From Thermoflexus sp. (GTDB taxonomy: Bacteria; Chloroflexota; Anaerolineae; Aggregatilineales; Aggregatilineaceae): a stretch of DNA of 64,000 bases. Every line of letters starts with the position of its first letter. Position 1 is the first letter of the stretch. The stretch spans positions 62,001 to 126,000 of the forward strand of contig DYGX01000003.1 of assembly GCA_020724465.1 (NCBI GenBank). Reading direction: 5' to 3'. The position numbers were made by a program, and so were the translations under genes. A model generated the notes under the pieces. It searched no databases. It saw only the letters and a list, made by a program, of their open reading frames with translations, and had not been told where the DNA came from. This document shows, piece by piece, positions 1-64,000 of the stretch.

Positions 1-1
1 C

Positions 2-685
2 CTGGGCTACATGCTGCAGGGCGACGACGGCCTGGACTACTATTACGGCCATATGTCCGAGCTGTGGGTGCCAGATGGCACGCGCGTTGAAGCCGGACAG
101 CCGCTCGGCCGGATAGGCAACACCGGCGGCACAGCGCAGTTCATCGAGCCGCATCTCCATCTGGCGATCGGCCCGCGCGACACGCTCTGGGACCAGCCTG
201 CTTCGATCAACACCGCCGAGCATCTGCAGACCTTGTTTGGCCTGGCCTGGCAGGACCGCCCGCGCGTCAGCGTCCCGTTCGCGCAGCCCAGTGGGGCGCC
301 CGTCAACCACCCCGCAGCGCGCATCGTCACCTCGTTCGAGCGGGCGCAGGCCGGGGCGCTGATCGAGCCGGCGGTCGAGATCGGGATCCCCGGCTCCCCG
401 GACGAAATGCTCGACGTAGTGGCGACGCTCGACGGAGTCGTCAACCTCAGCCGCTGGACCAGCATCTACGGCACGCGCATCCAGATCACCAACGAGGCGG
501 CGGACAGCACCGTCGTGATCTCCGGCGTGCAGGAATGGCTGGTCGAGGACGGAGACGTGGTGACGCGCGGGCAGGTCGTCGGGCGCTGGAACCCCGCGCA
601 GCAACCCGCCCTGCACTACATGATCTATCAGGAAGGCGTTATCATTGACCCGACGCCGGGACTGGGGCTGCCCCTCGCGGACTGA
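2..685 (+). CDS. M23 family metallopeptidase, 3' part (starts before window)
   Basis: The frame is open from the first bases (L-G-Y before the first Met at 11), so this is the C-terminal part of a longer gene. The early segment carries the LytM/M23 signature: a YYYGHMSEL stretch and then HLHLAIG, whose H-x-H supplies zinc-binding and catalytic histidines. M23 enzymes are secreted endopeptidases that cut peptide cross-links in peptidoglycan. After the peptidase motif about 150 residues remain, with a second lipoyl-like stretch (TRGQVVGRW) and a second H-Y near the end, suggesting a second, possibly degenerate M23-like beta domain. The next gene follows after 49 nt on the same strand. The family call is firm. 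The substrate and the missing N-terminus cannot be judged. Confidence 0.85.
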   Translation: MGYMLQGDDGLDYYYGHMSELWVPDGTRVEAGQPLGRIGNTGGTAQFIEPHLHLAIGPRDTLWDQPASINTAEHLQTLFGLAWQDRPRVSVPFAQPSGAPVNHPAARIVTSFERAQAGALIEPAVEIGIPGSPDEMLDVVATLDGVVNLSRWTSIYGTRIQITNEAADSTVVISGVQEWLVEDGDVVTRGQVVGRWNPAQQPALHYMIYQEGVIIDPTPGLGLPLAD

Positions 686-734
686 CCGGCCCGGCGCGAC
701 AGATTCCGGCCCTACCCCAGGAGACAGCGCGCCC

Positions 735-2312
735 ATGACCACTGCCCGCCGGGTCGCGCTGCTGGCGCTGTGCGCGCTGGCCGCTCTCATCCCGCTGAGC
801 GGCCTCGCCGCAGGACGCGCGCAGCCCCCGGCAGCGATCACGATCGGCACCACCGACCTGCCCCGCTCGCTTGATCCGGGCGATACCCTCGATCTGGCGG
901 CGTGGGAAGTTCTGAGCCACCTCTACACCGGCCTCACGCGCCAGGTCCCCGGCTCAACCGAATACGAACTGGCGCTGGCCAGCGACGTGACGATCAGCGA
1001 CGACGGCCTGACGTACACCTTCACGCTACGCCGGGACGCCGCCTTCGCCGACGGCACGCCGATCACCGCTGAGGATTTCGTAGCCTCGATTGAGCGGGTG
1101 CTGGCGCTGCGCCGCCCGGCAGCCGATGCCGTCGAGCCGTATGTCGCGCAGGTCGCCGCGGATGACGCCGGGCGGCTGACCTTCACGCTCAAGCGCCCGG
1201 TGCCGTACTTCCTTGCCCTGCTCGCGCTTCCGCCCTACTACGCCGTCCATCCCACACTGGCAGGCAGCGACCGGCCCGATCCATTCGCCCGGCTTGGACT
1301 GATCGGCAGCGGACCCTACCGGTTGGAGCGTTACGAAGTTGGCCGCGCGATCGTCTTGACGGAAAACGACGCCTTTCGCTTTGGCCCGCCGCCGGTCACG
1401 CCGCGCATCGAGCTGCGCCAGTTCGCTTTCGCCCGCGACCTGCGCGAGGCGCTGCGCCGCCGCGAGGTCGATCTGGCGTGGCGCGCGCTCGCCCCCGCCG
1501 ATCTCGACCGCCTCGCAGCGGTCGCTGGCATCGAGCAATACACGGCGCCCGGCACGCGCGCGTACTATCTGGTCATGAACCAGCGGCGCGAACCGACCGA
1601 CGATCCGCTGGTGCGTGAAGCGATCATCCGGCTGCTGGAGCGCGAGGAAGCCGCCGCGCAGGTCTTCGGCGGGCAGCTTGCGCCCCTCACCAGCCTGGTG
1701 CCGGATTTGTTCCCTGAAGCTTACGCTCCCCTCTGGCCGGACGAACCGGATGTGCCCGCCGCCGAAGCGGTGCTGCGCGCAGCAGGCTACAGCCACCGGG
1801 GGACGTCCCGGCTATCCTTCTCGCTGACGACCTCGCGCTATCTCTACGGGGATCGCCTCGTCGCCGGACTCCGGCAGCTGATCCGGGCCAGCTTCCGGGG
1901 CACGAATTTCGTGCTTGGTAGTGTGAGAGGGGAAGTCGTCGGCGGGGATTTCATGCGCGATGTGCGTTCCGGCACGTTAAGCGCGGCAGTCATCGGCTGG
2001 ACGCCGCTTGTGCCGCACCCGCTGGCCTATCTGGAGCCGCTGGCGCACAGCCGCGAGCCGATCCCGTCCGCCAACGGGTACGCTTCGCCCGCGCTGGACG
2101 CGCTGCTGGACGAAGCGGTATCGTCGCGTGACCCAGCCCGGCTGAGGGCGATCTACACCGAGCTGGCGCAGACGTTGCTGGACGACTACGCCCTCGCCCC
2201 GCTGTGGCAGGACAGCCACATCCTGGCAGCCTGGGGCGACGTGACCGGCATCCTCATCGAACCCAACGGGCTGCTGCATTATGACCGGCTGGGCCGGACG
2301 GGGCAGCCATAG
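735..2312 (+). CDS. ABC transporter substrate-binding protein, family 5 (peptide/nickel type)
   Basis: This is a 525-residue extracellular solute-binding protein of the SBP_bac_5 family, which binds oligopeptides, nickel or other ligands outside the membrane and delivers them to an ABC permease. I start it at ATG 735, preceded by AGGAG at 719-723; an earlier in-frame start at 645 would lack a signal sequence. The N-terminus is a signal peptide (TTARRVALLALCALAALIPL) ending near Ala-Gly-Arg-Ala. The family pattern follows: IGTTDLPRSLDPGDTLD, then LYTGLTR, then DGLTYTFTLRRDAAFADGTP with ITAEDFVASIERVL. No permease or ATPase gene lies beside it, so the partner is elsewhere or outside the window. 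The ligand cannot be told from sequence. Confidence 0.88.
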   Translation: MTTARRVALLALCALAALIPLSGLAAGRAQPPAAITIGTTDLPRSLDPGDTLDLAAWEVLSHLYTGLTRQVPGSTEYELALASDVTISDDGLTYTFTLRRDAAFADGTPITAEDFVASIERVLALRRPAADAVEPYVAQVAADDAGRLTFTLKRPVPYFLALLALPPYYAVHPTLAGSDRPDPFARLGLIGSGPYRLERYEVGRAIVLTENDAFRFGPPPVTPRIELRQFAFARDLREALRRREVDLAWRALAPADLDRLAAVAGIEQYTAPGTRAYYLVMNQRREPTDDPLVREAIIRLLEREEAAAQVFGGQLAPLTSLVPDLFPEAYAPLWPDEPDVPAAEAVLRAAGYSHRGTSRLSFSLTTSRYLYGDRLVAGLRQLIRASFRGTNFVLGSVRGEVVGGDFMRDVRSGTLSAAVIGWTPLVPHPLAYLEPLAHSREPIPSANGYASPALDALLDEAVSSRDPARLRAIYTELAQTLLDDYALAPLWQDSHILAAWGDVTGILIEPNGLLHYDRLGRTGQP

Positions 2313-2344
2313 CGAGAGCCAGGCCGGACGTTTCCCAACACGCA

Positions 2345-2371
2345 CAGGGGTGGCCACCTTGACCACCCCTG
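2345..2371. terminator. stem-loop between convergent genes
   Basis: A perfect 9-bp stem (2345-2353 with 2363-2371) with a 9-nt loop lies between the binding-protein gene and the ferredoxin gene, which converge here. There is no T-run on either side, so it may be a processing or rho-assisted stop rather than a classical intrinsic terminator. Confidence 0.5.
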
Positions 2372-2414
2372 AACAATGATGGGGGATGTGCGGTCGCGCC
2401 GCACCAGCGCCAGC

Positions 2415-2759
2415 CTAGACGGCGTCGTAGCCGGGTCCGATCTTGAAGAAGTCGTAATTCGGCTGGATGTCCGCCGTGAGGTCTACGATCTCACCACCCT
2501 GCGCGGCATAGCGTTCGCCTCGGAACGGAATCCGTTCCTGGCCGGGGGCCATCTCGTAGGCGGAAGGCACTTCATCTTCCACGAAGATCGCCTCGAACGG
2601 GCACTCCGGAACGCACGCGCCGCAGTCAATGCAGGTATCCGGATCAATGAAATACCAGGGCCATTCCTCTTCCGGCTTGCCGGGGACAATGCAGTCGACC
2701 GGGCAAACTTCGACGCAGGCGCCGTCGCGCAGGCAGAGGCTGGTAATGATGTGGGTCAT
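2415..2759 (-). CDS. ferredoxin with two Fe-S cluster motifs (7Fe/8Fe type)
   Basis: This is a 114-residue soluble electron carrier. The first cluster motif has Cys9, Cys15, Cys19 and Cys23 (C-x5-C-x3-CP-x2-C). The second is a standard CIDCGACVPECP at Cys43, 46, 49 and 53. The widened first motif and the tail of about 60 residues resemble the FdxA family of actinobacterial and Azotobacter-type 7Fe ferredoxins, where cluster I is often 3Fe-4S. The start at 2759 has GAGGAG about 6 nt upstream. It stands alone, in the same direction as sod but separated from it by sod's terminator. Redox partners are unknown; pyruvate- or 2-oxoacid-linked oxidoreductases are typical of the family. Confidence 0.93.
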   Translation of the reverse strand: MTHIITSLCLRDGACVEVCPVDCIVPGKPEEEWPWYFIDPDTCIDCGACVPECPFEAIFVEDEVPSAYEMAPGQERIPFRGERYAAQGGEIVDLTADIQPNYDFFKIGPGYDAV

Positions 2760-2970
2760 GAGTTACTCCTCTACAAGGATTCAAAAGGAGTGCCTAGGCT
2801 GTGAGCACTACACACTCACTATACGTGATACCAGGCAACTTTCCATGTGACGAATACAAGCTTGCGCGTGTGACGATAGGCACAGCAGGCTGCACCCCGC
2901 TCACAACGCCCTCATCATAGATCACATCTGGCAAAACGCCAAGTTGAAAAGTGCCAAAATGCGCAAGAGC

Positions 2971-3015
2971 GTTGTGAAACACAAAACGGGCCTTACCCAG
3001 TCCGGATAAGGCCCG
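2971..3015 (-). terminator. rho-independent terminator of the superoxide dismutase gene
   Basis: A 9-bp perfect stem (2987-2995 with 3007-3015) is followed, reading on the minus strand, by a T-rich run (TTTTGTGTTT) at 2986-2977. It begins 31 nt after the sod stop codon. Confidence 0.85.
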
Positions 3016-3045
3016 CCTGTGTTGCAGACGCGCTATCAGCCAATG

Positions 3046-3654
3046 CTAGCCGCGCGCCGCCTTGAACCGCTCGGCCACGTCGTTCCAGTTGACCACGTTC
3101 CACCACGCTTCGACGTAGGCGCCGCGATTGTTCTGATACTTCAGGTAATAGGCGTGCTCCCAAACGTCGAGCACGAGCAGCGGCACGACACCCCACTGCG
3201 TCAGGTTCTGGTGCTTTTCCGCCTGCAAGACTTCCAACTGCCCGGCGTTCGGCTCCCACACCAGCAACGCCCAGCCGCTGCCCTCGACGGCACCCGCGGC
3301 AGCGGAAAACTGCGCCTTGAACGCCTGGATGCTGCCGAAGTCCTTCGCAATCTGCGCGGCCAGATCGCCGGTCGGCTCGCTGGGGCCGCTGCCAGGGGGC
3401 GCCATGTTTGGCCAGAAGATGCTGTGCAGGAAATGGCCGGAGCCGTGGAACGCCGCCTCGCGCGACCAATGCTTGACCATGGCGAAGTCGCCTGCTTCGC
3501 GGGCCGCGGCCAGCTTTTCGAGCGCGGTGTTCAAGCCGTTAACATAGCTCAGATGATGCTTGTCGTGGTGCAGACGCATCGTCTGCTCGTCAATATGCGG
3601 CTCTAGCGCGTCATACGCGTAGGGCAGCGGGGGAAGCTCATATTTGATCGCCAT
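3046..3654 (-). CDS. superoxide dismutase, Fe/Mn family
   Basis: This 202-residue enzyme converts superoxide to oxygen and hydrogen peroxide, most likely in the cytoplasm because no signal peptide is seen. Metal ligands are His29 (in LHHDKHH), His77 (in GHFLHSIFW), Asp163 and His167 (in DVWEHAYYLKYQ). Gly73 occupies the place where Fe-type enzymes carry an outer-sphere Gln. At the place where Mn-type enzymes carry their Gln (before LDVWEH), this protein has His148, as in some archaeal and cambialistic SODs. So the metal is not safely predictable. ATG 3654 is preceded by AAGGAG at 8 nt. The gene has its own promoter and terminator and is monocistronic. The upstream region is shared with the divergent metallophosphatase gene. 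Confidence 0.96.
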   Translation of the reverse strand: MAIKYELPPLPYAYDALEPHIDEQTMRLHHDKHHLSYVNGLNTALEKLAAAREAGDFAMVKHWSREAAFHGSGHFLHSIFWPNMAPPGSGPSEPTGDLAAQIAKDFGSIQAFKAQFSAAAGAVEGSGWALLVWEPNAGQLEVLQAEKHQNLTQWGVVPLLVLDVWEHAYYLKYQNNRGAYVEAWWNVVNWNDVAERFKAARG

Positions 3655-3763
3655 TCTGCTCGCTCCTTGTGTGACAAAACTGCAGATGTTTCAACAGCGC
3701 TCGCCGGTGGATGATGCGTGCGGCGAATGGGAGGGCTTGCAGCGCTGTGTGGACTCTGGTTCG

Positions 3764-3793
3764 ATTATAAGAACGCGTCGCCCGCACCGCCAA
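3764..3793 (-). promoter_or_regulatory. sigma70-type promoter for sod
   Basis: On the minus strand TTGGCG (3793-3788) and a perfect TATAAT (3769-3764) are separated by 18 nt. The predicted leader is about 100 nt to the ATG at 3654. Confidence 0.65.
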
Positions 3794-3799
3794 GCCACA

Positions 3800-3835
3800 G
3801 GCGAATTTCTATCATAGTTTTTATAGAATTTCGCC
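3800..3835. promoter_or_regulatory. long palindrome in the sod/metallophosphatase divergent region
   Basis: Two 13-nt arms (3800-3812 and 3823-3835) are inverted copies with one mismatch (3806/3829), around an AT-rich 10-nt centre. It lies just upstream of the -35 box of the sod promoter, an activator-like position, and upstream of the TATACT of the opposite gene. It looks like an operator for an unknown regulator. No known Fur, OxyR or Rex consensus fits. Confidence 0.5.
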
Positions 3836-3881
3836 GTGTCACCGCCCTCCGCCCCGGTTTCGCGCGGGTCGTGGGCTGTGC

Positions 3882-3887
3882 TATACT
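3882..3887 (+). promoter_or_regulatory. possible -10 box for the metallophosphatase gene
   Basis: TATACT lies 47 nt before the ATG at 3935. There is no good -35 hexamer at 17-18 nt, so this is weak. Confidence 0.35.
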
Positions 3888-3934
3888 GCCTTGGCGGAAC
3901 CTGAACGTTCCCTTGAGGCAACGGACCGGCACAT

Positions 3935-5371
3935 ATGCTACAGATCTCGATCCTCTATACGGGCGACATTCACGGGCGTGTGGAGCGCCTGACCCGTGCC
4001 GCATATCTGGCTCAGGTTCACCGCGCCGAGCTGACCGCCGCCGGCAAGCACGTCCTGCTGCTCGATGCAGGGGATGTTGAGGAACGCCAGGTGCTGGAAA
4101 GCGACCTGACCAAAGGTGCTGCGATGTTCTGGCTGCTCAAGACGGCGGGCTACAACGCCAGCGCCGTCGGCAACGGGGCGGCGCTGACCTACGGCCCCTC
4201 GGCGCTGGCTGCCATCGCGCGCAGCAGCGGGCTGCCGCTGGTCTGCGCCAACATGCTCACCCGCGATGTCCACCCTACCCCGGTGCCGGGTACTACCCCA
4301 ACGCTGATTGTCCCCTGCGGGCCGGTGCGCGTGGGACTGATCGGGCTGACCAGCCCCATGCACGGGGCGTACGAGCGGCTCTATCCCGTCAAGATGCCGG
4401 ATGCGATCGATGTAGCCTGGCGCTATGCGCACGCGCTGCGCGCGCAGGGTTGCGAGCTGGTCGGCGTGCTCTCGCACCTCGGTTATGATCTCGACGTGCA
4501 GCTGGCCAAAGCCCTGCCGGACCTGAACTTCATCATCGGCGGGCACTCGCACACCCTGCTGGACTATCCAACGGACGTGGGCGGCGTGCCCATCTGCCAC
4601 GCGGGGCACTTCGGGCGCTATCTGGGCCGGCTGGATCTCACGCTGGACGGGCATGCTCGCGTCTGCCAGTGGTTCGGCCAGATCATCCAGGTCCCCGAAG
4701 ACGGTCCCGAAGCGCCGGATGTGGTGCGCGAGTGGCGTCGCATCCAGGCCGAAGCCCGGCGCGTGCTGCGCGAGCAGGTGGGCAGCCTGTCCGACGACGT
4801 GGAGCTTGCCAGCGATCGGGCCTGCGGCATGGGCCAGTTGCTCGCCGATGCGCTACGTCTGCGTCTCGAAGCAGACGCGGCGCTGTGCATCACCGGGCAC
4901 CTGAGCACCGGGTTGAAGGCCGGGCCCGTCTTTTTGGGCGATCTGATCCGCGCCTGTCACTCGCCCGCCAACCCCGGCGTCGCCGAGCTGACTGGCGAGC
5001 AGATCGCCCGCGCGCTGGAATTCGGCGCTGCGCCGGACGTCTGGAAACAGACCCCTCACGCGCTGCGCGGAAACACGGTCGGGATCGTTCAGGTATCCGG
5101 CCTCAGCTATCACCTCGACCACAGCGCGCCCCCCGGCAAGCGCGTCAGCGGCGTGCGGCTGATGGGCCGCCCGGTGGAGCGCAAGGCGGTCTACCGCGTT
5201 GCCGCGACGGACTACGAGCTGATGCCGCAGCGCGGCTACGTGCCCGGCCTGGACCCGGCCGCGGTCCAGTTCGATTCGCGCGTCCAGCTCCGCGAGGTAT
5301 TGCAGGATCACTTCGCGCTCTTCGACCCGCTGGTGCCCGGCCTGCGCCCGCGGATTCTCTCGCCGCAGTGA
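3935..5371 (+). CDS. 5'-nucleotidase/SoxB-like metallophosphatase with altered motif
   Basis: This 478-residue protein has the two-domain layout of bifunctional 5'-nucleotidases. An N-terminal calcineurin-like metallophosphoesterase (about 1-250) has D-x-H at Asp11/His13, Gly46-Asp47, a GVLSHLG histidine and IIGGHSHT. A C-terminal nucleotidase-type domain (about 270-478) follows. Family members hydrolyse nucleotides or, in SoxB, thiosulfate-bound intermediates. The third metal/catalytic motif is normally GNH(E/D), or GNW in SoxB-like forms; here it reads VGNGAALTYG, keeping the metal-binding Asn80 but placing Gly81 where the catalytic His would be. No signal peptide is seen, unlike most secreted relatives. 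The start has only a weak SD (GAGG about 20 nt upstream). The fold is certain; activity and substrate are open. Confidence 0.85.
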   Translation: MLQISILYTGDIHGRVERLTRAAYLAQVHRAELTAAGKHVLLLDAGDVEERQVLESDLTKGAAMFWLLKTAGYNASAVGNGAALTYGPSALAAIARSSGLPLVCANMLTRDVHPTPVPGTTPTLIVPCGPVRVGLIGLTSPMHGAYERLYPVKMPDAIDVAWRYAHALRAQGCELVGVLSHLGYDLDVQLAKALPDLNFIIGGHSHTLLDYPTDVGGVPICHAGHFGRYLGRLDLTLDGHARVCQWFGQIIQVPEDGPEAPDVVREWRRIQAEARRVLREQVGSLSDDVELASDRACGMGQLLADALRLRLEADAALCITGHLSTGLKAGPVFLGDLIRACHSPANPGVAELTGEQIARALEFGAAPDVWKQTPHALRGNTVGIVQVSGLSYHLDHSAPPGKRVSGVRLMGRPVERKAVYRVAATDYELMPQRGYVPGLDPAAVQFDSRVQLREVLQDHFALFDPLVPGLRPRILSPQ

Positions 5372-5469
5372 GCGATTCCGCTACCGGCCAGCCGGCGGGC
5401 GACAGCGTATCACGCCGGGGATGTACATAGCGGGGAATGCCTCGGTTCGACCGGGGGAAAGCACAATGC

Positions 5470-5496
5470 GCGGGCGGCATCCAACGACCCGCCCGC
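5470..5496. terminator. GC-rich stem-loop between convergent genes
   Basis: An 8-bp stem (5470-5477 with 5489-5496) lies between the stops of the metallophosphatase gene (5371) and mreB (5512). The T content after it is low on both strands, so function as a terminator is only likely. Confidence 0.4.
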
Positions 5497-5511
5497 CGGA
5501 AGACAGGCGCG

Positions 5512-6519
5512 CTACAGCCCCTGGACCGTCCGGCGCAGAAACGCGAGGTCTTCGATGGCGCGCCCCGCGCCCACGGCGCTGGCGACCAGGGGATCTTCGG
5601 CGCGATAAGCCGGGACGCCGACCTGCCGGGTGATGAACTCGTCGATGCCGCGCAGCAGCGCCCCGCCGCCGGTCAGCACAATGCCCCGGTCAATGATGTC
5701 CGACGCCAGCTCCGGGGGGGTCTTTTCCAGCACGGCTTTCGCCGCGCCGACTATGGTCGTCAGCGTCTCCTCGATCGCCTCGACCACTTCGCCGGTCGTC
5801 ACCGTGATAGTGCGCGGCAGCCCGCCAACCTGATCGCGCCCCTGGATCTCCATGCTCAGCTCTTCGCCGATGTCCACCGCCGCGCCGATCTGAATCTTGA
5901 TCGACTCGGCGGTCGGCTCGCCGATGACCAGGCTGTACTTGCGGCGGATGTAGTTGATGATCGCCTCGTCCAGGCGCATCCCGCCCATGCGCACGCTCTC
6001 GGCTACGACGATCCCGTTCATGGCGAGCACCGCCGCCTCGCTGGCTCCACCGCCCAGGTTGAAGACCATGTTGCCTGCCGGGGTGCTGATCGGCAGGCCA
6101 GCGCCCAACGCAGCCAGCAGCGGCTCCGGCAGCAGATAGGCTTCGCGCGCCCCGGCGCGCACGGCGGCCTCGTGCACCGCGCGCTTCTCGACACTGGTCA
6201 CGCCATACGGGACGCTGAGCATCACTTCCGGCCCGCGAAAGCGCATCCGGCTGCTGACCTTGCGAAAGAAATAGCGCAGCATGGCCTCGGTGACTTCGTA
6301 GTCCGCGATGACGCCGTCGCGCAGCGGACGCAGCACCTCGATGTGCTCTGGGTGGCGCCCGTACATGTCGCGCGCTTCCTGTCCCACCGCGACGACGCGC
6401 TCCTCCTCAATCGTCAGCGCCACCATCGAGGGTTCCTGCAACACAATCTGGCCCCCGGCATAGATCAGGACGTTGGTCGTGCCCAGATCCACACCGAGTT
6501 TTCGAGAGAACATGCCCAT
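5512..6519 (-). CDS. mreB: MreB-like actin homologue with altered ATPase motifs
   Basis: This 335-residue actin-fold protein belongs to the MreB/Mbl family, which forms filaments at the inner membrane and guides cell-wall synthesis. The phosphate-1 loop (VDLGTTN, Asp11) and adenosine loop ([12 protein letters not shown]) are intact. The phosphate-2 loop reads FNLGGGASE: Asn154 replaces the Asp that binds Mg. The E-E-P before AAIGAGLP is P-E-P (Pro131-Glu132). I start at ATG 6519 because GGGAAGG lies 9 nt upstream; a second ATG two codons on (6513) is possible, and longer starts lack an SD. It follows the atp operon on the same strand across a terminator. It could be a second, specialised MreB copy. 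Confidence 0.9.
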
Positions 6520-6587
6520 GCAGAACTGCCTTCCCAGTCGCGGGGCCGCCGCGCGGCGGCTGCGCCCCAGGCGCGTGGCGCATGCAG

Positions 6588-6623
6588 AAAACAACTCGCG
6601 CCAGGACGTACATCCTAGCGCGA
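6588..6623 (-). terminator. terminator hairpin after the atp operon
   Basis: A 28-nt near-palindrome (6596-6623) centred on GTAC lies 34 nt past the atpC stop. In minus-strand RNA its two non-Watson-Crick positions (6602/6617 and 6607/6612) become G-U pairs, giving a full stem. In plus-strand RNA they would be C-A mismatches. The minus strand continues as GTTGTTTT, as expected for an intrinsic terminator. Confidence 0.7.
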
Positions 6624-6640
6624 ATTGGCGCCCGCGGCAA
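6612..6640 (-). promoter_or_regulatory. possible mreB promoter overlapping the terminator
   Basis: TTGCCG (6640-6635) and TAGGAT (6617-6612) are 17 nt apart on the minus strand. The -10 lies within the hairpin, so promoter activity and termination would share DNA. Confidence 0.3.
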
Positions 6641-6656
6641 TAGACAAGTGGCGCGC

Positions 6657-7109
6657 TTACGCGCTGTTGTTCTCTTCTTCCACGCTGCGCACGCCGCCGC
6701 GCTGCTGCATCGCGCGGTACCTGGCGCGGACCGCGATCTCAGCCCGGCGCAGTTCCTGCGCAATCTCGGCCCGCTGCGCGTCGTCCGGCGCGGAGGCCAT
6801 CAGATCGCGGGCGCGGGCGCGCGCAGCTTCCACCTGCTCCAGATCGATCTCGTACACCGACTCCGCATCGTCCGCCAGCACGGTCACCTTGTCCGGACGC
6901 ACTTCGACAATTCCGCCGTAGATGACAAAGCTGACCACATCCTCGCCTTCCACGATGCGCAGTTCGCCGAAGCCCATCGTCGTCAGCAGCGGAGCGTGGT
7001 TAGGCAGCACGCCCAGCTCACCCTCGCTGCCCGGCACGATCACCATATCAGCCTGCTCGGTGCGATACAGCAGGCGGACGGGCGACACCACTTCCACTTC
7101 AATCGGCAT
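6657..7109 (-). CDS. atpC: F1 ATP synthase epsilon subunit
   Basis: This 150-residue subunit belongs to the rotating central stalk of F1 and also restrains ATP hydrolysis. The N-terminal beta-sandwich shows the family pattern [20 protein letters not shown], followed by a C-terminal helical hairpin rich in Arg and Ala (about 90-140) that can act as the inhibitory arm. ATG 7109 has GAGAGGAG about 10 nt upstream. It is the last gene of the atpA-atpG-atpD-atpC cluster, 32 nt after atpD, and is followed by the terminator hairpin. The tail is slightly longer than the usual 135-140 residues. Confidence 0.96.
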
Positions 7110-7141
7110 GAGCGGCGGCTCCTCTCTCGACGCAGGCGCCG

Positions 7142-9570
<2,429 letters not shown>

Positions 9571-9611
9571 AAGCTACTCTCTTCCGGTCCACCCTGGCCG
9601 CGCCAGGCACG

Positions 9612-11141
<1,530 letters not shown>

Positions 11142-11236
11142 AGATTCTGTTCTCCTCGCGGCCTGGGAATGCATGGTGTGGAAGCTAATCGCTGCTGATA
11201 AAAAAGAATGTCGCTGATCCTCAATCACGCGGAGAG

Positions 11237-11267
11237 CAGCGTGCCAGGCGCCCCTGGACTCACGCTG
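11237..11267. promoter_or_regulatory. stem-loop in the proC-atpA intergenic region
   Basis: Arms 11237-11248 and 11253-11267 pair over 12 bp with a 3-nt bulge (11258-11260) and a CGCC loop. No T-run follows on either strand. It would lie in the atpA leader or behind proC, and could be a leader structure or a transcript end. Confidence 0.4.
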
Positions 11268-11343
11268 AGCATGCGCTTGTTAAGAATAGAGCAAATGAAG
11301 GAAAAAATCAAAAAACTATGAACAATTTTCACCCCTTGCCGTG

Positions 11344-12225
11344 CTAGGAATTCGCTTCCTCGCCGTTGTCGCCGTTTTCCGGGTTGCGCCCCGCCAGGCG
11401 CGAGACCTTGCGCCCCCCGCCCAGGCTGACGCTGCGCTGGTACGCCGCCCAGATCGCCCGCGCGATCACCGTCCGCAGGCTGCCTTTTTCCAGATGGTAG
11501 ATCGCTTCGGCGGATGTGCCACCGGGGCTGGTGACCTGATTGCGCAAGACGGCCGGATGCTCGCCGGACTGCGCGGCGTATTCCACCGAGCCACGCATGG
11601 TTTGCAACACCAGCTCCTGCGCGACGGCCCGCGAAAAGCCCATGTGCACCCCGGCGTCGATCATCGCTTCCATGAACAGGAAGACATACGCCGGGCCGGT
11701 GCCGCTCAGCGCCGTCGCCATGTCGAGATAGTCTTCGTCGTCGACGTAGATTTCCTTGCCCAGCGCGCTCAATAGCAGGCGGGCCTGCTCTCGCTGCTCC
11801 GGCGGGACCTCGTTCGTCGCCGTCCACACGCTGATGCCCTGGCCGATGCGCGCCGGGGTGTTGGGCATCACGCGCACCACCGAGGCGTTCGCCAGCCCGT
11901 CGGCGATCTGGCGGATCGGCGCGCCGGCCACGATGCTCAGCACCAGCGAGCACGTCCGCGCCCCGCCGCGCACTTCCGGCAGCACGCGCTCCAGCACCTG
12001 CGGCTTGACCGCCAGCACCAGAATATCAGCCTGAGTCGCGGCCTCGAGGTTGTTAGTGGTGTTGCGGATACCGAAGCGCGCGCGCAGCTCTTCGCCGCGC
12101 TCCACGTGCGGGTCCGACGCGATGATCTGGTCGGCTGCGATCAGCTCGTGTTTCAGCAGCCCGTGGATCATCGCCTCGCCCATGTTGCCAGCGCCGATGA
12201 AAGCCAGAGTGGTGTTTTCGAACAT
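11344..12225 (-). CDS. proC: pyrroline-5-carboxylate reductase
   Basis: This 293-residue enzyme catalyses the last step of proline synthesis, reducing 1-pyrroline-5-carboxylate with NAD(P)H in the cytoplasm. The N-terminal nucleotide fold (FIGAGNMGEAMIHGLL) and VLAVKPQ, RVMPNTPARIGQG, LSGTGPAYVFLFMEAM and NQVTSPGGTSAEAI motifs are all standard. I start at ATG 12225 because GAGGAG lies 10 nt upstream; the GTG at 12243 is inside that SD. The last 25 residues (GGGRKVSRLAGRNPENGDNG and on) form a polar tail beyond the family core. It stands alone, with VanZ-like diverging upstream. Confidence 0.96.
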   Translation of the reverse strand: MFENTTLAFIGAGNMGEAMIHGLLKHELIAADQIIASDPHVERGEELRARFGIRNTTNNLEAATQADILVLAVKPQVLERVLPEVRGGARTCSLVLSIVAGAPIRQIADGLANASVVRVMPNTPARIGQGISVWTATNEVPPEQREQARLLLSALGKEIYVDDEDYLDMATALSGTGPAYVFLFMEAMIDAGVHMGFSRAVAQELVLQTMRGSVEYAAQSGEHPAVLRNQVTSPGGTSAEAIYHLEKGSLRTVIARAIWAAYQRSVSLGGGRKVSRLAGRNPENGDNGEEANS

Positions 12226-12367
12226 CAAAAGCGCGCTCCTCACATGCGGCAGCGCCGCGCCCCGCCAGTCCGCCGGGCATCGGGCATGTGTCAGGCAACC
12301 GTCGATTGCATCCGCGGCTTGCTCATGTTAGCGTAAATCGCGCCATCGTCAAAGGGTGATTTTGAAG

Positions 12368-12850
12368 ATGATCGCTCGAACGCGTGCGGGATGGAAATGG
12401 TTGTGGACCTGGGGGCCGGTGCTCGGGCTGATGGCCCTGATCTTCGCGGCGTCCTCGCTGCCCAAGCTGCCCTCGGATACTCCCGGCGCAGCCTTCTACT
12501 TCTCGGGTTGGATGCCAGTCTTCCCCCCACCCTGGGAAGCGATCATCAAGAAGAGCGGGCACTTCCTTGTCTATGCCCTGCTGGCTGCCTCGCTGTGGCG
12601 TGCCCTGCGGAGCCACCACCTGCCGGTGCGTCGCGCGGTCGTCCTGACGGCTGTGATCGCGCTTGCCTACGCCATCAGCGACGAGTGGCATCAGTCCTTT
12701 GTCGACGGGCGGCGTGCGTCCGCGCTCGACGTCGCGATCGATGGCATGGGGATCGCCCTGGCGCTGCTCGTCGCGCTGGCCCGCACCCGCTGCCGCGCGC
12801 ACCTCGTGCGCTCCGCCGAGCCGCCTTCGCTGGCGCGCGAGATCCGCTGA
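12368..12850 (+). CDS. VanZ-like membrane protein
   Basis: This 160-residue integral membrane protein has about four hydrophobic segments (roughly 10-28, 62-80, 90-108 and 127-142). The VanZ family marks are present: S-S-x-P near the first helix end, GHFLVYALLAASLWRAL, and SDEWHQSFVDGRRASALDVAIDG (in part), where the D-E-W-H-Q and F-V-x-G-R elements are the conserved core. VanZ proteins are linked to teicoplanin resistance in enterococci, but most family members have no known job. The start is ATG 12368 with AAAGGG upstream; a GTG at 12356 would overlap that SD. It converges with rex, with an 8-nt gap. Confidence 0.85.
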   Translation: MIARTRAGWKWLWTWGPVLGLMALIFAASSLPKLPSDTPGAAFYFSGWMPVFPPPWEAIIKKSGHFLVYALLAASLWRALRSHHLPVRRAVVLTAVIALAYAISDEWHQSFVDGRRASALDVAIDGMGIALALLVALARTRCRAHLVRSAEPPSLAREIR

Positions 12851-12857
12851 CGCCGCC

Positions 12858-13499
12858 TCAGGTCTTCGGCGTGAGGTAATAAGTCATATGCTGCAGGTGC
12901 GCTACCGGGTCGATATACTGCACCTGCACGCTGTCCGGCACCGAGATCGTGATCGGCGCGTAATTGAGGATCGCTTCTACGCCCGCCTCGACAAGCTGGG
13001 TGGCGACTTCTTGCGCCGCTTCCAGCGGCACGGCGATCATCGCCACCTGCACACGGTGAGCGGCGATCTGCGACGCCAGCTCGCTCATCGGTTGGACGGT
13101 CAGCCCGGCGATCCGCTCGCCGATGCGCGCCGGATCGTTGTCGAACACGCACACCACGCGAAAGCCGCGCGGCACAAACCCACGGTAGTGAACCAGGGCG
13201 CGGCCCAGGTCGCCCGCGCCCACCACCGCCATCGGCCACTCGCGATCAACATGCAAAATCTGGCGAATTTGTTCCTGCAGATAGGCGATGTTGTAGCCTG
13301 TGCCCTGCTTGCCGAACTCTCCGAAATGAGAAAGGTCTTTGCGGATCTGCGCAGAGCTGATGCCCAGCCGTTCGCCCAGCTCGTGCGACGAGGTGTATTC
13401 GCGCTGCTCGGCGAGCAGCAGGTTCAGCGCGCGCAGATAAATCGGGAGCCGGCCAATGACAATATCGGGGATGTTCTTCGAGTTACCCATCCGAATCAT
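12858..13499 (-). CDS. rex: redox-sensing transcriptional repressor Rex
   Basis: This 213-residue homodimeric repressor senses the NADH/NAD+ ratio. An N-terminal winged helix ([14 protein letters not shown] with [22 protein letters not shown], in part) binds DNA. A Rossmann domain ([17 protein letters not shown]) binds NADH, and a C-terminal swapped helix follows. I start at ATG 13499 because GGAG lies 8 nt upstream; a start at 13523 or 13490 is less supported. Rex usually represses cytochrome bd, fermentative dehydrogenases and similar genes when NADH is low, so cydAB in this window is an obvious candidate target. I saw no canonical TTGTGA-N6-TCACAA site before cydA or rex. Confidence 0.96.
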
Positions 13500-13624
13500 C
13501 ACGACGGCTCCAATCAGCCCCACGCCACGGGCTGGGACTCAGTGGGGCCGTCCCCCTCCTTTCTCAGGCCAAAGGTCTCGTGCCAGATGGCTCTATGTCA
13601 ACACTTCTCGAAATGTGAATGCGT

Positions 13625-13644
13625 GAACAAGCCTAGCATTGTTC
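13625..13644. promoter_or_regulatory. inverted repeat between rex and the amidase gene
   Basis: GAACAA (13625-13630) and TTGTTC (13639-13644) form a 20-bp inverted repeat with an 8-bp centre. A CTAGCA direct repeat (13633-13638 and 13645-13650) overlaps it. It resembles an operator in layout but does not match the usual Rex site spacing. Confidence 0.3.
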
Positions 13645-13712
13645 TAGCAGAAAAACAAGCCGGTTCGTAAACAGTTATCCGCCGTCCGGCCGGGCCACAC
13701 ATCGCCCGGTTC

Positions 13713-13742
13713 TTGCCCATCCCACCCTGCCGCTGGTATGAT
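13713..13742 (+). promoter_or_regulatory. promoter of the amidase gene
   Basis: TTGCCC (13713-13718) and TATGAT (13737-13742) are 18 nt apart. TGG directly before the -10 makes an extended -10. The leader is about 30 nt. Confidence 0.55.
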
Positions 13743-13777
13743 CGCGCCACCCGTTAACCAGACCGCACGAGAGGGTT

Positions 13778-14539
13778 ATGCCACGCATCACGCGACGTGA
13801 ACTGCTCGGCTTGCTGGGTCTCAGTGTCAGCGCGGCTGGCGTCGCCGGGGGCAGCGGGATCATCTATCTGCTGCTCAGCAGCGGGCGGCGGGTGTCGCCG
13901 TCAGAGTTGCCAACACCCACGCCCGCGCGGCCCGCGCAGGTCAAGTCAATCGACCGCCCCGCCATCGTCCGCCGCACGGACTGGAACGCCCGCGAACCGG
14001 ATCACAGCGCTCCCAACGAAACCGGATTCTTCACCCCTCAGAACGCCGAGGGCTGGCTCGACTACGACGGCGATTTGCGTGCCGTCTACCGCACGGTAGT
14101 GGTGCATCACTCGGTGCTGGTTGAGGACGACGACCCCGGCACCATGCGCGAGATCCAGAACGAGCATATGGACAAGCGCGGCTGGGCCGATATCGGCTAT
14201 CACTTCGGCGTCGGGCGCAGCGGCACAGTCTTCGAGGGCCGGGCGCTGGGCGCGCGCGGGACGCACGTCGCCGGATTCAATACCGGCAGCGTCGGGGTCG
14301 TGTTCTTCGGCAATTTCCAGGAAGAAGCCCCCACGCCGGAGCAACTGGACGCCGGCAGCCGCCTGATCAACTGGCTGGCGCTGCGTCTGGAGCTGACTCA
14401 CCTGGCGGGACACGGCGAGTTTAACAGTTTTACGGAGTGTCCGGGGCGCAACCTGGCGTACTATCTGGACGCGCTGGCCGAGAGCGCCGGGCTGCTGCGC
14501 GGCACCGAAGGCTACATCGATCCCGATGATGTGGAGTAA
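13778..14539 (+). CDS. Tat-exported N-acetylmuramoyl-L-alanine amidase (amidase_2/PGRP fold)
   Basis: This 253-residue peptidoglycan hydrolase cleaves the bond between N-acetylmuramic acid and L-Ala. The N-terminus carries a twin-arginine signal (TRRELLGLLGLSVSAAG), so export is probably in the folded state. A Pro/Thr-rich linker follows (about 45-60). The zinc site is readable: His in VVHHSVL, His in LAGHGEF and Cys in TECPGRNL. IGYHFGVGRSG and RGTHVAGFNTGSVGV are typical of this family. ATG 13778 has GAGAGGG immediately upstream. It has its own promoter and diverges from rex. Cell-wall turnover is the likely role; PGRP-like binding without cleavage is unlikely given the intact ligands. Confidence 0.92.
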   Translation: MPRITRRELLGLLGLSVSAAGVAGGSGIIYLLLSSGRRVSPSELPTPTPARPAQVKSIDRPAIVRRTDWNAREPDHSAPNETGFFTPQNAEGWLDYDGDLRAVYRTVVVHHSVLVEDDDPGTMREIQNEHMDKRGWADIGYHFGVGRSGTVFEGRALGARGTHVAGFNTGSVGVVFFGNFQEEAPTPEQLDAGSRLINWLALRLELTHLAGHGEFNSFTECPGRNLAYYLDALAESAGLLRGTEGYIDPDDVE

Positions 14540-14570
14540 CCGTTCGGAGAACGGAGCGGGCACCCGCGCC

Positions 14571-15305
14571 CTAGCCGGGATGCATCCGGATGCGCCCGCG
14601 CCACCAGACGAACCACGCCGCCAGCGCCACCAGCGCCACCGCGCCAAGCGCGACCGCCAGCACCGATGGCTCGCCTGAGCCGGGCAGGTCGTCCGCCGGG
14701 GGATAGCCTGTGGCGGGCAGGCCGCTCGGCACAAAGACTTCCGTTAGCGCCGTTTCCTCGACCACGCCATCCGGTCCAACCGCCGTCAATTGCGCGCGGT
14801 TGGCCAGGCTGCCGCTCGGTGGGGTGCGCAGCACCGTGGTGTTGATGCGCATCTGGAAATGCTCGCCGGGTTGCAAGGTGGGGGTGTTGAATACGACGAC
14901 CTGCTCGCTGATGGCAAAATCGCCCCGATCGACCTCGACACTGTCGATCCTCAGCTCGTCGTAGACCCGATCGGTGATCTTGATATCCGCGCCGGGGGCG
15001 GTGCCGTTGTTGCCCACGGTGATGATCCAGGTGATCTGCTCGCCCGGCAGGCCCAGCGCGCCGGGCGCAAGCATGCCCTTAACCGTCAGCGAGGGACGAA
15101 ACGTGCCGTCCTGATCCAGAAGACAGCTATAGCCCGCCGCGCCGATCGACCCCGACAGGCCGCCCGCTTCGGCAGCGAACGCGGTGACGTAGCGGGATAG
15201 CGGCGGGACGCAGGGCGCAGCCGCAGCCGGCTCGACCAGCACCGCCAGCCACGCGAGCGCCACCAGTACTGTGGCTATCGCGCTCGCCACCGATCGACCC
15301 CGCAT
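14571..15305 (-). CDS. exported DUF11-type surface protein with LPxTG-like tail
   Basis: This 244-residue protein has a signal peptide (about 1-29, ending PAAAA), a middle beta domain of the DUF11 kind (about 75-185, with ITWIITVGNNGTAPGADIKI in part) and a C-terminal anchor. The tail reads LPATG, then 8 residues later LPGSGE, a membrane helix (about 215-235, LAVALGAVALVALAAWFVWW) and RGRIRMHPG. That is the layout of a sortase-processed protein, though no sortase gene lies in the window. DUF11 domains occur in stalk-like or adhesive surface proteins; the function here is unknown. The start at 15305 has a G-rich SD (AGAGGGGG) and a TATAAT promoter upstream. It converges with the amidase gene. 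Confidence 0.8.
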   Translation of the reverse strand: MRGRSVASAIATVLVALAWLAVLVEPAAAAPCVPPLSRYVTAFAAEAGGLSGSIGAAGYSCLLDQDGTFRPSLTVKGMLAPGALGLPGEQITWIITVGNNGTAPGADIKITDRVYDELRIDSVEVDRGDFAISEQVVVFNTPTLQPGEHFQMRINTTVLRTPPSGSLANRAQLTAVGPDGVVEETALTEVFVPSGLPATGYPPADDLPGSGEPSVLAVALGAVALVALAAWFVWWRGRIRMHPG

Positions 15306-15358
15306 GGCTACCCCCTCTGGCTGTACTGAAAAAATCTCGCAGGGCTTATCACTGCCTC

Positions 15359-15387
15359 ATTATACCGCCGAGTCGCCGGGGCATAAA
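15359..15387 (-). promoter_or_regulatory. promoter of the DUF11 protein gene
   Basis: On the minus strand a perfect TATAAT (15364-15359) lies 17 nt after TTTATG (15387-15382). The leader is about 47 nt. Confidence 0.45.
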
Positions 15388-15562
15388 AACAACGGCTTCC
15401 CTACGGCAGTCTGTGCATTCTTGGGCGTCGTATGGCGGCGCGGCAGAGCAGATCGGGCTTGCCACGCACGCCGCGGCTTGTTACCATCGTCTCTGCCGGC
15501 ATGCGGTGGCCGAATCATCCCGCCGACAATCCGGCCCGGTCCGCTGCAGGGGCACGAGAACC

Positions 15563-16129
15563 ATGAGCGAGCGCATCTTCCGGGCGTCCCAAAACCCGAC
15601 CATCCAGGCGGCGAACACCAGTGTGCTTGAGGGCCTTGGTCAGCTCGCGAGCTACTTCGGCTTCAGCAAAGTTATGGGCCAGCTCTACGGCGCGCTGCTG
15701 CTCAGCCCCGATCCGCTGAGCCTCGACGACCTGATGGCGCAACTGGGCATTTCCAAAGCCAGCGTCAGCACCAACCTGCGCACGCTGGAGCATATGGGCA
15801 TCGTGCGCGAAGTCTGGGTGAAGGACGACCGCCGCAAGTATTACCGCGCCGAGAGCGACTTCTGGCGCATCTTAACCAATGTGCTGTCCAGCCGCGAGCT
15901 GCGCGATGTCAACCAGGCGTTAAGCGTCCTGCAGAAGAACGCCGCCATGCTGGAAACAGCTCTGCCCACCATGACCGACGAGGAGCGCGCGCTGGCCGAG
16001 TTCTATCGCTCCCGGCTGGCGCAGCTTCATGACTTCTTTGGGCTGGCGCGCCTGCTGCTGACGACGATCATCGAACAGGCCCAGCAGCAGCCCGACGTCA
16101 GCGAGATTCACCGGGTAGATTTCGAGTGA
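15563..16129 (+). CDS. GbsR-like MarR-family transcriptional regulator
   Basis: This 188-residue DNA-binding protein has a winged helix at about 40-100 (LYGALLLSPDPLSLDDLMAQ, LGISKASVSTNLRTLEHMGI, VREVWVKDDRRKYYRAES) followed by two long helices for dimerisation. The pattern matches the GbsR/YvaV branch of the MarR superfamily, which in Bacillus controls glycine-betaine and choline genes; other branches control membrane or isoprenoid functions. ATG 15563 has AGGGG about 11 nt upstream. A 16-bp palindrome at the promoter of the next gene (polyprenyl synthase) is a good candidate for its operator. The effector is unknown. Confidence 0.88.
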   Translation: MSERIFRASQNPTIQAANTSVLEGLGQLASYFGFSKVMGQLYGALLLSPDPLSLDDLMAQLGISKASVSTNLRTLEHMGIVREVWVKDDRRKYYRAESDFWRILTNVLSSRELRDVNQALSVLQKNAAMLETALPTMTDEERALAEFYRSRLAQLHDFFGLARLLLTTIIEQAQQQPDVSEIHRVDFE

Positions 16130-16173
16130 GCGACGCGCAGCGCCCAAACATGGCGGGTGGCGACGCGCGAAGT

Positions 16174-16198
16174 TATAATCCATTTAGAAAGTTCTAAA
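16174..16198 (+). promoter_or_regulatory. -10 box with overlapping perfect palindrome (candidate GbsR operator)
   Basis: TATAAT (16174-16179) is followed at once by a perfect 16-bp palindrome: TTTAGAA (16183-16189), centre AG, TTCTAAA (16192-16198). The palindrome covers the expected start site, where a repressor would block initiation. The -35 region is poor. It lies between the regulator stop and the polyprenyl synthase start. Confidence 0.6.
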
Positions 16199-16267
16199 AG
16201 ACACAAACAGTGCGGGTGCGCTCATGGATGATCGATCGGCGGTGCGATATTCCGGGGAGGTTGCGGC

Positions 16268-17218
16268 ATGGAAGTAGGCGAGGCCCTTCAGCGGGTCGAC
16301 GATTTGCTGCTTTCGATTGCCGATAGCTCCGTGCCTCTGCTGCGCGAAACCAGCCAGCACATCCTTGGCGCCGGAGGCAAGCGCGTCCGACCCCGGTTGC
16401 TGCTGCTCGCTTACAGCGCCGCCGGCGGCACCAACTTTGAGACGGCCATCCCGCTGGCCGCCGCCGTCGAGATCATCCACACAGCGACGCTCGTCCACGA
16501 TGACATCAACGACCACGGGACGCTGCGCCGCGGTCGCGAGACGGTCAACTCGCGCTGGGGCGGGACCTTCGCCCTGCTGACCGGCGACTACCTCTTTACC
16601 CGCACGTACGAGCTGATGGCACCCTACTCGACCGAGCTGAACCGCATTCTGGCCCGCGCTTCGACCGCGCTGGTCGAAGGCGAAACCATGCAGATCCAGG
16701 CCGCGCGCGAAGGCACCTTTGACACGGCGACCTATTTCGAGATCATCGCGCGCAAGACCGCGGCGCTGTTCGTGGCCGCCGCCGAACTGGGCGCCACCGC
16801 CGCCGAACCGCCCCGCGCCTGGGTCCAGGCGCTCAGCCAGTACGCGTTCAACCTGGGCATCGCCTTCCAGATCATCGACGACGTGCTGGACCTCGTCGCC
16901 GATAGCGCGCAGCTTGGTAAGAATGCGGGGATTGACATCGCCCAGGGGCGCGGCATCGCGGTTGCCATCCAGCATAGCAGCGGCGACACCGCCGGCGTGC
17001 CAGCCCCTGCGGTCGAGGCCGAAAACGACATCTCGCGCCAGGCGATCCAGCAGGCGATCCTCAGCGGGCGCACTATCGAAGAAGCCGTCGCGAAAGGGCG
17101 CGAGAAAGCCACCGAGTTCGCCACCCAGGCCGTCGAGCATCTCGACGCTCTGCCCGGCTCCGGCGCGGTCGATGCCCTGCGTGAGCTGGCACGCCAGGTC
17201 GTCGAGCGCGATCACTGA
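16268..17218 (+). CDS. polyprenyl (isoprenyl) diphosphate synthase
   Basis: This 316-residue trans-prenyl transferase elongates an allylic diphosphate with isopentenyl diphosphate, giving chains for quinones, carotenoids or membrane lipids. The first aspartate-rich motif is LVHDDIND, preceded by GGKRVRPRLLLL, and the second is IIDDVLD. GDYLFTRTYEL and the GK pair of the phosphate site are in place. Small residues before the first motif (EIIHTATL) fit a medium or long product, but I cannot fix the length. ATG 16268 has GGGGAGG 8 nt upstream. The palindrome at the start site suggests control by the upstream GbsR-like protein. The gene may also serve quinone side-chain synthesis for cytochrome bd. 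Confidence 0.94.
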   Translation: MEVGEALQRVDDLLLSIADSSVPLLRETSQHILGAGGKRVRPRLLLLAYSAAGGTNFETAIPLAAAVEIIHTATLVHDDINDHGTLRRGRETVNSRWGGTFALLTGDYLFTRTYELMAPYSTELNRILARASTALVEGETMQIQAAREGTFDTATYFEIIARKTAALFVAAAELGATAAEPPRAWVQALSQYAFNLGIAFQIIDDVLDLVADSAQLGKNAGIDIAQGRGIAVAIQHSSGDTAGVPAPAVEAENDISRQAIQQAILSGRTIEEAVAKGREKATEFATQAVEHLDALPGSGAVDALRELARQVVERDH

Positions 17219-17264
17219 GCGACATCCGCAGCGCTCGCATCGTGCCTGACTCGCGGCGCGCTGG

Positions 17265-17293
17265 TTGACGCCCCTTCACCCACGCGCTAGACT
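17265..17293 (+). promoter_or_regulatory. obgE promoter predicting a leaderless transcript
   Basis: TTGACG (17265-17270) and TAGACT (17288-17293) are 17 nt apart. The ATG starts at 17302, 8 nt after the -10, so the expected start site falls on or next to the A of the ATG. No SD is present. Confidence 0.6.
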
Positions 17294-17301
17294 CCCGCGC
17301 T

Positions 17302-18564
17302 ATGGCATACGACGAAGCAAGAATCCGGGTCAAAAGCGGCGACGGCGGCAACGGTATCGTGCACTTCCGGCGCGAAAAGTACGTCCCGCGCGGCGGCCCA
17401 TCAGGCGGCGACGGTGGCAAAGGCGGCGACGTTTATCTGGTCGTCGAACCCACGCTGAACACGCTGCAAGCTTTCTCTCAGCAGAAGTACTTCGAGGCCG
17501 AGAGCGGCCAGCCCGGCGGCCCCAGCAACCGGACCGGACGGAGCGGCGCCGATCTCATCATCTCCGTGCCGCCGGGCACTCTGGTGCGTGATGCTGACAC
17601 CGGCGTTCTGATTGCCGACCTGGTCCGGCCAGGGCAGAAGGTCCTGGTGGCACGCGGTGGGCGCGGCGGGCGTGGCAACGCGCGCTTCGCAACCAGCACC
17701 AACCAGGCGCCGCGCATCGCCGAAAAGGGCGAGCCGGGCGAGCAGCGCACGCTCGATCTGGAGCTGAAGCTGCTGGCCGATGTTGGCATCGTGGGCGTGC
17801 CCAACGCGGGCAAATCGACCCTGCTCTCGGTCGTCAGCAACGCCAAGCCCAAGATCGCGGATTACCCGTTTACTACACTGGAGCCGAACCTGGGCGTCGT
17901 GCGCCTGGACGACCGCGACATGGTGCTGGCGGACATCCCTGGCCTGATCGAAGGCGCGCATCAGGGGCTGGGCCTGGGGCACGACTTTCTGCGACACATC
18001 CAGCGCACCCGCGCCTTGATCCACCTGCTCGACGGCGCCGGCGAAGACCCCCTGGCCGACTTTCATCAGATCAACACCGAGCTGGCGCTGTTCGACGAGG
18101 CGCTGGGCGAGAAACCCCAGATCGTCGCGCTCAACAAGATCGATCTGCCGCAGGCGCAGGAACGCTGGCCTGCCATCCGCGACGCGCTGAAAGCCCTGGG
18201 CTACGACCCGCTGGCGATCTCGGCGGCCACGCACGAGAACGTGCGCGAGCTGCTGCGGCGCACGGTGGCCGTGCTCGACGCGCTGCCGCCTCAAGCCGAG
18301 GAAAGCGCGGAGCGCCCCGTCTATACCCTGGGTGAAGACCCGTTCGCGTTCGAGATCACACGCCAGCCGGACGGCAGCTTCCGTGTGTCCGGCCAGCGGA
18401 TCGAGCGCGCCGTCGCCATGACCTACTGGGACTATGACCAGGCCGCCGCCCGCTTCCAGCGCATCCTGGAAGCGATGGGCATCAGCCAGGCCCTGCGCGA
18501 CCACGGGATTCAGCCGGGCGACACGGTCTTCATCGGCGACATGGAGCTTGAATGGGGCGAGTGA
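17302..18564 (+). CDS. obgE: Obg/CgtA GTPase
   Basis: This 420-residue GTPase associates with the 50S ribosome and acts in ribosome maturation, stringent response and division. The glycine-rich Obg domain (about 1-158) shows [14 protein letters not shown]-like repeats. The G domain (about 159-330) has [36 protein letters not shown] and a SAAT element in place of the usual SA-x loop. The C-terminal OCT domain (about 345-420) reads [20 protein letters not shown]. This three-part build is common in Gram-positives and Chloroflexi. There is no SD, and a promoter sits 8 nt before the ATG, so translation is probably from a leaderless mRNA. nadD follows after 31 nt, likely in the same transcript. Confidence 0.97.
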
Positions 18565-18595
18565 TGGGCATCGCTCCGCGCGGGAGCTGCCGGCG

Positions 18596-19210
18596 ATGAA
18601 ACGGATCGGCATTCTGGGGGGGACCTTCGACCCCCCGCACTACGGGCACCTGATCCTGGCCGAACTGGCCGCCGACGAGTTGGCGCTGGACTGCGTGCTG
18701 TTCGTCCCCGCCGCCGACCCGCCGCACAAAGAGGCGCTGCGCGCCTCGGCCGAGCACCGCACGGCCATGGTAGAACGCGCCATCGCCGGCAACCCGCGCT
18801 TCGCCCTCTCGCGCGTCGATCTGGACCGGCCCGGCCCACACTATAGCGTCGATATGCTGCGCCTGCTAAAGGCGGAGCATCCGCAAGCCGAGTTTGTGTT
18901 CCTCATTGGGGGCGATTCGCTGCGCGACCTGCCGACCTGGTCTCGCCCGAATGAACTGATCGCGCTGGCGCGGCTGGGTGTGATGCGCCGGCCCGGCAGC
19001 ACCCCGGATCTGGCGCGGCTGGAACGGGACATTCCCGGCATCCGCGCGCGGGTAGACTGGATCGACGCGCCCCGGATCGAGATCTCGGCGAGCGACCTCG
19101 CCCGCCGGATCAGCGCCGGGCTGAGCATTCGCTACCAGACGCCGGACACGGTGCGCGCCTATATCGAGGAACACCGCCTCTATCGCAATCATGCCGAAAC
19201 GGTAAAGTGA
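18596..19210 (+). CDS. nadD: nicotinate-nucleotide adenylyltransferase
   Basis: This 204-residue enzyme joins nicotinate mononucleotide and ATP to form deamido-NAD in NAD synthesis. The nucleotidyltransferase signature GGTFDPPHYGHL is at residues 8-19. PAADPPHK and the LIGGDSLRDLPTWSRP stretch are typical. The usual ISSTxIR near the C-terminus is read here as ISASDLARR, a mild variation. I start at ATG 18596 with GGGAG 9 nt upstream; starts further upstream lie inside obgE. The order obgE-nadD is widespread in bacteria, and the 31-nt gap supports co-transcription. The binding-protein gene starts 7 nt after the stop and may be read from the same message. Confidence 0.96.
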   Translation: MKRIGILGGTFDPPHYGHLILAELAADELALDCVLFVPAADPPHKEALRASAEHRTAMVERAIAGNPRFALSRVDLDRPGPHYSVDMLRLLKAEHPQAEFVFLIGGDSLRDLPTWSRPNELIALARLGVMRRPGSTPDLARLERDIPGIRARVDWIDAPRIEISASDLARRISAGLSIRYQTPDTVRAYIEEHRLYRNHAETVK

Positions 19211-19217
19211 CGGTCCC

Positions 19218-21113
19218 ATGATGATGACGCGACGGATGTTGACAATTGCCGGTCTGGTTCTGCTGCTGGGCGGCGTGGCGTTCTGGGCGCTGGCTGCGGG
19301 GCCAGGGCTGCCGCGCACGGCGGCGTCTCCGCCCCTGCAAGACGAGGCGACACCAGCTCCAGAGGAAATGCCGACCGAAGAGCCTTCGTCCACGCCGGAG
19401 CCACCGACCGCAACACCAACCGAAACGCCGCTCCCCAGCCCAACTTTCACCCTCTACGCACCGACCCGCGTCCCGCCTACGCCCGTGCCGCAGACTCCCA
19501 CCACCGCCGCCCCGGTGCGTGTCACCGAATCGGCGCTGGCACGCATCCAGGCAACGCGCACCCTGCGGGTGGGAACATACTTCAACGCAGCGCCGTTCGC
19601 GTGGCTCAACGAGCACGGCGAGATCGCCGGGTACGAAGCGGACGTGATGCGCGCGCTGGCGATCGAGTTGGGCCTCGAAGTCGAGTACGTGCAGGTCACG
19701 CGCCAGAACGACGCCGAAACGTTACTGCGCGGCGACGTCGATTTGCTCATGGGGCAGCAGACGCTGAGCCGCGACCGCGAGACGATCTTCGACTTCACGC
19801 ATCCCTATTACCTCAACGAGCATCGCATGGTGATCCGCCAGGGTGAGCCGTACGCCAGCCTGGCGCAGCTTGCCGGGCACGCCGTGTCGGTTGAGATCGG
19901 CAGCCGCAGCGAGCGCGCCCTGCGTCATTGGGCCGCGACTAACGGCGTCGAGTTCAACATCATCCCCTACATGAGCGAGCGCGAGGCACTCGACGCGCTG
20001 GCCAACGGTGAAGTGGATGGGATGGTCGGCCTGCTGGACAGCCTGCGCCGCGCCGGGCGCCAGCAGATGAGCCTGGTCAACGAGCCGGTGATGGTGGAAC
20101 CCTACGCCTTCGTTATTCGCCGGGGCGACCCGCACTTTCTCAACGTGCTGAACCGCTCTCTCCAGCGCCTGAAAGCCAGCGGCCGCCTGGAAGAAATCTA
20201 CCGCGAGTGGTTCGGCAACGAGCCGATGGACTTCGTGACGCTCGTCCCGGTCTACGACGACCTGTACGAGGACACCCGCGGCGTGGACGACTTCCCGGCG
20301 GAGCTGGTCACCCCGGCCAGCCCGGTCCGTGCCCGGCTGGAAAGCGGACGGCCGTTGCGGGTGGCGGGTGTCGCCTCAGACGGCCAGGACGCTCCGGCGA
20401 TCGTGCGCCTGATGAACGCCTTTAACCGCGCGCTGGTCGAGGAAATGGCGCGGCGCTGGGGTGTGCCGGTCGCGTATGTGCCCGACTCGGTCGCCGATCC
20501 CGAAGCGGCGGTGGCCAGCGGGGCCGCCGACCTGGCGGTGGGGATCTATCCGCGCTGGGGCAGCGACCACACCACCGACTATTCCCTGCCGTACCTCATG
20601 CATGGCGACCGCCTGCTGGTGCCCGCCAACTCGCGTCTATCCGGCTTCCGGGACATGCTGGGCACGAACTGGATCATCGGCTACTTCGCCGACGACCCCG
20701 ACGGCGAAGCGCAGATCAAGAAATACGCCGAGTTCTTCAACGTCGGGCAAAACCTGCGCACCTTCCAGATCAACCGCGAGTCTGACGCGATTTACACCAT
20801 GACCGTCGAGAACAACATCTCGGCGATCTTCGGCGACAGCCTGCGCCTGCACGCGCTGATGCGCGAGGGGAATGCAGCGAGCGTCAAGCTGCTCGATGAC
20901 GTCTTCGACTTGCAGCCGGTAGTGTTCGCCCTGCCCCAGGGCGACTCGGACTTTCGCGTGATGGTCAACACCGCTCTGCAAGACATCGCGCGCGAAGGGC
21001 TGTTCCAGACTCTGCGCCAGACTCACCTGGACCTGGGCGAGCCGGTCACGATCCCGGTCTGGCCGTCGTACAGCGCGATGCGGCCGGCTGCGCTTTCCGC
21101 CGCGCAGGGATAG
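19218..21113 (+). CDS. double-domain family-3 extracellular solute-binding protein
   Basis: This 631-residue exported protein has an N-terminal hydrophobic segment (about 8-27), a Pro/Thr/Glu-rich spacer (about 38-100) and two SBP_bac_3-like domains in tandem. The first (about 105-335) is well preserved: TLRVGTYFNAAPFAWLNEHG, IAGYEADVMRALA, DLLMGQQTLSRDRE and the ending EEIYREWFGNEP. The second (about 370-620) starts at PLRVAGVASDGQ and is more divergent. Such proteins bind amino acids or other small ligands. No permease or ATPase is nearby, so it could be a sensor-like or stray binding protein. It follows nadD by 7 nt, and its stop runs into repeat element A. Confidence 0.82.
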   Translation: MMMTRRMLTIAGLVLLLGGVAFWALAAGPGLPRTAASPPLQDEATPAPEEMPTEEPSSTPEPPTATPTETPLPSPTFTLYAPTRVPPTPVPQTPTTAAPVRVTESALARIQATRTLRVGTYFNAAPFAWLNEHGEIAGYEADVMRALAIELGLEVEYVQVTRQNDAETLLRGDVDLLMGQQTLSRDRETIFDFTHPYYLNEHRMVIRQGEPYASLAQLAGHAVSVEIGSRSERALRHWAATNGVEFNIIPYMSEREALDALANGEVDGMVGLLDSLRRAGRQQMSLVNEPVMVEPYAFVIRRGDPHFLNVLNRSLQRLKASGRLEEIYREWFGNEPMDFVTLVPVYDDLYEDTRGVDDFPAELVTPASPVRARLESGRPLRVAGVASDGQDAPAIVRLMNAFNRALVEEMARRWGVPVAYVPDSVADPEAAVASGAADLAVGIYPRWGSDHTTDYSLPYLMHGDRLLVPANSRLSGFRDMLGTNWIIGYFADDPDGEAQIKKYAEFFNVGQNLRTFQINRESDAIYTMTVENNISAIFGDSLRLHALMREGNAASVKLLDDVFDLQPVVFALPQGDSDFRVMVNTALQDIAREGLFQTLRQTHLDLGEPVTIPVWPSYSAMRPAALSAAQG

Positions 21114-21117
21114 CCAA

Positions 21118-21218
21118 ACAGCGATCGGCATCATTGCAGCGAAGCAGCGAAAGCATTGCTCTCGCTGCCTTTTGCTGTCTTTTGCTGCTCGTCGCCGCTT
21201 TTAGCTGTTCTTCGCTAC
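21118..21218. repeat. 10-nt phased inverted repeat element, copy A
   Basis: The right arm consists of units of exactly 10 nt beginning at 21164, 21174, 21184, 21194 and 21204, all close to GCTGYYTTTT or GCTGTTCTTC. The left arm carries CAGC cores at 21119, 21137 and 21145. The middle makes a 7-bp hairpin (21144-21150 with 21162-21168). It fills the space between two convergent genes, and its last unit overlaps the stop codon of the epimerase-like gene (21215-21217). The same type of element recurs at 32206-32381. Confidence 0.8.
21144..21183 (+). terminator. likely terminator within repeat copy A
   Basis: The hairpin 21144-21168 is followed on the plus strand by CTTTTGCTGTCTTTT (21169-21183). 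This suits ending the nadD/binding-protein transcript. Confidence 0.5.
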
Positions 21219-22162
21219 ACCGGCCGCCGCAGCATATACTGGAACAGCTCCGGCAGATAGCGACGCTGGGGCATATAGGTGAGCAGCGTGTCCTCAAAGC
21301 GCACTGGCCGCACCCCGCAGTAGTCGTAGAGGTTGCCTAACTGCGCCGTGCGGTTGCTGGCGAGGATGTCGAACCACTGCACTGTGGCCGGCCAGCGCGG
21401 GACAATGCGGTTCATCAGAGCCGTCATGGTGCGCAGGGTGTGCGGTGGGATGCTGATGATCGTCCGGTGCGCGCCGGTCACGCGCATTACGGTGCGCAGC
21501 ATTTCGTTGAAGGTCACGTACTCTGCGCCCCCGATCTCGATGGTCGCGTCCACCAGATCGATCGCTTCCAGGCTGTTTTCGATCGCCTTGACGAGATCAA
21601 GCACATAGAGCGGGTGCAGCAGGCTGTCGCCTTTGCCCGGCTGCAAGAACACGAACGGGTTGGTCCGCAGCAGCATGGCGATGCCGTTGACAAAGCGGTC
21701 TTCCGGGCCGAAGATCACGCCGCAGCGCATGATCGTGTAGGCGATGCCGCTGTTGCGGATCAGCGTCTCGACCTGCCCCTTAACCCGGAGCAGCAGATAT
21801 GCCGACGACGGCTCCGCGCCGAGCTGGCTGAGATAGATCAGGCGCCCGATCCGCGCCGAACGCGCCGCCGCGATCACCTGGCGCGTGCCCTGAATGTCAA
21901 TTCGCTCCAGATCGCGGCGCTTGCCCCACCACTGCGCGCTCGCCAGGTGAATGACGGTATGCACGCCCTGCATCGCCAGATGCAGCGCCTCAGAGTCGTG
22001 TAGCTCGGCTTCAGCAACGTCGACGCCTTCCGGCCAAGTCCCGCCGCGCAGGCGGCCTCGCCGCCCGGCCGGCACAGCGACCCGCACCGGCCAGCCCGCC
22101 GCCACAAGCTGGGGGACCAGATGCCGCCCGACCAGACCGGTTGCTCCCGTGATCAGAATCAT
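21215..22162 (-). CDS. NAD(P)-binding epimerase-like (atypical extended SDR) protein
   Basis: This 315-residue Rossmann protein begins MILITGATGLVGRHLVPQLV, giving the G-x-x-G-x-x-G nucleotide site. HTVIHLASAQWWGKRRDLER and IYLSQLGAEPSSAYLLLRVKGQVE follow: the catalytic Tyr is at Y-L-L-L-R-V-K, keeping the Y-x-x-x-K spacing only loosely. It most resembles the NDUFA9/YcfN-like atypical SDRs, which often bind NADP structurally rather than turning over sugars. ATG 22162 has AAGGAG 7 nt upstream; the frame stays open further upstream, antisense to fabF, but that is not coding. It diverges from fabF. Its stop lies in repeat copy A. The substrate is unknown. Confidence 0.82.
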   Translation of the reverse strand: MILITGATGLVGRHLVPQLVAAGWPVRVAVPAGRRGRLRGGTWPEGVDVAEAELHDSEALHLAMQGVHTVIHLASAQWWGKRRDLERIDIQGTRQVIAAARSARIGRLIYLSQLGAEPSSAYLLLRVKGQVETLIRNSGIAYTIMRCGVIFGPEDRFVNGIAMLLRTNPFVFLQPGKGDSLLHPLYVLDLVKAIENSLEAIDLVDATIEIGGAEYVTFNEMLRTVMRVTGAHRTIISIPPHTLRTMTALMNRIVPRWPATVQWFDILASNRTAQLGNLYDYCGVRPVRFEDTLLTYMPQRRYLPELFQYMLRRPV

Positions 22163-22305
22163 GCGTCTGCTCCTTCGGCGCCCGATTATACCACGCGCGC
22201 CATCCCGGCCATGACGGCACCATCTCGCCGCCTGGCACAGCAACCTTTTGCGCGGCAGCGGGTTATACCCTGCGAAGTCCGCCAACCTCAGGCGGCTTGA
22301 GATGG

Positions 22306-22311
22306 TATAAT
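22306..22311 (+). promoter_or_regulatory. extended -10 for fabF-fabH
   Basis: TATAAT preceded by TGG (extended -10) lies 90 nt before the fabF start. There is no clear -35 at 17 nt, which extended -10 promoters tolerate. Confidence 0.5.
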
Positions 22312-22400
22312 TACGCCGCGCGGGAAGCACATCGCCCGGCGGCGCGAACCGGGTGCCGGAACCAACCGGCACATGCTCACGGAATCGGAGGGATTGGCAG

Positions 22401-23645
22401 GTGGAATTCAAACGTGTGGTCGTCACCGGCATGGGGATTATCTGCCCGGTGGGCAACTCGCCCGAAGAGGCCTGGGCCAACGCGGCCAACGGCGTGTCCG
22501 GTGCCGAATACATCCCAGAATTTGAGGAAGCCGGTCTAAAAGTCACCATTGGCGCCCCGGTCAAGAACTTCGATGCGGAGGCGTTCATGGGCCGCCGCGA
22601 GTATCGCCGCACCGACCGCGTGACACACTTTGGACTGTATGCCAGCACCCAGGCGTTTGAGGACTCCGGCATCGATCTGTCGAAAGAAGACCCGTACGAG
22701 TTCGGGGTAGTGATGGGCACGGGCATCGGCGGCATCCAGTCGCTGATCGACGGGATCGTCGGCGTGCTGGAAAAAGGCCCCAACAGCGTCAGCCCCCTGC
22801 TGCTGCCGATGATGCTGCCGGACAGCCCGGCGGGGAAGATCGCGATCGACCTGGGGCTGCGCGGCCCGAACATGTCGATCGCCACGGCCTGCGCGACGGG
22901 CAACAACTGCATCGGCGAGGCGTTCGAGATAATCCGGCGTGGGGCGGCCACGATGATGATGGCGGGTAGCAACGAGGCCGGTATGGTGCAGCTTGCTGTC
23001 GCCAGCCTGGCGAACATGCAGGCGCTCTCGCGGCGCAACCACGACCCGAAAGCAGCCTCGCGCCCCTTTTCTGCCGACCGCGACGGGTTCCTGATCGCCG
23101 AAGGCGCAGCCGCGCTGGTGCTGGAAGAGCTGGAACACGCCAAAGCACGCGGCGCGCGGATCTATGCCGAGGTGACCGGGTACGGCAGCACCTGCGATGC
23201 CTATCACGTCACCGCCCCGCTGGAAAACGGCGAAGGCGCGCAGGAAGCCATGCGCCGCGCGCTGAAAAGCGCCGGGCTGCGACCCGAAGATATTGACTAC
23301 ATCAACGCGCACGGCACCAGCACGCCCCTTAACGACGTCAGTGAGACGCGCGCGATCAAGGCCGTCTTCGGCGAGCATGCCTATCGCGTGCCGATCAGCT
23401 CGACCAAATCCGTCACCGGCCACCTGATGGGGTCGGCGGGCAGCGTCGAGGCCGTGTTCAGCATCCAGGCGATCTGCCACCAGTTCATCCCGCCCACCAT
23501 CAACCTGGACGTGCCCGATCCCGAATGTGACCTGAACTACACGCCGCACGTCGGCGTGCCGGCGGAGATCACGCATGTGATGTCGAACTCGTTTGGCTTC
23601 GGCGGTCACAACGCGGTGCTGATCTTTAGCAAGTACACAGACTAA
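22401..23645 (+). CDS. fabF: beta-ketoacyl-ACP synthase II
   Basis: This 414-residue condensing enzyme elongates acyl-ACP with malonyl-ACP in fatty-acid synthesis. The catalytic triad is readable: Cys164 in ATACATGNN, His304 in NAHGTSTPLND and His341 in KSVTGHLMGSAG, with Lys336. I start at GTG 22401 (V-E-F-K-R-V-V-V-T-G-M-G), since GGAGGG lies 8 nt upstream; an upstream ATG at 22353 would add 16 residues unlike the family and ignore this SD. The fabH start directly abuts the stop (TAA then ATG). Other fab genes such as acpP, fabD and fabG are not in the window. Confidence 0.97.
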   Translation: MEFKRVVVTGMGIICPVGNSPEEAWANAANGVSGAEYIPEFEEAGLKVTIGAPVKNFDAEAFMGRREYRRTDRVTHFGLYASTQAFEDSGIDLSKEDPYEFGVVMGTGIGGIQSLIDGIVGVLEKGPNSVSPLLLPMMLPDSPAGKIAIDLGLRGPNMSIATACATGNNCIGEAFEIIRRGAATMMMAGSNEAGMVQLAVASLANMQALSRRNHDPKAASRPFSADRDGFLIAEGAAALVLEELEHAKARGARIYAEVTGYGSTCDAYHVTAPLENGEGAQEAMRRALKSAGLRPEDIDYINAHGTSTPLNDVSETRAIKAVFGEHAYRVPISSTKSVTGHLMGSAGSVEAVFSIQAICHQFIPPTINLDVPDPECDLNYTPHVGVPAEITHVMSNSFGFGGHNAVLIFSKYTD

Positions 23646-24935
23646 ATGGCCGAGCAAGGATCGCAAACCCGCCCGCTACACCGCAGCCGGCTGGCCGCTG
23701 CCAACCGCCCGCGCGCGCTGCGCTATGCCCACATCGTCGGCTGGGGCATGGAAGTGCCGTCGCAGGTGCTGACCAATTCGGACCTGGAAGCCATTGTCGA
23801 CACCAACGACGAGTGGATCACAACACGGACGGGCATCAAAGAGCGGCGCATCGCCGAGCAGCGCGAGACGACGACCAGCCTCGCCACCCGCGCCGCCCAA
23901 AAGGCGCTCGACGTGGCGGATATGCTTCCGAGCGCCATCGATCTAATTATCGTCGCCACCGCCACGCCGGAGTACATTTTCCCCAGCACGGCCAGCATGG
24001 TGCAGGATTACCTCGGCGCCACCAACGCCGGGGCGTTCGACCTGAGCGCGGCGTGCTCCGGCTTTGTCTACGCGCTCGACATGGCCGCCAGCAAAATCCG
24101 CACCGGCGAGATCGACACCGCAGTCGTAATCGGGGCAGAGACGCTCAGCCGGGTGGTCGACTGGGCGGACCGGGGGACGTGCATCCTGTTCGGCGACGGC
24201 GCCGGCGCGGTCGTGCTGCAGGGCAGCGACATCCCCGGCGGGATCCTCAGCAGCGTGCTGCGCTCGGACGGCTCGGGATGGGATATGCTCACCCTGCCAA
24301 CCGTCAGCAGCCGCGACACCTACCTGCAAGACGGCAAGCACGAGATGCACCGCATCTATATGGATGGCAAGGGTGTGTTCCGTTTCGCCACCCGGATCAT
24401 CGGGGACAGCATCAAGGCGGCGCTGGAACAGGTCGGCCTGACGCCCGACGATCTGACGCTGGTCATCCCGCACCAGGCCAACCAGCGGATCATCGAATAC
24501 GCCGCGAAGTCCTTGAAGATTCCTGAGGAGCGTGTCTACAGCAATATCGCACGCTACGGCAACACTTCGGCGGCCTCGATCCCGCTGGCGCTGGCCGAAG
24601 TGGCCGAGCGGGAACTGATCAAACCGGGCGATATTCTGGCGTTTGTCGGGTTTGGCGGCGGTTTGAGCTGGGCCGCGATGATCGTGGAGTGGTCGGCGAT
24701 GCCGGCCCGCACCGCCTACAGCCTGACCTGGGGCCGCCGCCAGGGCGAGTACGCGCTGGCCTGGCTGCGGCGCCCGCTGGTCCGGCTGTGGCGGCGGCTG
24801 ATGCTGCTCACGCCGCCGGCCATCATCCGGCGCCTGCGCCAGCGTGCCGGGTTGGCCGCCGAAGACACCATCGAAACAGAACCGCCCCGCAGCCGGCCCG
24901 CCCAGGAAGACACCCCGCCCGACAGCGCGTCCTGA
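23646..24935 (+). CDS. fabH: beta-ketoacyl-ACP synthase III with long tail
   Basis: This KAS III enzyme starts fatty-acid synthesis by condensing an acyl-CoA with malonyl-ACP. The triad is Cys137 (SAACSGF), His276 (IPHQANQRI) and Asn306 (YGNTSAAS); FGGGLSWA closes the core near residue 343. At 429 residues it is about 100 longer than usual: about 25 extra at the N-terminus, and a tail from about 352 to 429. The tail is rich in Arg, with two hydrophobic/basic stretches (LAWLRRPLVRLWRRLMLLTP and PAIIRRLRQRAG), then a polar acidic end. This could bind membrane or acidic partners. It abuts fabF with no gap, so the two are co-transcribed. Confidence 0.95.
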   Translation: MAEQGSQTRPLHRSRLAAANRPRALRYAHIVGWGMEVPSQVLTNSDLEAIVDTNDEWITTRTGIKERRIAEQRETTTSLATRAAQKALDVADMLPSAIDLIIVATATPEYIFPSTASMVQDYLGATNAGAFDLSAACSGFVYALDMAASKIRTGEIDTAVVIGAETLSRVVDWADRGTCILFGDGAGAVVLQGSDIPGGILSSVLRSDGSGWDMLTLPTVSSRDTYLQDGKHEMHRIYMDGKGVFRFATRIIGDSIKAALEQVGLTPDDLTLVIPHQANQRIIEYAAKSLKIPEERVYSNIARYGNTSAASIPLALAEVAERELIKPGDILAFVGFGGGLSWAAMIVEWSAMPARTAYSLTWGRRQGEYALAWLRRPLVRLWRRLMLLTPPAIIRRLRQRAGLAAEDTIETEPPRSRPAQEDTPPDSAS

Positions 24936-24965
24936 CAGGCGGCGCGATTCGCCCGCCAGACAGGC

Positions 24966-25625
24966 TCAGGGCAGCGTGACGGGGAACTCGATCAGACAGC
25001 GGGTGCCGAAGTCGGCCAGCGGCTGATTGCGCGCGATATATTCGGCACAGCGGGGCACGTCGGGGGCATCGGGATGGCGCGTGTAGCCGTCGCCCGCGAA
25101 CAGCGCGTTGACATTCAGCTCGTCGCGCAAGAACGCGCGCACGGCGGTGGCCTCGCCCCCGGCCACCAGCGCCTCGTCGTAGCTCAGCCGGCATAGCTCT
25201 GGCGCGGCACGTGCAATCCGCCCGGCCCACTCTGGATAGACCTCCCCCGCCAGCGCAAGCAGATTGTCCCAGGTGGCCAGCACCAGGGTGGCCGACGGAA
25301 TCAGCGCCAGCTTGAAGCGCGTTCCGCGCGCGACCAGGCGCACAATGAGATTCTCGTCGTAGCCGATGTGGCGCAGGATGTCGGCGCCGCCCAGGCCAAC
25401 CAGCCCGGACAGTCCCTCGCCGTCCAGCAAGAAGACGAGCCGCCGGCCTGGATCATCGCTCAGCCGCTCGAAGCTCGCCGCGTCCGTGCCGCGCAGGATG
25501 CGCCCGGCGAAGCCGTTCGCCGGGGCCGGATGGCTCAGGCCGCGCCCAAACGCCTGGGCAAACACGCGGGCGAACCCGCCGAACTGCGCCTCGCCGTCGC
25601 CATGATATTCGATCTCAAGTCTCAT
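24966..25625 (-). CDS. conserved hypothetical protein, 219 aa
   Basis: I do not recognise this protein. It starts at ATG 25625 (MRLEIEYHGDGEAQFGGFAR) with a G-rich region upstream; a longer frame to 25703 has no support. It has no signal peptide or clear membrane helix. Its middle has hydrophobic strands (FKLALIPSATLVLATW), a Gly-rich stretch (LDGEGLSGLVGLGGADIL) and scattered acidic residues. It looks like a soluble alpha/beta protein. Codon use and base composition look like those of its neighbours, which supports it being real. It converges with fabH with a gap of 30 nt and stands alone on its strand. Confidence 0.6.
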   Translation of the reverse strand: MRLEIEYHGDGEAQFGGFARVFAQAFGRGLSHPAPANGFAGRILRGTDAASFERLSDDPGRRLVFLLDGEGLSGLVGLGGADILRHIGYDENLIVRLVARGTRFKLALIPSATLVLATWDNLLALAGEVYPEWAGRIARAAPELCRLSYDEALVAGGEATAVRAFLRDELNVNALFAGDGYTRHPDAPDVPRCAEYIARNQPLADFGTRCLIEFPVTLP

Positions 25626-25936
25626 TCGCCGCGCCCCACCCCGGTCATCCCCGGCATCTTCGCCCCATAGTCCATCCAGCCCGCAGAATGGGCCTGGCTG
25701 CAAAACGGGATTATCATACCATGCAGAGCCGCGATTTCACCTGTCCCCTGGTTGCACCACCCCGGCGCCCGAAGACTGCCGTCGAAAACAGCCAGACTCA
25801 TGTTGCGCGGCGTCGTTCCATAGGTTACGTTCTTATGAGGGGTTGTGAACTCCGCGCGCTGCCGCGCCATTGGGCGGGCGCACAGAGATCGCCGCCCCGC
25901 AGAAAGCAAGCGGGGGGGGAATGGCAAGACACGGGT
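25626..25936. other. intergenic stretch without a gene
   Basis: This 311-bp region lies between two diverging unknown genes. The minus strand has an AT-rich patch at about 25708-25722 (TATGATAAT) that could be the -10 of the 219-aa gene. Plus-strand AT-rich sequence around 25818-25845 could hold the other promoter. I see no RNA gene or repeat. Confidence 0.4.
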
Positions 25937-26506
25937 ATGGCGCATTTCATGAAGTACTGGAAGTGGCCGACCGTCCAGCCGCGCTATGAGGAGATAATCC
26001 CCACACTGCGCCACATGGGCAGCCGCCAGTTCAGTCGAGCCGCACCAGGAGACGTCATCTGGATGGTGACCGTCCAACCGGTCACGGATGTGCTCTTTCT
26101 CGTCGGCAAGCTGACGATCGGCTGGCTGGGCGACCGGGATGAAGCCATGCAGCGGCTGGGCGTGCCCTGGCTGTGGGACGCGCCGTTGCATGTGATCGCG
26201 CGCGAAGTGATGGACGGCAGCGGGCACGGCGAGCCGTTCAAGGAGATCAGCCTGCGCGACGTGTGCGCCGGCCTGCGCTTCATCAGCCCCGGCGGCAAAG
26301 ACCGCCTGCGCGCAAGCGCCGGGCGGGTCCATCCCACGCAGCTTCAGACGATGCGCCAGCTTACCGATGCCAGCGCGCGCCTGCTGGAGCAGCTCTGGCA
26401 GGCAGCGCCGGCCGGTCGCGCGGATCCGGCCGGCGGCCAGGCAGCCGCGCCGTCCCCTCGAATGCGCAATGAGTCGCCGCAGAACACGCTTCAGCGCGCG
26501 CGGTAA
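25937..26506 (+). CDS. hypothetical protein, possibly PUA/EVE-like fold
   Basis: This 189-residue protein starts at ATG 25937 (M-A-H-F-M-K-Y-W-K-W); another ATG lies four codons later. The segment P-G-D-V-I-W-M-V-T followed by V-L-F-L-V-G-K-L-T-I-G-W-L resembles the core of ASCH/EVE/PUA-type domains that bind modified bases or RNA, but the match is by eye and weak. KEISLRDVCAGLRFISPGGKDRL may be the late part of such a domain. The last 40 residues are low complexity (Ala, Pro, Gly). It precedes the large permease gene by 15 nt and may be co-transcribed with it. The function is unknown. Confidence 0.6.
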   Translation: MAHFMKYWKWPTVQPRYEEIIPTLRHMGSRQFSRAAPGDVIWMVTVQPVTDVLFLVGKLTIGWLGDRDEAMQRLGVPWLWDAPLHVIAREVMDGSGHGEPFKEISLRDVCAGLRFISPGGKDRLRASAGRVHPTQLQTMRQLTDASARLLEQLWQAAPAGRADPAGGQAAAPSPRMRNESPQNTLQRAR

Positions 26507-26521
26507 GGCACGAAACACCGA

Positions 26522-29317
26522 ATGTTCAGGACACACCGGCGCAAGATCATCGGCGATATCGTCTCACGCAAGACTCGAACGCTGTTAGTATCGCTGAGCG
26601 TTTTTGTCGGCGTGCTGGGCGTGGTGGTGCTGGTCACGATGGGCGAGCTGATGACGCGCCAGCTCGAAAAAGACCTTAACCCGTCCGAAATGGCGATGTT
26701 GCGCGTCTATCTGGACCAGCCGGTCCAGCGCGTGAACAACGAGAGCGTGCTCGAACTGCTGCGCAGCCGCCCCGGCGTCACGGACGTCGAGGGGCAGGCC
26801 GTCTACGGATTCCGGTGGAAGCTGCCGGAAGATGACGAGTTCCGCTCCGGCCAGATGTACGCCTATTCGGAGCCGTTCGGCAGCATCCACCTGGAGCCGG
26901 TGCGCCTGATGCGCGGGCGCTATCCCACCCCCGGCGCGAATGAGGTCGCCATCGAGATCCGCATGGCGCAGAAGTACGGTATCAAGCTCGGCGATACGAT
27001 CGTCGCGCAGCGCAACGGGTTTGGCACGGCTACGCTGAAAGTCGTCGGGTTCATCTTCCAGCCCTATATGTACTTCGGCAGCAACGAGAACACCGAGAAC
27101 GTCTACGCGACCTATGCGGACGCGCAAAGCATTATCCGCTTCACGGGGTTTAGCTCGCTCTACGTGCGCTTCACAGACTTCGCCACCGCGCGCGAGCGGT
27201 CGCCCGAGTTCCGCCGCGTCATTTCGAACTTGACGCCCTACTCCATCGCCTTTTACCTGCTCGACAACCCGCAGCAAAACGCGTTCATCGTCGGCGCGCG
27301 CCAGTTCAGCCGGGTGCTGATGATTCTGGCGATCGTGGCAATGATCGTGTCCAACTTCCTGGTCACGAATGTGATCAGTACGGTCGTTGTGGAGCAGCGC
27401 CAGCAGATTGGCGCGATGAAAGCCCTCGGCGCGACCGAGTTCGATATCATGCTGATCTATCTGGGCCTGGCGTTTGCCTATGGCGTGATAGGGACCATTC
27501 CCGCCGTGCTGGCCGGGCTGCCGCTGGGCCGGGCCGCGGCCGAGGCTGCTGCGCCGCTCGCCAACACCCTGTTGGAAGACACGTCGCCGCCGCCCCTCGC
27601 CATCGCCCTCGGCCTGGGCATGGGCCTGGTTGTGCCTGTGCTGGCCGCGATTGTCCCGGTGGTGAACGGCTCGCGCGTGACCATCCTGGAAGCGATCACC
27701 GACCAGGGCATCCGTGCGGACTACGGGCGCGGGCCGCTGGCGCACCTGCTGGCACGCATTCGTCTGCCGCTCACCATCGACCACGCGATCAACAACATTC
27801 TGCAGCACAAGTCGCGCCTGTCGCTCACCCTGCTGACCCTGATGCTCGCCACCGCGGCCTTCATGGGCATGTTCGCCGTCTTCGACCGCCTCAACGGCGT
27901 CATCACCGACATCCGCGCCGAACTCAGCCTGGATCTGTCGGTTGATACGGCGCGCCTGAGCGTCGCCAGCGTGATGCAAAGCCTGCTGTCCGAGGAACCC
28001 ATTTCGGAGATCCAACCCGGCGTGGCGGTCGAGGTGACCGTCAACGATCCGGTCGATATCACCGTGACATCCGACGAGACCACCACCGCCGATCAGGCCC
28101 CGCACATCTTCGTCACCGCCGTCGATCCGGTCGCAAACTCGCGCGACATCAGCCTGATCAGTGGGACAGGCTGGCAGGACGATCCGCAACGGGAAGGGAT
28201 CGTCATTACGCCGGAGATTGCGGACCGCTTCGACAAGGCGTTGGGGGACGTGCTGACGCTCAGCTCGCCCGAGCAAACGCGCTCGTTCGAGATCATTGGC
28301 ATCGCCGATTATCCGATTCAGACGGCGTTCATGCGCTCGGACGAGCTGGCTTCGTTCATCGGCACGCTGCGCGACGCGCCGGAACCAAACGCGTACTGGC
28401 GCAAGGTGCGCGTCAGCGACGATGGCTCGTTCGAAGCGCTGGAAGATTCCGAAGTGTGGGCAGTGGGCATCGACGACAATGTCGGGCGCTTTCTGGTGCG
28501 CAACTTCAGCGTCGAGACGCCCGGCATCATCATCAGCCGCGACCTGGCCGACACGATCGGCGTGACCGACGGCGATACGCTCAGCCTGCGCCCGGCGGAC
28601 GGCTCGCTGATGGGCGGGCTGATCGAAGCCCCACGCACCACCCTGCCGGTTCTGCGCGTGGTGGATATCGACCCGGCGCAGATGAGCTTCATCTTGCGCC
28701 AGGCGCCCGAAGGGACGCTCGACGCGGAACGCCCGATGCTGATTGCGCTCCATTGGACCGTGCTGGCCGATATTGTGCGAGAGGACTACCGGGCCTTCAC
28801 GCCGCGCACCTTCCGCATCGACCTGGCCGATCCCTTCGACCCCCGCCAGTTCGCCCGGCCCGTCCCGGTCTATACCGATCAGGTGAACTTCGCCGATCGC
28901 GTTGCCGATACAATCCTGAGCCTGGGCGTGCTGATGAGCTTTGCCACCCTGCTCATGGCCATCGTCGGCGGCATCGGGTTGTTCACGCTCACCTCGATGG
29001 CAGTCCACGAGCGCCAGCGCGAGATCGGCGTCATGCGCTCGGTGGGGGCGACATCGCGCATCATCATCCTGCAGTTTCTGGTCGAGGGGGTCGTCGTCGG
29101 CCTCGGTGCGTGGCTGCTTGCCATCCCCATCAGCTATTACCTCAGCCGTCTGCTGCTCGCCTCGGTACCGTTCAACGAGGTAATCAAGTTCAACTACACG
29201 CCGTTCGCGCCGATTCTGGGCCTGGTCGGCGTCATGGCTATCACCGTGCTGGCCACCTTCTATCCGGCCGTGCAAGCTGGCCGCAAGACCGTCGCCGAAA
29301 TCCTGCGCTACCAGTGA
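26522..29317 (+). CDS. large FtsX/MacB-type ABC transporter permease, 931 aa
   Basis: This inner-membrane protein has two FtsX-like permease units. An N-terminal helix (about 20-42) is followed by an extracytoplasmic MacB-PCD-like domain (about 43-245) and three membrane helices (about 265-400) including EQRQQIGAMKALGATEFDIM. A second unit repeats this: helix at about 440-460, a large outer domain (about 465-790) and three helices to the end, with ERQREIGVMRSVGATSRIII. Such proteins move lipids or peptides or work as mechanotransducers with an ATPase partner, which is not encoded nearby. The start at 26522 has only a weak AAGG upstream. The E-x-G-x-M-(K/R)-(A/S)-x-G-A motif in both units is the family hallmark. 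Confidence 0.9.
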   Translation: MFRTHRRKIIGDIVSRKTRTLLVSLSVFVGVLGVVVLVTMGELMTRQLEKDLNPSEMAMLRVYLDQPVQRVNNESVLELLRSRPGVTDVEGQAVYGFRWKLPEDDEFRSGQMYAYSEPFGSIHLEPVRLMRGRYPTPGANEVAIEIRMAQKYGIKLGDTIVAQRNGFGTATLKVVGFIFQPYMYFGSNENTENVYATYADAQSIIRFTGFSSLYVRFTDFATARERSPEFRRVISNLTPYSIAFYLLDNPQQNAFIVGARQFSRVLMILAIVAMIVSNFLVTNVISTVVVEQRQQIGAMKALGATEFDIMLIYLGLAFAYGVIGTIPAVLAGLPLGRAAAEAAAPLANTLLEDTSPPPLAIALGLGMGLVVPVLAAIVPVVNGSRVTILEAITDQGIRADYGRGPLAHLLARIRLPLTIDHAINNILQHKSRLSLTLLTLMLATAAFMGMFAVFDRLNGVITDIRAELSLDLSVDTARLSVASVMQSLLSEEPISEIQPGVAVEVTVNDPVDITVTSDETTTADQAPHIFVTAVDPVANSRDISLISGTGWQDDPQREGIVITPEIADRFDKALGDVLTLSSPEQTRSFEIIGIADYPIQTAFMRSDELASFIGTLRDAPEPNAYWRKVRVSDDGSFEALEDSEVWAVGIDDNVGRFLVRNFSVETPGIIISRDLADTIGVTDGDTLSLRPADGSLMGGLIEAPRTTLPVLRVVDIDPAQMSFILRQAPEGTLDAERPMLIALHWTVLADIVREDYRAFTPRTFRIDLADPFDPRQFARPVPVYTDQVNFADRVADTILSLGVLMSFATLLMAIVGGIGLFTLTSMAVHERQREIGVMRSVGATSRIIILQFLVEGVVVGLGAWLLAIPISYYLSRLLLASVPFNEVIKFNYTPFAPILGLVGVMAITVLATFYPAVQAGRKTVAEILRYQ

Positions 29318-29425
29318 ACGAGCGCCCCTGCCCACCACTGTAACCGGCGAACTCGACCGCAATCTGTTCACCCCGCGCCCGGCGGCTCGATACGGGTTGG
29401 TTTCCGTCCCGGTGCTGCCCAACCG

Positions 29426-29454
29426 TTGCCAATGACCCGGCGGCTTACTATAAT
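29426..29454 (+). promoter_or_regulatory. strong promoter for alaS
   Basis: TTGCCA (29426-29431) and a perfect TATAAT (29449-29454) are 17 nt apart, giving a leader of about 40 nt. Confidence 0.75.
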
Positions 29455-29501
29455 TGCCGCGCAATTTCATTGCGGGCCGATTCGAAAGAGAATCACACAC
29501 G

Positions 29502-32222
29502 ATGAAAAAGATGACCAGCGCGCAGGTGCGCGAGGCATTTCTGGACTACTTTGTAGAACTGGGTCACAAGCGGGTCGCGTCGTCGTCGCTGGTTCCCGGC
29601 AACGACCCCACGTTGCTGTTCACCAACGCCGGGATGGTGCAGTTCAAAGACGTCTTCCTGGGCCTCGACCAGCGCGACTATTCGCGGGCCACGACCGCGC
29701 AGAAGTGCATGCGCGTCAGCGGCAAGCACAACGATCTGGAAAACGTCGGCCCGTCGCCGCGCCATCACACCTTCTTTGAGATGCTCGGCAATTTCAGCTT
29801 CGGAGACTACTTCAAGCGCGAAGCGATCCACTACGCCTACATGCTGCTCACCCGCGTCTACGAGCTGCCCCCGGAACGGCTGGCCTTCACCGTCTTCGAA
29901 AACGACGATGAAGCCTACAACGTCTGGGTCAACGAGATCGGCGTCGACCCGCGGCGCGTCGCGCGCATGGGACCCAAGACGAATTTCTGGCAGATGGCCG
30001 AGACGGGGCCGTGCGGCCCCACCAGCGAGATCCACTGGGACCTGCGCCCGCACGAGGGCATTGACACGATCATCGGCGATCTGCGCGCCGAAAGCGACCG
30101 CTTCCTGGAGCTGTGGAACCTGGTCTTCATGCAGTACAACCGGCTGCAGCCGGATCCGGATCACACCGGCCAGTGGGACCAGCCGCTCCCCAAGCCCGGC
30201 GTCGATACCGGCATGGGACTGGAGCGCCTCTTAAGCGTGATCCAGGGCACCGACGCCAACTATGAGACCGACCTGTTCATGCCGGTTATCCGGCGAGTGC
30301 AGGCGCTCACCGGGCACACCGACGCCGAGCGCGACGCGAACATCGTGCCATACCGCGTCATCGCCGATCACATCCGCGCCGCGACGTTTTTGATCGCGGA
30401 TGGCGTGCGTCCTGGTGCGACGGGGCGCGACTATGTCTGCCGCATGGTCATCCGCCGCGCGGTGCGCTTCGCGTCCAAGCTGGGCTTCGACGAGCCGTTC
30501 CTGGCGGATATCGCAGACGTGGTGATCGAGACGATGGGCGAGCACTACACCGAACTGCCCGAGCACCGCGACGCCATCCGCCGCACCATCACCAACGAAG
30601 AGGTGCGCTTCCGCCGCGCGATGGACCGCGCCCTGGCCGAGCTGGGCGAGATGCTGGCCGCGCTCCCACCAGGGGGAGAGCTGCCCGGTGCGCTGGCCTT
30701 CCGGCTCCACGCCGAGAAGGGTCTGCCGCTGGAAATCACGCGGGATGTGGCGCACGAGCAGGGCTACACCGTAGACGAGGCCGGGTTCCGCGAGGCGCAG
30801 CAGCAGCACGAGGCGATCAGCCGCGGGCGCGACGGCGGCGCGTTCGGCGCGATCATGACCGGCGAGGTCTACCAGTCCGCCTTGAACGCGCTGCGCCAGG
30901 CAGGCCGGCTCAACGGCGGGGTTCGCCAGGAGCAGTACGGCCCGCTGCGCTGCGAGGCGACCGTGATCGGGATTTTGCGCGACGGCGAGCTGGTCGATCA
31001 GGCGCAGGCGGGCGACACCGTCGAGGTTGTGCTCGACGTGACGCCGTTCTACGTCGAGTCGGGCGGCCAGGTGAGCGACACCGGCGTGCTGCAAGGCGCC
31101 GATTGGACGGTCGACGTCGAGGACGTGCGCCAGCCCGTCGGCGGGCTGATCGTGCATCGCGGCGAGGTGGTCGAGGGCCAGCCGCGCGTGGGCACGCGCT
31201 GCACGGCCCAGGTCGACGGCGAGCGGCGGCTGGACATCATGCGCAACCATACCGCGACCCATCTGCTGCACGCCATCCTGCGTCAGGTTCTGGGAACGCA
31301 CGTGCAGCAGCGCGGCTCATTGGTCGCGCCGGACCGCCTGCGCTTCGACTTCAGCCACGACCAGCCGATCACGCCGGAAGAGCTGGACGCCATCGAGCAC
31401 AAGACCAACGAAGCGATTCTGGCGAACATGCCGGTCCTGGCCGTGTGGAAAGACCTGGAGACGGCGCGCGCCGAGGGCGCCATGGCGCTCTTTGGCGAAA
31501 AGTACGGCGAGCGCGTGCGGACGATCAACATTATGCAATCCGAAACCGACCGCTTCAGCTACGAGCTGTGCGGCGGGACGCACGTCGAGCAGACCGGCGT
31601 GATCGGCCCGTTTGTGATCGTCTCTGAGGGCAGCATCGCGCAGGGCATCCGCCGCATCGAAGCGCTGACCGGGCGCGGCGCCGAGGCGTACATCCGCCGC
31701 AGCCTGCATCACCTCAAGCAGATCGCGGCGCGGCTCGGCACCACGCCGGACGCAGTCGAGGCGCGCGTGCAGGCGCTTCAAAGCGAGCTTAAAGCGCAGC
31801 AGTCGGAAAACGCGCGTCTGCGGCGTCAGCTCGCCCGCTACGAGTTCGAAGCGCTGCTACACAGCGTCGAGACGATCGGCGACGCGAGCGTGCTGGTCGC
31901 GCCGATCTCGCCTACCTCGCCCGACACCCTGCGCGAGATGACCGACTGGTTCCGCGATCGGGTCGCCAGCGGGGTGATCGTGCTCGGGATGGTCGGCGAT
32001 GGCGGCAAGCCGCAGTTGATCGCCGCCGTGACCAAGGACCTGACGCCGCGCATCCAGGCCGGGGCCATCATCAAGTCCATCGCCGCGACCATCGGCGGCG
32101 GGGGTGGCGGGCGTCCCGACATGGCGCAGGCGGGCGGCAAACACGCTGAGCGCCTGCCCGAGGCGCTGCAACAGGCGTCGGCGCTGATCCGCGAAAAGCT
32201 AACGGCAGCGCAAGGCAGCTAA
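29502..32222 (+). CDS. alaS: alanyl-tRNA synthetase
   Basis: This 906-residue class II enzyme charges tRNA-Ala and clears misacylated species. The aminoacylation core opens with MTSAQVREAFLDYFVELGHKR and FTNAGMVQFKDVFLG. The editing domain zinc site is N-H-T-A-T-H-L-L-H with C-G-G-T-H-V. The C-Ala domain ends with GGGGGRPDMAQAGGK. The length is normal. The start is taken at ATG 29502; MTSAQ at 29511 is an alternative, and a more upstream in-frame ATG overlaps the -10 box. The last codons (A-A-Q-G-S) and the stop are already inside repeat element B. Confidence 0.98.
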   Translation: MKKMTSAQVREAFLDYFVELGHKRVASSSLVPGNDPTLLFTNAGMVQFKDVFLGLDQRDYSRATTAQKCMRVSGKHNDLENVGPSPRHHTFFEMLGNFSFGDYFKREAIHYAYMLLTRVYELPPERLAFTVFENDDEAYNVWVNEIGVDPRRVARMGPKTNFWQMAETGPCGPTSEIHWDLRPHEGIDTIIGDLRAESDRFLELWNLVFMQYNRLQPDPDHTGQWDQPLPKPGVDTGMGLERLLSVIQGTDANYETDLFMPVIRRVQALTGHTDAERDANIVPYRVIADHIRAATFLIADGVRPGATGRDYVCRMVIRRAVRFASKLGFDEPFLADIADVVIETMGEHYTELPEHRDAIRRTITNEEVRFRRAMDRALAELGEMLAALPPGGELPGALAFRLHAEKGLPLEITRDVAHEQGYTVDEAGFREAQQQHEAISRGRDGGAFGAIMTGEVYQSALNALRQAGRLNGGVRQEQYGPLRCEATVIGILRDGELVDQAQAGDTVEVVLDVTPFYVESGGQVSDTGVLQGADWTVDVEDVRQPVGGLIVHRGEVVEGQPRVGTRCTAQVDGERRLDIMRNHTATHLLHAILRQVLGTHVQQRGSLVAPDRLRFDFSHDQPITPEELDAIEHKTNEAILANMPVLAVWKDLETARAEGAMALFGEKYGERVRTINIMQSETDRFSYELCGGTHVEQTGVIGPFVIVSEGSIAQGIRRIEALTGRGAEAYIRRSLHHLKQIAARLGTTPDAVEARVQALQSELKAQQSENARLRRQLARYEFEALLHSVETIGDASVLVAPISPTSPDTLREMTDWFRDRVASGVIVLGMVGDGGKPQLIAAVTKDLTPRIQAGAIIKSIAATIGGGGGGRPDMAQAGGKHAERLPEALQQASALIREKLTAAQGS

Positions 32223-32381
32223 AGACAGCCAAATGCAGCTACAGACAGCGAAAGACAGCTACAAGCAGCAGAGAATACCTGCTCTTCGCTGTTCCTAGCT
32301 GTTCTTCGCTGCTCTTTGCTGCTCTTCGCTGCTTCTTGCTGTTCTTTGCTGTTCCTTGCTACTCTTCGCTTTCGTGTGCTA
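32206..32381. repeat. 10-nt phased inverted repeat element, copy B
   Basis: Left array: CAGC cores at 32206, 32216, 32226, 32236, 32246, 32256 and 32266, exactly every 10 nt. Right array: GCTG-like cores at 32288, 32298, 32308, 32318, 32328, 32338 and 32348, then GCTA/GCTT variants at 32358, 32368 and 32378. The left and right cores mirror each other around 32278.5, so the transcript can fold into one long imperfect hairpin. Unit consensus on the right is GCTGYTCTTY. It begins inside alaS and ends just before the next gene. Open frames through it (KEQQ/EEQ-rich) are by-products. Confidence 0.9.
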
Positions 32382-32385
32382 CAGT
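32356..32385 (+). promoter_or_regulatory. possible promoter at the end of repeat copy B
   Basis: TTGCTA (32356-32361) and TACAGT (32380-32385) are 18 nt apart. The ATG at 32393 follows the -10 by 7 nt, which would give a leaderless mRNA. The -35 falls inside a repeat unit. Confidence 0.35.
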
Positions 32386-32392
32386 ACGCGCC

Positions 32393-33937
32393 ATGAAAGC
32401 CACCCTGCACGTCCTGCGGCTGGAACCGCACGATGATGTCCTGTCGATCCGCGACCGCCTGACCTTCGTTCGCTCGACGCACGTTTTGCTGGTCTGGCCC
32501 GAAGGCGGCATGGCGTTTCCCCGTCGCAAGCTCGATCTGCTGTTGGTCCAGCGGCAAGCGCGGCGGCTGGGCTTTCACCTGGCGCTGGTCACCGATTCAC
32601 CCGACGTGCTGGCCTACGCCGAAGACCTGAACATCTCCGCCTTCCCCAGCATCGACGCCGCGCGCCGCACGCGCTGGAAAACCCCGCGCGACAAGCTGTT
32701 TGGCGAGCGCCCGCCCGGCTATGCGGCCCAGGCCGCGCTGGCCGGGCGCGCGGCGCGCCCGGGCTGGCGCGAAGAGGCGGCGCGCTCGCGCTGGTTCGCG
32801 CTGGCGCGCTGGAGCCTGTTCTTGCTGCTGGTCGGCGCGCTGGGCACAGCCTTCTGGCTGGTCGCGCCCAGCGCCACCGTCACCCTCACCCCGGCGACCG
32901 ATCAGGTGGCGGTCACCGTCGCCATCACCGCCGATCCGGCGCTGACCGATATCGACATCGAAAACGCGCGCATGCCCGGCACAGTCGTTTCGCTCGAAGC
33001 GACCAGCCGGGTTACCATCGAATCCTCGGGGCGCGAAGACGCCGGCGCGACGCGCGCACGCGGTCGCGTTCGCCTGACTAACCTTTCCAACGGGCCGGTG
33101 ATCGTCCCGCCCGGCACCGTGGTTTCGACAGGTGGCACGTTCCCCATCCGCTTCGAGACACTCAGCGAGCTGATCCTGCCCGCCGGGCAGGACGCCGCCA
33201 GTGAGGTTGACGTTCTGGCGCTGGCCGAGCACGCCGGGACGGATGGCAACGTGCCCGCCGGGGCGATCACGCGCGTAGAAGGCTCGCTCGCCGGCGTGGT
33301 CCAGGTGACCAACCCCAACCCGACGACAGGCGGCGCGTTCCTGGAACGCAAGATCGTGACCGCCGAGGATCACAGCCGCCTGCTTGTGCTGGGGCGCCAG
33401 CAGGTTTTGCAGCGCGCCCGCGATCTGCTGCTGCACCAGTACAGCGGCGAACAGTTCCTCGTCCCCGGCTCGATCACCATCATCGAGGAGCGCCCCGGCT
33501 GGACGATCTACAGCGCGGTAGTGGGCGAGGTCGCCGACAGCGTCAGCCTGGACCTGCGCGCCCGCGTCCAGGCGGTGATCGTCGACGAGCGGCTGGCGCG
33601 CCAGGTCGCCTATGCCGGGCTGCGGCCCCGCATCCGGCCAGGGCTGGAAATCGCCCCGGGCGCGCTGACGTTCACGCGCGGCGCGATCCAGCAGATCGAA
33701 CCGGACGGGCGCGTCACGTTTTTGATGGAAGTGCGCGGCACCAGCACGGTTGCCATCGATCCGAACACGGTGCGCGCGCGCATCGCCGGGACGAGCGTCG
33801 CCGAAGCCCGGCGCCGCCTGGAGCGCGAACTGGTACTGGAGCCGGATCACCCGCCCCGGATCGAGGTCTGGCCGGGGTTCTTGGGGCGGCTGCCCGCGCT
33901 GCCGATGCGCATTCAGGTTGAGATCGTCCGCCCATGA
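32393..33937 (+). CDS. baseplate J/gp47-like membrane protein
   Basis: This 514-residue protein has a soluble N-terminal part (about 1-95) with a Rossmann-like look (VLLVWPEGGMAFPRRKLDLL then FHLALVTDSPDVLAYAEDLN). A basic/Ala-rich stretch and one membrane helix (about 143-162, LFLLLVGALGTAFWLVAP) come next. The C-terminal region (about 165-514) resembles the baseplate J family: GRVRLTNLSNGPVIVPPGTV with VSTGGTFPIRFET and VPAGAITRVEGSLAGV. Bacterial genes of this kind are common in Chloroflexi and are not phage remnants. The role is unknown, perhaps an envelope assembly factor. The ruvX start overlaps its stop by 4 nt (ATGA). The start at 32393 lacks an SD. Confidence 0.8.
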   Translation: MKATLHVLRLEPHDDVLSIRDRLTFVRSTHVLLVWPEGGMAFPRRKLDLLLVQRQARRLGFHLALVTDSPDVLAYAEDLNISAFPSIDAARRTRWKTPRDKLFGERPPGYAAQAALAGRAARPGWREEAARSRWFALARWSLFLLLVGALGTAFWLVAPSATVTLTPATDQVAVTVAITADPALTDIDIENARMPGTVVSLEATSRVTIESSGREDAGATRARGRVRLTNLSNGPVIVPPGTVVSTGGTFPIRFETLSELILPAGQDAASEVDVLALAEHAGTDGNVPAGAITRVEGSLAGVVQVTNPNPTTGGAFLERKIVTAEDHSRLLVLGRQQVLQRARDLLLHQYSGEQFLVPGSITIIEERPGWTIYSAVVGEVADSVSLDLRARVQAVIVDERLARQVAYAGLRPRIRPGLEIAPGALTFTRGAIQQIEPDGRVTFLMEVRGTSTVAIDPNTVRARIAGTSVAEARRRLERELVLEPDHPPRIEVWPGFLGRLPALPMRIQVEIVRP

Positions 33938-34410
33938 GCCGCCCGGCGTTTCCCGGACGCCTGATCGGGGTCGATCACGGCGAGAAGTACATCGGCCTTG
34001 CCATCTCGGACCCGACCGGCCTGCTCGCCCGCCCGCTCGACCTGCTGCGCCGCTCGTCCCGGCGCGAGGATTTCGCCCGCATTGCCGCGCTGATCGAGCA
34101 GCACGGCGCGGTCGGGCTGGTTGTCGGGTTGCCCGAATCTCCGCCTGAGATCACGGTCTACACCCAGGCGGACCGGGTCCGGCGCTGGGCTTCGCGCCTG
34201 GCTGCCGCCGTCCCGGTGCCGGTCTATCTGTGGAACGAGCGCTACTCGTCGCAGGAAGCCGAAGAGCTGCTGGCCCAAGCCGGGCGCAAACGCCGGGACC
34301 GGATCGACGCCGTCGCCGCGGCGGTCATCTTGCAGGAGTTCCTCGACGCCCACCGCGCCGGCGAGCCGTGGCCGGAGCCGGTCGCGCCGGCGGATGACAC
34401 CGAGGCCTGA
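33934..34410 (+). CDS. ruvX: RuvX/YqgF-type Holliday junction resolvase-like nuclease
   Basis: This 158-residue RNase H-fold protein is linked in other bacteria to 16S rRNA 5' processing and Holliday junction handling. The family pattern is clear: LIGVDHGEKYIGLAISDPTG (first catalytic Asp), GLVVGLPESP, VYLWNERYSSQEAEELL (catalytic Glu) and RRDRIDAVAAAVILQEFLD (second Asp). Members usually have VGLP-x-x-x-x-G, here PESPPEIT. It overlaps the preceding gene by ATGA and is followed by mltG, a pairing found in many bacteria. The C-terminal 20 residues are an acidic, Pro-rich tail. Confidence 0.94.
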   Translation: MSRPAFPGRLIGVDHGEKYIGLAISDPTGLLARPLDLLRRSSRREDFARIAALIEQHGAVGLVVGLPESPPEITVYTQADRVRRWASRLAAAVPVPVYLWNERYSSQEAEELLAQAGRKRRDRIDAVAAAVILQEFLDAHRAGEPWPEPVAPADDTEA

Positions 34411-34453
34411 GCATGCCGCCGGGAATCCGGCGCCTGGGCGCCGGATGGCGCCG

Positions 34454-34482
34454 TTTACGCCGCTGCGTTTTGACCCTATAAT
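34454..34482 (+). promoter_or_regulatory. promoter of mltG
   Basis: TTTACG (34454-34459) and a perfect TATAAT (34477-34482) are 17 nt apart. The leader is about 40 nt and carries the SD. Confidence 0.65.
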
Positions 34483-34529
34483 CTCTGCATCCCGGCCTGG
34501 ACCGATCGCTAGCCTGAGGAGACCTGAGG

Positions 34530-35699
34530 ATGGAATCCGCACCCGCCCCGCCCGCACGCAGCCTGCTTGGCGTTCTGCTCGCGCTGGTCCTGGCCGCCGG
34601 GTTGATCGCCTGCGTTGCGGCGGCCGGGTTATATCTGTGGGCGCGGCAGGACGGCCTGAACCCCATCCGGGCGATTCAACTGCGCATCACCCTGTCGCAG
34701 CGCGAAGACGAACTGAACACCCCCGCCGGAACCAGCGACGAATACCAGCGTTTCGTCGTCAACCGCGGCGACTCGGCCTACACCATCGCCAACAACCTGC
34801 TCGCGCAGCGCCTGATCACCGACGCTGGCCTGTTCGTGGACTACGTGCAGTATCACCGGCTGGACGGCCAGCTCGAGGCCGGCACATTCTACCTGCGTGA
34901 CCGCCAGACCATCCCCGAGATCGCGCGCGCCCTGACCGACGCCAGCGCCGCGACCGTCCCATTCCGCACCCTGCCCGGCTGGCGCATTGAAGAGATCGCC
35001 GCCGTGATCGACACCAACCCCCTGCTCGACTTCAGCGGGGCAGACTTCCTGGCCGTGGTGGGCCGCGGCGCGGATATTCCGCCGGAGTTCAAGAGCCGCA
35101 ACGCGATTCCGGATGTCATGAGCAACGGGCAGCCGCCTTCGCTCGAAGGCTTTCTCTATCCGGACACCTACCAGCTTCGGCCCGGCCTGAGCGCTCGGGA
35201 GCTGCGCGATGAAATGTTGAGCGCGTTCAGCAGGGCCGTGACGGACGACTTCTACCTCAAGGCCGAGCAGCAGGGCCTGACGATGTACGAGGTCGTCACG
35301 CTGGCCTCGATTGTCCAGCGCGAGGCGGTCGCCCCAGACGAAGCGCCGCGCATCGCTGCCGTGTATCTCAATCGCCTGCGGCTGCCGATGCGTCTGGACG
35401 CCGACCCGACCGTGCAGTACGCCATCGGGAACACGCGCGATCCGGGCACCTGGTGGCCGCCGCTGACTCAGGCGGACTATTACGCGACATCCGGCCTGCC
35501 CAACCAGTCGTACAGCACCTATCTCAACCAGGGGCTGCCGCCGGGGCCGATCAACTCGCCCAGCCTGGCCTCCATCCGCGCCGTGCTCGAAGCGCCGGAC
35601 ACCGACGAGTATTATTTCCGGCTGGGCTGCGACGACCGCTATCATGTCTTCTTCGGACTCGACCAGCAGGACGACCACGCCGCCTTCACCTGCCCGTAG
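34530..35699 (+). CDS. mltG: endolytic peptidoglycan transglycosylase MltG (YceG-like)
   Basis: This 389-residue membrane-anchored lytic transglycosylase cuts new glycan strands and so sets their length. A single N-terminal helix (about 10-35) anchors it, facing out. A LysM-like segment (FVVNRGDSAYTIANNLLAQRL, in part) precedes the catalytic domain. The catalytic Glu lies in LASIVQREA, and SLEGFLYPDTYQL and the TYLNQGLPPGPI-like end are typical. An SD (TGAGG/GAGGAG) lies close upstream of ATG 34530. A promoter in the 120-nt gap after ruvX gives it independent expression. It converges with the DUF4342 gene across a stem-loop. Confidence 0.96.
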   Translation: MESAPAPPARSLLGVLLALVLAAGLIACVAAAGLYLWARQDGLNPIRAIQLRITLSQREDELNTPAGTSDEYQRFVVNRGDSAYTIANNLLAQRLITDAGLFVDYVQYHRLDGQLEAGTFYLRDRQTIPEIARALTDASAATVPFRTLPGWRIEEIAAVIDTNPLLDFSGADFLAVVGRGADIPPEFKSRNAIPDVMSNGQPPSLEGFLYPDTYQLRPGLSARELRDEMLSAFSRAVTDDFYLKAEQQGLTMYEVVTLASIVQREAVAPDEAPRIAAVYLNRLRLPMRLDADPTVQYAIGNTRDPGTWWPPLTQADYYATSGLPNQSYSTYLNQGLPPGPINSPSLASIRAVLEAPDTDEYYFRLGCDDRYHVFFGLDQQDDHAAFTCP

Positions 35700-35718
35700 C
35701 GGCGCGCCGTACACAGCA

Positions 35719-35751
35719 CAGGGCGGTCCCCCGGCGCGAAGGACCGCCCTG
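35719..35751. terminator. stem-loop between mltG and the DUF4342 gene
   Basis: A perfect 11-bp stem (35719-35729 with 35741-35751) with an 11-nt loop lies between the convergent stops. No T-run flanks it. Confidence 0.55.
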
Positions 35752-35779
35752 CTCCCTAGCATCAGACGACGCGCTGACT

Positions 35780-36088
35780 TTACTCGCCCGAGCCGTCGTC
35801 GACCTCGCGCACAACCTGGATCTGCACGCGCGAAACGAGCGCGGCCAGCGCGCCCAGCGCCGCCATGACCGGCGCGGCCAGCGCGAAGACGCCGCCTGCC
35901 ACCACACCAACCGTCAGCGGGATCTCGATGTTGAACTTGCCGCCGGGGTCTTTGATGATCAGCCGCCGCACATTCCCCTCCTGGATCAACTCGCGCACGC
36001 GATCCATCAACTGGCGGCCTTCCAGCTCGATATCTTCCACAAACGTGCGCTTCTCGCCTTGCGGCTGTTGCTCGTTCTGTTCGCTCAT
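35780..36088 (-). CDS. DUF4342 protein
   Basis: This small 102-residue protein fits the DUF4342 pattern: E-G-N-V-R-R-L-I-I-K in the middle, I-P-L-T-V-G-V-V-A-G-G next, then a hydrophobic helix pair (about 60-90). It probably associates with the membrane. In other bacteria the domain is found alone or with UBA-like helices, and no function is established. I start at ATG 36088 (MSEQNEQQPQGEKRTF), with GGAGGGAG about 9-12 nt upstream; the frame extends to 36163 but without support. It follows the pyrimidine-nucleoside phosphorylase gene at 93 nt on the same strand. Confidence 0.85.
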   Translation of the reverse strand: MSEQNEQQPQGEKRTFVEDIELEGRQLMDRVRELIQEGNVRRLIIKDPGGKFNIEIPLTVGVVAGGVFALAAPVMAALGALAALVSRVQIQVVREVDDGSGE

Positions 36089-36181
36089 AGCTAGCACTCC
36101 CTCCAAAAGATCCAAGGCTCGAAGGGCGTTCTGGACATAAGTTACAGCACGCAAAATGGCCAACGGTCCACACCCCCGAAC

Positions 36182-37504
36182 TCAGTCGTCTCCATAGATC
36201 GTAGCATAGAATGGGGGCAGCGGCGCGCTTTCCTCGTCGCCGACGACCAGCGCGCGCTCAAGATGCCCGCGCGCGCGGGCGAGCCGTGCCTCGTCGTTGG
36301 CGTGCACGGTGAAGGCCGGCTGCCCGGCTTCCACGCGGTCGCCCACCTTGCAGTGAACAATCACGCCAACAGCCGGGTCGATCGAGTCTTCCTTCTTCTC
36401 GCGGCCCGCGCCCAGCTCCAGCGTCGCCTGCGCCACGTGGAGCGCGTGGACCTGCTGGGCGAACCCGGCGCGCGGGACGGGGATAACCTCCTGAAGCCGC
36501 GCGCGTGGCAGCCGGTCCGGCTCGTCCACCATCCGCACGTCGCCACCCTGTACCTCGACCAGCTCGCGCAGCTTGGCGAACCCCGCGCCGCTTTCCAGCA
36601 CGCCGAGCACATCGGCCCGCGCCCGCTCGAAGGCATCCGGCGCGGTGTCTTGCCGGCCCAGCCGCAGCATATGCGCCGCGACCGTCAGGCAGTGCTCGCG
36701 CAGGTCCGCCGGGCCGCCGCCGCGCAGCGTTTCGATGGCCTCGCGCACTTCAAGCGCGTTGCCGACGGCCTGGCCGAGCGGTTGGTTCATGTCGGAAAGC
36801 AGCGCGACCATCCGGCGCCCGGCACTCACGCCGATATCAACCATGATCTGCGCCAGCTCGCGCGCTTCCTCGATCTGATGCATAAACGCCCCCACGCCAA
36901 CCTTGACATCCAGCACAATGGCATTGGCGCCGGCGGCCAGCTTTTTGCTCATAATGCTGCTGGCGATCAGGGGCAGGCTGGACACCGTAGCTGTCACGTC
37001 GCGCAGCGCGTAGAACTTGCCATCGGCAGGTGCCAGACTCCTGGTCTGCCCGCACAGGACGATGCCATGCTCGCGGACCTGGCGCAGAATTTCGTCGTCC
37101 GACAGCACCACGCGGTAGCCCGCGATCGACTCCAGCTTGTCAAGCGTCCCGCCGGAAAAGCCCAGCCCGCGCCCGCTCATTTTGGCAACCGGCACGCCCG
37201 CCGCCGCGACCAGCGGCAGCGCGACGAGTGTCACCTTGTCGCCCACCCCGCCGGTCGAGTGTTTGTCGACGGCATAGGGGATGACCGGGGAGAGATCGAG
37301 CCGGTCGCCGCTTTCCGCCATCGCCACGGTGAGGTCAAACGTCTCCCGGCGCGTCATGCCGCGCAAATAGACCGCCATCAACCACGCGGCGGCCTGGTAA
37401 TCCGGAATCCGGTCTTCGGTATAGCCTTTGACAAACCAGCGGATTTCCTCGGTCGTCAGTTCTTCGCCATCGCGCTTGCGGGCGATCACATCCGTTGCAC
37501 GCAT
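36182..37504 (-). CDS. pdp: pyrimidine-nucleoside (thymidine) phosphorylase
   Basis: This 440-residue enzyme splits thymidine or uridine with phosphate to give base and (deoxy)ribose-1-phosphate for salvage. Landmarks are YAVDKHSTGGVGDKVTL (phosphate site), KMSGRGLGFSGGTLDKLES (family signature) and the C-terminal PYNP domain (VHCKVGDRVEAGQPAF). The segment DVKVGVGAFM carries Val where most members have Ser (VGSGAFM). Whether it prefers thymidine or accepts uridine cannot be told. The promoter upstream has an extended -10 (TGG-TATACT). Its length is standard. Confidence 0.95.
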   Translation of the reverse strand: MRATDVIARKRDGEELTTEEIRWFVKGYTEDRIPDYQAAAWLMAVYLRGMTRRETFDLTVAMAESGDRLDLSPVIPYAVDKHSTGGVGDKVTLVALPLVAAAGVPVAKMSGRGLGFSGGTLDKLESIAGYRVVLSDDEILRQVREHGIVLCGQTRSLAPADGKFYALRDVTATVSSLPLIASSIMSKKLAAGANAIVLDVKVGVGAFMHQIEEARELAQIMVDIGVSAGRRMVALLSDMNQPLGQAVGNALEVREAIETLRGGGPADLREHCLTVAAHMLRLGRQDTAPDAFERARADVLGVLESGAGFAKLRELVEVQGGDVRMVDEPDRLPRARLQEVIPVPRAGFAQQVHALHVAQATLELGAGREKKEDSIDPAVGVIVHCKVGDRVEAGQPAFTVHANDEARLARARGHLERALVVGDEESAPLPPFYATIYGDD

Positions 37505-37555
37505 AGCCCCATCCTCAAACGGTCGATGCAGACATCAAGCGGGTAAGCCGCCGCC

Positions 37556-37564
37556 AGTATACCA
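37556..37564 (-). promoter_or_regulatory. extended -10 for the pyrimidine phosphorylase gene
   Basis: On the minus strand TGG at 37564-37562 directly precedes TATACT (37561-37556), about 50 nt before the ATG. No clear -35 was found. Confidence 0.45.
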
Positions 37565-37584
37565 CGACACCCGGCAAACAGGGC

Positions 37585-37612
37585 TTGACAGCGCGCGCCG
37601 GCACGATAAAGT
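37585..37612 (+). promoter_or_regulatory. promoter of the DsbA-like gene
   Basis: A consensus TTGACA (37585-37590) and TAAAGT (37607-37612) are 16 nt apart, about 60 nt before the ATG at 37676. Confidence 0.55.
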
Positions 37613-37675
37613 CATGCCATCCGTTCAGATGTGAACAAAGCTTGTCGAAGCAACACGCAGATGTAAGGATGCCTT

Positions 37676-38572
37676 ATGACCACCAAGACCACCCGATCGG
37701 AAGAACCCACGGCTGGCCTGCCCTGGCGAGGCCGGGCCGCCTTCCGCGCCGGCAAAACCCGCAAGCAGCGGCAAGAGCAGTTCCGCGCGCAGATCAACTT
37801 TCTGGCGATCATCCTGGTTGTAACGGTCATCGCCGCCGGTGTATTCATTTACGCCAACTGGCTTCAGGCTGGCAGCACCAAGCTGGTGAGTTGTGCGGAT
37901 TATCCGGAGTTCTGCGTTCCTTTCGCGGGCGGCCTGAGCGGCAGCACCGAAATGGCGCGCCTGGAAGCCCCCGGCGTCCGCACGCTGGACGGCGAAAGCA
38001 CTGCCGCGCCCGGCGTGGTGCGCGGGATCAACAGCGACCGGATGCCGTTCCTGGGCAACCCGGACGCGCCGATCCACTTCGCGCTGATGTCCGACTACGC
38101 CTGCCCGCACTGCCAGAACTACCACAAGGGTGATATGGCGCGCTTCATCGAAGACTACGTCCTGACCGGCAAGGCAACGATCGCCATGGGCCTGCTTACC
38201 GGAACGGGCGGCCAATACTCGCAGATGGCATCCGCCGCGGCGCTGTGCGCGGGCGAGCAGGGCGCGTTCTGGGAGTTCAACAGCGAGATGTTCCGCCTGG
38301 CCGAGTCGATGGGTGCGGCGCGCGCTTTCAGCCCGTCGCAGCTTCGCGATTCCGCGCGAACGATGGGGCTGGACTGGGACGCGATGTGGACCTGCATCAA
38401 CTCCGGACGCTACAACGAAGTGATCTCCGGCTACACCACGCTCGCCATGGACGCCGGCGTGACCGGTACGCCGACCGTCCTGGTCAAGCACGGGCAAGAC
38501 GGCCCGTGGGCGCGCATCACCCGTGACTACGCGTTCCTGGCCGCCGAGACTGAGCGCCTGAACAGCCAGTAG
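37676..38572 (+). CDS. membrane-anchored DsbA-family thiol oxidoreductase
   Basis: This 298-residue protein has a basic cytoplasmic N-terminus, one membrane helix (about 41-60) and an outer thioredoxin-fold domain. The active site is Cys143-Pro-His-Cys146, the classical DsbA motif, preceded by FALMSDYACPHC. The cis-Pro loop is T-G-T-P-T-V-L-V. An extra pair of cysteines (Cys73, Cys80) sits just outside the membrane and may form a structural disulfide. DsbA-like proteins oxidise cysteines of exported proteins; this type is frequent in Chloroflexi and Actinobacteria, often with a VKOR partner, not seen here. The SD AAGGA lies 6-7 nt upstream. A strong bidirectional terminator follows. Confidence 0.92.
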   Translation: MTTKTTRSEEPTAGLPWRGRAAFRAGKTRKQRQEQFRAQINFLAIILVVTVIAAGVFIYANWLQAGSTKLVSCADYPEFCVPFAGGLSGSTEMARLEAPGVRTLDGESTAAPGVVRGINSDRMPFLGNPDAPIHFALMSDYACPHCQNYHKGDMARFIEDYVLTGKATIAMGLLTGTGGQYSQMASAAALCAGEQGAFWEFNSEMFRLAESMGAARAFSPSQLRDSARTMGLDWDAMWTCINSGRYNEVISGYTTLAMDAGVTGTPTVLVKHGQDGPWARITRDYAFLAAETERLNSQ

Positions 38573-38593
38573 ACACTGGCCAGACGACCATCA

Positions 38594-38622
38594 AAAAGCC
38601 CCCTCGTCGCAAGGGGGCTTTT
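38594..38622. terminator. strong bidirectional intrinsic terminator
   Basis: An 11-bp perfect stem (38594-38604 with 38612-38622) has a 7-nt loop. Its A-run on the left and T-run on the right serve both convergent genes, the DsbA-like gene and the DUF4397/SH3 gene. Confidence 0.92.
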
Positions 38623-38649
38623 GTGATCGTGGGGTTGGCGCGGCGGGCG

Positions 38650-41310
38650 CTAGCCCTGCGCCGGCTCCAGCGTGGGCGTCGGCGTTTCCGCCGGCAGGAC
38701 CGGCTCGCCAACATCCGGCAGGGCCATCACGTCATACGCCTGCCCGCCCCGCGTAATCGTCAGGTACTGGCTGGCAACCCAGCCTTCCAGCTCGACGCCC
38801 TGGCTGTTGTAGCGCACGCGCACCCAGGACCCGTCAAAGTTGCGGCCAATCAGCTCGATCACGGACCCCGAAGGAATCCCGACCAGCACGCGCGCGTCGG
38901 CTGTGGGACGGTCGCGCAGGTTCAGATTCGCGCCGGGATCCAGCACCACCAGACCGAGCACGGCCTGCTGCTCGATCGGGATCTGCGGCTGCACGCCGGG
39001 GGACTCGTAGTAGCCCGGCTCGGCCTCTTCCAGCCGGGGCAGCGCGGTGATGTCGAGCGACCGGCCCAGTTGCGACAGCGTGACGTACTGCGCCGACACC
39101 CATCCGACGGTCGCCGCCTGGTTCTCCTTGATGTAGCGCACGCGGATCCAGTTCGGGTCCACCGGCTGGCCGACCAGGCCCTCGCTGGGCGCCTCGATGT
39201 AGCCGAGCGCCTCAAGCTGCGTTCCGGCGGGCGCGCGGTCGAGCGCCTCGGCGGTCGTCGCCGGCAGGCGGCGGACCTGCAAGCTGACACCCGGATCCAG
39301 GTTCACCGTGGCGAGGATGGCATTATATAGCGGGGTCGGCGGGCGCGCGGTGGTATCGACCGCCTCGCCGGGCTGGTTGAACGGCACTTCGGGCAGCTCG
39401 AACAGCTCCTCAAGCGTGTCGAGCAGACGTCCGGCAAACTCCACCCGCAGGTACTGAGCCGCCACCCAGCACGTGATATAACCGCCCGTCTCCTGATCCC
39501 ACTGGACGAACAGCCACATATCGAGCATATCCTCGATGACCGGCGTTGGCTCCGGGGTGGGCTCGCCCGTGTCCGGCACAATCGGCTCGCCGGGACGCCC
39601 CAGCACGCGCAGCGCCGTGTTCGCCGGGATCAGCCCAAGCGAAAACGCGGTTGCCGAGGGGTACTGGCGGCACTGCAGGTTCGCGCCCGGATCAAGCTGC
39701 ACGTAGGCTATCGGGACGGGCGGGGCCTGCGTCGGAGCCGGGGGCGGCGCCACAGCCGGCGCCTCGCCGGGAACCGGCGTCGGTTCGATCACCAGCTCGG
39801 TGTCGATCGGCTGCTCAGGCGCGGGTTCGGTCGCTTCGGGCGCGGGCGTCTCCTGAACGATCTCCGTCTCCGGCAGCGGGGTCACTTCGGTTTCCACCGC
39901 AGCAGGGGTTTCTTCCACCTCAGCCGGGGGCGGCGTCTCAACCGGCACCGCGACCACAGCCTCGCTGGCGCCCGGCACACTCATCGGGCCGGCAGCGACC
40001 GCCGTCTCGCCCACAGACGCGTCCAACGGCGCGTCTGCCACGCCGCCAAAGACCAGCACGCTGTAGTACACGCCGCCGACCAGGGGCATTTCGGGCAAAA
40101 CCAGATCGACCGTCTCGTCAGCGGCTTCGACCTGCACAGTAATCCTGTCGCGTCCCGGCTCAAAATCCGCACCGGCCGCCATATCGCCGGCGGCAACATC
40201 GCTCGCCAGAACGGTCATCGCTCCGGCCAGCGACACCGAGACCTGCGCCTCCAGCACCGCGTTGATCACGGCCAGCCGCGCCCGTTCGGGCGTTATGCCC
40301 GCCAGATCGTCGGGCACCGCCTCAAGAGCCAGGCTGCCGTCGCTCGCCGAGCCTGTGATCACAGCGGTCAGCGCCGAGCCGGCTTCCGGCAGCGACACGT
40401 CCGCCGACAACAGCGCGGGATCGGCCGCAGCCGCACCGGCCGGGCGCACGCTCAGCGTGTGATCCCCGGAGGGCACCGGCATGTGAACGGTCATCGCGCC
40501 CAGCTCCAGCGCGGGCGCCATCAGCAGATCGTCCATGTACACGTCGACCGGCCCCGCGTCCGGGCTGCCGTGCGCCACGCGCAGCCGCGCGCCCCCAGCC
40601 TGCAGGTTAAGCGGCGTCTTCACCACCTGCACCGAGGGGGACGGGGAGCCTTCCAACCTGCCCAGTACCACAAAGGTGTACAGCGCGCCGCTCTCCAGGC
40701 TGATCTCGCCGATCTCGGCGACCGCGCTGGCGACCGCGCCGCCCGCCGGAACAACCACCAGCTCCTGGACGCCGGTCCCGATGTTCACCGTGCCAAACTG
40801 CACGCCGTAATTCACGCCCTGCAGCAGCGGCGCGTTAACGGTCGTGACGATATCCAGCGGGGGCGCGTCCGGCACGGCGCTGATCGCTGTCAGGCGCGCC
40901 AGGCCCGGCTCCAGCTCGTCGAGAATATCTTCATAGAAAGCGGCCTGGATGCCGTCGGGCGCGCCCTGCACCACGACGGTAAAGGCCAGATCGGCCACCA
41001 GGGGAACGGTCACTTCGATCAGGGCAGCAGAATCCGGCGCGCTGCCCTGTGCCCGCAGCGCCACCTGGTGGTCGCCTGCCGGCAGGTTGAGGTGCGGAGT
41101 CACCTCGCCATATCCCAACGCAGGAACAATCAGCGCCCCGTCGAAGTAGACGTCGACGTTGGGCCCGCCGGCCACAGCGTGCAAAAAGCGAAGCCGCGAA
41201 GTCGGCTCCGCCGTCTGAGCGCGCGCTGCTCCGGTGACCATTGGGCCGACCAGCGCCAGCGCAACCGCCAGGATCAGCGCGCCGGTCAGCAGCCAGTTTC
41301 GACGTTTCAT
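38650..41310 (-). CDS. large exported DUF4397 / bacterial SH3 surface protein, 886 aa
   Basis: A signal peptide (about 1-31, MKRRNWLLTGALILAVALAL and on, to A-R-A) is followed by DUF4397-type beta repeats with motifs at about 42 (LHAVAGGPNVDVYFDG), 142 (ISAVPDAPPLDI), 245 (VAHGSPDAGPVDVYMD) and 350 (VINAVLEA). A Pro/Glu/Thr-rich spacer (about 455-530) leads to three SH3b-like domains starting near 535, 668 and 787, each opening with L-D-P-G-(A/V)-(N/S)-L. It ends in a short Pro/Thr-rich tail, with no anchor. ATG 41310 has a purine-rich GGGAGAAGAG upstream. DUF4397 proteins are surface-associated; ligands are unknown. SH3b domains often bind peptidoglycan, so this may tie a beta-rich layer to the wall. 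Confidence 0.88.
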   Translation of the reverse strand: MKRRNWLLTGALILAVALALVGPMVTGAARAQTAEPTSRLRFLHAVAGGPNVDVYFDGALIVPALGYGEVTPHLNLPAGDHQVALRAQGSAPDSAALIEVTVPLVADLAFTVVVQGAPDGIQAAFYEDILDELEPGLARLTAISAVPDAPPLDIVTTVNAPLLQGVNYGVQFGTVNIGTGVQELVVVPAGGAVASAVAEIGEISLESGALYTFVVLGRLEGSPSPSVQVVKTPLNLQAGGARLRVAHGSPDAGPVDVYMDDLLMAPALELGAMTVHMPVPSGDHTLSVRPAGAAAADPALLSADVSLPEAGSALTAVITGSASDGSLALEAVPDDLAGITPERARLAVINAVLEAQVSVSLAGAMTVLASDVAAGDMAAGADFEPGRDRITVQVEAADETVDLVLPEMPLVGGVYYSVLVFGGVADAPLDASVGETAVAAGPMSVPGASEAVVAVPVETPPPAEVEETPAAVETEVTPLPETEIVQETPAPEATEPAPEQPIDTELVIEPTPVPGEAPAVAPPPAPTQAPPVPIAYVQLDPGANLQCRQYPSATAFSLGLIPANTALRVLGRPGEPIVPDTGEPTPEPTPVIEDMLDMWLFVQWDQETGGYITCWVAAQYLRVEFAGRLLDTLEELFELPEVPFNQPGEAVDTTARPPTPLYNAILATVNLDPGVSLQVRRLPATTAEALDRAPAGTQLEALGYIEAPSEGLVGQPVDPNWIRVRYIKENQAATVGWVSAQYVTLSQLGRSLDITALPRLEEAEPGYYESPGVQPQIPIEQQAVLGLVVLDPGANLNLRDRPTADARVLVGIPSGSVIELIGRNFDGSWVRVRYNSQGVELEGWVASQYLTITRGGQAYDVMALPDVGEPVLPAETPTPTLEPAQG

Positions 41311-41456
41311 AATGATCTCTTCTCCCTCGATCACCTTGCCGTCTGCTGTGGTGCGGCGGGTGCCGCACACGCCAGATTGTAGCGCACGCCAAAGGCGCTA
41401 CCCAACGCCCGGCTAACGCTTGGCTGCCGGGTTTGCCCCGCGCGAGGCCAGCACGC

Positions 41457-42800
<1,344 letters not shown>

Positions 42801-43607
42801 CTAGCCGGCCAGATGGCGGGCCAGGGCGGGTCCTTCGATCAGTGGACAGACCCGATCGAAGCCCAGTTTCTCGTAGATATGGATCGCCGGGTCATTTCCG
42901 ATCCGAACGTTCAGCACAACCGGATCCAGCCCGGCCGCCAGCGCATCCCGCACGATGGCTGCTGTGCAGCGCGCGGCAAGTCCGCGCCCGCGGCGGTCGG
43001 GCCGCGTGAAGACGTTCCCGATCGCGGCCACGCGTTCAGCCTGCGACCAGACGTGCGTCCCTGCCGCGGCGATCAGCGCCGATCCTTCCCACACGCCGTA
43101 GAATACGCCGTGCGCGATCTGCCACGGGCTGAACGCGACGATTGCCTCGCCCGGTTCCGTCGCGTGCCGGTATAGATCCGCCAGCGCGCCGGCATCCTCG
43201 CTGCCCAGACGCACGGCGCCGTCCACCGAGCCGCCCGGAAAGCGTGCCGGATCGAGTGCCATGCGCCACTCGCGGTGCGGGTTGTGCAGAGCATAGCGCG
43301 CCGATAGTACCGGCTCCAGCGCGGGCGGCAGCAGGGTATACATCTCGCCCGGCAGGTCGACCGCGCTCAGAATGGCGTCCACGCCATCCGGAGCGCCGAA
43401 CGCCGTCAGCACCGTCGGGTCCAGCCCGCGATAGAGCAGCACCAGCGCGTGCAGCTCGCCCTCGCGCCGCGCGCCGTAGAAGGTGCTCTGCGGCCAGAAA
43501 GCGTCGTCCAGGTCGCCCAGCGCGTAGGCCGAGAGGACCCGGTCGCGATTCAGAAAGGCGCGGATGGCCGCCTTGTCGGTGAGCAGCACCGGGTGCCACG
43601 CTGTCAT
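42801..43607 (-). CDS. GNAT-family N-acetyltransferase
   Basis: This 268-residue protein has a C-terminal acetyltransferase domain: GNVFTRPDRRGRGLAARCTA carries the R-x-x-G-x-G/A acetyl-CoA pyrophosphate loop, and LNVRIGNDPAIHIYEKLGF is the usual closing strand and helix. The N-terminal half (about 1-125, RAFLNRDRVLSAYALGDLDD in part) looks like the first half of the FR47/two-lobe GNAT type. The start codon overlaps the stop of the PfkB kinase gene by 4 nt (ATGA), so they are translationally coupled. The acceptor is unknown. Confidence 0.88.
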   Translation of the reverse strand: MTAWHPVLLTDKAAIRAFLNRDRVLSAYALGDLDDAFWPQSTFYGARREGELHALVLLYRGLDPTVLTAFGAPDGVDAILSAVDLPGEMYTLLPPALEPVLSARYALHNPHREWRMALDPARFPGGSVDGAVRLGSEDAGALADLYRHATEPGEAIVAFSPWQIAHGVFYGVWEGSALIAAAGTHVWSQAERVAAIGNVFTRPDRRGRGLAARCTAAIVRDALAAGLDPVVLNVRIGNDPAIHIYEKLGFDRVCPLIEGPALARHLAG

Positions 43608-44563
43608 CTCAGCCACGCGTCCAGCGCCCCCTCGTCGTCGAACGCCGTGCGAAACCGCTCGACAAACTCCGGCAGCGTGTAATGATGGTTCTGGGTGCCG
43701 GTATGCTCGAGGGCATACGCTGCCGCCACCGCGCCGATCTTGCCGCACAGCTCCCAGCCGAAGCCGGACGCGACCCCCTTGAGCAACCCGGCACGGTAGG
43801 CATCGCCGATCCCCGTCGGGTCGGCCACGCGCGCCACCGGGAAGACGGGGATGATGTAATGCTCGCCCCCGGCGTAAATGTGCGAACCGCTGCTGCCGTG
43901 GGTGACGATCAGGGTTTTCCCGGCGCGCACAAGCTGCTCGCGCGTCAGGCCGGTCTTCTTGGCAATCATCTCCCACTCGTATTCGTTGACGATCAGCAGA
44001 GTGCAGCGCTCGGCACCGTGCCGCAGAAAGCCGGCATCCAGCCAGATCACCTGCTGGCTCGGATCGAACACGAATGGGATATCGCCCTGGCAGCACTCGT
44101 CCACCAGCTCGGCCATCGCCACCGGATCGTTGGGCGATACAACGACCAGATCGGGCCTGGTGCTGACCGCTTCGGCCAGCCGGTAGCCCCGCGCATAGGC
44201 CATCGCGCCGGTGAAGAACGAGCCGATCTGGTTGCTGTCGGTGTCGATGTTGGCGAAAAACGACGCCGTGAAGACATCCGGGATCACGCGCACAGCGGAT
44301 GTGTCCACCCCGTGCGCATCCAGCCAGGCTTTGTAGTCGGCAAAATCCGACCCGGCGGTTCCCATCAGGATCGGGCGCTCGCCCAGCAGCGCCAGATTGT
44401 ACGCGATGTTGGCGCCCGATCCACCTCGCTCGCGAACCAGCGTCTCGACCAGAAAGCTTACACTGATGCGGTCCAGCTTGCCTTCAATCAGGTGCTCGCG
44501 AAAGCGGCCCGGAAAGCGCATCAGGTAATCGTAGGCGATCGAGCCGCTCACAACTATGTTCAT
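43604..44563 (-). CDS. PfkB-family nucleoside (adenosine-type) kinase
   Basis: This 319-residue ribokinase-fold enzyme has RGGSGANIAYNLALLGERP (substrate-binding G-G-x-G-x-N) and a C-terminal DPTGIGDAYRAGLL, with the catalytic Asp and anion hole; the usual T-G-A-G-D is T-G-I-G-D. The N-terminal SGSIAYDYLMRFPGRFREHL and N-A/I-A-Y-N-L-A-L-L-G look like adenosine-kinase-like PfkB members. Operon context with ahcY supports adenosine (or inosine) phosphorylation, which would pull the AhcY reaction forward. ATG 44563 has AAGGA 6 nt upstream. It opens the operon PfkB-GNAT-ahcY. Confidence 0.88.
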   Translation of the reverse strand: MNIVVSGSIAYDYLMRFPGRFREHLIEGKLDRISVSFLVETLVRERGGSGANIAYNLALLGERPILMGTAGSDFADYKAWLDAHGVDTSAVRVIPDVFTASFFANIDTDSNQIGSFFTGAMAYARGYRLAEAVSTRPDLVVVSPNDPVAMAELVDECCQGDIPFVFDPSQQVIWLDAGFLRHGAERCTLLIVNEYEWEMIAKKTGLTREQLVRAGKTLIVTHGSSGSHIYAGGEHYIIPVFPVARVADPTGIGDAYRAGLLKGVASGFGWELCGKIGAVAAAYALEHTGTQNHHYTLPEFVERFRTAFDDEGALDAWLR

Positions 44564-44626
44564 GCTGCGTCCTTACACTTTCGTGCAACCTCTGCCCGCA
44601 ATCGGCACGGCAGGCAAAACACGTGG

Positions 44627-44655
44627 AGTATACCATCAAATCGGCACCCTCGTAA
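44627..44655 (-). promoter_or_regulatory. promoter of the PfkB-GNAT-ahcY operon
   Basis: On the minus strand TTACGA (44655-44650) and TATACT (44632-44627) are 17 nt apart, with TGG directly before the -10. The leader is about 57 nt. Confidence 0.65.
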
Positions 44656-44752
44656 CCTCAAAATCGGCCTGCGGCGCGCAGTTGCGTGGGCGGCGGCCGT
44701 GGGCTAAGGTTGCAGGCGGTGCTGGTGTGCTGCGGAAAGTGAGGATACGCGC

Positions 44753-46057
44753 ATGACTCCATCCGATTCGCCGTCGAACGGCCGCCCGCCGGAGCTTTCG
44801 CCCCTGATTCCTGGCCGCAGCGGGCGTCCCACCTACTCCCTTGAGGCGCTGCGCGAGCGCGTCGAGCGCCAGTTCCTCGAAGAGACGGCCGGCCGTGACG
44901 ATATCCTGAACGACCTGGACACAGAAGCCAAGCAGCGCGAGCTGCTGGGGGAAATCGCCGATTACATTTGCGCGCTCGAGTCGATCACGCTGGACGACCG
45001 CGCGCGCGCCGCATTGATCGACAGCGCCTATCGCAGCCTGTTCACCTTCGGGCCGTTGGAGCCGTTCCTGACCGACGAGGCCATCACCGAGATCGCGGTC
45101 GATGGCGCCACCACGATCGCCGTCCGGCGCGGGCTGGGCCGGCTGGAGCGCGTCGAGGCCCGCTTCGACGACCCGCTGCACCTGGACCGCGTCGCCGAGC
45201 GCATCCTGGCGCCGGGCGCGGGCGCGTCGCAGAAAAGCGCTCTCTTCGTCGAGCGCGGCACGACACTGCGCGGCCGTCCGGCGCGGGTGACGGCCGTCGC
45301 GCCGCCGCTCAGCGCCGCGCTCAGCCTGCAGATCCGGTTGCACCCGCGCGCGCCACTCACCCTGGACGCGCTGTGCGCCCGCTGCGGGATGCTGCCTGCC
45401 CAGGCTCTCGCGCTTTTGAACGGCATCGTGCAGGCGGGGCACGGCCTGCTGATTGTCGGGGAAGCGGGCACCGGCAAGACGACGCTCGCCGCAGCCCTGG
45501 TGGCGCTCATCCCGCCCGGCGCAGGTATGGTCGTAGTCGAACGCGCCGCCGAGCTTCCGCTGCCGGGCACCGCCACGCGGCAGACCGTTACGCCCGCGCA
45601 GCCGTTCGCCGAGGCGCTGCTCGCCGCGCTGGATCGCGATCCGGATTGGCTGCTGGTCGACGAGTTGCGCGGCGACGAAGGGGCAGCGCTGTGGGATGTG
45701 CTCTCGCGCCCGGCACGGACGCGCGCGATCTGGCTGGCGCGCGGCTCGGCCCAGCCGGAGCGGCTGCGCAGCGCGCTCACCATGTTGGTTCGCCGCGATC
45801 ACCCCGGCCTGCCGCAGCCCGCCATCGACGCGGCCTGGGCAGCGCACTTCCCCTTTATCGCGGCGCTCAAAGCGACGCCCGACGGCGCGCGGCTGGCGTA
45901 CCTGGCCGAAACCCGTCTGGCAGATGAGGCGCTGCGGATCGTGCCGCTGATCGAATACCGGAGCGGGACCTGGCACATGACCGGCGCGCGCCCGCAGCAC
46001 ACGCTCGATCTGCCAGGGGATATTTGGGCACCCGTGGGAGAAGCGCCCGGCGGGTAA
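44753..46057 (+). CDS. divergent CpaF/TadA-like secretion ATPase
   Basis: This 434-residue protein has the N-terminal layout of CpaF ATPases of Tad pili/type II secretion (SLFTFGPLEPFLTDEAITEI, about 95-113) and a Walker A GEAGTGKTT at 236-244. The Walker B region reads DWLLVDELRGDEGAALWDVL. After it, the expected T-G-H-D-G-S and T-x-H-A elements are missing; instead R-A-I-W-L-A-R-G-S-A follows. No tadB/tadC, pilin or prepilin peptidase gene is near. It may be a degenerate paralogue, a regulator or an ATPase serving a system elsewhere. It diverges from the PfkB operon and converges with the HEAT-repeat gene. Confidence 0.78.
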   Translation: MTPSDSPSNGRPPELSPLIPGRSGRPTYSLEALRERVERQFLEETAGRDDILNDLDTEAKQRELLGEIADYICALESITLDDRARAALIDSAYRSLFTFGPLEPFLTDEAITEIAVDGATTIAVRRGLGRLERVEARFDDPLHLDRVAERILAPGAGASQKSALFVERGTTLRGRPARVTAVAPPLSAALSLQIRLHPRAPLTLDALCARCGMLPAQALALLNGIVQAGHGLLIVGEAGTGKTTLAAALVALIPPGAGMVVVERAAELPLPGTATRQTVTPAQPFAEALLAALDRDPDWLLVDELRGDEGAALWDVLSRPARTRAIWLARGSAQPERLRSALTMLVRRDHPGLPQPAIDAAWAAHFPFIAALKATPDGARLAYLAETRLADEALRIVPLIEYRSGTWHMTGARPQHTLDLPGDIWAPVGEAPGG

Positions 46058-46083
46058 AGCGATCGCGCGCCCGGCGCCGGGCG

Positions 46084-47010
46084 CTATTTCCGCTTGCGTC
46101 GCGCGCGCTCTTCCTGCGCCCGCCGGAGAATCTCACTGACGTCGGTTTGCGGTGGCGCAGCCTGTGGATCCGGCGCGCCGCGCGAACCGGTGGCAGACAG
46201 CTCCCCGCTGGGGGGCGGCGTTTTGCCCAACGCGGCGAAGCGGCGCTTCAGCTCGGCCTGCAAAGAGCCGTCCTGTTCCATCGCCCAATAGAGCGCGTTC
46301 CAATATAGCAACTTGCCGCTGCGCTGGGCTGCATCGCGCACTTTGTCCGCCGGGTCGCTGACGAACGCCGCCGCCAGATGCGGCAGCGCCGCCGGGTTGT
46401 TGATCTGCGCCAGCTCGACTGCGGCTTGCTCGCGTGCAGCAGGCGCCAGCGACTCGCGCAGGCGCTTCACCCAGACGGAAATGTCGTCATCTGTGGGGCG
46501 GGTCGCCGGCGTCCGCTGGAGACCGATGGCCGGCCGGGCGCTCCCCTCAGCGATCCCGTCCGCCGTGCCGCTGCCGATTGCCATTCGGGCGGCGGCCAGC
46601 CCCCCCAGCGGACCGGCCAGCACCATCCCCCCCATGCCGGCAGCCAGCGTCAGCCCCAGGCGGCGCCTGTTCGACTCTTCAACCTGGCGGCGCAGGTCGG
46701 AGTCAAGCTCGTGCTCCATCCGGCGCAGCAGCTCGGCTTCGGCCTCGTCGACCATCCGCTCCAGCTCGCGATCGATGTGGAAGTAATGCCACAACGCGTT
46801 CAGCGTGTCGTAGCCCGCCTGCTGCGCGTCGTACAGGCGCCTGCCCGCCCAGGCGATCACCGTGCGCACCGCTGCGTCCGGCTCGTCCTGATAGCGGCGG
46901 CGCAGCGCAGGGAGCGCCCGCGTCTCTTCCAGCATCCCCAGCACCCGCGCGACATCTAGCCGCACCGCCGGCTGGGAGTGATTCAGCCCATTGATCAAGG
47001 CATCCAGCAT
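46084..47010 (-). CDS. HEAT-repeat protein with a central hydrophobic stretch
   Basis: This 308-residue protein has HEAT-like helical pairs at the N-terminus (AVRLDVARVLGMLEETRALP with ALRRRYQDEPDAAVRTVIAW) and again at about 210-245 (EQAAVELAQINNPAALPHLA with AAFVSDPADKVRDAA). Between them are a charged helix (about 75-115) and a Gly/Ala/Met-rich segment (about 118-145, LTLAAGMGGMVLAGPLGGLA) that could insert in or lie on a membrane. The C-terminus is basic (RRAQEERARRKRK). HEAT repeats bind other proteins; the partner is unknown. It is next to the CpaF-like gene in convergent orientation. No clear SD was seen. Confidence 0.75.
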   Translation of the reverse strand: MLDALINGLNHSQPAVRLDVARVLGMLEETRALPALRRRYQDEPDAAVRTVIAWAGRRLYDAQQAGYDTLNALWHYFHIDRELERMVDEAEAELLRRMEHELDSDLRRQVEESNRRRLGLTLAAGMGGMVLAGPLGGLAAARMAIGSGTADGIAEGSARPAIGLQRTPATRPTDDDISVWVKRLRESLAPAAREQAAVELAQINNPAALPHLAAAFVSDPADKVRDAAQRSGKLLYWNALYWAMEQDGSLQAELKRRFAALGKTPPPSGELSATGSRGAPDPQAAPPQTDVSEILRRAQEERARRKRK

Positions 47011-47281
47011 GGCCTGGTTCTCCGCGGCGTGTCACTTGCTGTCCCGTTGGCCCCTACTATACACCAGAACGCCCTGCCGTTTGAAAGCCGCGGGCGCGCC
47101 CGCACGCCGATTTCGGAAAAGTTTCACATCAGCCACCCCAAAACCCGGCCCGGCGATGGAATTCGTGCCGGTCTGCGCGCCTTAGGGGTGGATTTCGGCA
47201 CATGAATTCGAGGTATTTTTGACGCTAAACTGATTTACATGCAACTCGTTTGAAATCTGGAATATGCCGCGTGGACCCCCT

Positions 47282-47290
47282 AGGAGGTGA
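47282..47290 (+). promoter_or_regulatory. near-perfect Shine-Dalgarno of cydA
   Basis: AGGAGGTGA matches nine consecutive bases of the usual anti-SD and sits 9 nt before ATG 47300. It is the longest SD in the window and suggests high translation of cydA. Confidence 0.85.
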
Positions 47291-47299
47291 ATAGAAGGT

Positions 47300-48670
47300 A
47301 TGGATGCCCTCGATCTAGCGCGGCTACAGTTCGCCGCGACCACGGTTTATCATTTTTTCTTCGTGCCGCTCACCCTGGGGCTGGCGATCCTGCTGGCGAT
47401 CATGCAGACCGCCTACTGGCGCACCAATAACCCCCTGTACCGGCGTATGGCGCAGTTCTGGGGCAAGCTGTTCGTCATCAATTTCGCGATGGGCGTCGTC
47501 ACCGGGATCGTCCAGGAGTTCCAGTTCGGCATGAACTGGTCGGAATACTCGCGCTTCATGGGCGACATCTTCGGTGCCCCTCTGGCGATTGAGGCGCTGG
47601 TGGCGTTCTTCCTGGAATCCACGTTCCTCGGCGTGTGGATCTTCGGCTGGGACCGCCTGCCAAAAGGCGTGCATCTCTTTTCGATCTGGATGGTGGCGCT
47701 GGGCGCGAACATCTCGGCCCTGTGGATCCTGATCGCCAACTCGTTTATGCAGCAACCGGTCGGGTATGTGCTGCGCGGTGGCCGCGCGGAGATGGACAGC
47801 TTCTGGGAGCTGATCACCAACCCCAACATCGCGGTCCAATACCCGCACGTGATCGCTTCGGGCATCACCACCGCCGGGTTTTTCGTGCTGGGCATCAGCG
47901 CGTGGCACCTGCTGCGCAAGACGGAGCATCACGAGTTCTTCGCGCACTCGGCGCGGATGGCGGCGGTCTACGCCACGATCGGCGTCGTCGCCGTGACGCT
48001 CGTCGGGCACAGCCAGGCACAGCATATGGTCGAGACGCAGCCCATGAAGATGGCTGCCGCGGAAGGGCTGTTTGAATCCGAAGACCCGGCCGGGCTGTCC
48101 CTGCTGACCATCGGCGACTGGGAACAACGCCGCGAAGTCTTCTCGATTCGCATTCCAGGCGCGCTGAGCTTCCTCTCGTACAACCGCTTCGAGGGCGAGG
48201 TGCGCGGCATCCACGACCTGCAAGCCGAGTATGAGGCAACCTACGGCGAGGGCCAGAACTACATCCCGCCCGTGGCGTTCACCTACTGGAACTTCCGCGC
48301 GATGGTCGGCGCGGGCTTGCTGATGCTCGCGCTGGCGCTCTACGCGCTTGTCCAGGTGCTGCGCGACCGCCTGCCGCAGCAGCGCCGGTTCCTGCGCCTG
48401 CTCGTCTACGCTATCGCCCTGCCCTACATCGCCAACACCGCCGGCTGGTTCATGACCGAAGTGGGCCGCCAGCCGTGGATCGTGTTCGGACTGCAGCGCG
48501 TGGAAGACGCCGTGTCTCCCAACGTGACCACAGAGATGGTCGCGCTGTCGCTGGTGCTGTTCGTGCTGCTCTATGGTGTGCTGATGGCGGCGGACGTCTA
48601 TCTCCTGGCAAAGTTCGGACGCCTCGGCCCCACCGAAGCAATCCCGGCCGCCGAGCCGGTCGCGGCGTAG
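47300..48670 (+). CDS. cydA: cytochrome bd ubiquinol oxidase subunit I
   Basis: This 456-residue subunit holds hemes b558, b595 and d of the high-affinity terminal oxidase that passes electrons from quinol to oxygen. Axial ligands can be placed: His18, His183 (YPHVIASG) and Met385 (WFMTEVGRQPW). Lys250 and Glu255 match the quinol-loop pair and Glu98/Glu106 the proton path of the E. coli enzyme. The Q-loop is short, as in most non-enteric forms. About nine membrane helices are visible. The gene has an exceptionally good SD and is followed by cydB after 13 nt. Confidence 0.97.
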   Translation: MDALDLARLQFAATTVYHFFFVPLTLGLAILLAIMQTAYWRTNNPLYRRMAQFWGKLFVINFAMGVVTGIVQEFQFGMNWSEYSRFMGDIFGAPLAIEALVAFFLESTFLGVWIFGWDRLPKGVHLFSIWMVALGANISALWILIANSFMQQPVGYVLRGGRAEMDSFWELITNPNIAVQYPHVIASGITTAGFFVLGISAWHLLRKTEHHEFFAHSARMAAVYATIGVVAVTLVGHSQAQHMVETQPMKMAAAEGLFESEDPAGLSLLTIGDWEQRREVFSIRIPGALSFLSYNRFEGEVRGIHDLQAEYEATYGEGQNYIPPVAFTYWNFRAMVGAGLLMLALALYALVQVLRDRLPQQRRFLRLLVYAIALPYIANTAGWFMTEVGRQPWIVFGLQRVEDAVSPNVTTEMVALSLVLFVLLYGVLMAADVYLLAKFGRLGPTEAIPAAEPVAA

Positions 48671-48683
48671 GGAGGATCGGACG

Positions 48684-49697
48684 ATGAACCTGCAAGATGT
48701 GTGGTTTATCCTGATTTCAGTCCTATTTATCGGCTTCTTCTTCCTCGAAGGGTTTGACTTCGGCGTGGGCATCCTCATGCCCTTCCTGGGCAAGACCGAC
48801 GCCGAGCGGCGGCAGATCATCAACACCATCGGCCCGCATTGGGACGCCAACGAAGTCTGGCTGATCACCGCCGGGGGCGCGGTCTTCGCCGCCTTCCCAC
48901 ACTGGTACGCGACCCTGTTCAGCGGCTTCTATCTGGCGCTGATGGTGATCCTGCTGGCGCTGATCGCGCGCGGTGTCGCGTTCGAGTTCCGCAGCAAAGA
49001 CGAGAATCCCACCTGGCGCCGGACCTGGGACTGGGCGATCTTCATCGGCAGCCTGCTGCCGGCGGTGCTGTTCGGTGTGGCGTTCGGAGCCTTCATCGAG
49101 GGCGTGCCCATCGACCAGGACAAGCACTTCGTGGGCAACTTCTTTGATCTGATCAGCCCCTACACGCTGATCTGCGGGCTGGCGGCGCTGGCGATCTTCG
49201 CGCTGCATGGCTCGATCTTCCTGGCGCTGAAAACCGAAGGCGCCGTGCGCGAGAAGGCCGAGCGCGCCGCGCAGGTGCTGTGGGTCCCCGCGCTGATCAT
49301 CAGCGTGGTGCTGGCGATCGCGAACTACGCGTACATCGACATCTTCGAGAAAGTCGGCGTCAACCCCGGCGTCATGCCGGTTGCCTCGGCAGCGGCGCTG
49401 CTGGCAACCGTTTACTTCGTGCGCTCGCGGCAGTTTGGCTGGTCGTTCGTCGCGATGGGCGCGACGATCGTGCTGTCGCTCATCACGTACTTCTGGTTCC
49501 TCTATCCGAACGTGCTCGTCTCCAGCCTGGACGAAGCCTACAACCTGACGGTGCACAACAGTTCATCCAGCCAGTACACGCTCCAGGTGATGACCGTCGT
49601 CGCGCTGATCTTCGTCCCGGTGGTGCTGTTCTATCAGGGCTGGAGCTACTGGGCCTTTCGCAAGCGGGTCCGTGCGGACGGCCATCTCGAATATTGA
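48684..49697 (+). CDS. cydB: cytochrome bd ubiquinol oxidase subunit II
   Basis: This 337-residue membrane subunit partners CydA. It opens with VWFILISVLFIGFFFLEGFD and FGVGILMPFLGK, the classical CydB start, and shows the conserved GPHWDANEVWLITAGGAVFA and FPHWYATLFSGFYLA elements. About eight helices are present. The sequence P-T-W-R-R-T-W-D-W follows R-S-K in the loop, as usual. It lies 13 nt after cydA and ends in front of a strong terminator, which it shares face to face with cydC. The small third subunit CydX is not evident downstream. Confidence 0.96.
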   Translation: MNLQDVWFILISVLFIGFFFLEGFDFGVGILMPFLGKTDAERRQIINTIGPHWDANEVWLITAGGAVFAAFPHWYATLFSGFYLALMVILLALIARGVAFEFRSKDENPTWRRTWDWAIFIGSLLPAVLFGVAFGAFIEGVPIDQDKHFVGNFFDLISPYTLICGLAALAIFALHGSIFLALKTEGAVREKAERAAQVLWVPALIISVVLAIANYAYIDIFEKVGVNPGVMPVASAAALLATVYFVRSRQFGWSFVAMGATIVLSLITYFWFLYPNVLVSSLDEAYNLTVHNSSSSQYTLQVMTVVALIFVPVVLFYQGWSYWAFRKRVRADGHLEY

Positions 49698-49714
49698 GCA
49701 CGTCCGGCCTGCGC

Positions 49715-49747
49715 GCAGCGGCGTCCCGGCGGACGCCGCTGCTTTTT
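49715..49747 (+). terminator. intrinsic terminator of cydAB
   Basis: A perfect 12-bp GC-rich stem (49715-49726 with 49731-49742) with a CGGC loop is followed by TTTTT (49743-49747). It lies between convergent cydB and cydC. Confidence 0.92.
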
Positions 49748-49757
49748 CGGGCGGGGA

Positions 49758-51560
49758 TCAGGCCGGCTCGTCGAACAACTCCTGACGCTGCAGGTCCCAC
49801 ATGCGCCGGTAGGCCCCGCCACGCGCCAGCAGGTCGGCGTGCCGGCCGCGCTCGATCACGCGCCCTTCGTGCAGCACCAGGATCTCGTCAACGTGCTCTA
49901 GCCCAACCAGCCGGTGGGTGATCATCAACGAGGTACGCCCGCGCATGGCGTGCCCGATGGCATCCATCACCGCCTGCTCGGTCACTGCGTCGAGGTTGGC
50001 CGTCGCCTCGTCCAGCACCAGGATCGGCGCGTCCCTCAGCACGGCCCGCGCGATCGCCAGGCGCTGGCGCTCGCCGCCGCTCAGCGTCAGACCCTGCTCG
50101 CCGATCCAGGTGTTATAGCCCTGGGGCAGCGCCGCGATGAAGTCGTGAAGCTGGGCCTGGCGCGCCGCCGCAATCAACTCCGCTTCGCTGGCGTCCGGCC
50201 GGGCCAGCAGCAGATTGTCGCGGATCGTGCCGCTGAACAGGTGCGTGTCCTGCCGCACCACCGCGAATTGCGCGCGCACATCATCCTGCCGGTAGGCGCG
50301 CAAATCGGACCCGCCCAGCTCGATCATGCCTTCGTCGTAATCCCAGAAGCGCAGCAGCAGGTTGACCAGTGTGCTTTTTCCGGCGCCGCTCGCGCCCACG
50401 ATCGCCAGCGTGCCCCCCTGCGGCAGTGTGAAGCTGATCCCGTCCAGCGCCAGAGGATCGCCCGGCGCGTAGCGGAAGCGCAGATCGCGCACGACCAGAT
50501 CGCAGCGCGCGGGCGGCGGCAGTGGATCGGGCGGATCGGCGACAGCGGGGGCGGCGTCCACCAGGTCGAACAGCCGGCGGGCTGCTTCCAGGTTGCTCTC
50601 GAGATGCTGGAACGCCTGCGGCAGTGGCAAGACCGCCTCGAAGCTGCTGATGGTCGCCAGCGCCAGCACCGCCAGCAGCACGCCGTCGAGCTGGCCCGCG
50701 CTCACCAGCGGGATCGCCAGCGCCAGCACGGACAGCACCGCCAGCCCGGTCAGCAGCGCGCCGAGTGCTGCGTCCAGCCCGCCGATGCGCGCCATGCGCG
50801 CCTGCTGCTGCCGCATCGACGCGCTCAACGAGCGGATCATCTGGGCCTGGCGCTCTGCCTGCCCGTAGGCGACCAGATCGGGCAGCCCCTGCACGCCGTC
50901 CACCAGCGCGGCGTTGAGGTCGGCCCGCACGGCGACCAGTCCCCGCCCGGCGCGCCGGCCCAGGCGGCGCGTCAGCAGCGGCACGCCGATCCCGGCCAGC
51001 GCCAGATAGACTACCAGCGCCAGCGCCAGGCGCCGGTCGAACGCGCTGAAGAAGATCGCCATCGCCCCTGTGACCAGCGCCGCGACCGCCGGGGGCGCCA
51101 GCACGCGCAGGTAGAAGTTTTCCAGCGTGTCGGTGTCCGCGACGATGCGGCTGAGCAGGTCGCCGCTGCGGTAGGCAGCCAGCCGCGCGGGAGCCAGCGG
51201 CTCGATCTGCGTGTAGAACCACACCCGCAGGCGCGACAGCAGCCGGAAGGTCGTCTGGTGCGAGACGACGCGCTCCAGATAGCGGAAGACGCCGCGCGCG
51301 ATCCCGAAAAAGCGCACGCCGACAATGGCCACCTGCAGCACCGCGATCGAAGGCTGCAGCGCCGCCCGCGCGATGATCCAGGCCGCGGTGGACATCAGGC
51401 CGATGCCGCTGCCGACCGTCGCGAAGCCGAGCAGGACGGACAGCGCCATCCACCAGCGATAGGGCCAGGCCAGCGCCATCAGCCGCAGAAAGACCGGCCC
51501 CTCGGCCCGCGCCCGGCCGCCGCGCATCCCATTCACCCGATCCCTTCCCCTAACGTCCAT
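49758..51560 (-). CDS. cydC: CydC subunit of the thiol reductant ABC exporter
   Basis: This half-transporter of about 600 residues has six membrane helices (about 30-300) and a C-terminal ABC domain: Walker A VGASGAGKSTLVNLL, signature TLSGGERQRLAIARAV and Walker B ILVLDEATANLD. With CydD it exports glutathione or cysteine and is needed to assemble cytochrome bd. The order cydD-cydC on the minus strand and nearness to cydAB make this identity much more likely than a generic exporter. I keep ATG 51560, which overlaps cydD's stop by 11 nt. GTG 51536 (GGGGAAGGG upstream) or ATG 51527 would also work and would lose only non-conserved residues. Confidence 0.9.
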   Translation of the reverse strand: MDVRGRDRVNGMRGGRARAEGPVFLRLMALAWPYRWWMALSVLLGFATVGSGIGLMSTAAWIIARAALQPSIAVLQVAIVGVRFFGIARGVFRYLERVVSHQTTFRLLSRLRVWFYTQIEPLAPARLAAYRSGDLLSRIVADTDTLENFYLRVLAPPAVAALVTGAMAIFFSAFDRRLALALVVYLALAGIGVPLLTRRLGRRAGRGLVAVRADLNAALVDGVQGLPDLVAYGQAERQAQMIRSLSASMRQQQARMARIGGLDAALGALLTGLAVLSVLALAIPLVSAGQLDGVLLAVLALATISSFEAVLPLPQAFQHLESNLEAARRLFDLVDAAPAVADPPDPLPPPARCDLVVRDLRFRYAPGDPLALDGISFTLPQGGTLAIVGASGAGKSTLVNLLLRFWDYDEGMIELGGSDLRAYRQDDVRAQFAVVRQDTHLFSGTIRDNLLLARPDASEAELIAAARQAQLHDFIAALPQGYNTWIGEQGLTLSGGERQRLAIARAVLRDAPILVLDEATANLDAVTEQAVMDAIGHAMRGRTSLMITHRLVGLEHVDEILVLHEGRVIERGRHADLLARGGAYRRMWDLQRQELFDEPA

Positions 51561-53274
51561 ACGCCATCGCCAGCCGCTGATAGATGCCGCCCCGCGCCAG
51601 CAGATCGTGATGCGTGCCCTGCTCCGCCACGCGCCCGCCGTCGATCACGATGATGCGGTCCGCGCTGGCGACTGTCGTCAGGCGGTGCGCGATGATCAGC
51701 GTCGTGCGGTCGTGCATCAGCCGGGCCATCGCGTCCTGCAACAGCGCCTCGGTTTCGGGGTCGAGGTTGGCGGTCGGCTCGTCGAGCAGAAGCAGCGGCG
51801 CATCTTTCAGAAAGGCGCGCGCCAGCGCGATCCGCTGCGCCTGCCCCCCGCTCAGGCGCGCCCCGCGCTCGCCGACCGGAGTGGCGTAGCCCTGCGGCAG
51901 CGCGCGGATGAAGGCGTCGGCGTGGGCCTGCTCGGCGGCGCGCATCACCGCATCCAGCGGCGCGTCCGGCCACCCCAGCCGGATGTTCTCGGCAATAGTG
52001 GTGTGGAACAGGTGCGGCCGCTGCGGCACCCACGCGATTTGCGCGCGCCAGACATCCGGCGGCAGCAGCGCCAGCGGCACGCCATCGATCGTGATCTGCC
52101 CGCCGGACGGCTCGACGAAGCGCAGCACAAGCTGCACAATTGTCGTCTTGCCCGCGCCGCTGGGGCCGACCAGCGCGACCTTCTCGCCCGGCTCGACCGC
52201 AAACGAGACGCCGTTCAGCGCGGGGCGCTCGCCGCCGTCGTAGGCGAAGCGCACGTCGTCGAAGCGCAGCGCCGTCACCCGGCGGGGGAGCGGCGCGGGC
52301 GAATCGGCGGGCGGCGGGGGGAGCGGCGTTTCCAGCACCTCGAAGATGCGCTCCGCCGCCGCAACGCCCGCCATCCCGGCGTGGAAGCGCGTGCCCAGCA
52401 GGCGCAGGGGCAGGTAGAACTCCGGCGCGATCACCAGTACGAAGAACGCATCCGCAAAGCTGATGCGCGCGTACAGCAGGCGCAGCCCGATCTCGACCGC
52501 CACGATCGCGACGCTGATCGTCGCCAGCAGTTCCAGCGCCAGCGCGGATAGAAACGCAATGCGCAGCACGCTCATCGTCGCATCGCGGAAGCGATCGCTC
52601 ATGGCGCGGATCGTCTCGATCTCGGTGCGGCTGCGCCCAAACATCTTGAGCGTGGGCAGCCCTTGCAGCACGTCCAGAAAGTGCGCGCTCATGCGGCTGA
52701 GCGCGACCCACTGCGCGCGCGATCGCTGCGTGGCGTACAGCCCGATCAGAATCATGAAGAAGGGGATCAGCGGCGCGGTGACCAGCAGCACCACGCCGCT
52801 GAGGGTGTCCACCGGGAAGACGGCCAGCAGCATCAGCAGCGGAACCAGCGCGGAGAGGTAGAGCTGGGGCAGATACTGGCGGAAGTAGGCGTCCAGTTCC
52901 TCGATGCCCTTGACCGCGGTGTTGGCCAGCTCTCCGCTGCGCTCGCCGCGCGTGAAGGCCGGACCCAGCGCCACGATCCGGACGTAGAGGCGCTGGCGCA
53001 GATCGTGTTTGATGTGCCCGGCGACAGCATTGGCCGCGACCTCGCCACCCCACAGAGCCAGCGCCCGCCCGGCGGCGATCGCCCCCAGCGCCGCCAGCCA
53101 GGGCCACAGCCGCGAGAGCGGCTCGCCGCCCAGAAACGCGCGGCTGATCGCCTGGGCCAGCGCGTAGGCCTGGGCCACGATCAACACCCCGGCCAGCAGC
53201 CCCAGCCCGATTGCCGCCGCGAACTGGATTCGCACCCCGCGCACCAGGCGCAGCAGTCGTTGGTCAAGGTTCAT
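51550..53274 (-). CDS. cydD: CydD subunit of the thiol reductant ABC exporter
   Basis: This 574-residue ABC half-transporter has six helices at about 18-300 and a nucleotide-binding domain with Walker A VGPSGAGKTTIVQLVL, signature RLSGGQAQRIALARAF and LLLLDEPTANLDPETEALLQ. It begins MNLDQRLLRLVRGVRIQFAA. It is the first gene of cydD-cydC and overlaps cydC, which suggests translational coupling. CydDC keeps the outside redox state suited to heme insertion in cytochrome bd. Here it converges on cydAB instead of following it, so the two operons must be controlled separately. Confidence 0.9.
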   Translation of the reverse strand: MNLDQRLLRLVRGVRIQFAAAIGLGLLAGVLIVAQAYALAQAISRAFLGGEPLSRLWPWLAALGAIAAGRALALWGGEVAANAVAGHIKHDLRQRLYVRIVALGPAFTRGERSGELANTAVKGIEELDAYFRQYLPQLYLSALVPLLMLLAVFPVDTLSGVVLLVTAPLIPFFMILIGLYATQRSRAQWVALSRMSAHFLDVLQGLPTLKMFGRSRTEIETIRAMSDRFRDATMSVLRIAFLSALALELLATISVAIVAVEIGLRLLYARISFADAFFVLVIAPEFYLPLRLLGTRFHAGMAGVAAAERIFEVLETPLPPPPADSPAPLPRRVTALRFDDVRFAYDGGERPALNGVSFAVEPGEKVALVGPSGAGKTTIVQLVLRFVEPSGGQITIDGVPLALLPPDVWRAQIAWVPQRPHLFHTTIAENIRLGWPDAPLDAVMRAAEQAHADAFIRALPQGYATPVGERGARLSGGQAQRIALARAFLKDAPLLLLDEPTANLDPETEALLQDAMARLMHDRTTLIIAHRLTTVASADRIIVIDGGRVAEQGTHHDLLARGGIYQRLAMAYGR

Positions 53275-53410
53275 GACAAAACACGCTCAGGCAGCTTCTA
53301 TCCGAACAAGGACGCCCATCACCGGCTGTCGAGTGTAGCACGAAACCCCCGCACAACACCGTTCTTCGAGGTACAATCACGAATGGTATCGGCATACGAA
53401 GCAGCAGACA

Positions 53411-54073
53411 ATGACGTTTCGCTATTTGCTCTGGGATTTCGACGGCACGCTGTTCGACACCTATCCGCCGCTGGTGAACTCGATTCAGCAGGCGCTGGCG
53501 GAAATCGGGCAGCAGATCTCGACGGACCGCGTTCGCGCCCTGCTCTCGGACACGCTGTCGGATACGATCGACACGCTCTGCGCCGAGTTCGGGCTGGAGC
53601 GCGAGACTTTCATCGAGCGGATCGGTCACTACCAGGCGACCATCACCCCCGCCGACCGGCCGCCCTTCCCCGGCGCGCTGGCGATCTGCGAGCGCCTCAA
53701 CGCTGCCGGAGGCGCCAACCTGCTCTTCACCCACCGCGACCGCGACAGCCTGTACAACCTGTTGAGCTGGCACGGCGCCGACCATCTCTTTCTGGACGTC
53801 CTGACGACCGAAGACGGCTACCCGCGCAAACCCGACCCGGCGGGGTTTGTCGCCCTGATCGAGCGTCACGCGCTCCCGCGGGAGCAGGTGCTGGCCGTCG
53901 GGGACCGGGATCTGGACATCCTGGCGGGCCGGCGGGCGGGCATCGCCACCTGTTTGTTCAACGCAGCCCCGTCGCCCGACGCGCCGCCGGACTACGTGAT
54001 CGCCCACCTGGACGAACTCGCGCCGCTGCTGGGTCTGAACGCCGACTCTGATAGAAAATCGACGCGGCGCTAA
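53411..54073 (+). CDS. HAD-superfamily hydrolase (phosphatase-like)
   Basis: This 220-residue protein has the four HAD motifs: WDFDGTLFDT (nucleophile Asp and acid/base Asp), TH at L-L-F-T-H-R-D-R (motif II Thr), Lys in R-K-P-D-P and GDRDLDILAGRRAG (motif IV). The cap is a four-helix type, as in phosphoglycolate phosphatase/PpaX and related small-metabolite phosphatases. The substrate cannot be given. ATG 53411 has no clear SD. A TACAAT at 53372 may be the -10. It diverges from cydD and is followed by the Hsp20 gene 104 nt later. Confidence 0.92.
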   Translation: MTFRYLLWDFDGTLFDTYPPLVNSIQQALAEIGQQISTDRVRALLSDTLSDTIDTLCAEFGLERETFIERIGHYQATITPADRPPFPGALAICERLNAAGGANLLFTHRDRDSLYNLLSWHGADHLFLDVLTTEDGYPRKPDPAGFVALIERHALPREQVLAVGDRDLDILAGRRAGIATCLFNAAPSPDAPPDYVIAHLDELAPLLGLNADSDRKSTRR

Positions 54074-54177
54074 CGTTCTTTTTGCACAGTTCGGAGTAAA
54101 GTGGAGACGAATACAAGGCCGCATCAGTGATAACCGTCATAGAGATGCTGGTGGAATAGCGGAAAGGAAAGAAAGCC

Positions 54178-54618
54178 ATGTCGAGCATGTCCCGTTTTGA
54201 CCCCATCCGCGAAATGATCACAATGCGCCAGGCCGTCGATCGGATGCTCGGCGAGGTCTTTGCCCGCGGCAGCGAGTCCCGTGGAACCGGCGCCTGGCTG
54301 CTGCCCATGGACGCGTACTTCACCGACGAGGCGATCGTCATTCACGCCGATGTGCCCGGCCTCAAGCCGGAAGAGATCGAGATCACGCTGGAAGGCGACA
54401 CGCTCACCATCCGGGGTGAGATCCGGCGCGAAGAAGCCAACAATCGCAAATACGTGCTGCTGGAGCGCCCGACCGGCAGGTTCGAGCGCACGCTGACGAT
54501 CAACACGCCGATCGATTCGGATCGGGTCGAGGCCACCTTCAGCAACGGCGTCTTGACGCTGGTGCTCCCCAAGGCCGAAGCCGTCAAACCGCGCCAGATC
54601 ACGGTTAAGAGCGGGTAG
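54178..54618 (+). CDS. small heat-shock protein Hsp20
   Basis: This 146-residue alpha-crystallin-type chaperone holds unfolding proteins without ATP. The crystallin domain spans about 43-135, opening ADVPGLKPEEIEITLEGDTL and closing with ATFSNGVLTLVLPKAE, the A-x-x-x-N-G-V-L signature. The C-terminus carries the short V-x-I/V-type tail (R-Q-I-T-V-K-S-G), which fits the usual I-x-I groove-binder. An SD-like GGAAAG precedes ATG 54178. No CIRCE operator is visible upstream. A good terminator follows, so it is monocistronic. Confidence 0.95.
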   Translation: MSSMSRFDPIREMITMRQAVDRMLGEVFARGSESRGTGAWLLPMDAYFTDEAIVIHADVPGLKPEEIEITLEGDTLTIRGEIRREEANNRKYVLLERPTGRFERTLTINTPIDSDRVEATFSNGVLTLVLPKAEAVKPRQITVKSG

Positions 54619-54646
54619 CGACGCCCGCTCCTTGCATTCCGTCCGC

Positions 54647-54679
54647 CCCCTGCGATCGAGCGTCGCCGCAGGGGTTTTT
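54647..54679 (+). terminator. intrinsic terminator of the Hsp20 gene
   Basis: An 8-bp perfect stem (54647-54654 with 54667-54674) is followed by TTTTT at 54675-54679. Confidence 0.88.
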
Positions 54680-54771
54680 GTCCTCTGCCCGCTTCGCCGG
54701 CCATTTCCCCTGCGTCCCTACCCCGGCTACAATAGTCCCTGCAACGTGCTCCGCCGGATCGGAGGAACCTG

Positions 54772-56793
54772 ATGCGACGCGCTGTGCCTCTGTCTATCCT
54801 GCTGATCGCCCTTCTCCTCACGCTGGCTGCCTGTGGCGACGACGAACCGGAGCCGCAGCCGGGACCACGCTTGGTCGCCTCTGCCACTCCGGCGCCGGAC
54901 ACACCGCCCGATCCCACACCCTCCGCCTTCCCGATGCCACAGGTGGACCGCAACCCCGAAACCCAGGCGCTGTTGCGAGTGGTACACGCCGCCCTTGAGC
55001 CGCCCGCACTCGACCTCTACCTCGACGGGGCCCTGATCGGGCGCGGCTTCCGGCCCGGGAGCTATCACCCGCAGCCGCAGCCCTTTGCCGCCGGGGATTA
55101 TACGCTGCGCCTTTTCGCGTCCGGAGCACTTCCGGCCAGCGCCGAACCACTGCTGGAGCATCCCCTGGCGCTGAACAGCGGAGAAGCGCGCACGGTCGTG
55201 ATCACCGAAGACTCCGGCGCGCTGCAGGTCATCGAGAGCGTCGAGCCGCGCGATCCGCTGGCACGCGACCGCGCCCGTCTGGTCGCGATCAGCGCCGTGC
55301 CCGGTGCCGAGCCGCTGGACGTGCGGGCCGGGGGCCAGATCCTGGTGGACGCGCTCGCGTTCGGCGAGCCGGATGGCGCGGTCGAGCTGCCGACCGGGCG
55401 CGTGACGCTCAGCTTTGGGCAAGGTAGCGAGACCCTGGCCGAAACCAGCGTTATCCTGAACCCGCATCAGGTGTACACCCTGCTGCTGATGCCCGATTCC
55501 GAAGCGGCGTACCGGACCGTGTTGTTCCACACGCCCGCCCGCAGCGAAACTCGCGTGCGGGCCGTTCACGCTGCCGCCGGCATGCCGACGGTGGACATCT
55601 TCCTCGGCGCCCGGCAAATCGCCGCCGGCCTCGCCTATCACAGGGCAACGGCCTTCGAGGCGATCGCGTCCGGCACGGTCGATCTGCGTGTCGTGCCCGC
55701 CGGCCAGCCGGACGGCCCGGCCCTTTACCATCAGGTTCTCGGCCTGCCGCCCGACCGCGCCGTCGATCTGGTGCTGGTCAGCCCAGGTGGGCAGCTACGC
55801 GTGGTGCAGGTGCACGAAGACGGCTCGCCCACGCCCGAAAACGCGGCGCGGGTGATCTTCATCAACGCAGCGGCAGGGACCGAACAGGTCAACGTGCAGA
55901 GCGGGGATACCGTGCTGGCGCGCGTCAGCCCGGTATCGTTCGGCGCGGCCAGCCTGCCCATGCTGCAGCCCGCGTCGCGCCAGGGGTTTTCCTTCACCGA
56001 AGCAGTCGGCCGTAGCGAGCAGCGCCTGATCGACACGCTCGACGAGCGCGAGTGGCTGCCGGGCGTCTCCTACGCGGTGGTGATCACCGGCTATCCGGAG
56101 CTGGCCCCGCTGGTGCTCGAAACCCAGGTCGGGACCGACGCGACGCGCCTGGGCCAGAGCGGAATCGAAGGGGGCCTCGATGCGGCGGCTCGCTTCAGCC
56201 AGGTCCGGCTGGTGCACGCAGCTCCGGCGCTCGGCGTCGTCACGGTTGAGTTGAACGGCGCGCCGTTGTTCGAGCGCGTCGCCCCGCTCTCGGGCACCGG
56301 TTACCTGCCCATCGCCGAGGCCCGCAACGAACTGGTTGTCCGCGACGCGGACGGCGCCGAACTGGGGCGCGAGACTCTCCCGGCCAGCCTGCCGGAGACG
56401 TTCACCCTGTTCGTGCTGCCCGCCGCAGCGGGCGGCGCCCGCCTCGACTACGCGCCAGACACGGCGGGGATCGCGTTCGGCCACGCCCGGCTGAGAGCGG
56501 TGCATGCTGCGCCGGATGCGCCGGACGCGCAGGTCTTCTATACGCCGCCAGCCGATCCCGCCGGGGGGACACCCCCGGCCCGCCAGCAAGCCGGATGGCC
56601 GCTTGGCTTTGGCGAGATCGGGATGCCGGTTGATGTGCCCGCGGGCGCGGCCGATGTGGTGGTCCTGGTGGGCGAAACCATCGTCGCGCTGCCGGACGCT
56701 TCGCTGGAAACGGACGTCGCCTACGACCTGATCCTCAGGCGGGATGAGCGCGGCGAGCTGGCCGCCCGGCTGATCCTCGCCTACCCCGATTGA
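54772..56793 (+). CDS. lipoprotein with six DUF4397-like repeats
   Basis: This 673-residue protein starts with a lipoprotein signal: a hydrophobic stretch and the lipobox L-T-L-A-A-C, with Cys21 as the lipidation site. A Pro/Thr-rich tether (about 22-62) follows. The rest is a series of about 100-residue beta domains whose first strand reads like V-H-A-A: starts near 70, 172, 263, 363, 479 and 576. That is the DUF4397 mark. Repeats vary in length, and the two after 363 are more divergent. An SD (GGAGG, 6 nt) is present and TACAAT at 54728 may be the -10. It is related to the 886-residue DUF4397/SH3 protein in this window. The function is unknown, likely surface adhesion or ligand binding. Confidence 0.88.
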   Translation: MRRAVPLSILLIALLLTLAACGDDEPEPQPGPRLVASATPAPDTPPDPTPSAFPMPQVDRNPETQALLRVVHAALEPPALDLYLDGALIGRGFRPGSYHPQPQPFAAGDYTLRLFASGALPASAEPLLEHPLALNSGEARTVVITEDSGALQVIESVEPRDPLARDRARLVAISAVPGAEPLDVRAGGQILVDALAFGEPDGAVELPTGRVTLSFGQGSETLAETSVILNPHQVYTLLLMPDSEAAYRTVLFHTPARSETRVRAVHAAAGMPTVDIFLGARQIAAGLAYHRATAFEAIASGTVDLRVVPAGQPDGPALYHQVLGLPPDRAVDLVLVSPGGQLRVVQVHEDGSPTPENAARVIFINAAAGTEQVNVQSGDTVLARVSPVSFGAASLPMLQPASRQGFSFTEAVGRSEQRLIDTLDEREWLPGVSYAVVITGYPELAPLVLETQVGTDATRLGQSGIEGGLDAAARFSQVRLVHAAPALGVVTVELNGAPLFERVAPLSGTGYLPIAEARNELVVRDADGAELGRETLPASLPETFTLFVLPAAAGGARLDYAPDTAGIAFGHARLRAVHAAPDAPDAQVFYTPPADPAGGTPPARQQAGWPLGFGEIGMPVDVPAGAADVVVLVGETIVALPDASLETDVAYDLILRRDERGELAARLILAYPD

Positions 56794-56807
56794 CCGGGCC
56801 GGATCGC

Positions 56808-56835
56808 TTGCCGACGCGGACGCTCAGGGTATAAT
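56808..56835 (+). promoter_or_regulatory. promoter of the rmd-gmd-tatD run
   Basis: TTGCCG (56808-56813) and a perfect TATAAT (56830-56835) are 16 nt apart, about 68 nt before the GTG start at 56903. Confidence 0.6.
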
Positions 56836-56902
56836 AACCGCCTTGCTAAGCGCCCGTCTGTCCGAGCGGCCAGCGGGTCCCACGCATCGCGGAGAAGCCC
56901 CT

Positions 56903-58880
<1,978 letters not shown>

Positions 58881-58886
58881 CATCCG

Positions 58887-59693
58887 ATGCGCCTCGTCGA
58901 CACACACTGCCACCTGGATTTCAACAGCTACGACGGCATCCGCGACGACGTGGTGCGCGAGGCCGCCGAGGCCGGGGTGACGCGCATCATCAACCCCGGC
59001 ACGGATCTGGCCCGCTCGCGTGCGGCGCTCGACCTAGCAGACCGCTATCCAGGCGTGTACGCGGCAGTGGGGATTCACCCCAACAGCACGGCGGGCTGGT
59101 CCGGCGAGGCGCTGGACACGCTCCGCGAGCTGGCCGCGCACCCAAAGGTGGTCGCGATCGGCGAGATCGGGCTGGATTACTACTGGGACGAATCGCCCAA
59201 GGCGACCCAATGGCGCGCGTTCGAAGCGCAGCTTGAGCTGGCGGCGGCGCTGGAGCTGCCGGTGATCATCCACAACCGCGACGCCAGCGACGACGTGCTC
59301 GATATCCTGGCGCGCTGGGTGGCAACCCTGCCCGCCGCGCTCCGGGATCGGCCGGGCGTGCTGCATTCGTTCTCCGCGCCTGCCGCCGCCGCCGAGCGCG
59401 GGCTGGACCTCGGCTTCTATCTGGGCTTCACCGGGCCGGTGACGTTCAAGAATGCAGACGACTTGCGGCGCATCGCAGCACGGGTTCCGGCCGGCCGGAT
59501 CCTGGTCGAAACCGACGGGCCGTTCCTCACCCCTCACCCCTATCGCGGTAGACACCCCAACAGGCCCGCCTACGTGCGCCTGATCGCCGAGAGGCTCGCC
59601 GCGCTGCGCGTCGTGCCGGATGCGGAATTCGCCGCGCAGAGCACCGCCAACGCGGAGCGCCTTTTCCGGCTCCCCGCGGAGCCTGGCGCGTAA
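58887..59693 (+). CDS. TatD-family metal-dependent hydrolase
   Basis: This 268-residue TIM-barrel protein has D-T-H-C-H-L-D (metal His pair), V-A-I-G-E-I-G-L-D-Y-Y (metal Glu), I-I-H-N-R-D-A, a later H-S-F-S and E-T-D-G-P-F-L-T-P-H (metal Asp). TatD enzymes are 3'-5' DNA exonucleases or D-aminoacyl-tRNA-type hydrolases, and the role varies. It starts 6 nt after gmd and probably is read on the same transcript; the chemistry has no obvious link to sugar nucleotides. Its stop lies 6 nt before that of the SDR gene on the other strand. Confidence 0.94.
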   Translation: MRLVDTHCHLDFNSYDGIRDDVVREAAEAGVTRIINPGTDLARSRAALDLADRYPGVYAAVGIHPNSTAGWSGEALDTLRELAAHPKVVAIGEIGLDYYWDESPKATQWRAFEAQLELAAALELPVIIHNRDASDDVLDILARWVATLPAALRDRPGVLHSFSAPAAAAERGLDLGFYLGFTGPVTFKNADDLRRIAARVPAGRILVETDGPFLTPHPYRGRHPNRPAYVRLIAERLAALRVVPDAEFAAQSTANAERLFRLPAEPGA

Positions 59694-59699
59694 CGCGGG

Positions 59700-60428
59700 C
59701 TACTCCAGCGCAAAGAAAAACTGGTTCCCCGTGATAAAGCGCGCCGGTTCGCTGCACAGATAGAGAACCGCCTCGGCGATGTCCTGCGCTGTGACGTGGC
59801 GCCGCGCTTGCCACGGAGAATCATGGCGGGCGTAGGCGAGCGCCATCTCGATCCCGTCCGGCGCCACGCCACCCCACCCTGGGTGAATCAGATTGGCCGT
59901 GATGTTATGCTGGCGTTCCCGCCGCTCGAAGTGCCGTGCTAGAAAGCGACGAGCCGCGGGGACCGAGCTACCCAGCGTCCAGCAAATCGCCTCGAACGGG
60001 CCGATCGCCACGATCCGGCCCCAGTGTCTCCGGCGCATCACCGGCAGGCACGCCTCGATGCACCACAACGCGCCTTCGAGGGCCGATTGCACCGCCGCAT
60101 CGAGGGCAGCGGGCGCCATCTGCGCCGCCGAAGCCGGGTCCCAACCGAATCCGACGCGGTTGACCAGGATGTCCGCGCTGCCAAAAGCGGATACCCCCGC
60201 CTCGACCAGCACGCTGGCGTCCTCAGGCCGCTGCGGGTCAACCGGCACCGCCAGCGCCTCGCGCCCCAGGTTGCGCACGGCCCTGACCAGCGCGTCCGCA
60301 GCCTGCGCCAGGTCCGGCGCGTGGCCCCATACAATCCGCGCACCGTGGAGCGCCAGCGTCAGCGCGGTGCTGCGCGTAATACTCTCATCGGCTGCGCTGG
60401 CAATCAGCGCGACTCGTCCAGACAACAT
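59700..60428 (-). CDS. SDR-fold protein with lost active site
   Basis: This 242-residue protein has the overall short-chain dehydrogenase pattern: a V-A-L-I first strand, D-I-L-V-N-R-V-G-F-G in place of N-N-A-G, G-R-I-V-A-I-G-P, and an N-I-T-A-N-L-I-H-P-G-W strand with S-E-P-A-R-F-I-T-G-N-Q at the end. However, the nucleotide loop lacks T-G-x-x-x-G-x-G (reads A-S-A-A-D-E-S-I), the catalytic Ser is Gly, and Y-x-x-x-K is replaced by R-R-F-L-A-R. It probably cannot act as a normal dehydrogenase and may bind a ligand or partner. ATG 60428. It converges with tatD and diverges from the CocE-like gene. Confidence 0.8.
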   Translation of the reverse strand: MLSGRVALIASAADESITRSTALTLALHGARIVWGHAPDLAQAADALVRAVRNLGREALAVPVDPQRPEDASVLVEAGVSAFGSADILVNRVGFGWDPASAAQMAPAALDAAVQSALEGALWCIEACLPVMRRRHWGRIVAIGPFEAICWTLGSSVPAARRFLARHFERRERQHNITANLIHPGWGGVAPDGIEMALAYARHDSPWQARRHVTAQDIAEAVLYLCSEPARFITGNQFFFALE

Positions 60429-60472
60429 GCGCTTCCCCTTATCCCCTGCCGGCTGCCCGGCCCCTCTCTAAG

Positions 60473-60488
60473 CATGTCTTATGACATG
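60473..60488. promoter_or_regulatory. short inverted repeat between the SDR and CocE-like genes
   Basis: CATGTC (60473-60478) and GACATG (60483-60488) are a perfect 6-bp inverted repeat with a TTAT centre. It lies 45 nt before the SDR start on the minus strand and could be an operator or part of the promoter. Confidence 0.3.
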
Positions 60489-60641
60489 ATTCATGTATGC
60501 GCGCAAGTGGACATCTGCCATACCTTCTATACACATCGCTTCTTCGACCGGAAGCGGCTGGCGATCCCACCAGGCGTGGCCAGACGGGCGTACAATAGAG
60601 GTGGGATTTCTGGCCGTAACCGCTTGCCGGGAGACGGACAC

Positions 60642-62480
60642 ATGACACGCAGCATAGGGCATCTGGTCAGCAGGCTCGCCGTGGTGTTGGCCGCCGCAGC
60701 ACTGGTGATTGCTGTGCCGGTCGCCGCGCAGACCGGTGAGAAGATTTCGACACCGGGTCGCTACAGCGGGTATTCCAACCCGATCTACGCCGATGTTGTG
60801 CGCATCTCGCAGTACATCCCCACCCGCGACGGGACACGCCTGGCTGCCGACATCTTCCGGCCCGCCGAGGATGGCGTTCCGGTCGACGATCCGCTGCCCG
60901 TGATCTGGACACTGCACCGCTATCACCGCGCCACCCCGCTGGGTGACCGGCTCAACACCATCCTCGACGTCGCTCCGGAACTGCGCGACCTCATCCGCCA
61001 CGGTTATGTAGTGGCGGCTGTTGATACGCGCGGCAGCGGCGCGTCGTTCGGCACGGCGCAGGGCGTCTTCACGCCGGAAGAAGCGCGCGATGCCTACGAC
61101 GTGACCGAATGGTTTGCTGCCCAGCCGTGGTGCAGCGGCGCGGTGGGGATGTACGGGCTGTCGTACCTCGGCATCACGCAGTACCTGGCCGCCAGTGCAC
61201 AGCCACCGCATCTAAAGGCCATCTTCCCGATGATGGCGATGTTCGACATGTACTCGTTCATCTATCCAGGCGGCGTGCTGGCCGAAAACTTCGTCCTGCG
61301 CTGGGGCGCCAACACCTTTCTGCTGGACCGCTTGGTGCCCGCCGCGCCGGTCGATGACGATCCGGACGGCGCGCTGCTGCACCAGGCCATCGCCGAGCAC
61401 CGCGCCAACGCCAACGTCTACGCGCTGGCCCAGCAGTTCCCCTTCCGCGACAGCACCGCCCCGGACGGCGTGACGCAGTTCCATATCGCGTGGAGTCCGG
61501 CCACCTGGCGCGATGCCATCAATACCTCAGGCGTCGCCATCTACCACCTCGGCGGCTGGTACGACATGTACCCGCGCGATACGCTGCTGTGGTACGCCAA
61601 CCTCAGCGTGCCGCAGCGCATCATCATCACGCCCTGGTCGCATAACGGGCGCGGGCAGTTCGACCTGGGCGCCGAGCATCTGCGTTGGTTCGATTACTGG
61701 CTCAAGGGGATCGACAACGGGATCATGGACGAGCCGCCGATCGTCTACTACGTCATGGGCGCGCCGCGCGCCACCGCCTGGCGCACCGCCGGGCAGTGGC
61801 CGCTGCCCCAACAGCAGCTCACCCCGTTTTACTTCGCCGCCGCAGACTCATTCGCCGGCGAATCATTGAACGACGGGCGCCTCGCTTTTGAGCCGCAGGA
61901 GTCCGGCGCGGACACTTACACGCCGGATTACTCCACCACCACGGGGAAAACCAACCGCTGGACGGACGGCTACGGCGGGGGATTCGGCTACGCCGATATG
62001 CGTCCGCAAGATGCCAGGAGCATCACCTACACGACCCCGCCGCTGGAAGCCGATGTCGAGGTCACCGGGCATCCGGTTGTGCATCTGTGGGTATCGGTCG
62101 ACGCGGAAGACAGCGACTTCTTCGTCTACCTTGAAGAAGTGATGCCGGACGGCCGCTCGCGCTACATCACCGAGGGCGTGCTGCGCGCCTCGCACCGCGC
62201 CCTGCACGCGCCCCCTTTCGACAACTTCGGCCTGCCCTATCACCGCAGCTACGCCGCCGATATCGTCCCGCTGACCCCCGGCGAGCCGGTCGAGCTGGTC
62301 TTCGACCTGCACCCTACGTCCAACATTTTCGACGCGGGCCATCGCATCCGGGTGCGGGTGTCCAATGCCGACGCCGGGAATTTCGCCGCGCTGGTGCTGG
62401 ATCCGCCGCCGTCCATCACCATTCACCGCGATGCCGCGCACCCCTCGCGCATTGTACTGCCGGTCATACCACCGGAGTGA
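60642..62480 (+). CDS. exported CocE/NonD-type hydrolase
   Basis: This 612-residue alpha/beta hydrolase has a cleavable signal peptide (about 1-30, ending V-A-A-Q-T). The catalytic domain covers about 55-360: R-G-S-G-A-S-F-G after the D-T-R, V-G-M-Y-G-L-S-Y-L-G-I with the nucleophile Ser, and a late H-N-G (TPWSHNGRGQFDLG) supplying His. The C-terminal half (about 360-612) is the X-Pro dipeptidyl-peptidase-like beta domain, closing with FDLHPTSNIFDAGHRIRVRV. The family includes cocaine esterase and acyl-proline peptidases. The substrate is unknown. ATG 60642 has GGGAG 8 nt upstream; longer frames upstream have no support. A stem-loop follows. Confidence 0.92.
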   Translation: MTRSIGHLVSRLAVVLAAAALVIAVPVAAQTGEKISTPGRYSGYSNPIYADVVRISQYIPTRDGTRLAADIFRPAEDGVPVDDPLPVIWTLHRYHRATPLGDRLNTILDVAPELRDLIRHGYVVAAVDTRGSGASFGTAQGVFTPEEARDAYDVTEWFAAQPWCSGAVGMYGLSYLGITQYLAASAQPPHLKAIFPMMAMFDMYSFIYPGGVLAENFVLRWGANTFLLDRLVPAAPVDDDPDGALLHQAIAEHRANANVYALAQQFPFRDSTAPDGVTQFHIAWSPATWRDAINTSGVAIYHLGGWYDMYPRDTLLWYANLSVPQRIIITPWSHNGRGQFDLGAEHLRWFDYWLKGIDNGIMDEPPIVYYVMGAPRATAWRTAGQWPLPQQQLTPFYFAAADSFAGESLNDGRLAFEPQESGADTYTPDYSTTTGKTNRWTDGYGGGFGYADMRPQDARSITYTTPPLEADVEVTGHPVVHLWVSVDAEDSDFFVYLEEVMPDGRSRYITEGVLRASHRALHAPPFDNFGLPYHRSYAADIVPLTPGEPVELVFDLHPTSNIFDAGHRIRVRVSNADAGNFAALVLDPPPSITIHRDAAHPSRIVLPVIPPE

Positions 62481-62499
62481 AGCGTCAGGCGGAGAAACG

Positions 62500-62527
62500 G
62501 CGAGAGCGCCCGATGGGGCGCTCTCGC
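62500..62527. terminator. 12-bp stem-loop between convergent genes
   Basis: A perfect 12-bp stem (62500-62511 with 62516-62527) with a GATG loop lies between the CocE-like and the two-repeat protein genes. No T-run is present, but the position and stability fit a bidirectional terminator. Confidence 0.7.
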
Positions 62528-62542
62528 GCATAACCGGGGCGC

Positions 62543-63442
62543 CTAGTTGAACCGGCCCTGGCCCATCATGTGGCCCATGCGGCCAAACCGGCCACCCATT
62601 GGCCCGAATGACTCATCCATCGGCCCGAAGCACCCGCCGCGCATCGAGAACCCCATGCCGCCGCCGACACCCATGCCGGGCATGCCCGGCATCCCGCGCA
62701 CGCCGCCCATCATCGCCGGCCCGCCCGCCGCCAGGTCAAGCTCGGAGATGGGCTGTTGCATAAGTTGGGGATAGTCTGTTGCAGCGGCATCCAGAGCAGC
62801 GTCTCTCTGATCGGCTGTGATGCGCTCGCGGTCCACCCACACCTGGAGCTGGTTGCCGAGATGCTCCAGCGCCTGGGCGATGACATCCGCCTCGTCCAGC
62901 CCGGCCTCAGCCGCCAGATCGGCCAGCGTCGAGTCATCCTGCGCAGCGGCGAGCAGATCCGCCCGCGTGAAGTCACCCATCAGGCGCAGGGTCTGGACCA
63001 GTTGCGCGGCGGCGACACGCTCCAGGTTGGGCGCGCCGAGCAGCGCCGCCATCGGGTGCGTCGACTCTAGCGCAGCATCGATCGCGTCTGGCAGGGCGGC
63101 CAGCCACTCATCGGCCTGGTCCTGTGTCAAGCGGCCATTCTCGACAGCGACGGCGATCGCGCTCTCCACTTCGGCAGTGGCAGCGGCGCGCACGGCGTCC
63201 AGATCGCAATTGTTAGCCTCGCAGATCGCAGCCAGGGTCATCCCCTCGCGTACCTGCTGGCGAACCTCTGCGTCGGTCAGACCGGACGCATCGCCAACGG
63301 CGTCCACCAGCTCGGCCCACATCCAGGGATACCCCAGACACTCGGTCCCGCCGCGCGGTCCCTGCGCGCTGGCGCTCGCCACCCATCCCAGCCCGGCAGC
63401 AAGCGCGATTGCCGCCACCATCAAAATCATGCGTTTGTTCAT
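62543..63442 (-). CDS. exported two-repeat protein with Gly/Met-rich tail
   Basis: I do not recognise this 299-residue protein, though parts recall the DUF2680-like exported helical proteins. A signal peptide (about 1-27, ending A-S-A-Q) is followed by two copies of an about 62-residue helical unit (53-114 and 155-217). Each has a T-L-A-x-(I/L)-x-E-A-x-x-x-(D/L) start and an R-(L/I)-T-x-D-Q-x-(D/R) end. Residues 239-299 are rich in Gly, Met, Phe and Arg. Two Cys (35 and 74/79 region) could form disulfides. ATG 63442 has AAGGAG 6 nt upstream. Metal (copper-like) binding by the Met-rich tail is possible but unproven. Confidence 0.75.
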   Translation of the reverse strand: MNKRMILMVAAIALAAGLGWVASASAQGPRGGTECLGYPWMWAELVDAVGDASGLTDAEVRQQVREGMTLAAICEANNCDLDAVRAAATAEVESAIAVAVENGRLTQDQADEWLAALPDAIDAALESTHPMAALLGAPNLERVAAAQLVQTLRLMGDFTRADLLAAAQDDSTLADLAAEAGLDEADVIAQALEHLGNQLQVWVDRERITADQRDAALDAAATDYPQLMQQPISELDLAAGGPAMMGGVRGMPGMPGMGVGGGMGFSMRGGCFGPMDESFGPMGGRFGRMGHMMGQGRFN

Positions 63443-63574
63443 CCTGTGCTCCTTCCATTCATCCCGTTCGGAGCGCGTCGCGGTTGCACCGCGCCACGCA
63501 CTCGATTGCTCCTAGTGTCGCGCCCATATGTTACGCATTCATCAACAACCATCGGATGTTTTGTAAAATGCTGG

Positions 63575-63580
63575 TAAAAT
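63575..63580 (+). promoter_or_regulatory. extended -10 before the last gene
   Basis: TAAAAT preceded by TGG lies 27 nt before ATG 63608. No good -35 is visible. Confidence 0.4.
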
Positions 63581-63607
63581 CGTCCCTGGAACACGCCCGG
63601 TACGAAC

Positions 63608-64000
63608 ATGTCTGCGCGTATTGACCTGGATCCGGTCGAAGAGACAGACGAGTTATGCGCGCTGTTCGGCTTCACGCCGGACGAGCTGGCGCTCAACCGC
63701 TCTGGTCGGCTCAGCCCGCGCCAGCGCCAGACGGTGCGCTTCCGGGCAATCGGGCTGCTGGTGCGCGGCCTGGCGTTTGTGATTCTGACCGTGATTCTGC
63801 TGGCAAGCCAGGCCGCCCAGCTTCGGACCGGGTGGCAGCGCGCGCTGGCAATCGCGGTCGCCGCGCTGGCTGCGGCGGTCTGGCTGGCGGGCGTCTGGGT
63901 GGTGCTGCGGCCAGGCGTGCGCCGGGTCGCCGGCCCCTGCTGGCGCAACGGCACGCCCCGCCACCCGCTGGTGAATGTGGGGGGCGAGAAGCTGACCGTC
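63608..64000 (+). CDS. membrane protein, 5' part (runs off window)
   Basis: The frame from ATG 63608 stays open to the end of the window, so 131 residues are visible and the rest is missing. The N-terminus is acidic (about 1-20, S-A-R-I-D-L-D-P-V-E-E), followed by basic R-S-G-R-L-S-P-R-Q-R-Q, and two membrane helices at about 49-65 (L-V-R-G-L-A-F-V-I-L-T-V-I-L-L) and 78-98 (A-I-A-V-A-A-L-A-A-A-V-W-L-A-G-V-W-V-V-L). A soluble part begins after that. No family is recognised. ATG lacks a clear SD and is preceded by TGG-TAAAAT. Confidence 0.7.
   Translation, partial: MSARIDLDPVEETDELCALFGFTPDELALNRSGRLSPRQRQTVRFRAIGLLVRGLAFVILTVILLASQAAQLRTGWQRALAIAVAALAAAVWLAGVWVVLRPGVRRVAGPCWRNGTPRHPLVNVGGEKLTV

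Follow-up and report, generated by a model that had tools for sequence, protein, structure and literature searches.

The window, a 64,000-nt stretch of a Thermoflexus sp. contig (DYGX01000003.1, positions 62,001 to 126,000), contains two members of a family of decamer arrays, copy A at 21111-21217 and copy B at 32196-32371. Both are built of decamers that read C-A-G-C-N-A-R-R-R-R in one arm and, across a short loop, the reverse complement of this in the other. Their features are as follows.

21111-21113, plus strand: TAG stop of a solute-binding-protein gene (ORF 19218-21113; Pfam SBP_bac_3; sequence)
21112-21155, plus strand: left arm of copy A, degenerate units AGCCAAACAGC ... GCAGCGAAGCAGCGAAAGC, read by eye and under the array-scan threshold
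21158-21217, minus strand: right arm of copy A, six units by the array scan, five of them consecutive from 21164 (sequence and array scan)
21215-21217, minus strand: TAG stop of an epimerase gene, TAG followed by CGAAGAACAGC, the array beginning inside the stop (sequence, orthologue comparison)
32196-32275, plus strand: left arm of copy B, eight units (sequence and array scan)
32220-32222, plus strand: TAA stop of alaS inside a unit (AGC-TAA) (sequence; alaS equivalog match)
32279-32371, minus strand: right arm of copy B, nine units, ending about 20 bp before the ATG of the next gene (sequence and array scan)

The outermost AGC of copy A is formed by the AG of the solute-binding-protein gene's TAG and the next C. 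Copy A spans stop to stop, leaving nothing between the two genes but array and the degenerate left arm. The original prediction had five decamers in a row from 21164, and they are present (GCTGCCTTTT GCTGTCTTTT GCTGCTCGTC GCCGCTTTTA GCTGTTCTTC, then GCTA), as is the epimerase stop it placed at 21215-21217 on the reverse strand. The extent given for copy A had to be corrected, the element starting at the stop of the other convergent gene (21111-21113) and ending at 21217. Copy B lies about 11 kb off and overlaps the alaS stop at 32220-32222, both as described; copy A stands between convergent genes, whereas copy B is followed by a gene of the same orientation as alaS. The first units of copy B's left arm are translated, as ..K L T A A Q G S, and the alaS stop comes from the third.

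The 642-aa epimerase ORF (21215-23143) matches Pfam in residues 327-573 only, and its first ~250 residues align in relatives to separate frames broken by stops; it is probably an over-long call from a TTG. A near-consensus promoter (TTGCCA, 17 nt, TATAAT; 11/12) at 29426-29454 overlaps the TTG called as the alaS start, so that the true start is likely further downstream. In three relatives (G003, G005 and G006) the match to alaS breaks in two around query residue 400-413, and additional codons lie between the parts, which suggests an insertion in the protein.

The family unit is a decamer, CAGC-N-ARRRR, usually arranged in two inverted arms that together cover 30-267 bp. Among 834 units of two-armed elements, 468 from the host genome and 366 from its sister species G001, conservation of the core letters C, A, G and C is 89, 93, 99 and 97%, the fifth position carries 0.09 bit and so is close to random, and each of the last five positions is a purine in 92-98%. 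A rare double variant, C7+T8, occurs in seven units, compared with 1.2 expected, spread over several loci. A three-unit pattern finds 177+197 = 374 matches in the host genome and none with the reversed pattern, and these matches are not due to chance. A unit-array scan at a score of at least 20 finds 14 arms in 300 kb of host contig C4 and three in the window, and none in reversed sequence. Unbiased density comes from the 10 arrays of that 300-kb contig and the two of the 64-kb window; the 12 arrays in 364 kb extrapolate roughly to ~145 copies per genome. The catalogue of 41 arrays (30-267 bp, 2-16 units per arm by the array scan) includes 29 more, which were fetched around similarity or pattern matches and are not a random sample. 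Rfam has no match at gathering score in the 64-kb window.

Two side features of the host assembly may be mentioned here. At C20:900-5400 (L025) a four-helix-bundle/23S rRNA IVP gene lies between two arrays in which one odd run of units, TAACTA/CAAGAG, recurs, giving the impression of a partial duplication of the block; the gene was considered as Avd, but it scores under the Avd cut-off. The ends of contigs C17, C24, C29, C31 and C49 have sequences in common (ACCACAAAAGTATGCCAGATGAACCC..., ...GAGGGGGCGACACTAACAACGGACAGGAGG...), probably those of an insertion sequence that breaks the assembly.

The family is carried by the host genome and two congeners, G001 (145+130 matches to the three-unit pattern) and the third congener G002 (30+36 in an assembly 73% complete), and the pattern is absent from 28 other relatives. 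In 396 genomes drawn from the class, a four-unit pattern occurs in the host genome only, and in none of the other 395. A two-arm pattern, searched in the contigs of 84,980 species, a set that may omit the host genome, finds 11 stretches in just two Anaerolineae MAG records, 'Anaerolinea sp. Tomsk_5_66_7' (eight) and 'Anaerolineae bacterium SJ484' (three). No published description of the family was found among papers outside subscription. A four-unit one-arm pattern matches 17 viral stretches; a viral origin was set aside, since the 15 inspected look like unrelated simple decamer repeats. Viral contigs L065/L071 and L062/L074 (L065, L071 and L062 inspected) have one-sided decamer runs, GGCTGTTTTC and GCTGTTTTTT, and those of L065 resemble a terminator with a multiplied stem foot and T-run.

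Seventeen of the 41 arrays lie between convergent genes and 20 have one adjoining 3' end, the other side of one of these being off the stretch. Three adjoin gene starts only (C10:119713, where the far neighbour has no Pfam match, C13:10123 and C20:2812), and for one (C13:12434) the nearest 3' end is 1061 nt away. Genes were called by a simple codon-usage script with unclear places checked against Pfam, so single calls may be off. By hand count, 44 of the 55 gene 3' ends at these arrays meet the array edge within -37 to +4 nt. The remaining 11 lie 8 to 1061 nt away from it; one of them is the left side of copy A, where the unit at the stop is degenerate. Spacers without an array vary widely: the 50 between convergent genes range between -4 and 804 nt around a middle of about 80, and the 160 between co-directional genes have a median of 107.5. 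That the element inserts or expands right at 3' ends, as had been proposed, is supported by this abutment and by one gain polarised by an outgroup, described below. A role at 3' ends is not universal, as some arrays are one-armed and three of the 41 stand at gene starts only.

Two kinds of junction account for most of the abutting ends. At 17, with an offset of -2 (11 ends) or -3 (six), the A or AG of the stop opens a unit; at another 17, with offsets of -7, -17, -27 or -37, a unit contains the stop, as AGC-TAA or AGC-TAG; ten have other small offsets. The context of the first kind, TAG followed by C or TRA followed by GC, is by itself common, being found also at 99 of 262 stops that have no array. 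For the second kind, the unit length of 10 nt means that consecutive units, where these have T at the free position, offer stops in all three frames. The AlaS C-termini are REKLTAAQGS in the host, REKLQNS in G001 and RQTLES in G002, each followed by AGC-TAA from a unit, and array-free relatives end in other short tails of their own. The idea that the element supplies the last codons thus holds at alaS, where last residues and stop codon both come from the array, and at the 17 of 55 ends with a stop inside a unit, but not at the epimerase gene. There host and G001 end in RRPV, with TAG followed by CGAAGAAC, and other relatives in RRPY or RRSY; the replacement of that gene end is contradicted by the array-free orthologue of G007, which has the identical RRPV terminus. 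This C-terminus does not depend on the presence of an array, so here the element begins at the stop and leaves the protein unchanged.

Comparison with G001, 91.5% identical to the host over 53.7 kb of aligned stretches, reveals both turnover and gain. The G001 stretches, chosen mostly for holding arrays, contain 25 array sites, 21 bracketed on both flanks in the host and four anchored by one flank only. Nineteen of the bracketed sites hold a host array, including L111:1691 and L118:876, which a scripted coordinate test missed but in which array scan and flank alignment show an array; two are empty. At filled sites the flanks align up to the stop and the arms differ by whole decamers. Unit copy number varies accordingly, with 6 units in the host and 10 in G001 in the epimerase arm, and 5+10 in the host and 17+6 in G001, in opposite orientation, at site 175494. 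At L144:1005-1157 of G001 a different sequence of ~150 bp splits two arrays where the host has one; it is perhaps a second kind of small repeat.

One empty site could be polarised. Here a gene that we take from its sequence to be dtd-like and its convergent partner have stops that overlap by 2 nt in both the host and the outgroup G002. In G001 a 122-bp array separates the plus stop, whose last base is 7395, from the minus stop, which begins at 7518. Neither protein changes in length at its C-terminus (MRG, MRS and MRV; RSRQQRP, QSRPPSS and PARQRKA). This is the gain of an array exactly between two convergent stops. With regard to the fixed terminal inverted repeats and target-site duplication of a MITE, the 2-nt overlap at this single polarised site has become two separate stops, and the ends of arrays vary. 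The second host-empty site (L119:4413-4548) adjoins a gene start, and polarisation applies to the dtd-like site only.

A full-consensus array now stands at a site that used to be empty, and loci share rare variants, which together suggest spread by copying. A different account would have the arrays arise in place as minisatellites. At many genes an ordinary terminator, made up of A-tract, GCAGC stem, GCTGC and T-tract, would have expanded by slippage at the stem foot without any mobility, and all would have converged on one consensus because it works as a multi-register bidirectional terminator. This account would fit the change of arrays by whole decamers, the array at C4:117511 that ends in a plain terminator (GCAGCCGGG..CCCGGCTGCTTTT), and C4:215235, where an ordinary terminator stands beside the host array and G002, without an array, has a similar hairpin. 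The G001 gain tells against it, being a complete consensus array at overlapping stops with no spacer or terminator to expand, as do the one degenerate consensus common to all loci and the sharing of some rare variants. We consider in-place origin unlikely, though it deserves serious attention.

Copying by a transposase, as for REP- or MITE-type elements, has far less to recommend it. Known REPs, too, are found chiefly between genes that converge or run in the same direction, and the ends of GTAG REPs often give TAG stops (PMC3733652). The arrays have no fixed palindrome of 20-40 bp, no constant end tag in the listed flanks and no evident tie to a Y1 transposase: PF01797 (Y1/RAYT transposase) occurs in 20 of 21 genomes, carriers and non-carriers alike, and the single G001 match is weak and falls within a frame of 1055 codons. 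Neither a transposase nor a target duplication nor a donor was identified. Of the two arrays absent from the host, L119 and L123, the first matches other arrays at best at 73-80% over most of its length (one 63-nt stretch 89%), and the second has none among the matches listed. An element moved by a transposase is very improbable.

RNA of copy A has a fold z-score of -3.0 on the plus strand and -5.0 on the minus strand, and that of copy B -4.3 on the plus strand; the 24 whole elements listed have energies between about -28 and -145 kcal/mol. As for the suggested terminator action, RNA of both strands folds well, but a simple terminator scan flags neither copy A nor copy B. Position and folding together suggest a possible RNA-level role at 3' ends. 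Rho sites are C-rich, and the arrays were rejected as such, since most single-arm arrays are purine-rich in the sense strand; a DNA uptake signal, weighed from recall alone, was also rejected.

Against expectation, the two arms of an element match each other less well than they match the arms of other elements. For 31 host and 24 G001 two-armed elements, with 5000 random re-pairings of arms in each set, agreement at variable positions between arms of the same element is 0.485 in the host (0.522 ± 0.008 re-paired) and 0.494 in G001 (0.528 ± 0.010), and none of the 5000 permutations is as low in either species. Duplex energies are likewise weaker than those of re-paired arms. The longest perfect complementary stretch is 9.7 nt in the host, against 12.0 ± 0.7 (0/5000 permutations as low), and 9.9 nt in G001, against 11.6 ± 0.7 (0.3% as low). 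G at unit positions 7, 8 and 9 (0-based) anticorrelates between arms (-0.59, -0.66 and -0.52; null sd 0.14) in a pooled set, n = 55, whose members are not independent, given the common descent of the two species. No clear correlation is seen between arm lengths (0.26 in the host, -0.01 in G001). Since arms of the same element pair worse than random pairs, this is the opposite of selection for a stable hairpin alone. An assembly artefact was rejected, as none of the 20 ends of 10 host contigs, out of 56, carries an arm, and the assembly seems not to break at arrays. Replication strand and gene direction were also rejected, because the signs of the arm differences vary within single contigs; at nine co-directional elements neither arm is consistently G-rich. 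SbcCD cleaves palindromes, and we think that the mismatch may reflect removal of near-perfect ones. We know of no description of such a rule for terminator-like repeats.

The mismatch also bears on two other explanations. A dedicated system might write the arrays at gene ends, recognising a stop-proximal AGC or stop-stop overlaps, laying down units of degenerate consensus and keeping the arms in different 'spellings' (NAAGAR versus NAAAGR/NAAAAG), never a perfect palindrome; we give this only a slim chance. Rather doubtful, too, is a DNA-level site, an array phased at 10 bp (about one helical turn) and bound by a nucleoid or topology protein, for which pairing would be irrelevant. The avoidance of pairing and the single-arm arrays would suit it, as would the conserved core with a free fifth position, like a binding motif, and the copies that lie between divergent genes. 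It has no candidate protein, however, the A/G identity of the purines is loose, and by itself this explanation leaves the inverted arms and the stop-codon abutment unaccounted for.

The reading that we favour, by a small balance of probability, is that of a dispersed, genus-restricted repeat made of inverted tandem decamer arrays, which spreads, is kept mainly at 3' ends and has a role as an RNA hairpin. On this reading the array is lineage-specific and spreading, tolerated at 3' ends and probably useful there. Elements would reach new sites by copying from existing ones, and after arrival the arrays would grow and shrink by whole decamers. Copies would survive mainly where nothing breaks, at gene 3' ends, either starting at the stop codon itself (TRA before GC, or TAG before C) or replacing the stop by one from inside a unit (AGC-TAA, AGC-TAG). 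RNA from either strand would present a purine arm followed by a pyrimidine arm and form a long imperfect hairpin, which most likely would end or protect the transcripts of both neighbouring genes.

An abundant element thus remakes gene ends in one genus of uncultured Chloroflexota, supplying stops, altering protein tails and separating overlapping convergent genes. Sites that hold an array in one species and none in another, ~92% identical, make it directly testable how such arrays come to lie at 3' ends and whether they act there as terminators.

Several known systems resemble these arrays in part. REP elements near stops were reportedly treated by Liang in 2015, and the original MIRU paper is said to be that of Supply in 1997. 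REP/BIME elements are likewise of high copy number, extragenic and mostly downstream of convergent or co-directional ORFs, and their ends can give a TAG stop (PMC3733652). These GTAG- or CGTC-tagged elements are one fixed palindrome of 20-40 bp rather than decamer arrays. The arrays have no constant GTAG or CGTC foot, the bases before AGC varying (TGAGC, TAAGC, TAGC, CAGC-TAA), and no evident link to a RAYT. As in minisatellites or VNTRs, unit copy number varies between close relatives. The MIRU-VNTRs of Mycobacterium are also variable tandem arrays in spacers that measure a few bp in repeat-free relatives (PMC2734929); their units are longer (40-100 bp), the repeats direct, and the junctions stop-start rather than stop-stop. 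BrickBuilt of Porphyromonas gingivalis, a minisatellite in a MITE, is a species-limited tandem array with small inverted ends, but has a 23-bp unit in 19 copies, lies 49-591 nt from genes and has promoter activity (PMC4596501). The heptamer arrays (TAACTGA) of Beggiatoaceae are many short tandem sets in the spacers of one lineage; they are direct repeats and lie mostly just upstream of start codons (PMC4679880). Bidirectional intrinsic terminators also place a hairpin soon after the stop, A-rich before and T-rich after, for two-sided use (PMC1590033), whereas in the present arrays an arm may hold up to 17 repeats of stem and tail, and the two arms do not match.

Follow-up and report, generated by a model that had tools for sequence, protein, structure and literature searches.

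An array of 10-nt-phased inverted repeats adjoins the 3' end of alaS in the window, the 64,000-nucleotide stretch of a Thermoflexus sp. genome that was analysed here, and extends towards a gene with a Baseplate_J domain. The array, its neighbouring genes and a second member of the same family have the following coordinates in the window:

29454..32222, plus strand: alaS, alanyl-tRNA synthetase (PF01411, PF07973, PF02272), whose 3' end is adjoined by the element
32200..32269, no strand: left (purine) arm, seven units NNNNNNCAGC in 10-nt phase, the reverse-complement unit (GCTGTCTTTA-like) having its C at position 6
32220..32222, plus strand: alaS stop codon TAA, from array unit (TAAAGACAGC)
32270..32277, no strand: inter-arm loop (AGAGAATA)
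32278..32367, no strand: right (pyrimidine) arm, nine scored units GCTGYYYYTN, of the type with C at position 7 (GCTGYTCTTN)
32368..32385, no strand: right arm, decayed terminal part (GCTTTCGTGT, GCTACAGT), phase retained, from direct reading
32393..33937, plus strand: downstream gene with Baseplate_J domain (PF04865), starting 25 nt past the scored right arm
21164..21213 (about 21156-21216), no strand: second, weaker family member, with a five-unit right arm and a short irregular left part

The initial annotation had described seven CAGC cores and ten GCTG-like cores, spaced by 10 nt and mirrored about position 32278.5, all of which was confirmed by direct reading. The left arm has CAGC at 32206, 32216, 32226, 32236, 32246, 32256 and 32266 (n=7, exact 10-nt steps), and the right arm has GCTG at 32288, 32298, 32308, 32318, 32328, 32338 and 32348 in the same 10-nt phase, followed by the in-phase cores GCTA (32358), GCTT (32368) and GCTA (32378), for a total of ten GCTG-like cores; an extra CCTG at 32278 lies just ahead of them. 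The consensus proposed at that stage, GCTGYTCTTY, holds for the right arm but not for the left, which is GCTGYCTTTA-like on the other strand, and this difference between arms is systematic. The array is not strictly intergenic, given that the alaS stop codon lies inside it. The last alaS codons are array units, and the C-terminus ...KLTAAQGS is partly array-coded. In a scan of the 64-kb window, this array was the only stretch whose autocorrelation at a lag of 10 nt reached 0.66 over 60 nt. The weaker element lies between convergent genes, and its right end adjoins the stop codon of the minus-strand gene. Directly before the ATG of the Baseplate_J gene, TTGCTA and TACAGT separated by 18 nt (window 32356-32385) could be a promoter with its -35 in the last array units; the TACAGT is also kept in genome G002.

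The array is more than a chance pattern. The source genome (G000; 4.42 Mb in 56 contigs) has 77 occurrences of GCTGYTCTTNGCTGYTCTTN and none of its reversed control, and four phased GCTG cores occur 321 times compared with 0 for the control. For further counts we used 0.853 Mb of unselected sequence (contigs C4 and C10, most of C24 and the window), where a position-weight chain model requiring at least 4 units called 27 elements, which corresponds to approximately 140 per genome. About 1 in 30 genes of this uncultured Chloroflexota genus ends in such an array. Noncoding tandem arrays in the unselected sequence had periods of 10, 20 and 30 only, and the remaining periodic stretches were coding, with periods that are multiples of 3. 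A coding explanation is rejected on account of the period of 10 and of the restriction of noncoding arrays to these three periods, and the non-coding, 10-nt-phased inverted array is real.

In general, the purine arm (NAAAGACAGC)n comes first and is linked by a short loop to the pyrimidine arm (GCTGYYYTTN)n, whichever strand is read. In the unit as written on the pyrimidine strand (GCTGYYYTTN), the four core positions are conserved at 94-100%, position 5 holds either C or T, positions 6 and 7 are mostly T or C, position 9 is T in 93-94% of units and position 10 is free. The GCTG core looks selected, as it is kept where positions 5-7 change between C and T and position 10 varies. Spacing was exactly 10 nt in 531 of 564 unit steps, and the distance between arms, 20 nt or less in most elements, is not a constant number of helical turns. 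The arms have mean sizes of 7.3 and 7.7 units, but the sizes of the two arms of an element are uncorrelated (rho 0.14), and some elements have a purine arm without a partner arm.

According to the initial annotation, a lack of other copies and of a 10-nt phase in close relatives would point to a chance tract; copies were found throughout the genome and in its congeners. Two congeneric genomes carry arrays, with 185 and 44 four-core matches, compared with 0 or 1 in 38 more genomes of the family and order. The congeners are 'Anaerolineae bacterium SJ484' (JADLHR01) and 'Anaerolinea sp. Tomsk_5_66_7' (DYEN01). A three-unit pattern searched across 396 genomes sampled from the class matched G000 alone, and sampled contigs from five other genera of the family contained no comparable array. 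In SJ484, two arrays (L098:3195-3348 and 3787-3999) have a drifted core, with CAGA/TCTG replacing CAGC/GCTG, which suggests that the core can shift within one array. Among the matches listed from a scan of 84,980 species, nearly all of those outside Chloroflexota were short, one-arm simple repeats, the exception being one Acidobacteriaceae MAG, Lichen_MAGs_cladonia7 (CAHJWN01), with 10-nt-phased CAGC arrays at two loci (L133:1512-1635 and L298:1450-1519) and purine arms starting at stop codons. As in the genus, one locus is two-armed (3 left and 8 right units) and the other has the purine arm alone; however, the phylum is different and the copies are very few, and these arrays are probably of independent origin. 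A one-arm array of perfect (TAAAGACAGC) repeats, with 9 scored units, lies beside a tRNA-like sequence in Mycobacterium angelicum (L141:1752-1841). The phages and plasmids searched gave no match, and pattern matches in IMG/VR were unrelated simple repeats.

The position of the arrays is tied to gene ends. The purine arm begins where the adjacent gene stops and often supplies the stop codon itself (TAA, TAG or TGA). Stop-side distances cluster at -3, +1/+2 and -13, in register with the unit, with about 60 of 73 between -76 and +11, while start-side distances are broad. Several genes have array-coded C-termini (-AKGS, -AKNS, -KSS, -QSS, and -TAAQGS in alaS). In the unselected contigs, arrays were enriched at convergent pairs, being present at 9 of 84, compared with 17 among the 480 remaining pairs (odds ratio 3.3, p 0.0085). 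Both arms, of at least 3 units each, were present in 16 of 24 tandem-gene elements, where one gene alone ends, and the inverted layout is therefore not merely the result of two genes each bringing its own tail. Where an element has a single arm, it is the purine arm at the stop codon in 11 of 17 cases. The next start codon follows within 25 nt in 7 of the 16 tandem two-arm elements. So short a gap could hardly hold a new promoter, and read-through is suggested at those sites; some arrays may lie inside operons, as attenuating or stabilising hairpins.

A further regularity, read from the sequences of the arms, is that the two arms of an element avoid identity. One side carries GCTGYTCTTN (C at position 7) and the other GCTGYCTTTA or GCTGYTTTTA, and the fraction of units with C at position 7 is anti-correlated between left and right arms in G000 (rho -0.79, 36 elements) and in G001 (rho -0.68, 24 elements); however, arm polarity is inherited between these two genomes (rho 0.83), and they are not independent tests. 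In G002 (10 elements) the C-at-7 correlation was not significant, and arm identity was also low (p 0.05). Within elements of G000, arm identity was 0.505, compared with 0.552 when arms were swapped between elements (z -5.4). The predicted pairing of an element's own arms was weaker than that of swapped arms (-39.4 vs -43.1 kcal/mol), and the longest perfect inverted repeat had a mean of 9.6 nt and a maximum of 17 in own arms, compared with a mean of 12.4 and up to 55 in swapped arms. As a result of this non-identity, perfect pairing rarely exceeds 10 bp. No consistent rule tying arm type to the direction of transcription was found among the tandem cases. An assembly artefact, or selective loss of perfect hairpins during assembly, is an unlikely cause of the heterology, since 0 of the 48 G000 contig ends sampled lay within an array. 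SbcD and RNase III are encoded in the genome, and it is possible that the heterology guards against hairpin-directed DNA deletion or RNase III cleavage.

As RNA, the window element has a predicted fold of -77.9 kcal/mol (z -4.4 vs shuffles), compared with a z of -2.0 as single-stranded DNA. The long cruciform suggested by the initial annotation has to be qualified, since perfect complementarity over more than about 10 bp is avoided between the arms. Simple terminator scans of 32000-32600 found no canonical terminator (a GC-rich stem of 5 bp or more with a short loop, then a run of T), and Rfam returned nothing at gathering score, only sub-threshold matches to microRNA hairpins. A canonical terminator was scored in 1 of 30 array-bearing 3' regions versus 10.5% of others. 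At convergent pairs, canonical terminators were found in 3 of 9 with an array versus 32 of 75 without, and mutual exclusion was not significant (p 0.73); the genome also uses ordinary intrinsic terminators, scored at 43% of array-less convergent pairs versus 0% in shuffles.

The arrays resemble bidirectional intrinsic (Rho-independent) terminators in lying downstream of stop codons, in being enriched at, and common to, convergent genes, in their predicted RNA stem and in having a purine/A-rich left and a pyrimidine/T-rich right side on both strands. In Escherichia coli, inverted repeats of at least 8 bp after stop codons are mostly intrinsic terminators (PMC6060812), which makes the position of the arrays relevant by analogy. 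However, an intrinsic terminator has one short GC stem and a T-run, whereas the array has tens of 10-nt units and U-tracts broken by C. Intrinsic-terminator stems stay complementary through compensatory changes as they evolve (PMC5381666), unlike the arms of the array, which avoid perfect pairing and match each other worse than swapped arms do (z -5.4 in G000; the finding was repeated in G001, which shares arm polarity by descent). By definition, then, the array is not an intrinsic terminator, though it would work like a bidirectional 3'-end hairpin.

Orthologous sites were compared with the selection of sequence in mind: much of the G000 reference sequence had been chosen for containing arrays, and the sharing of sites was tested in the unselected contigs. 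There, G001 arrays had an array at the same junction of G000 in 11 of 11 cases, while two G002 arrays had no counterpart array in G000, one of them with phased remnants at that place. At 22 colinear sites of G000 and G001, with flanks 94% identical, both arms had equal unit counts in 0 of 22. In this respect the arrays behave as VNTRs or minisatellites, whose tandem unit number differs between close relatives at a fixed site.

The reading that we favour, with a probability of roughly 0.55, is that the array is a lineage-specific hairpin at transcript 3' ends, acting in both directions as a terminator and/or an mRNA 3' stabiliser and built as a 10-nt ladder. The stop-codon position, the fixed polarity, the convergent enrichment and the presence of two arms in tandem contexts all point to a role at the level of the transcript. 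Among the three suggestions of the initial annotation, a terminator/attenuator family fits best, as the array adjoins stop codons with its purine arm 5' and is enriched at convergent genes. In RNA made from either side, the purine arm (NAAAGACAGC)n would start at the stop codon and be joined by a short loop to the pyrimidine arm (GCUGYYYUUN)n. The CAGC and GCUG cores of the two arms would pair as 4-bp clamps at 10-nt intervals, forming a ladder in which weak A/U-rich steps separate the clamps. Since the purine-then-pyrimidine order holds on both strands, one element could serve two convergent genes. With RNA polymerase on the pyrimidine arm, each 10-nt unit would bring U-rich RNA close to the active site as the units already made zip together behind the enzyme, and such unit-by-unit zipping would offer many repeated chances of termination. 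Where termination fails, the long stem could stabilise or delimit the 3' end of the upstream mRNA. Unit number would drift fast by slippage, with core, polarity and arm mismatch retained. Termination or stabilisation of transcripts and the ladder mechanism are what we infer from these features; counted against them are the missing canonical stem and T-run in the window element, the lack of a clear exclusion of canonical hairpins from array sites, a stem stability that is not maximised, the uncorrelated arm sizes, the lone purine arms and the close next starts. A bolder and more doubtful proposal is that the arrays represent a new class of gene-end element, a 'ladder terminator', whose unit would be about the length of the RNA-DNA hybrid, every one-unit advance of RNA polymerase placing a U-rich hybrid behind a fresh GCUG/CAGC clamp in both directions, and whose arms would be kept non-identical to avoid a long perfect DNA or RNA duplex.

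Several features would also be expected of a neutral or selfish tandem repeat, a 10-nt unit amplified at gene ends in the ancestor of the genus by slippage (or by template switching in a small stop-proximal hairpin), filling the intergenic space up to stop codons without function. Unit counts differ at all 22 orthologous sites, where the flanks are 94% identical, arrays have grown into coding ends (-AKGS, -AKNS, -QSS), the family is confined to one genus and, among the matches listed, unrelated bacteria have short one-arm arrays of similar units. We nevertheless regard this explanation as rather unlikely, because the core is conserved while other positions vary, one period and core recur at all sites with no other noncoding period except multiples of 10, the arms have opposite polarity in tandem contexts, and independent neutral slippage does not predict the anti-correlation of arm types. 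The protein docking considered by the initial annotation is retained in the form of a DNA-level array, in which 10-bp phasing would bring cores and A/T-rich steps to one helix face and cause curvature, or the binding of a nucleoid or domain-boundary protein, at gene ends. The strict 10-nt phase within arms, the conserved GCTG core, the approximately 140 sites across the genome and the single arms agree with it, but it explains neither the start at stop codons, the purine-first polarity relative to the gene nor the arm heterology, and the arms do not lie a set number of turns apart, which makes it improbable.

Insertion of a mobile miniature element (MITE or REP/BIME-like) at gene ends could produce many dispersed copies, and GTAG-REPs can supply the stop codon (PMC3733652); three Y1 transposase genes are present in the genome. 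However, the retrieved flanks of these three Y1_Tnp genes contain no array, there is no fixed-length unit or conserved outer end, the ends being set by stop codons, all 11 of the G001 arrays mentioned above are matched at the same junction, and plasmids and phages gave no matches. The mobile element suggested by the initial annotation is accordingly set aside as highly unlikely. REP/BIME sequences (GTAG/CGTC families, RAYT-linked) are likewise dispersed, extragenic, palindromic and near gene 3' ends; but a REP is one palindrome of 20-40 bp, tagged with GTAG or CGTC, and the array consists of two arms of tandem degenerate decamers in variable number. The arrays have neither this tag nor this size, and no linkage to a RAYT was found. 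There is also little to recommend a Rho-loading site: on both strands the distal arm of the transcript is rich in pyrimidines and offers evenly spaced YC dinucleotides, UC recurring at 10-nt intervals, but the complementary purine arm directly upstream would mask it, and in single-arm elements it is mostly the purine arm that is kept. DNA uptake sequences (Neisseria DUS, Haemophilus USS) also have a unit of about 10 nt and occur as inverted pairs near gene ends. Nevertheless, DUS occur singly, in thousands of near-exact copies that are found within genes too, whereas array units are degenerate, varying at positions 5-7 and 10, and are confined to phased gene-end arrays; 21 of 21 period-10 arrays of the unselected contigs were mostly noncoding.

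In the part of the literature covered, no published description of such arrays was found, and this genome-wide, genus-restricted set of approximately 140 gene-end elements has an apparently undescribed architecture. If transcripts do end there, a long ladder of degenerate decamers can take the place of one compact hairpin in termination or 3'-end protection, and a lineage can swap its gene-end signals within the lifetime of a genus. The heterology rule makes it testable whether inverted repeats useful as RNA are kept imperfect for the safety of the DNA or because of RNase III, and the rapid change in unit number makes the arrays candidate loci for strain typing.

Other gene-end sequences were found at the same junctions in related genomes. 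At the 3' end of alaS and at the convergent pair of contig C24, other genera of the family carry other dispersed palindromes (GACTTCCGAAGTC in sister genus g5; GGGCATATTGCAATATGCCC-like in G004 and G009), which, unlike the arrays, are one short palindrome each, of other sequence and non-tandem. One 3-unit array of G002 corresponds in G000 to a GAGCCTGGCCGCGGCCAGGCTCATT hairpin (a GC-rich palindrome followed by CATT). Functional replacement of arrays by other hairpins at those junctions is plausible. The g5 palindrome GACTTCCGAAGTC / GACTTCGGAAGTC (L203, L204, L206; L244:10179-10241) occurs at the alaS 3' end and elsewhere and is a different, genus-specific gene-end hairpin, and GGGCATATTGCGATATGCCCC-like palindromes adjoin stop codons in G004 (L232, ~1180-1260) and in G009 (L212/L240, alaS 3' end). 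In G000 itself, a CCCCTCACCCCAACCCCCTCTCCC-like dispersed repeat is enriched 3' of stop codons in contigs C4, C10 and C24. The contig ends of this genome (L253-L292) often break at tRNA genes and at recurring sequences (GCTCATACCCCCAGTTTAGCATCGTCC..., GTCGCCCCCTCAGCCC..., AAGTTTTAGGCAA...), the latter being probably the ends of insertion sequences.
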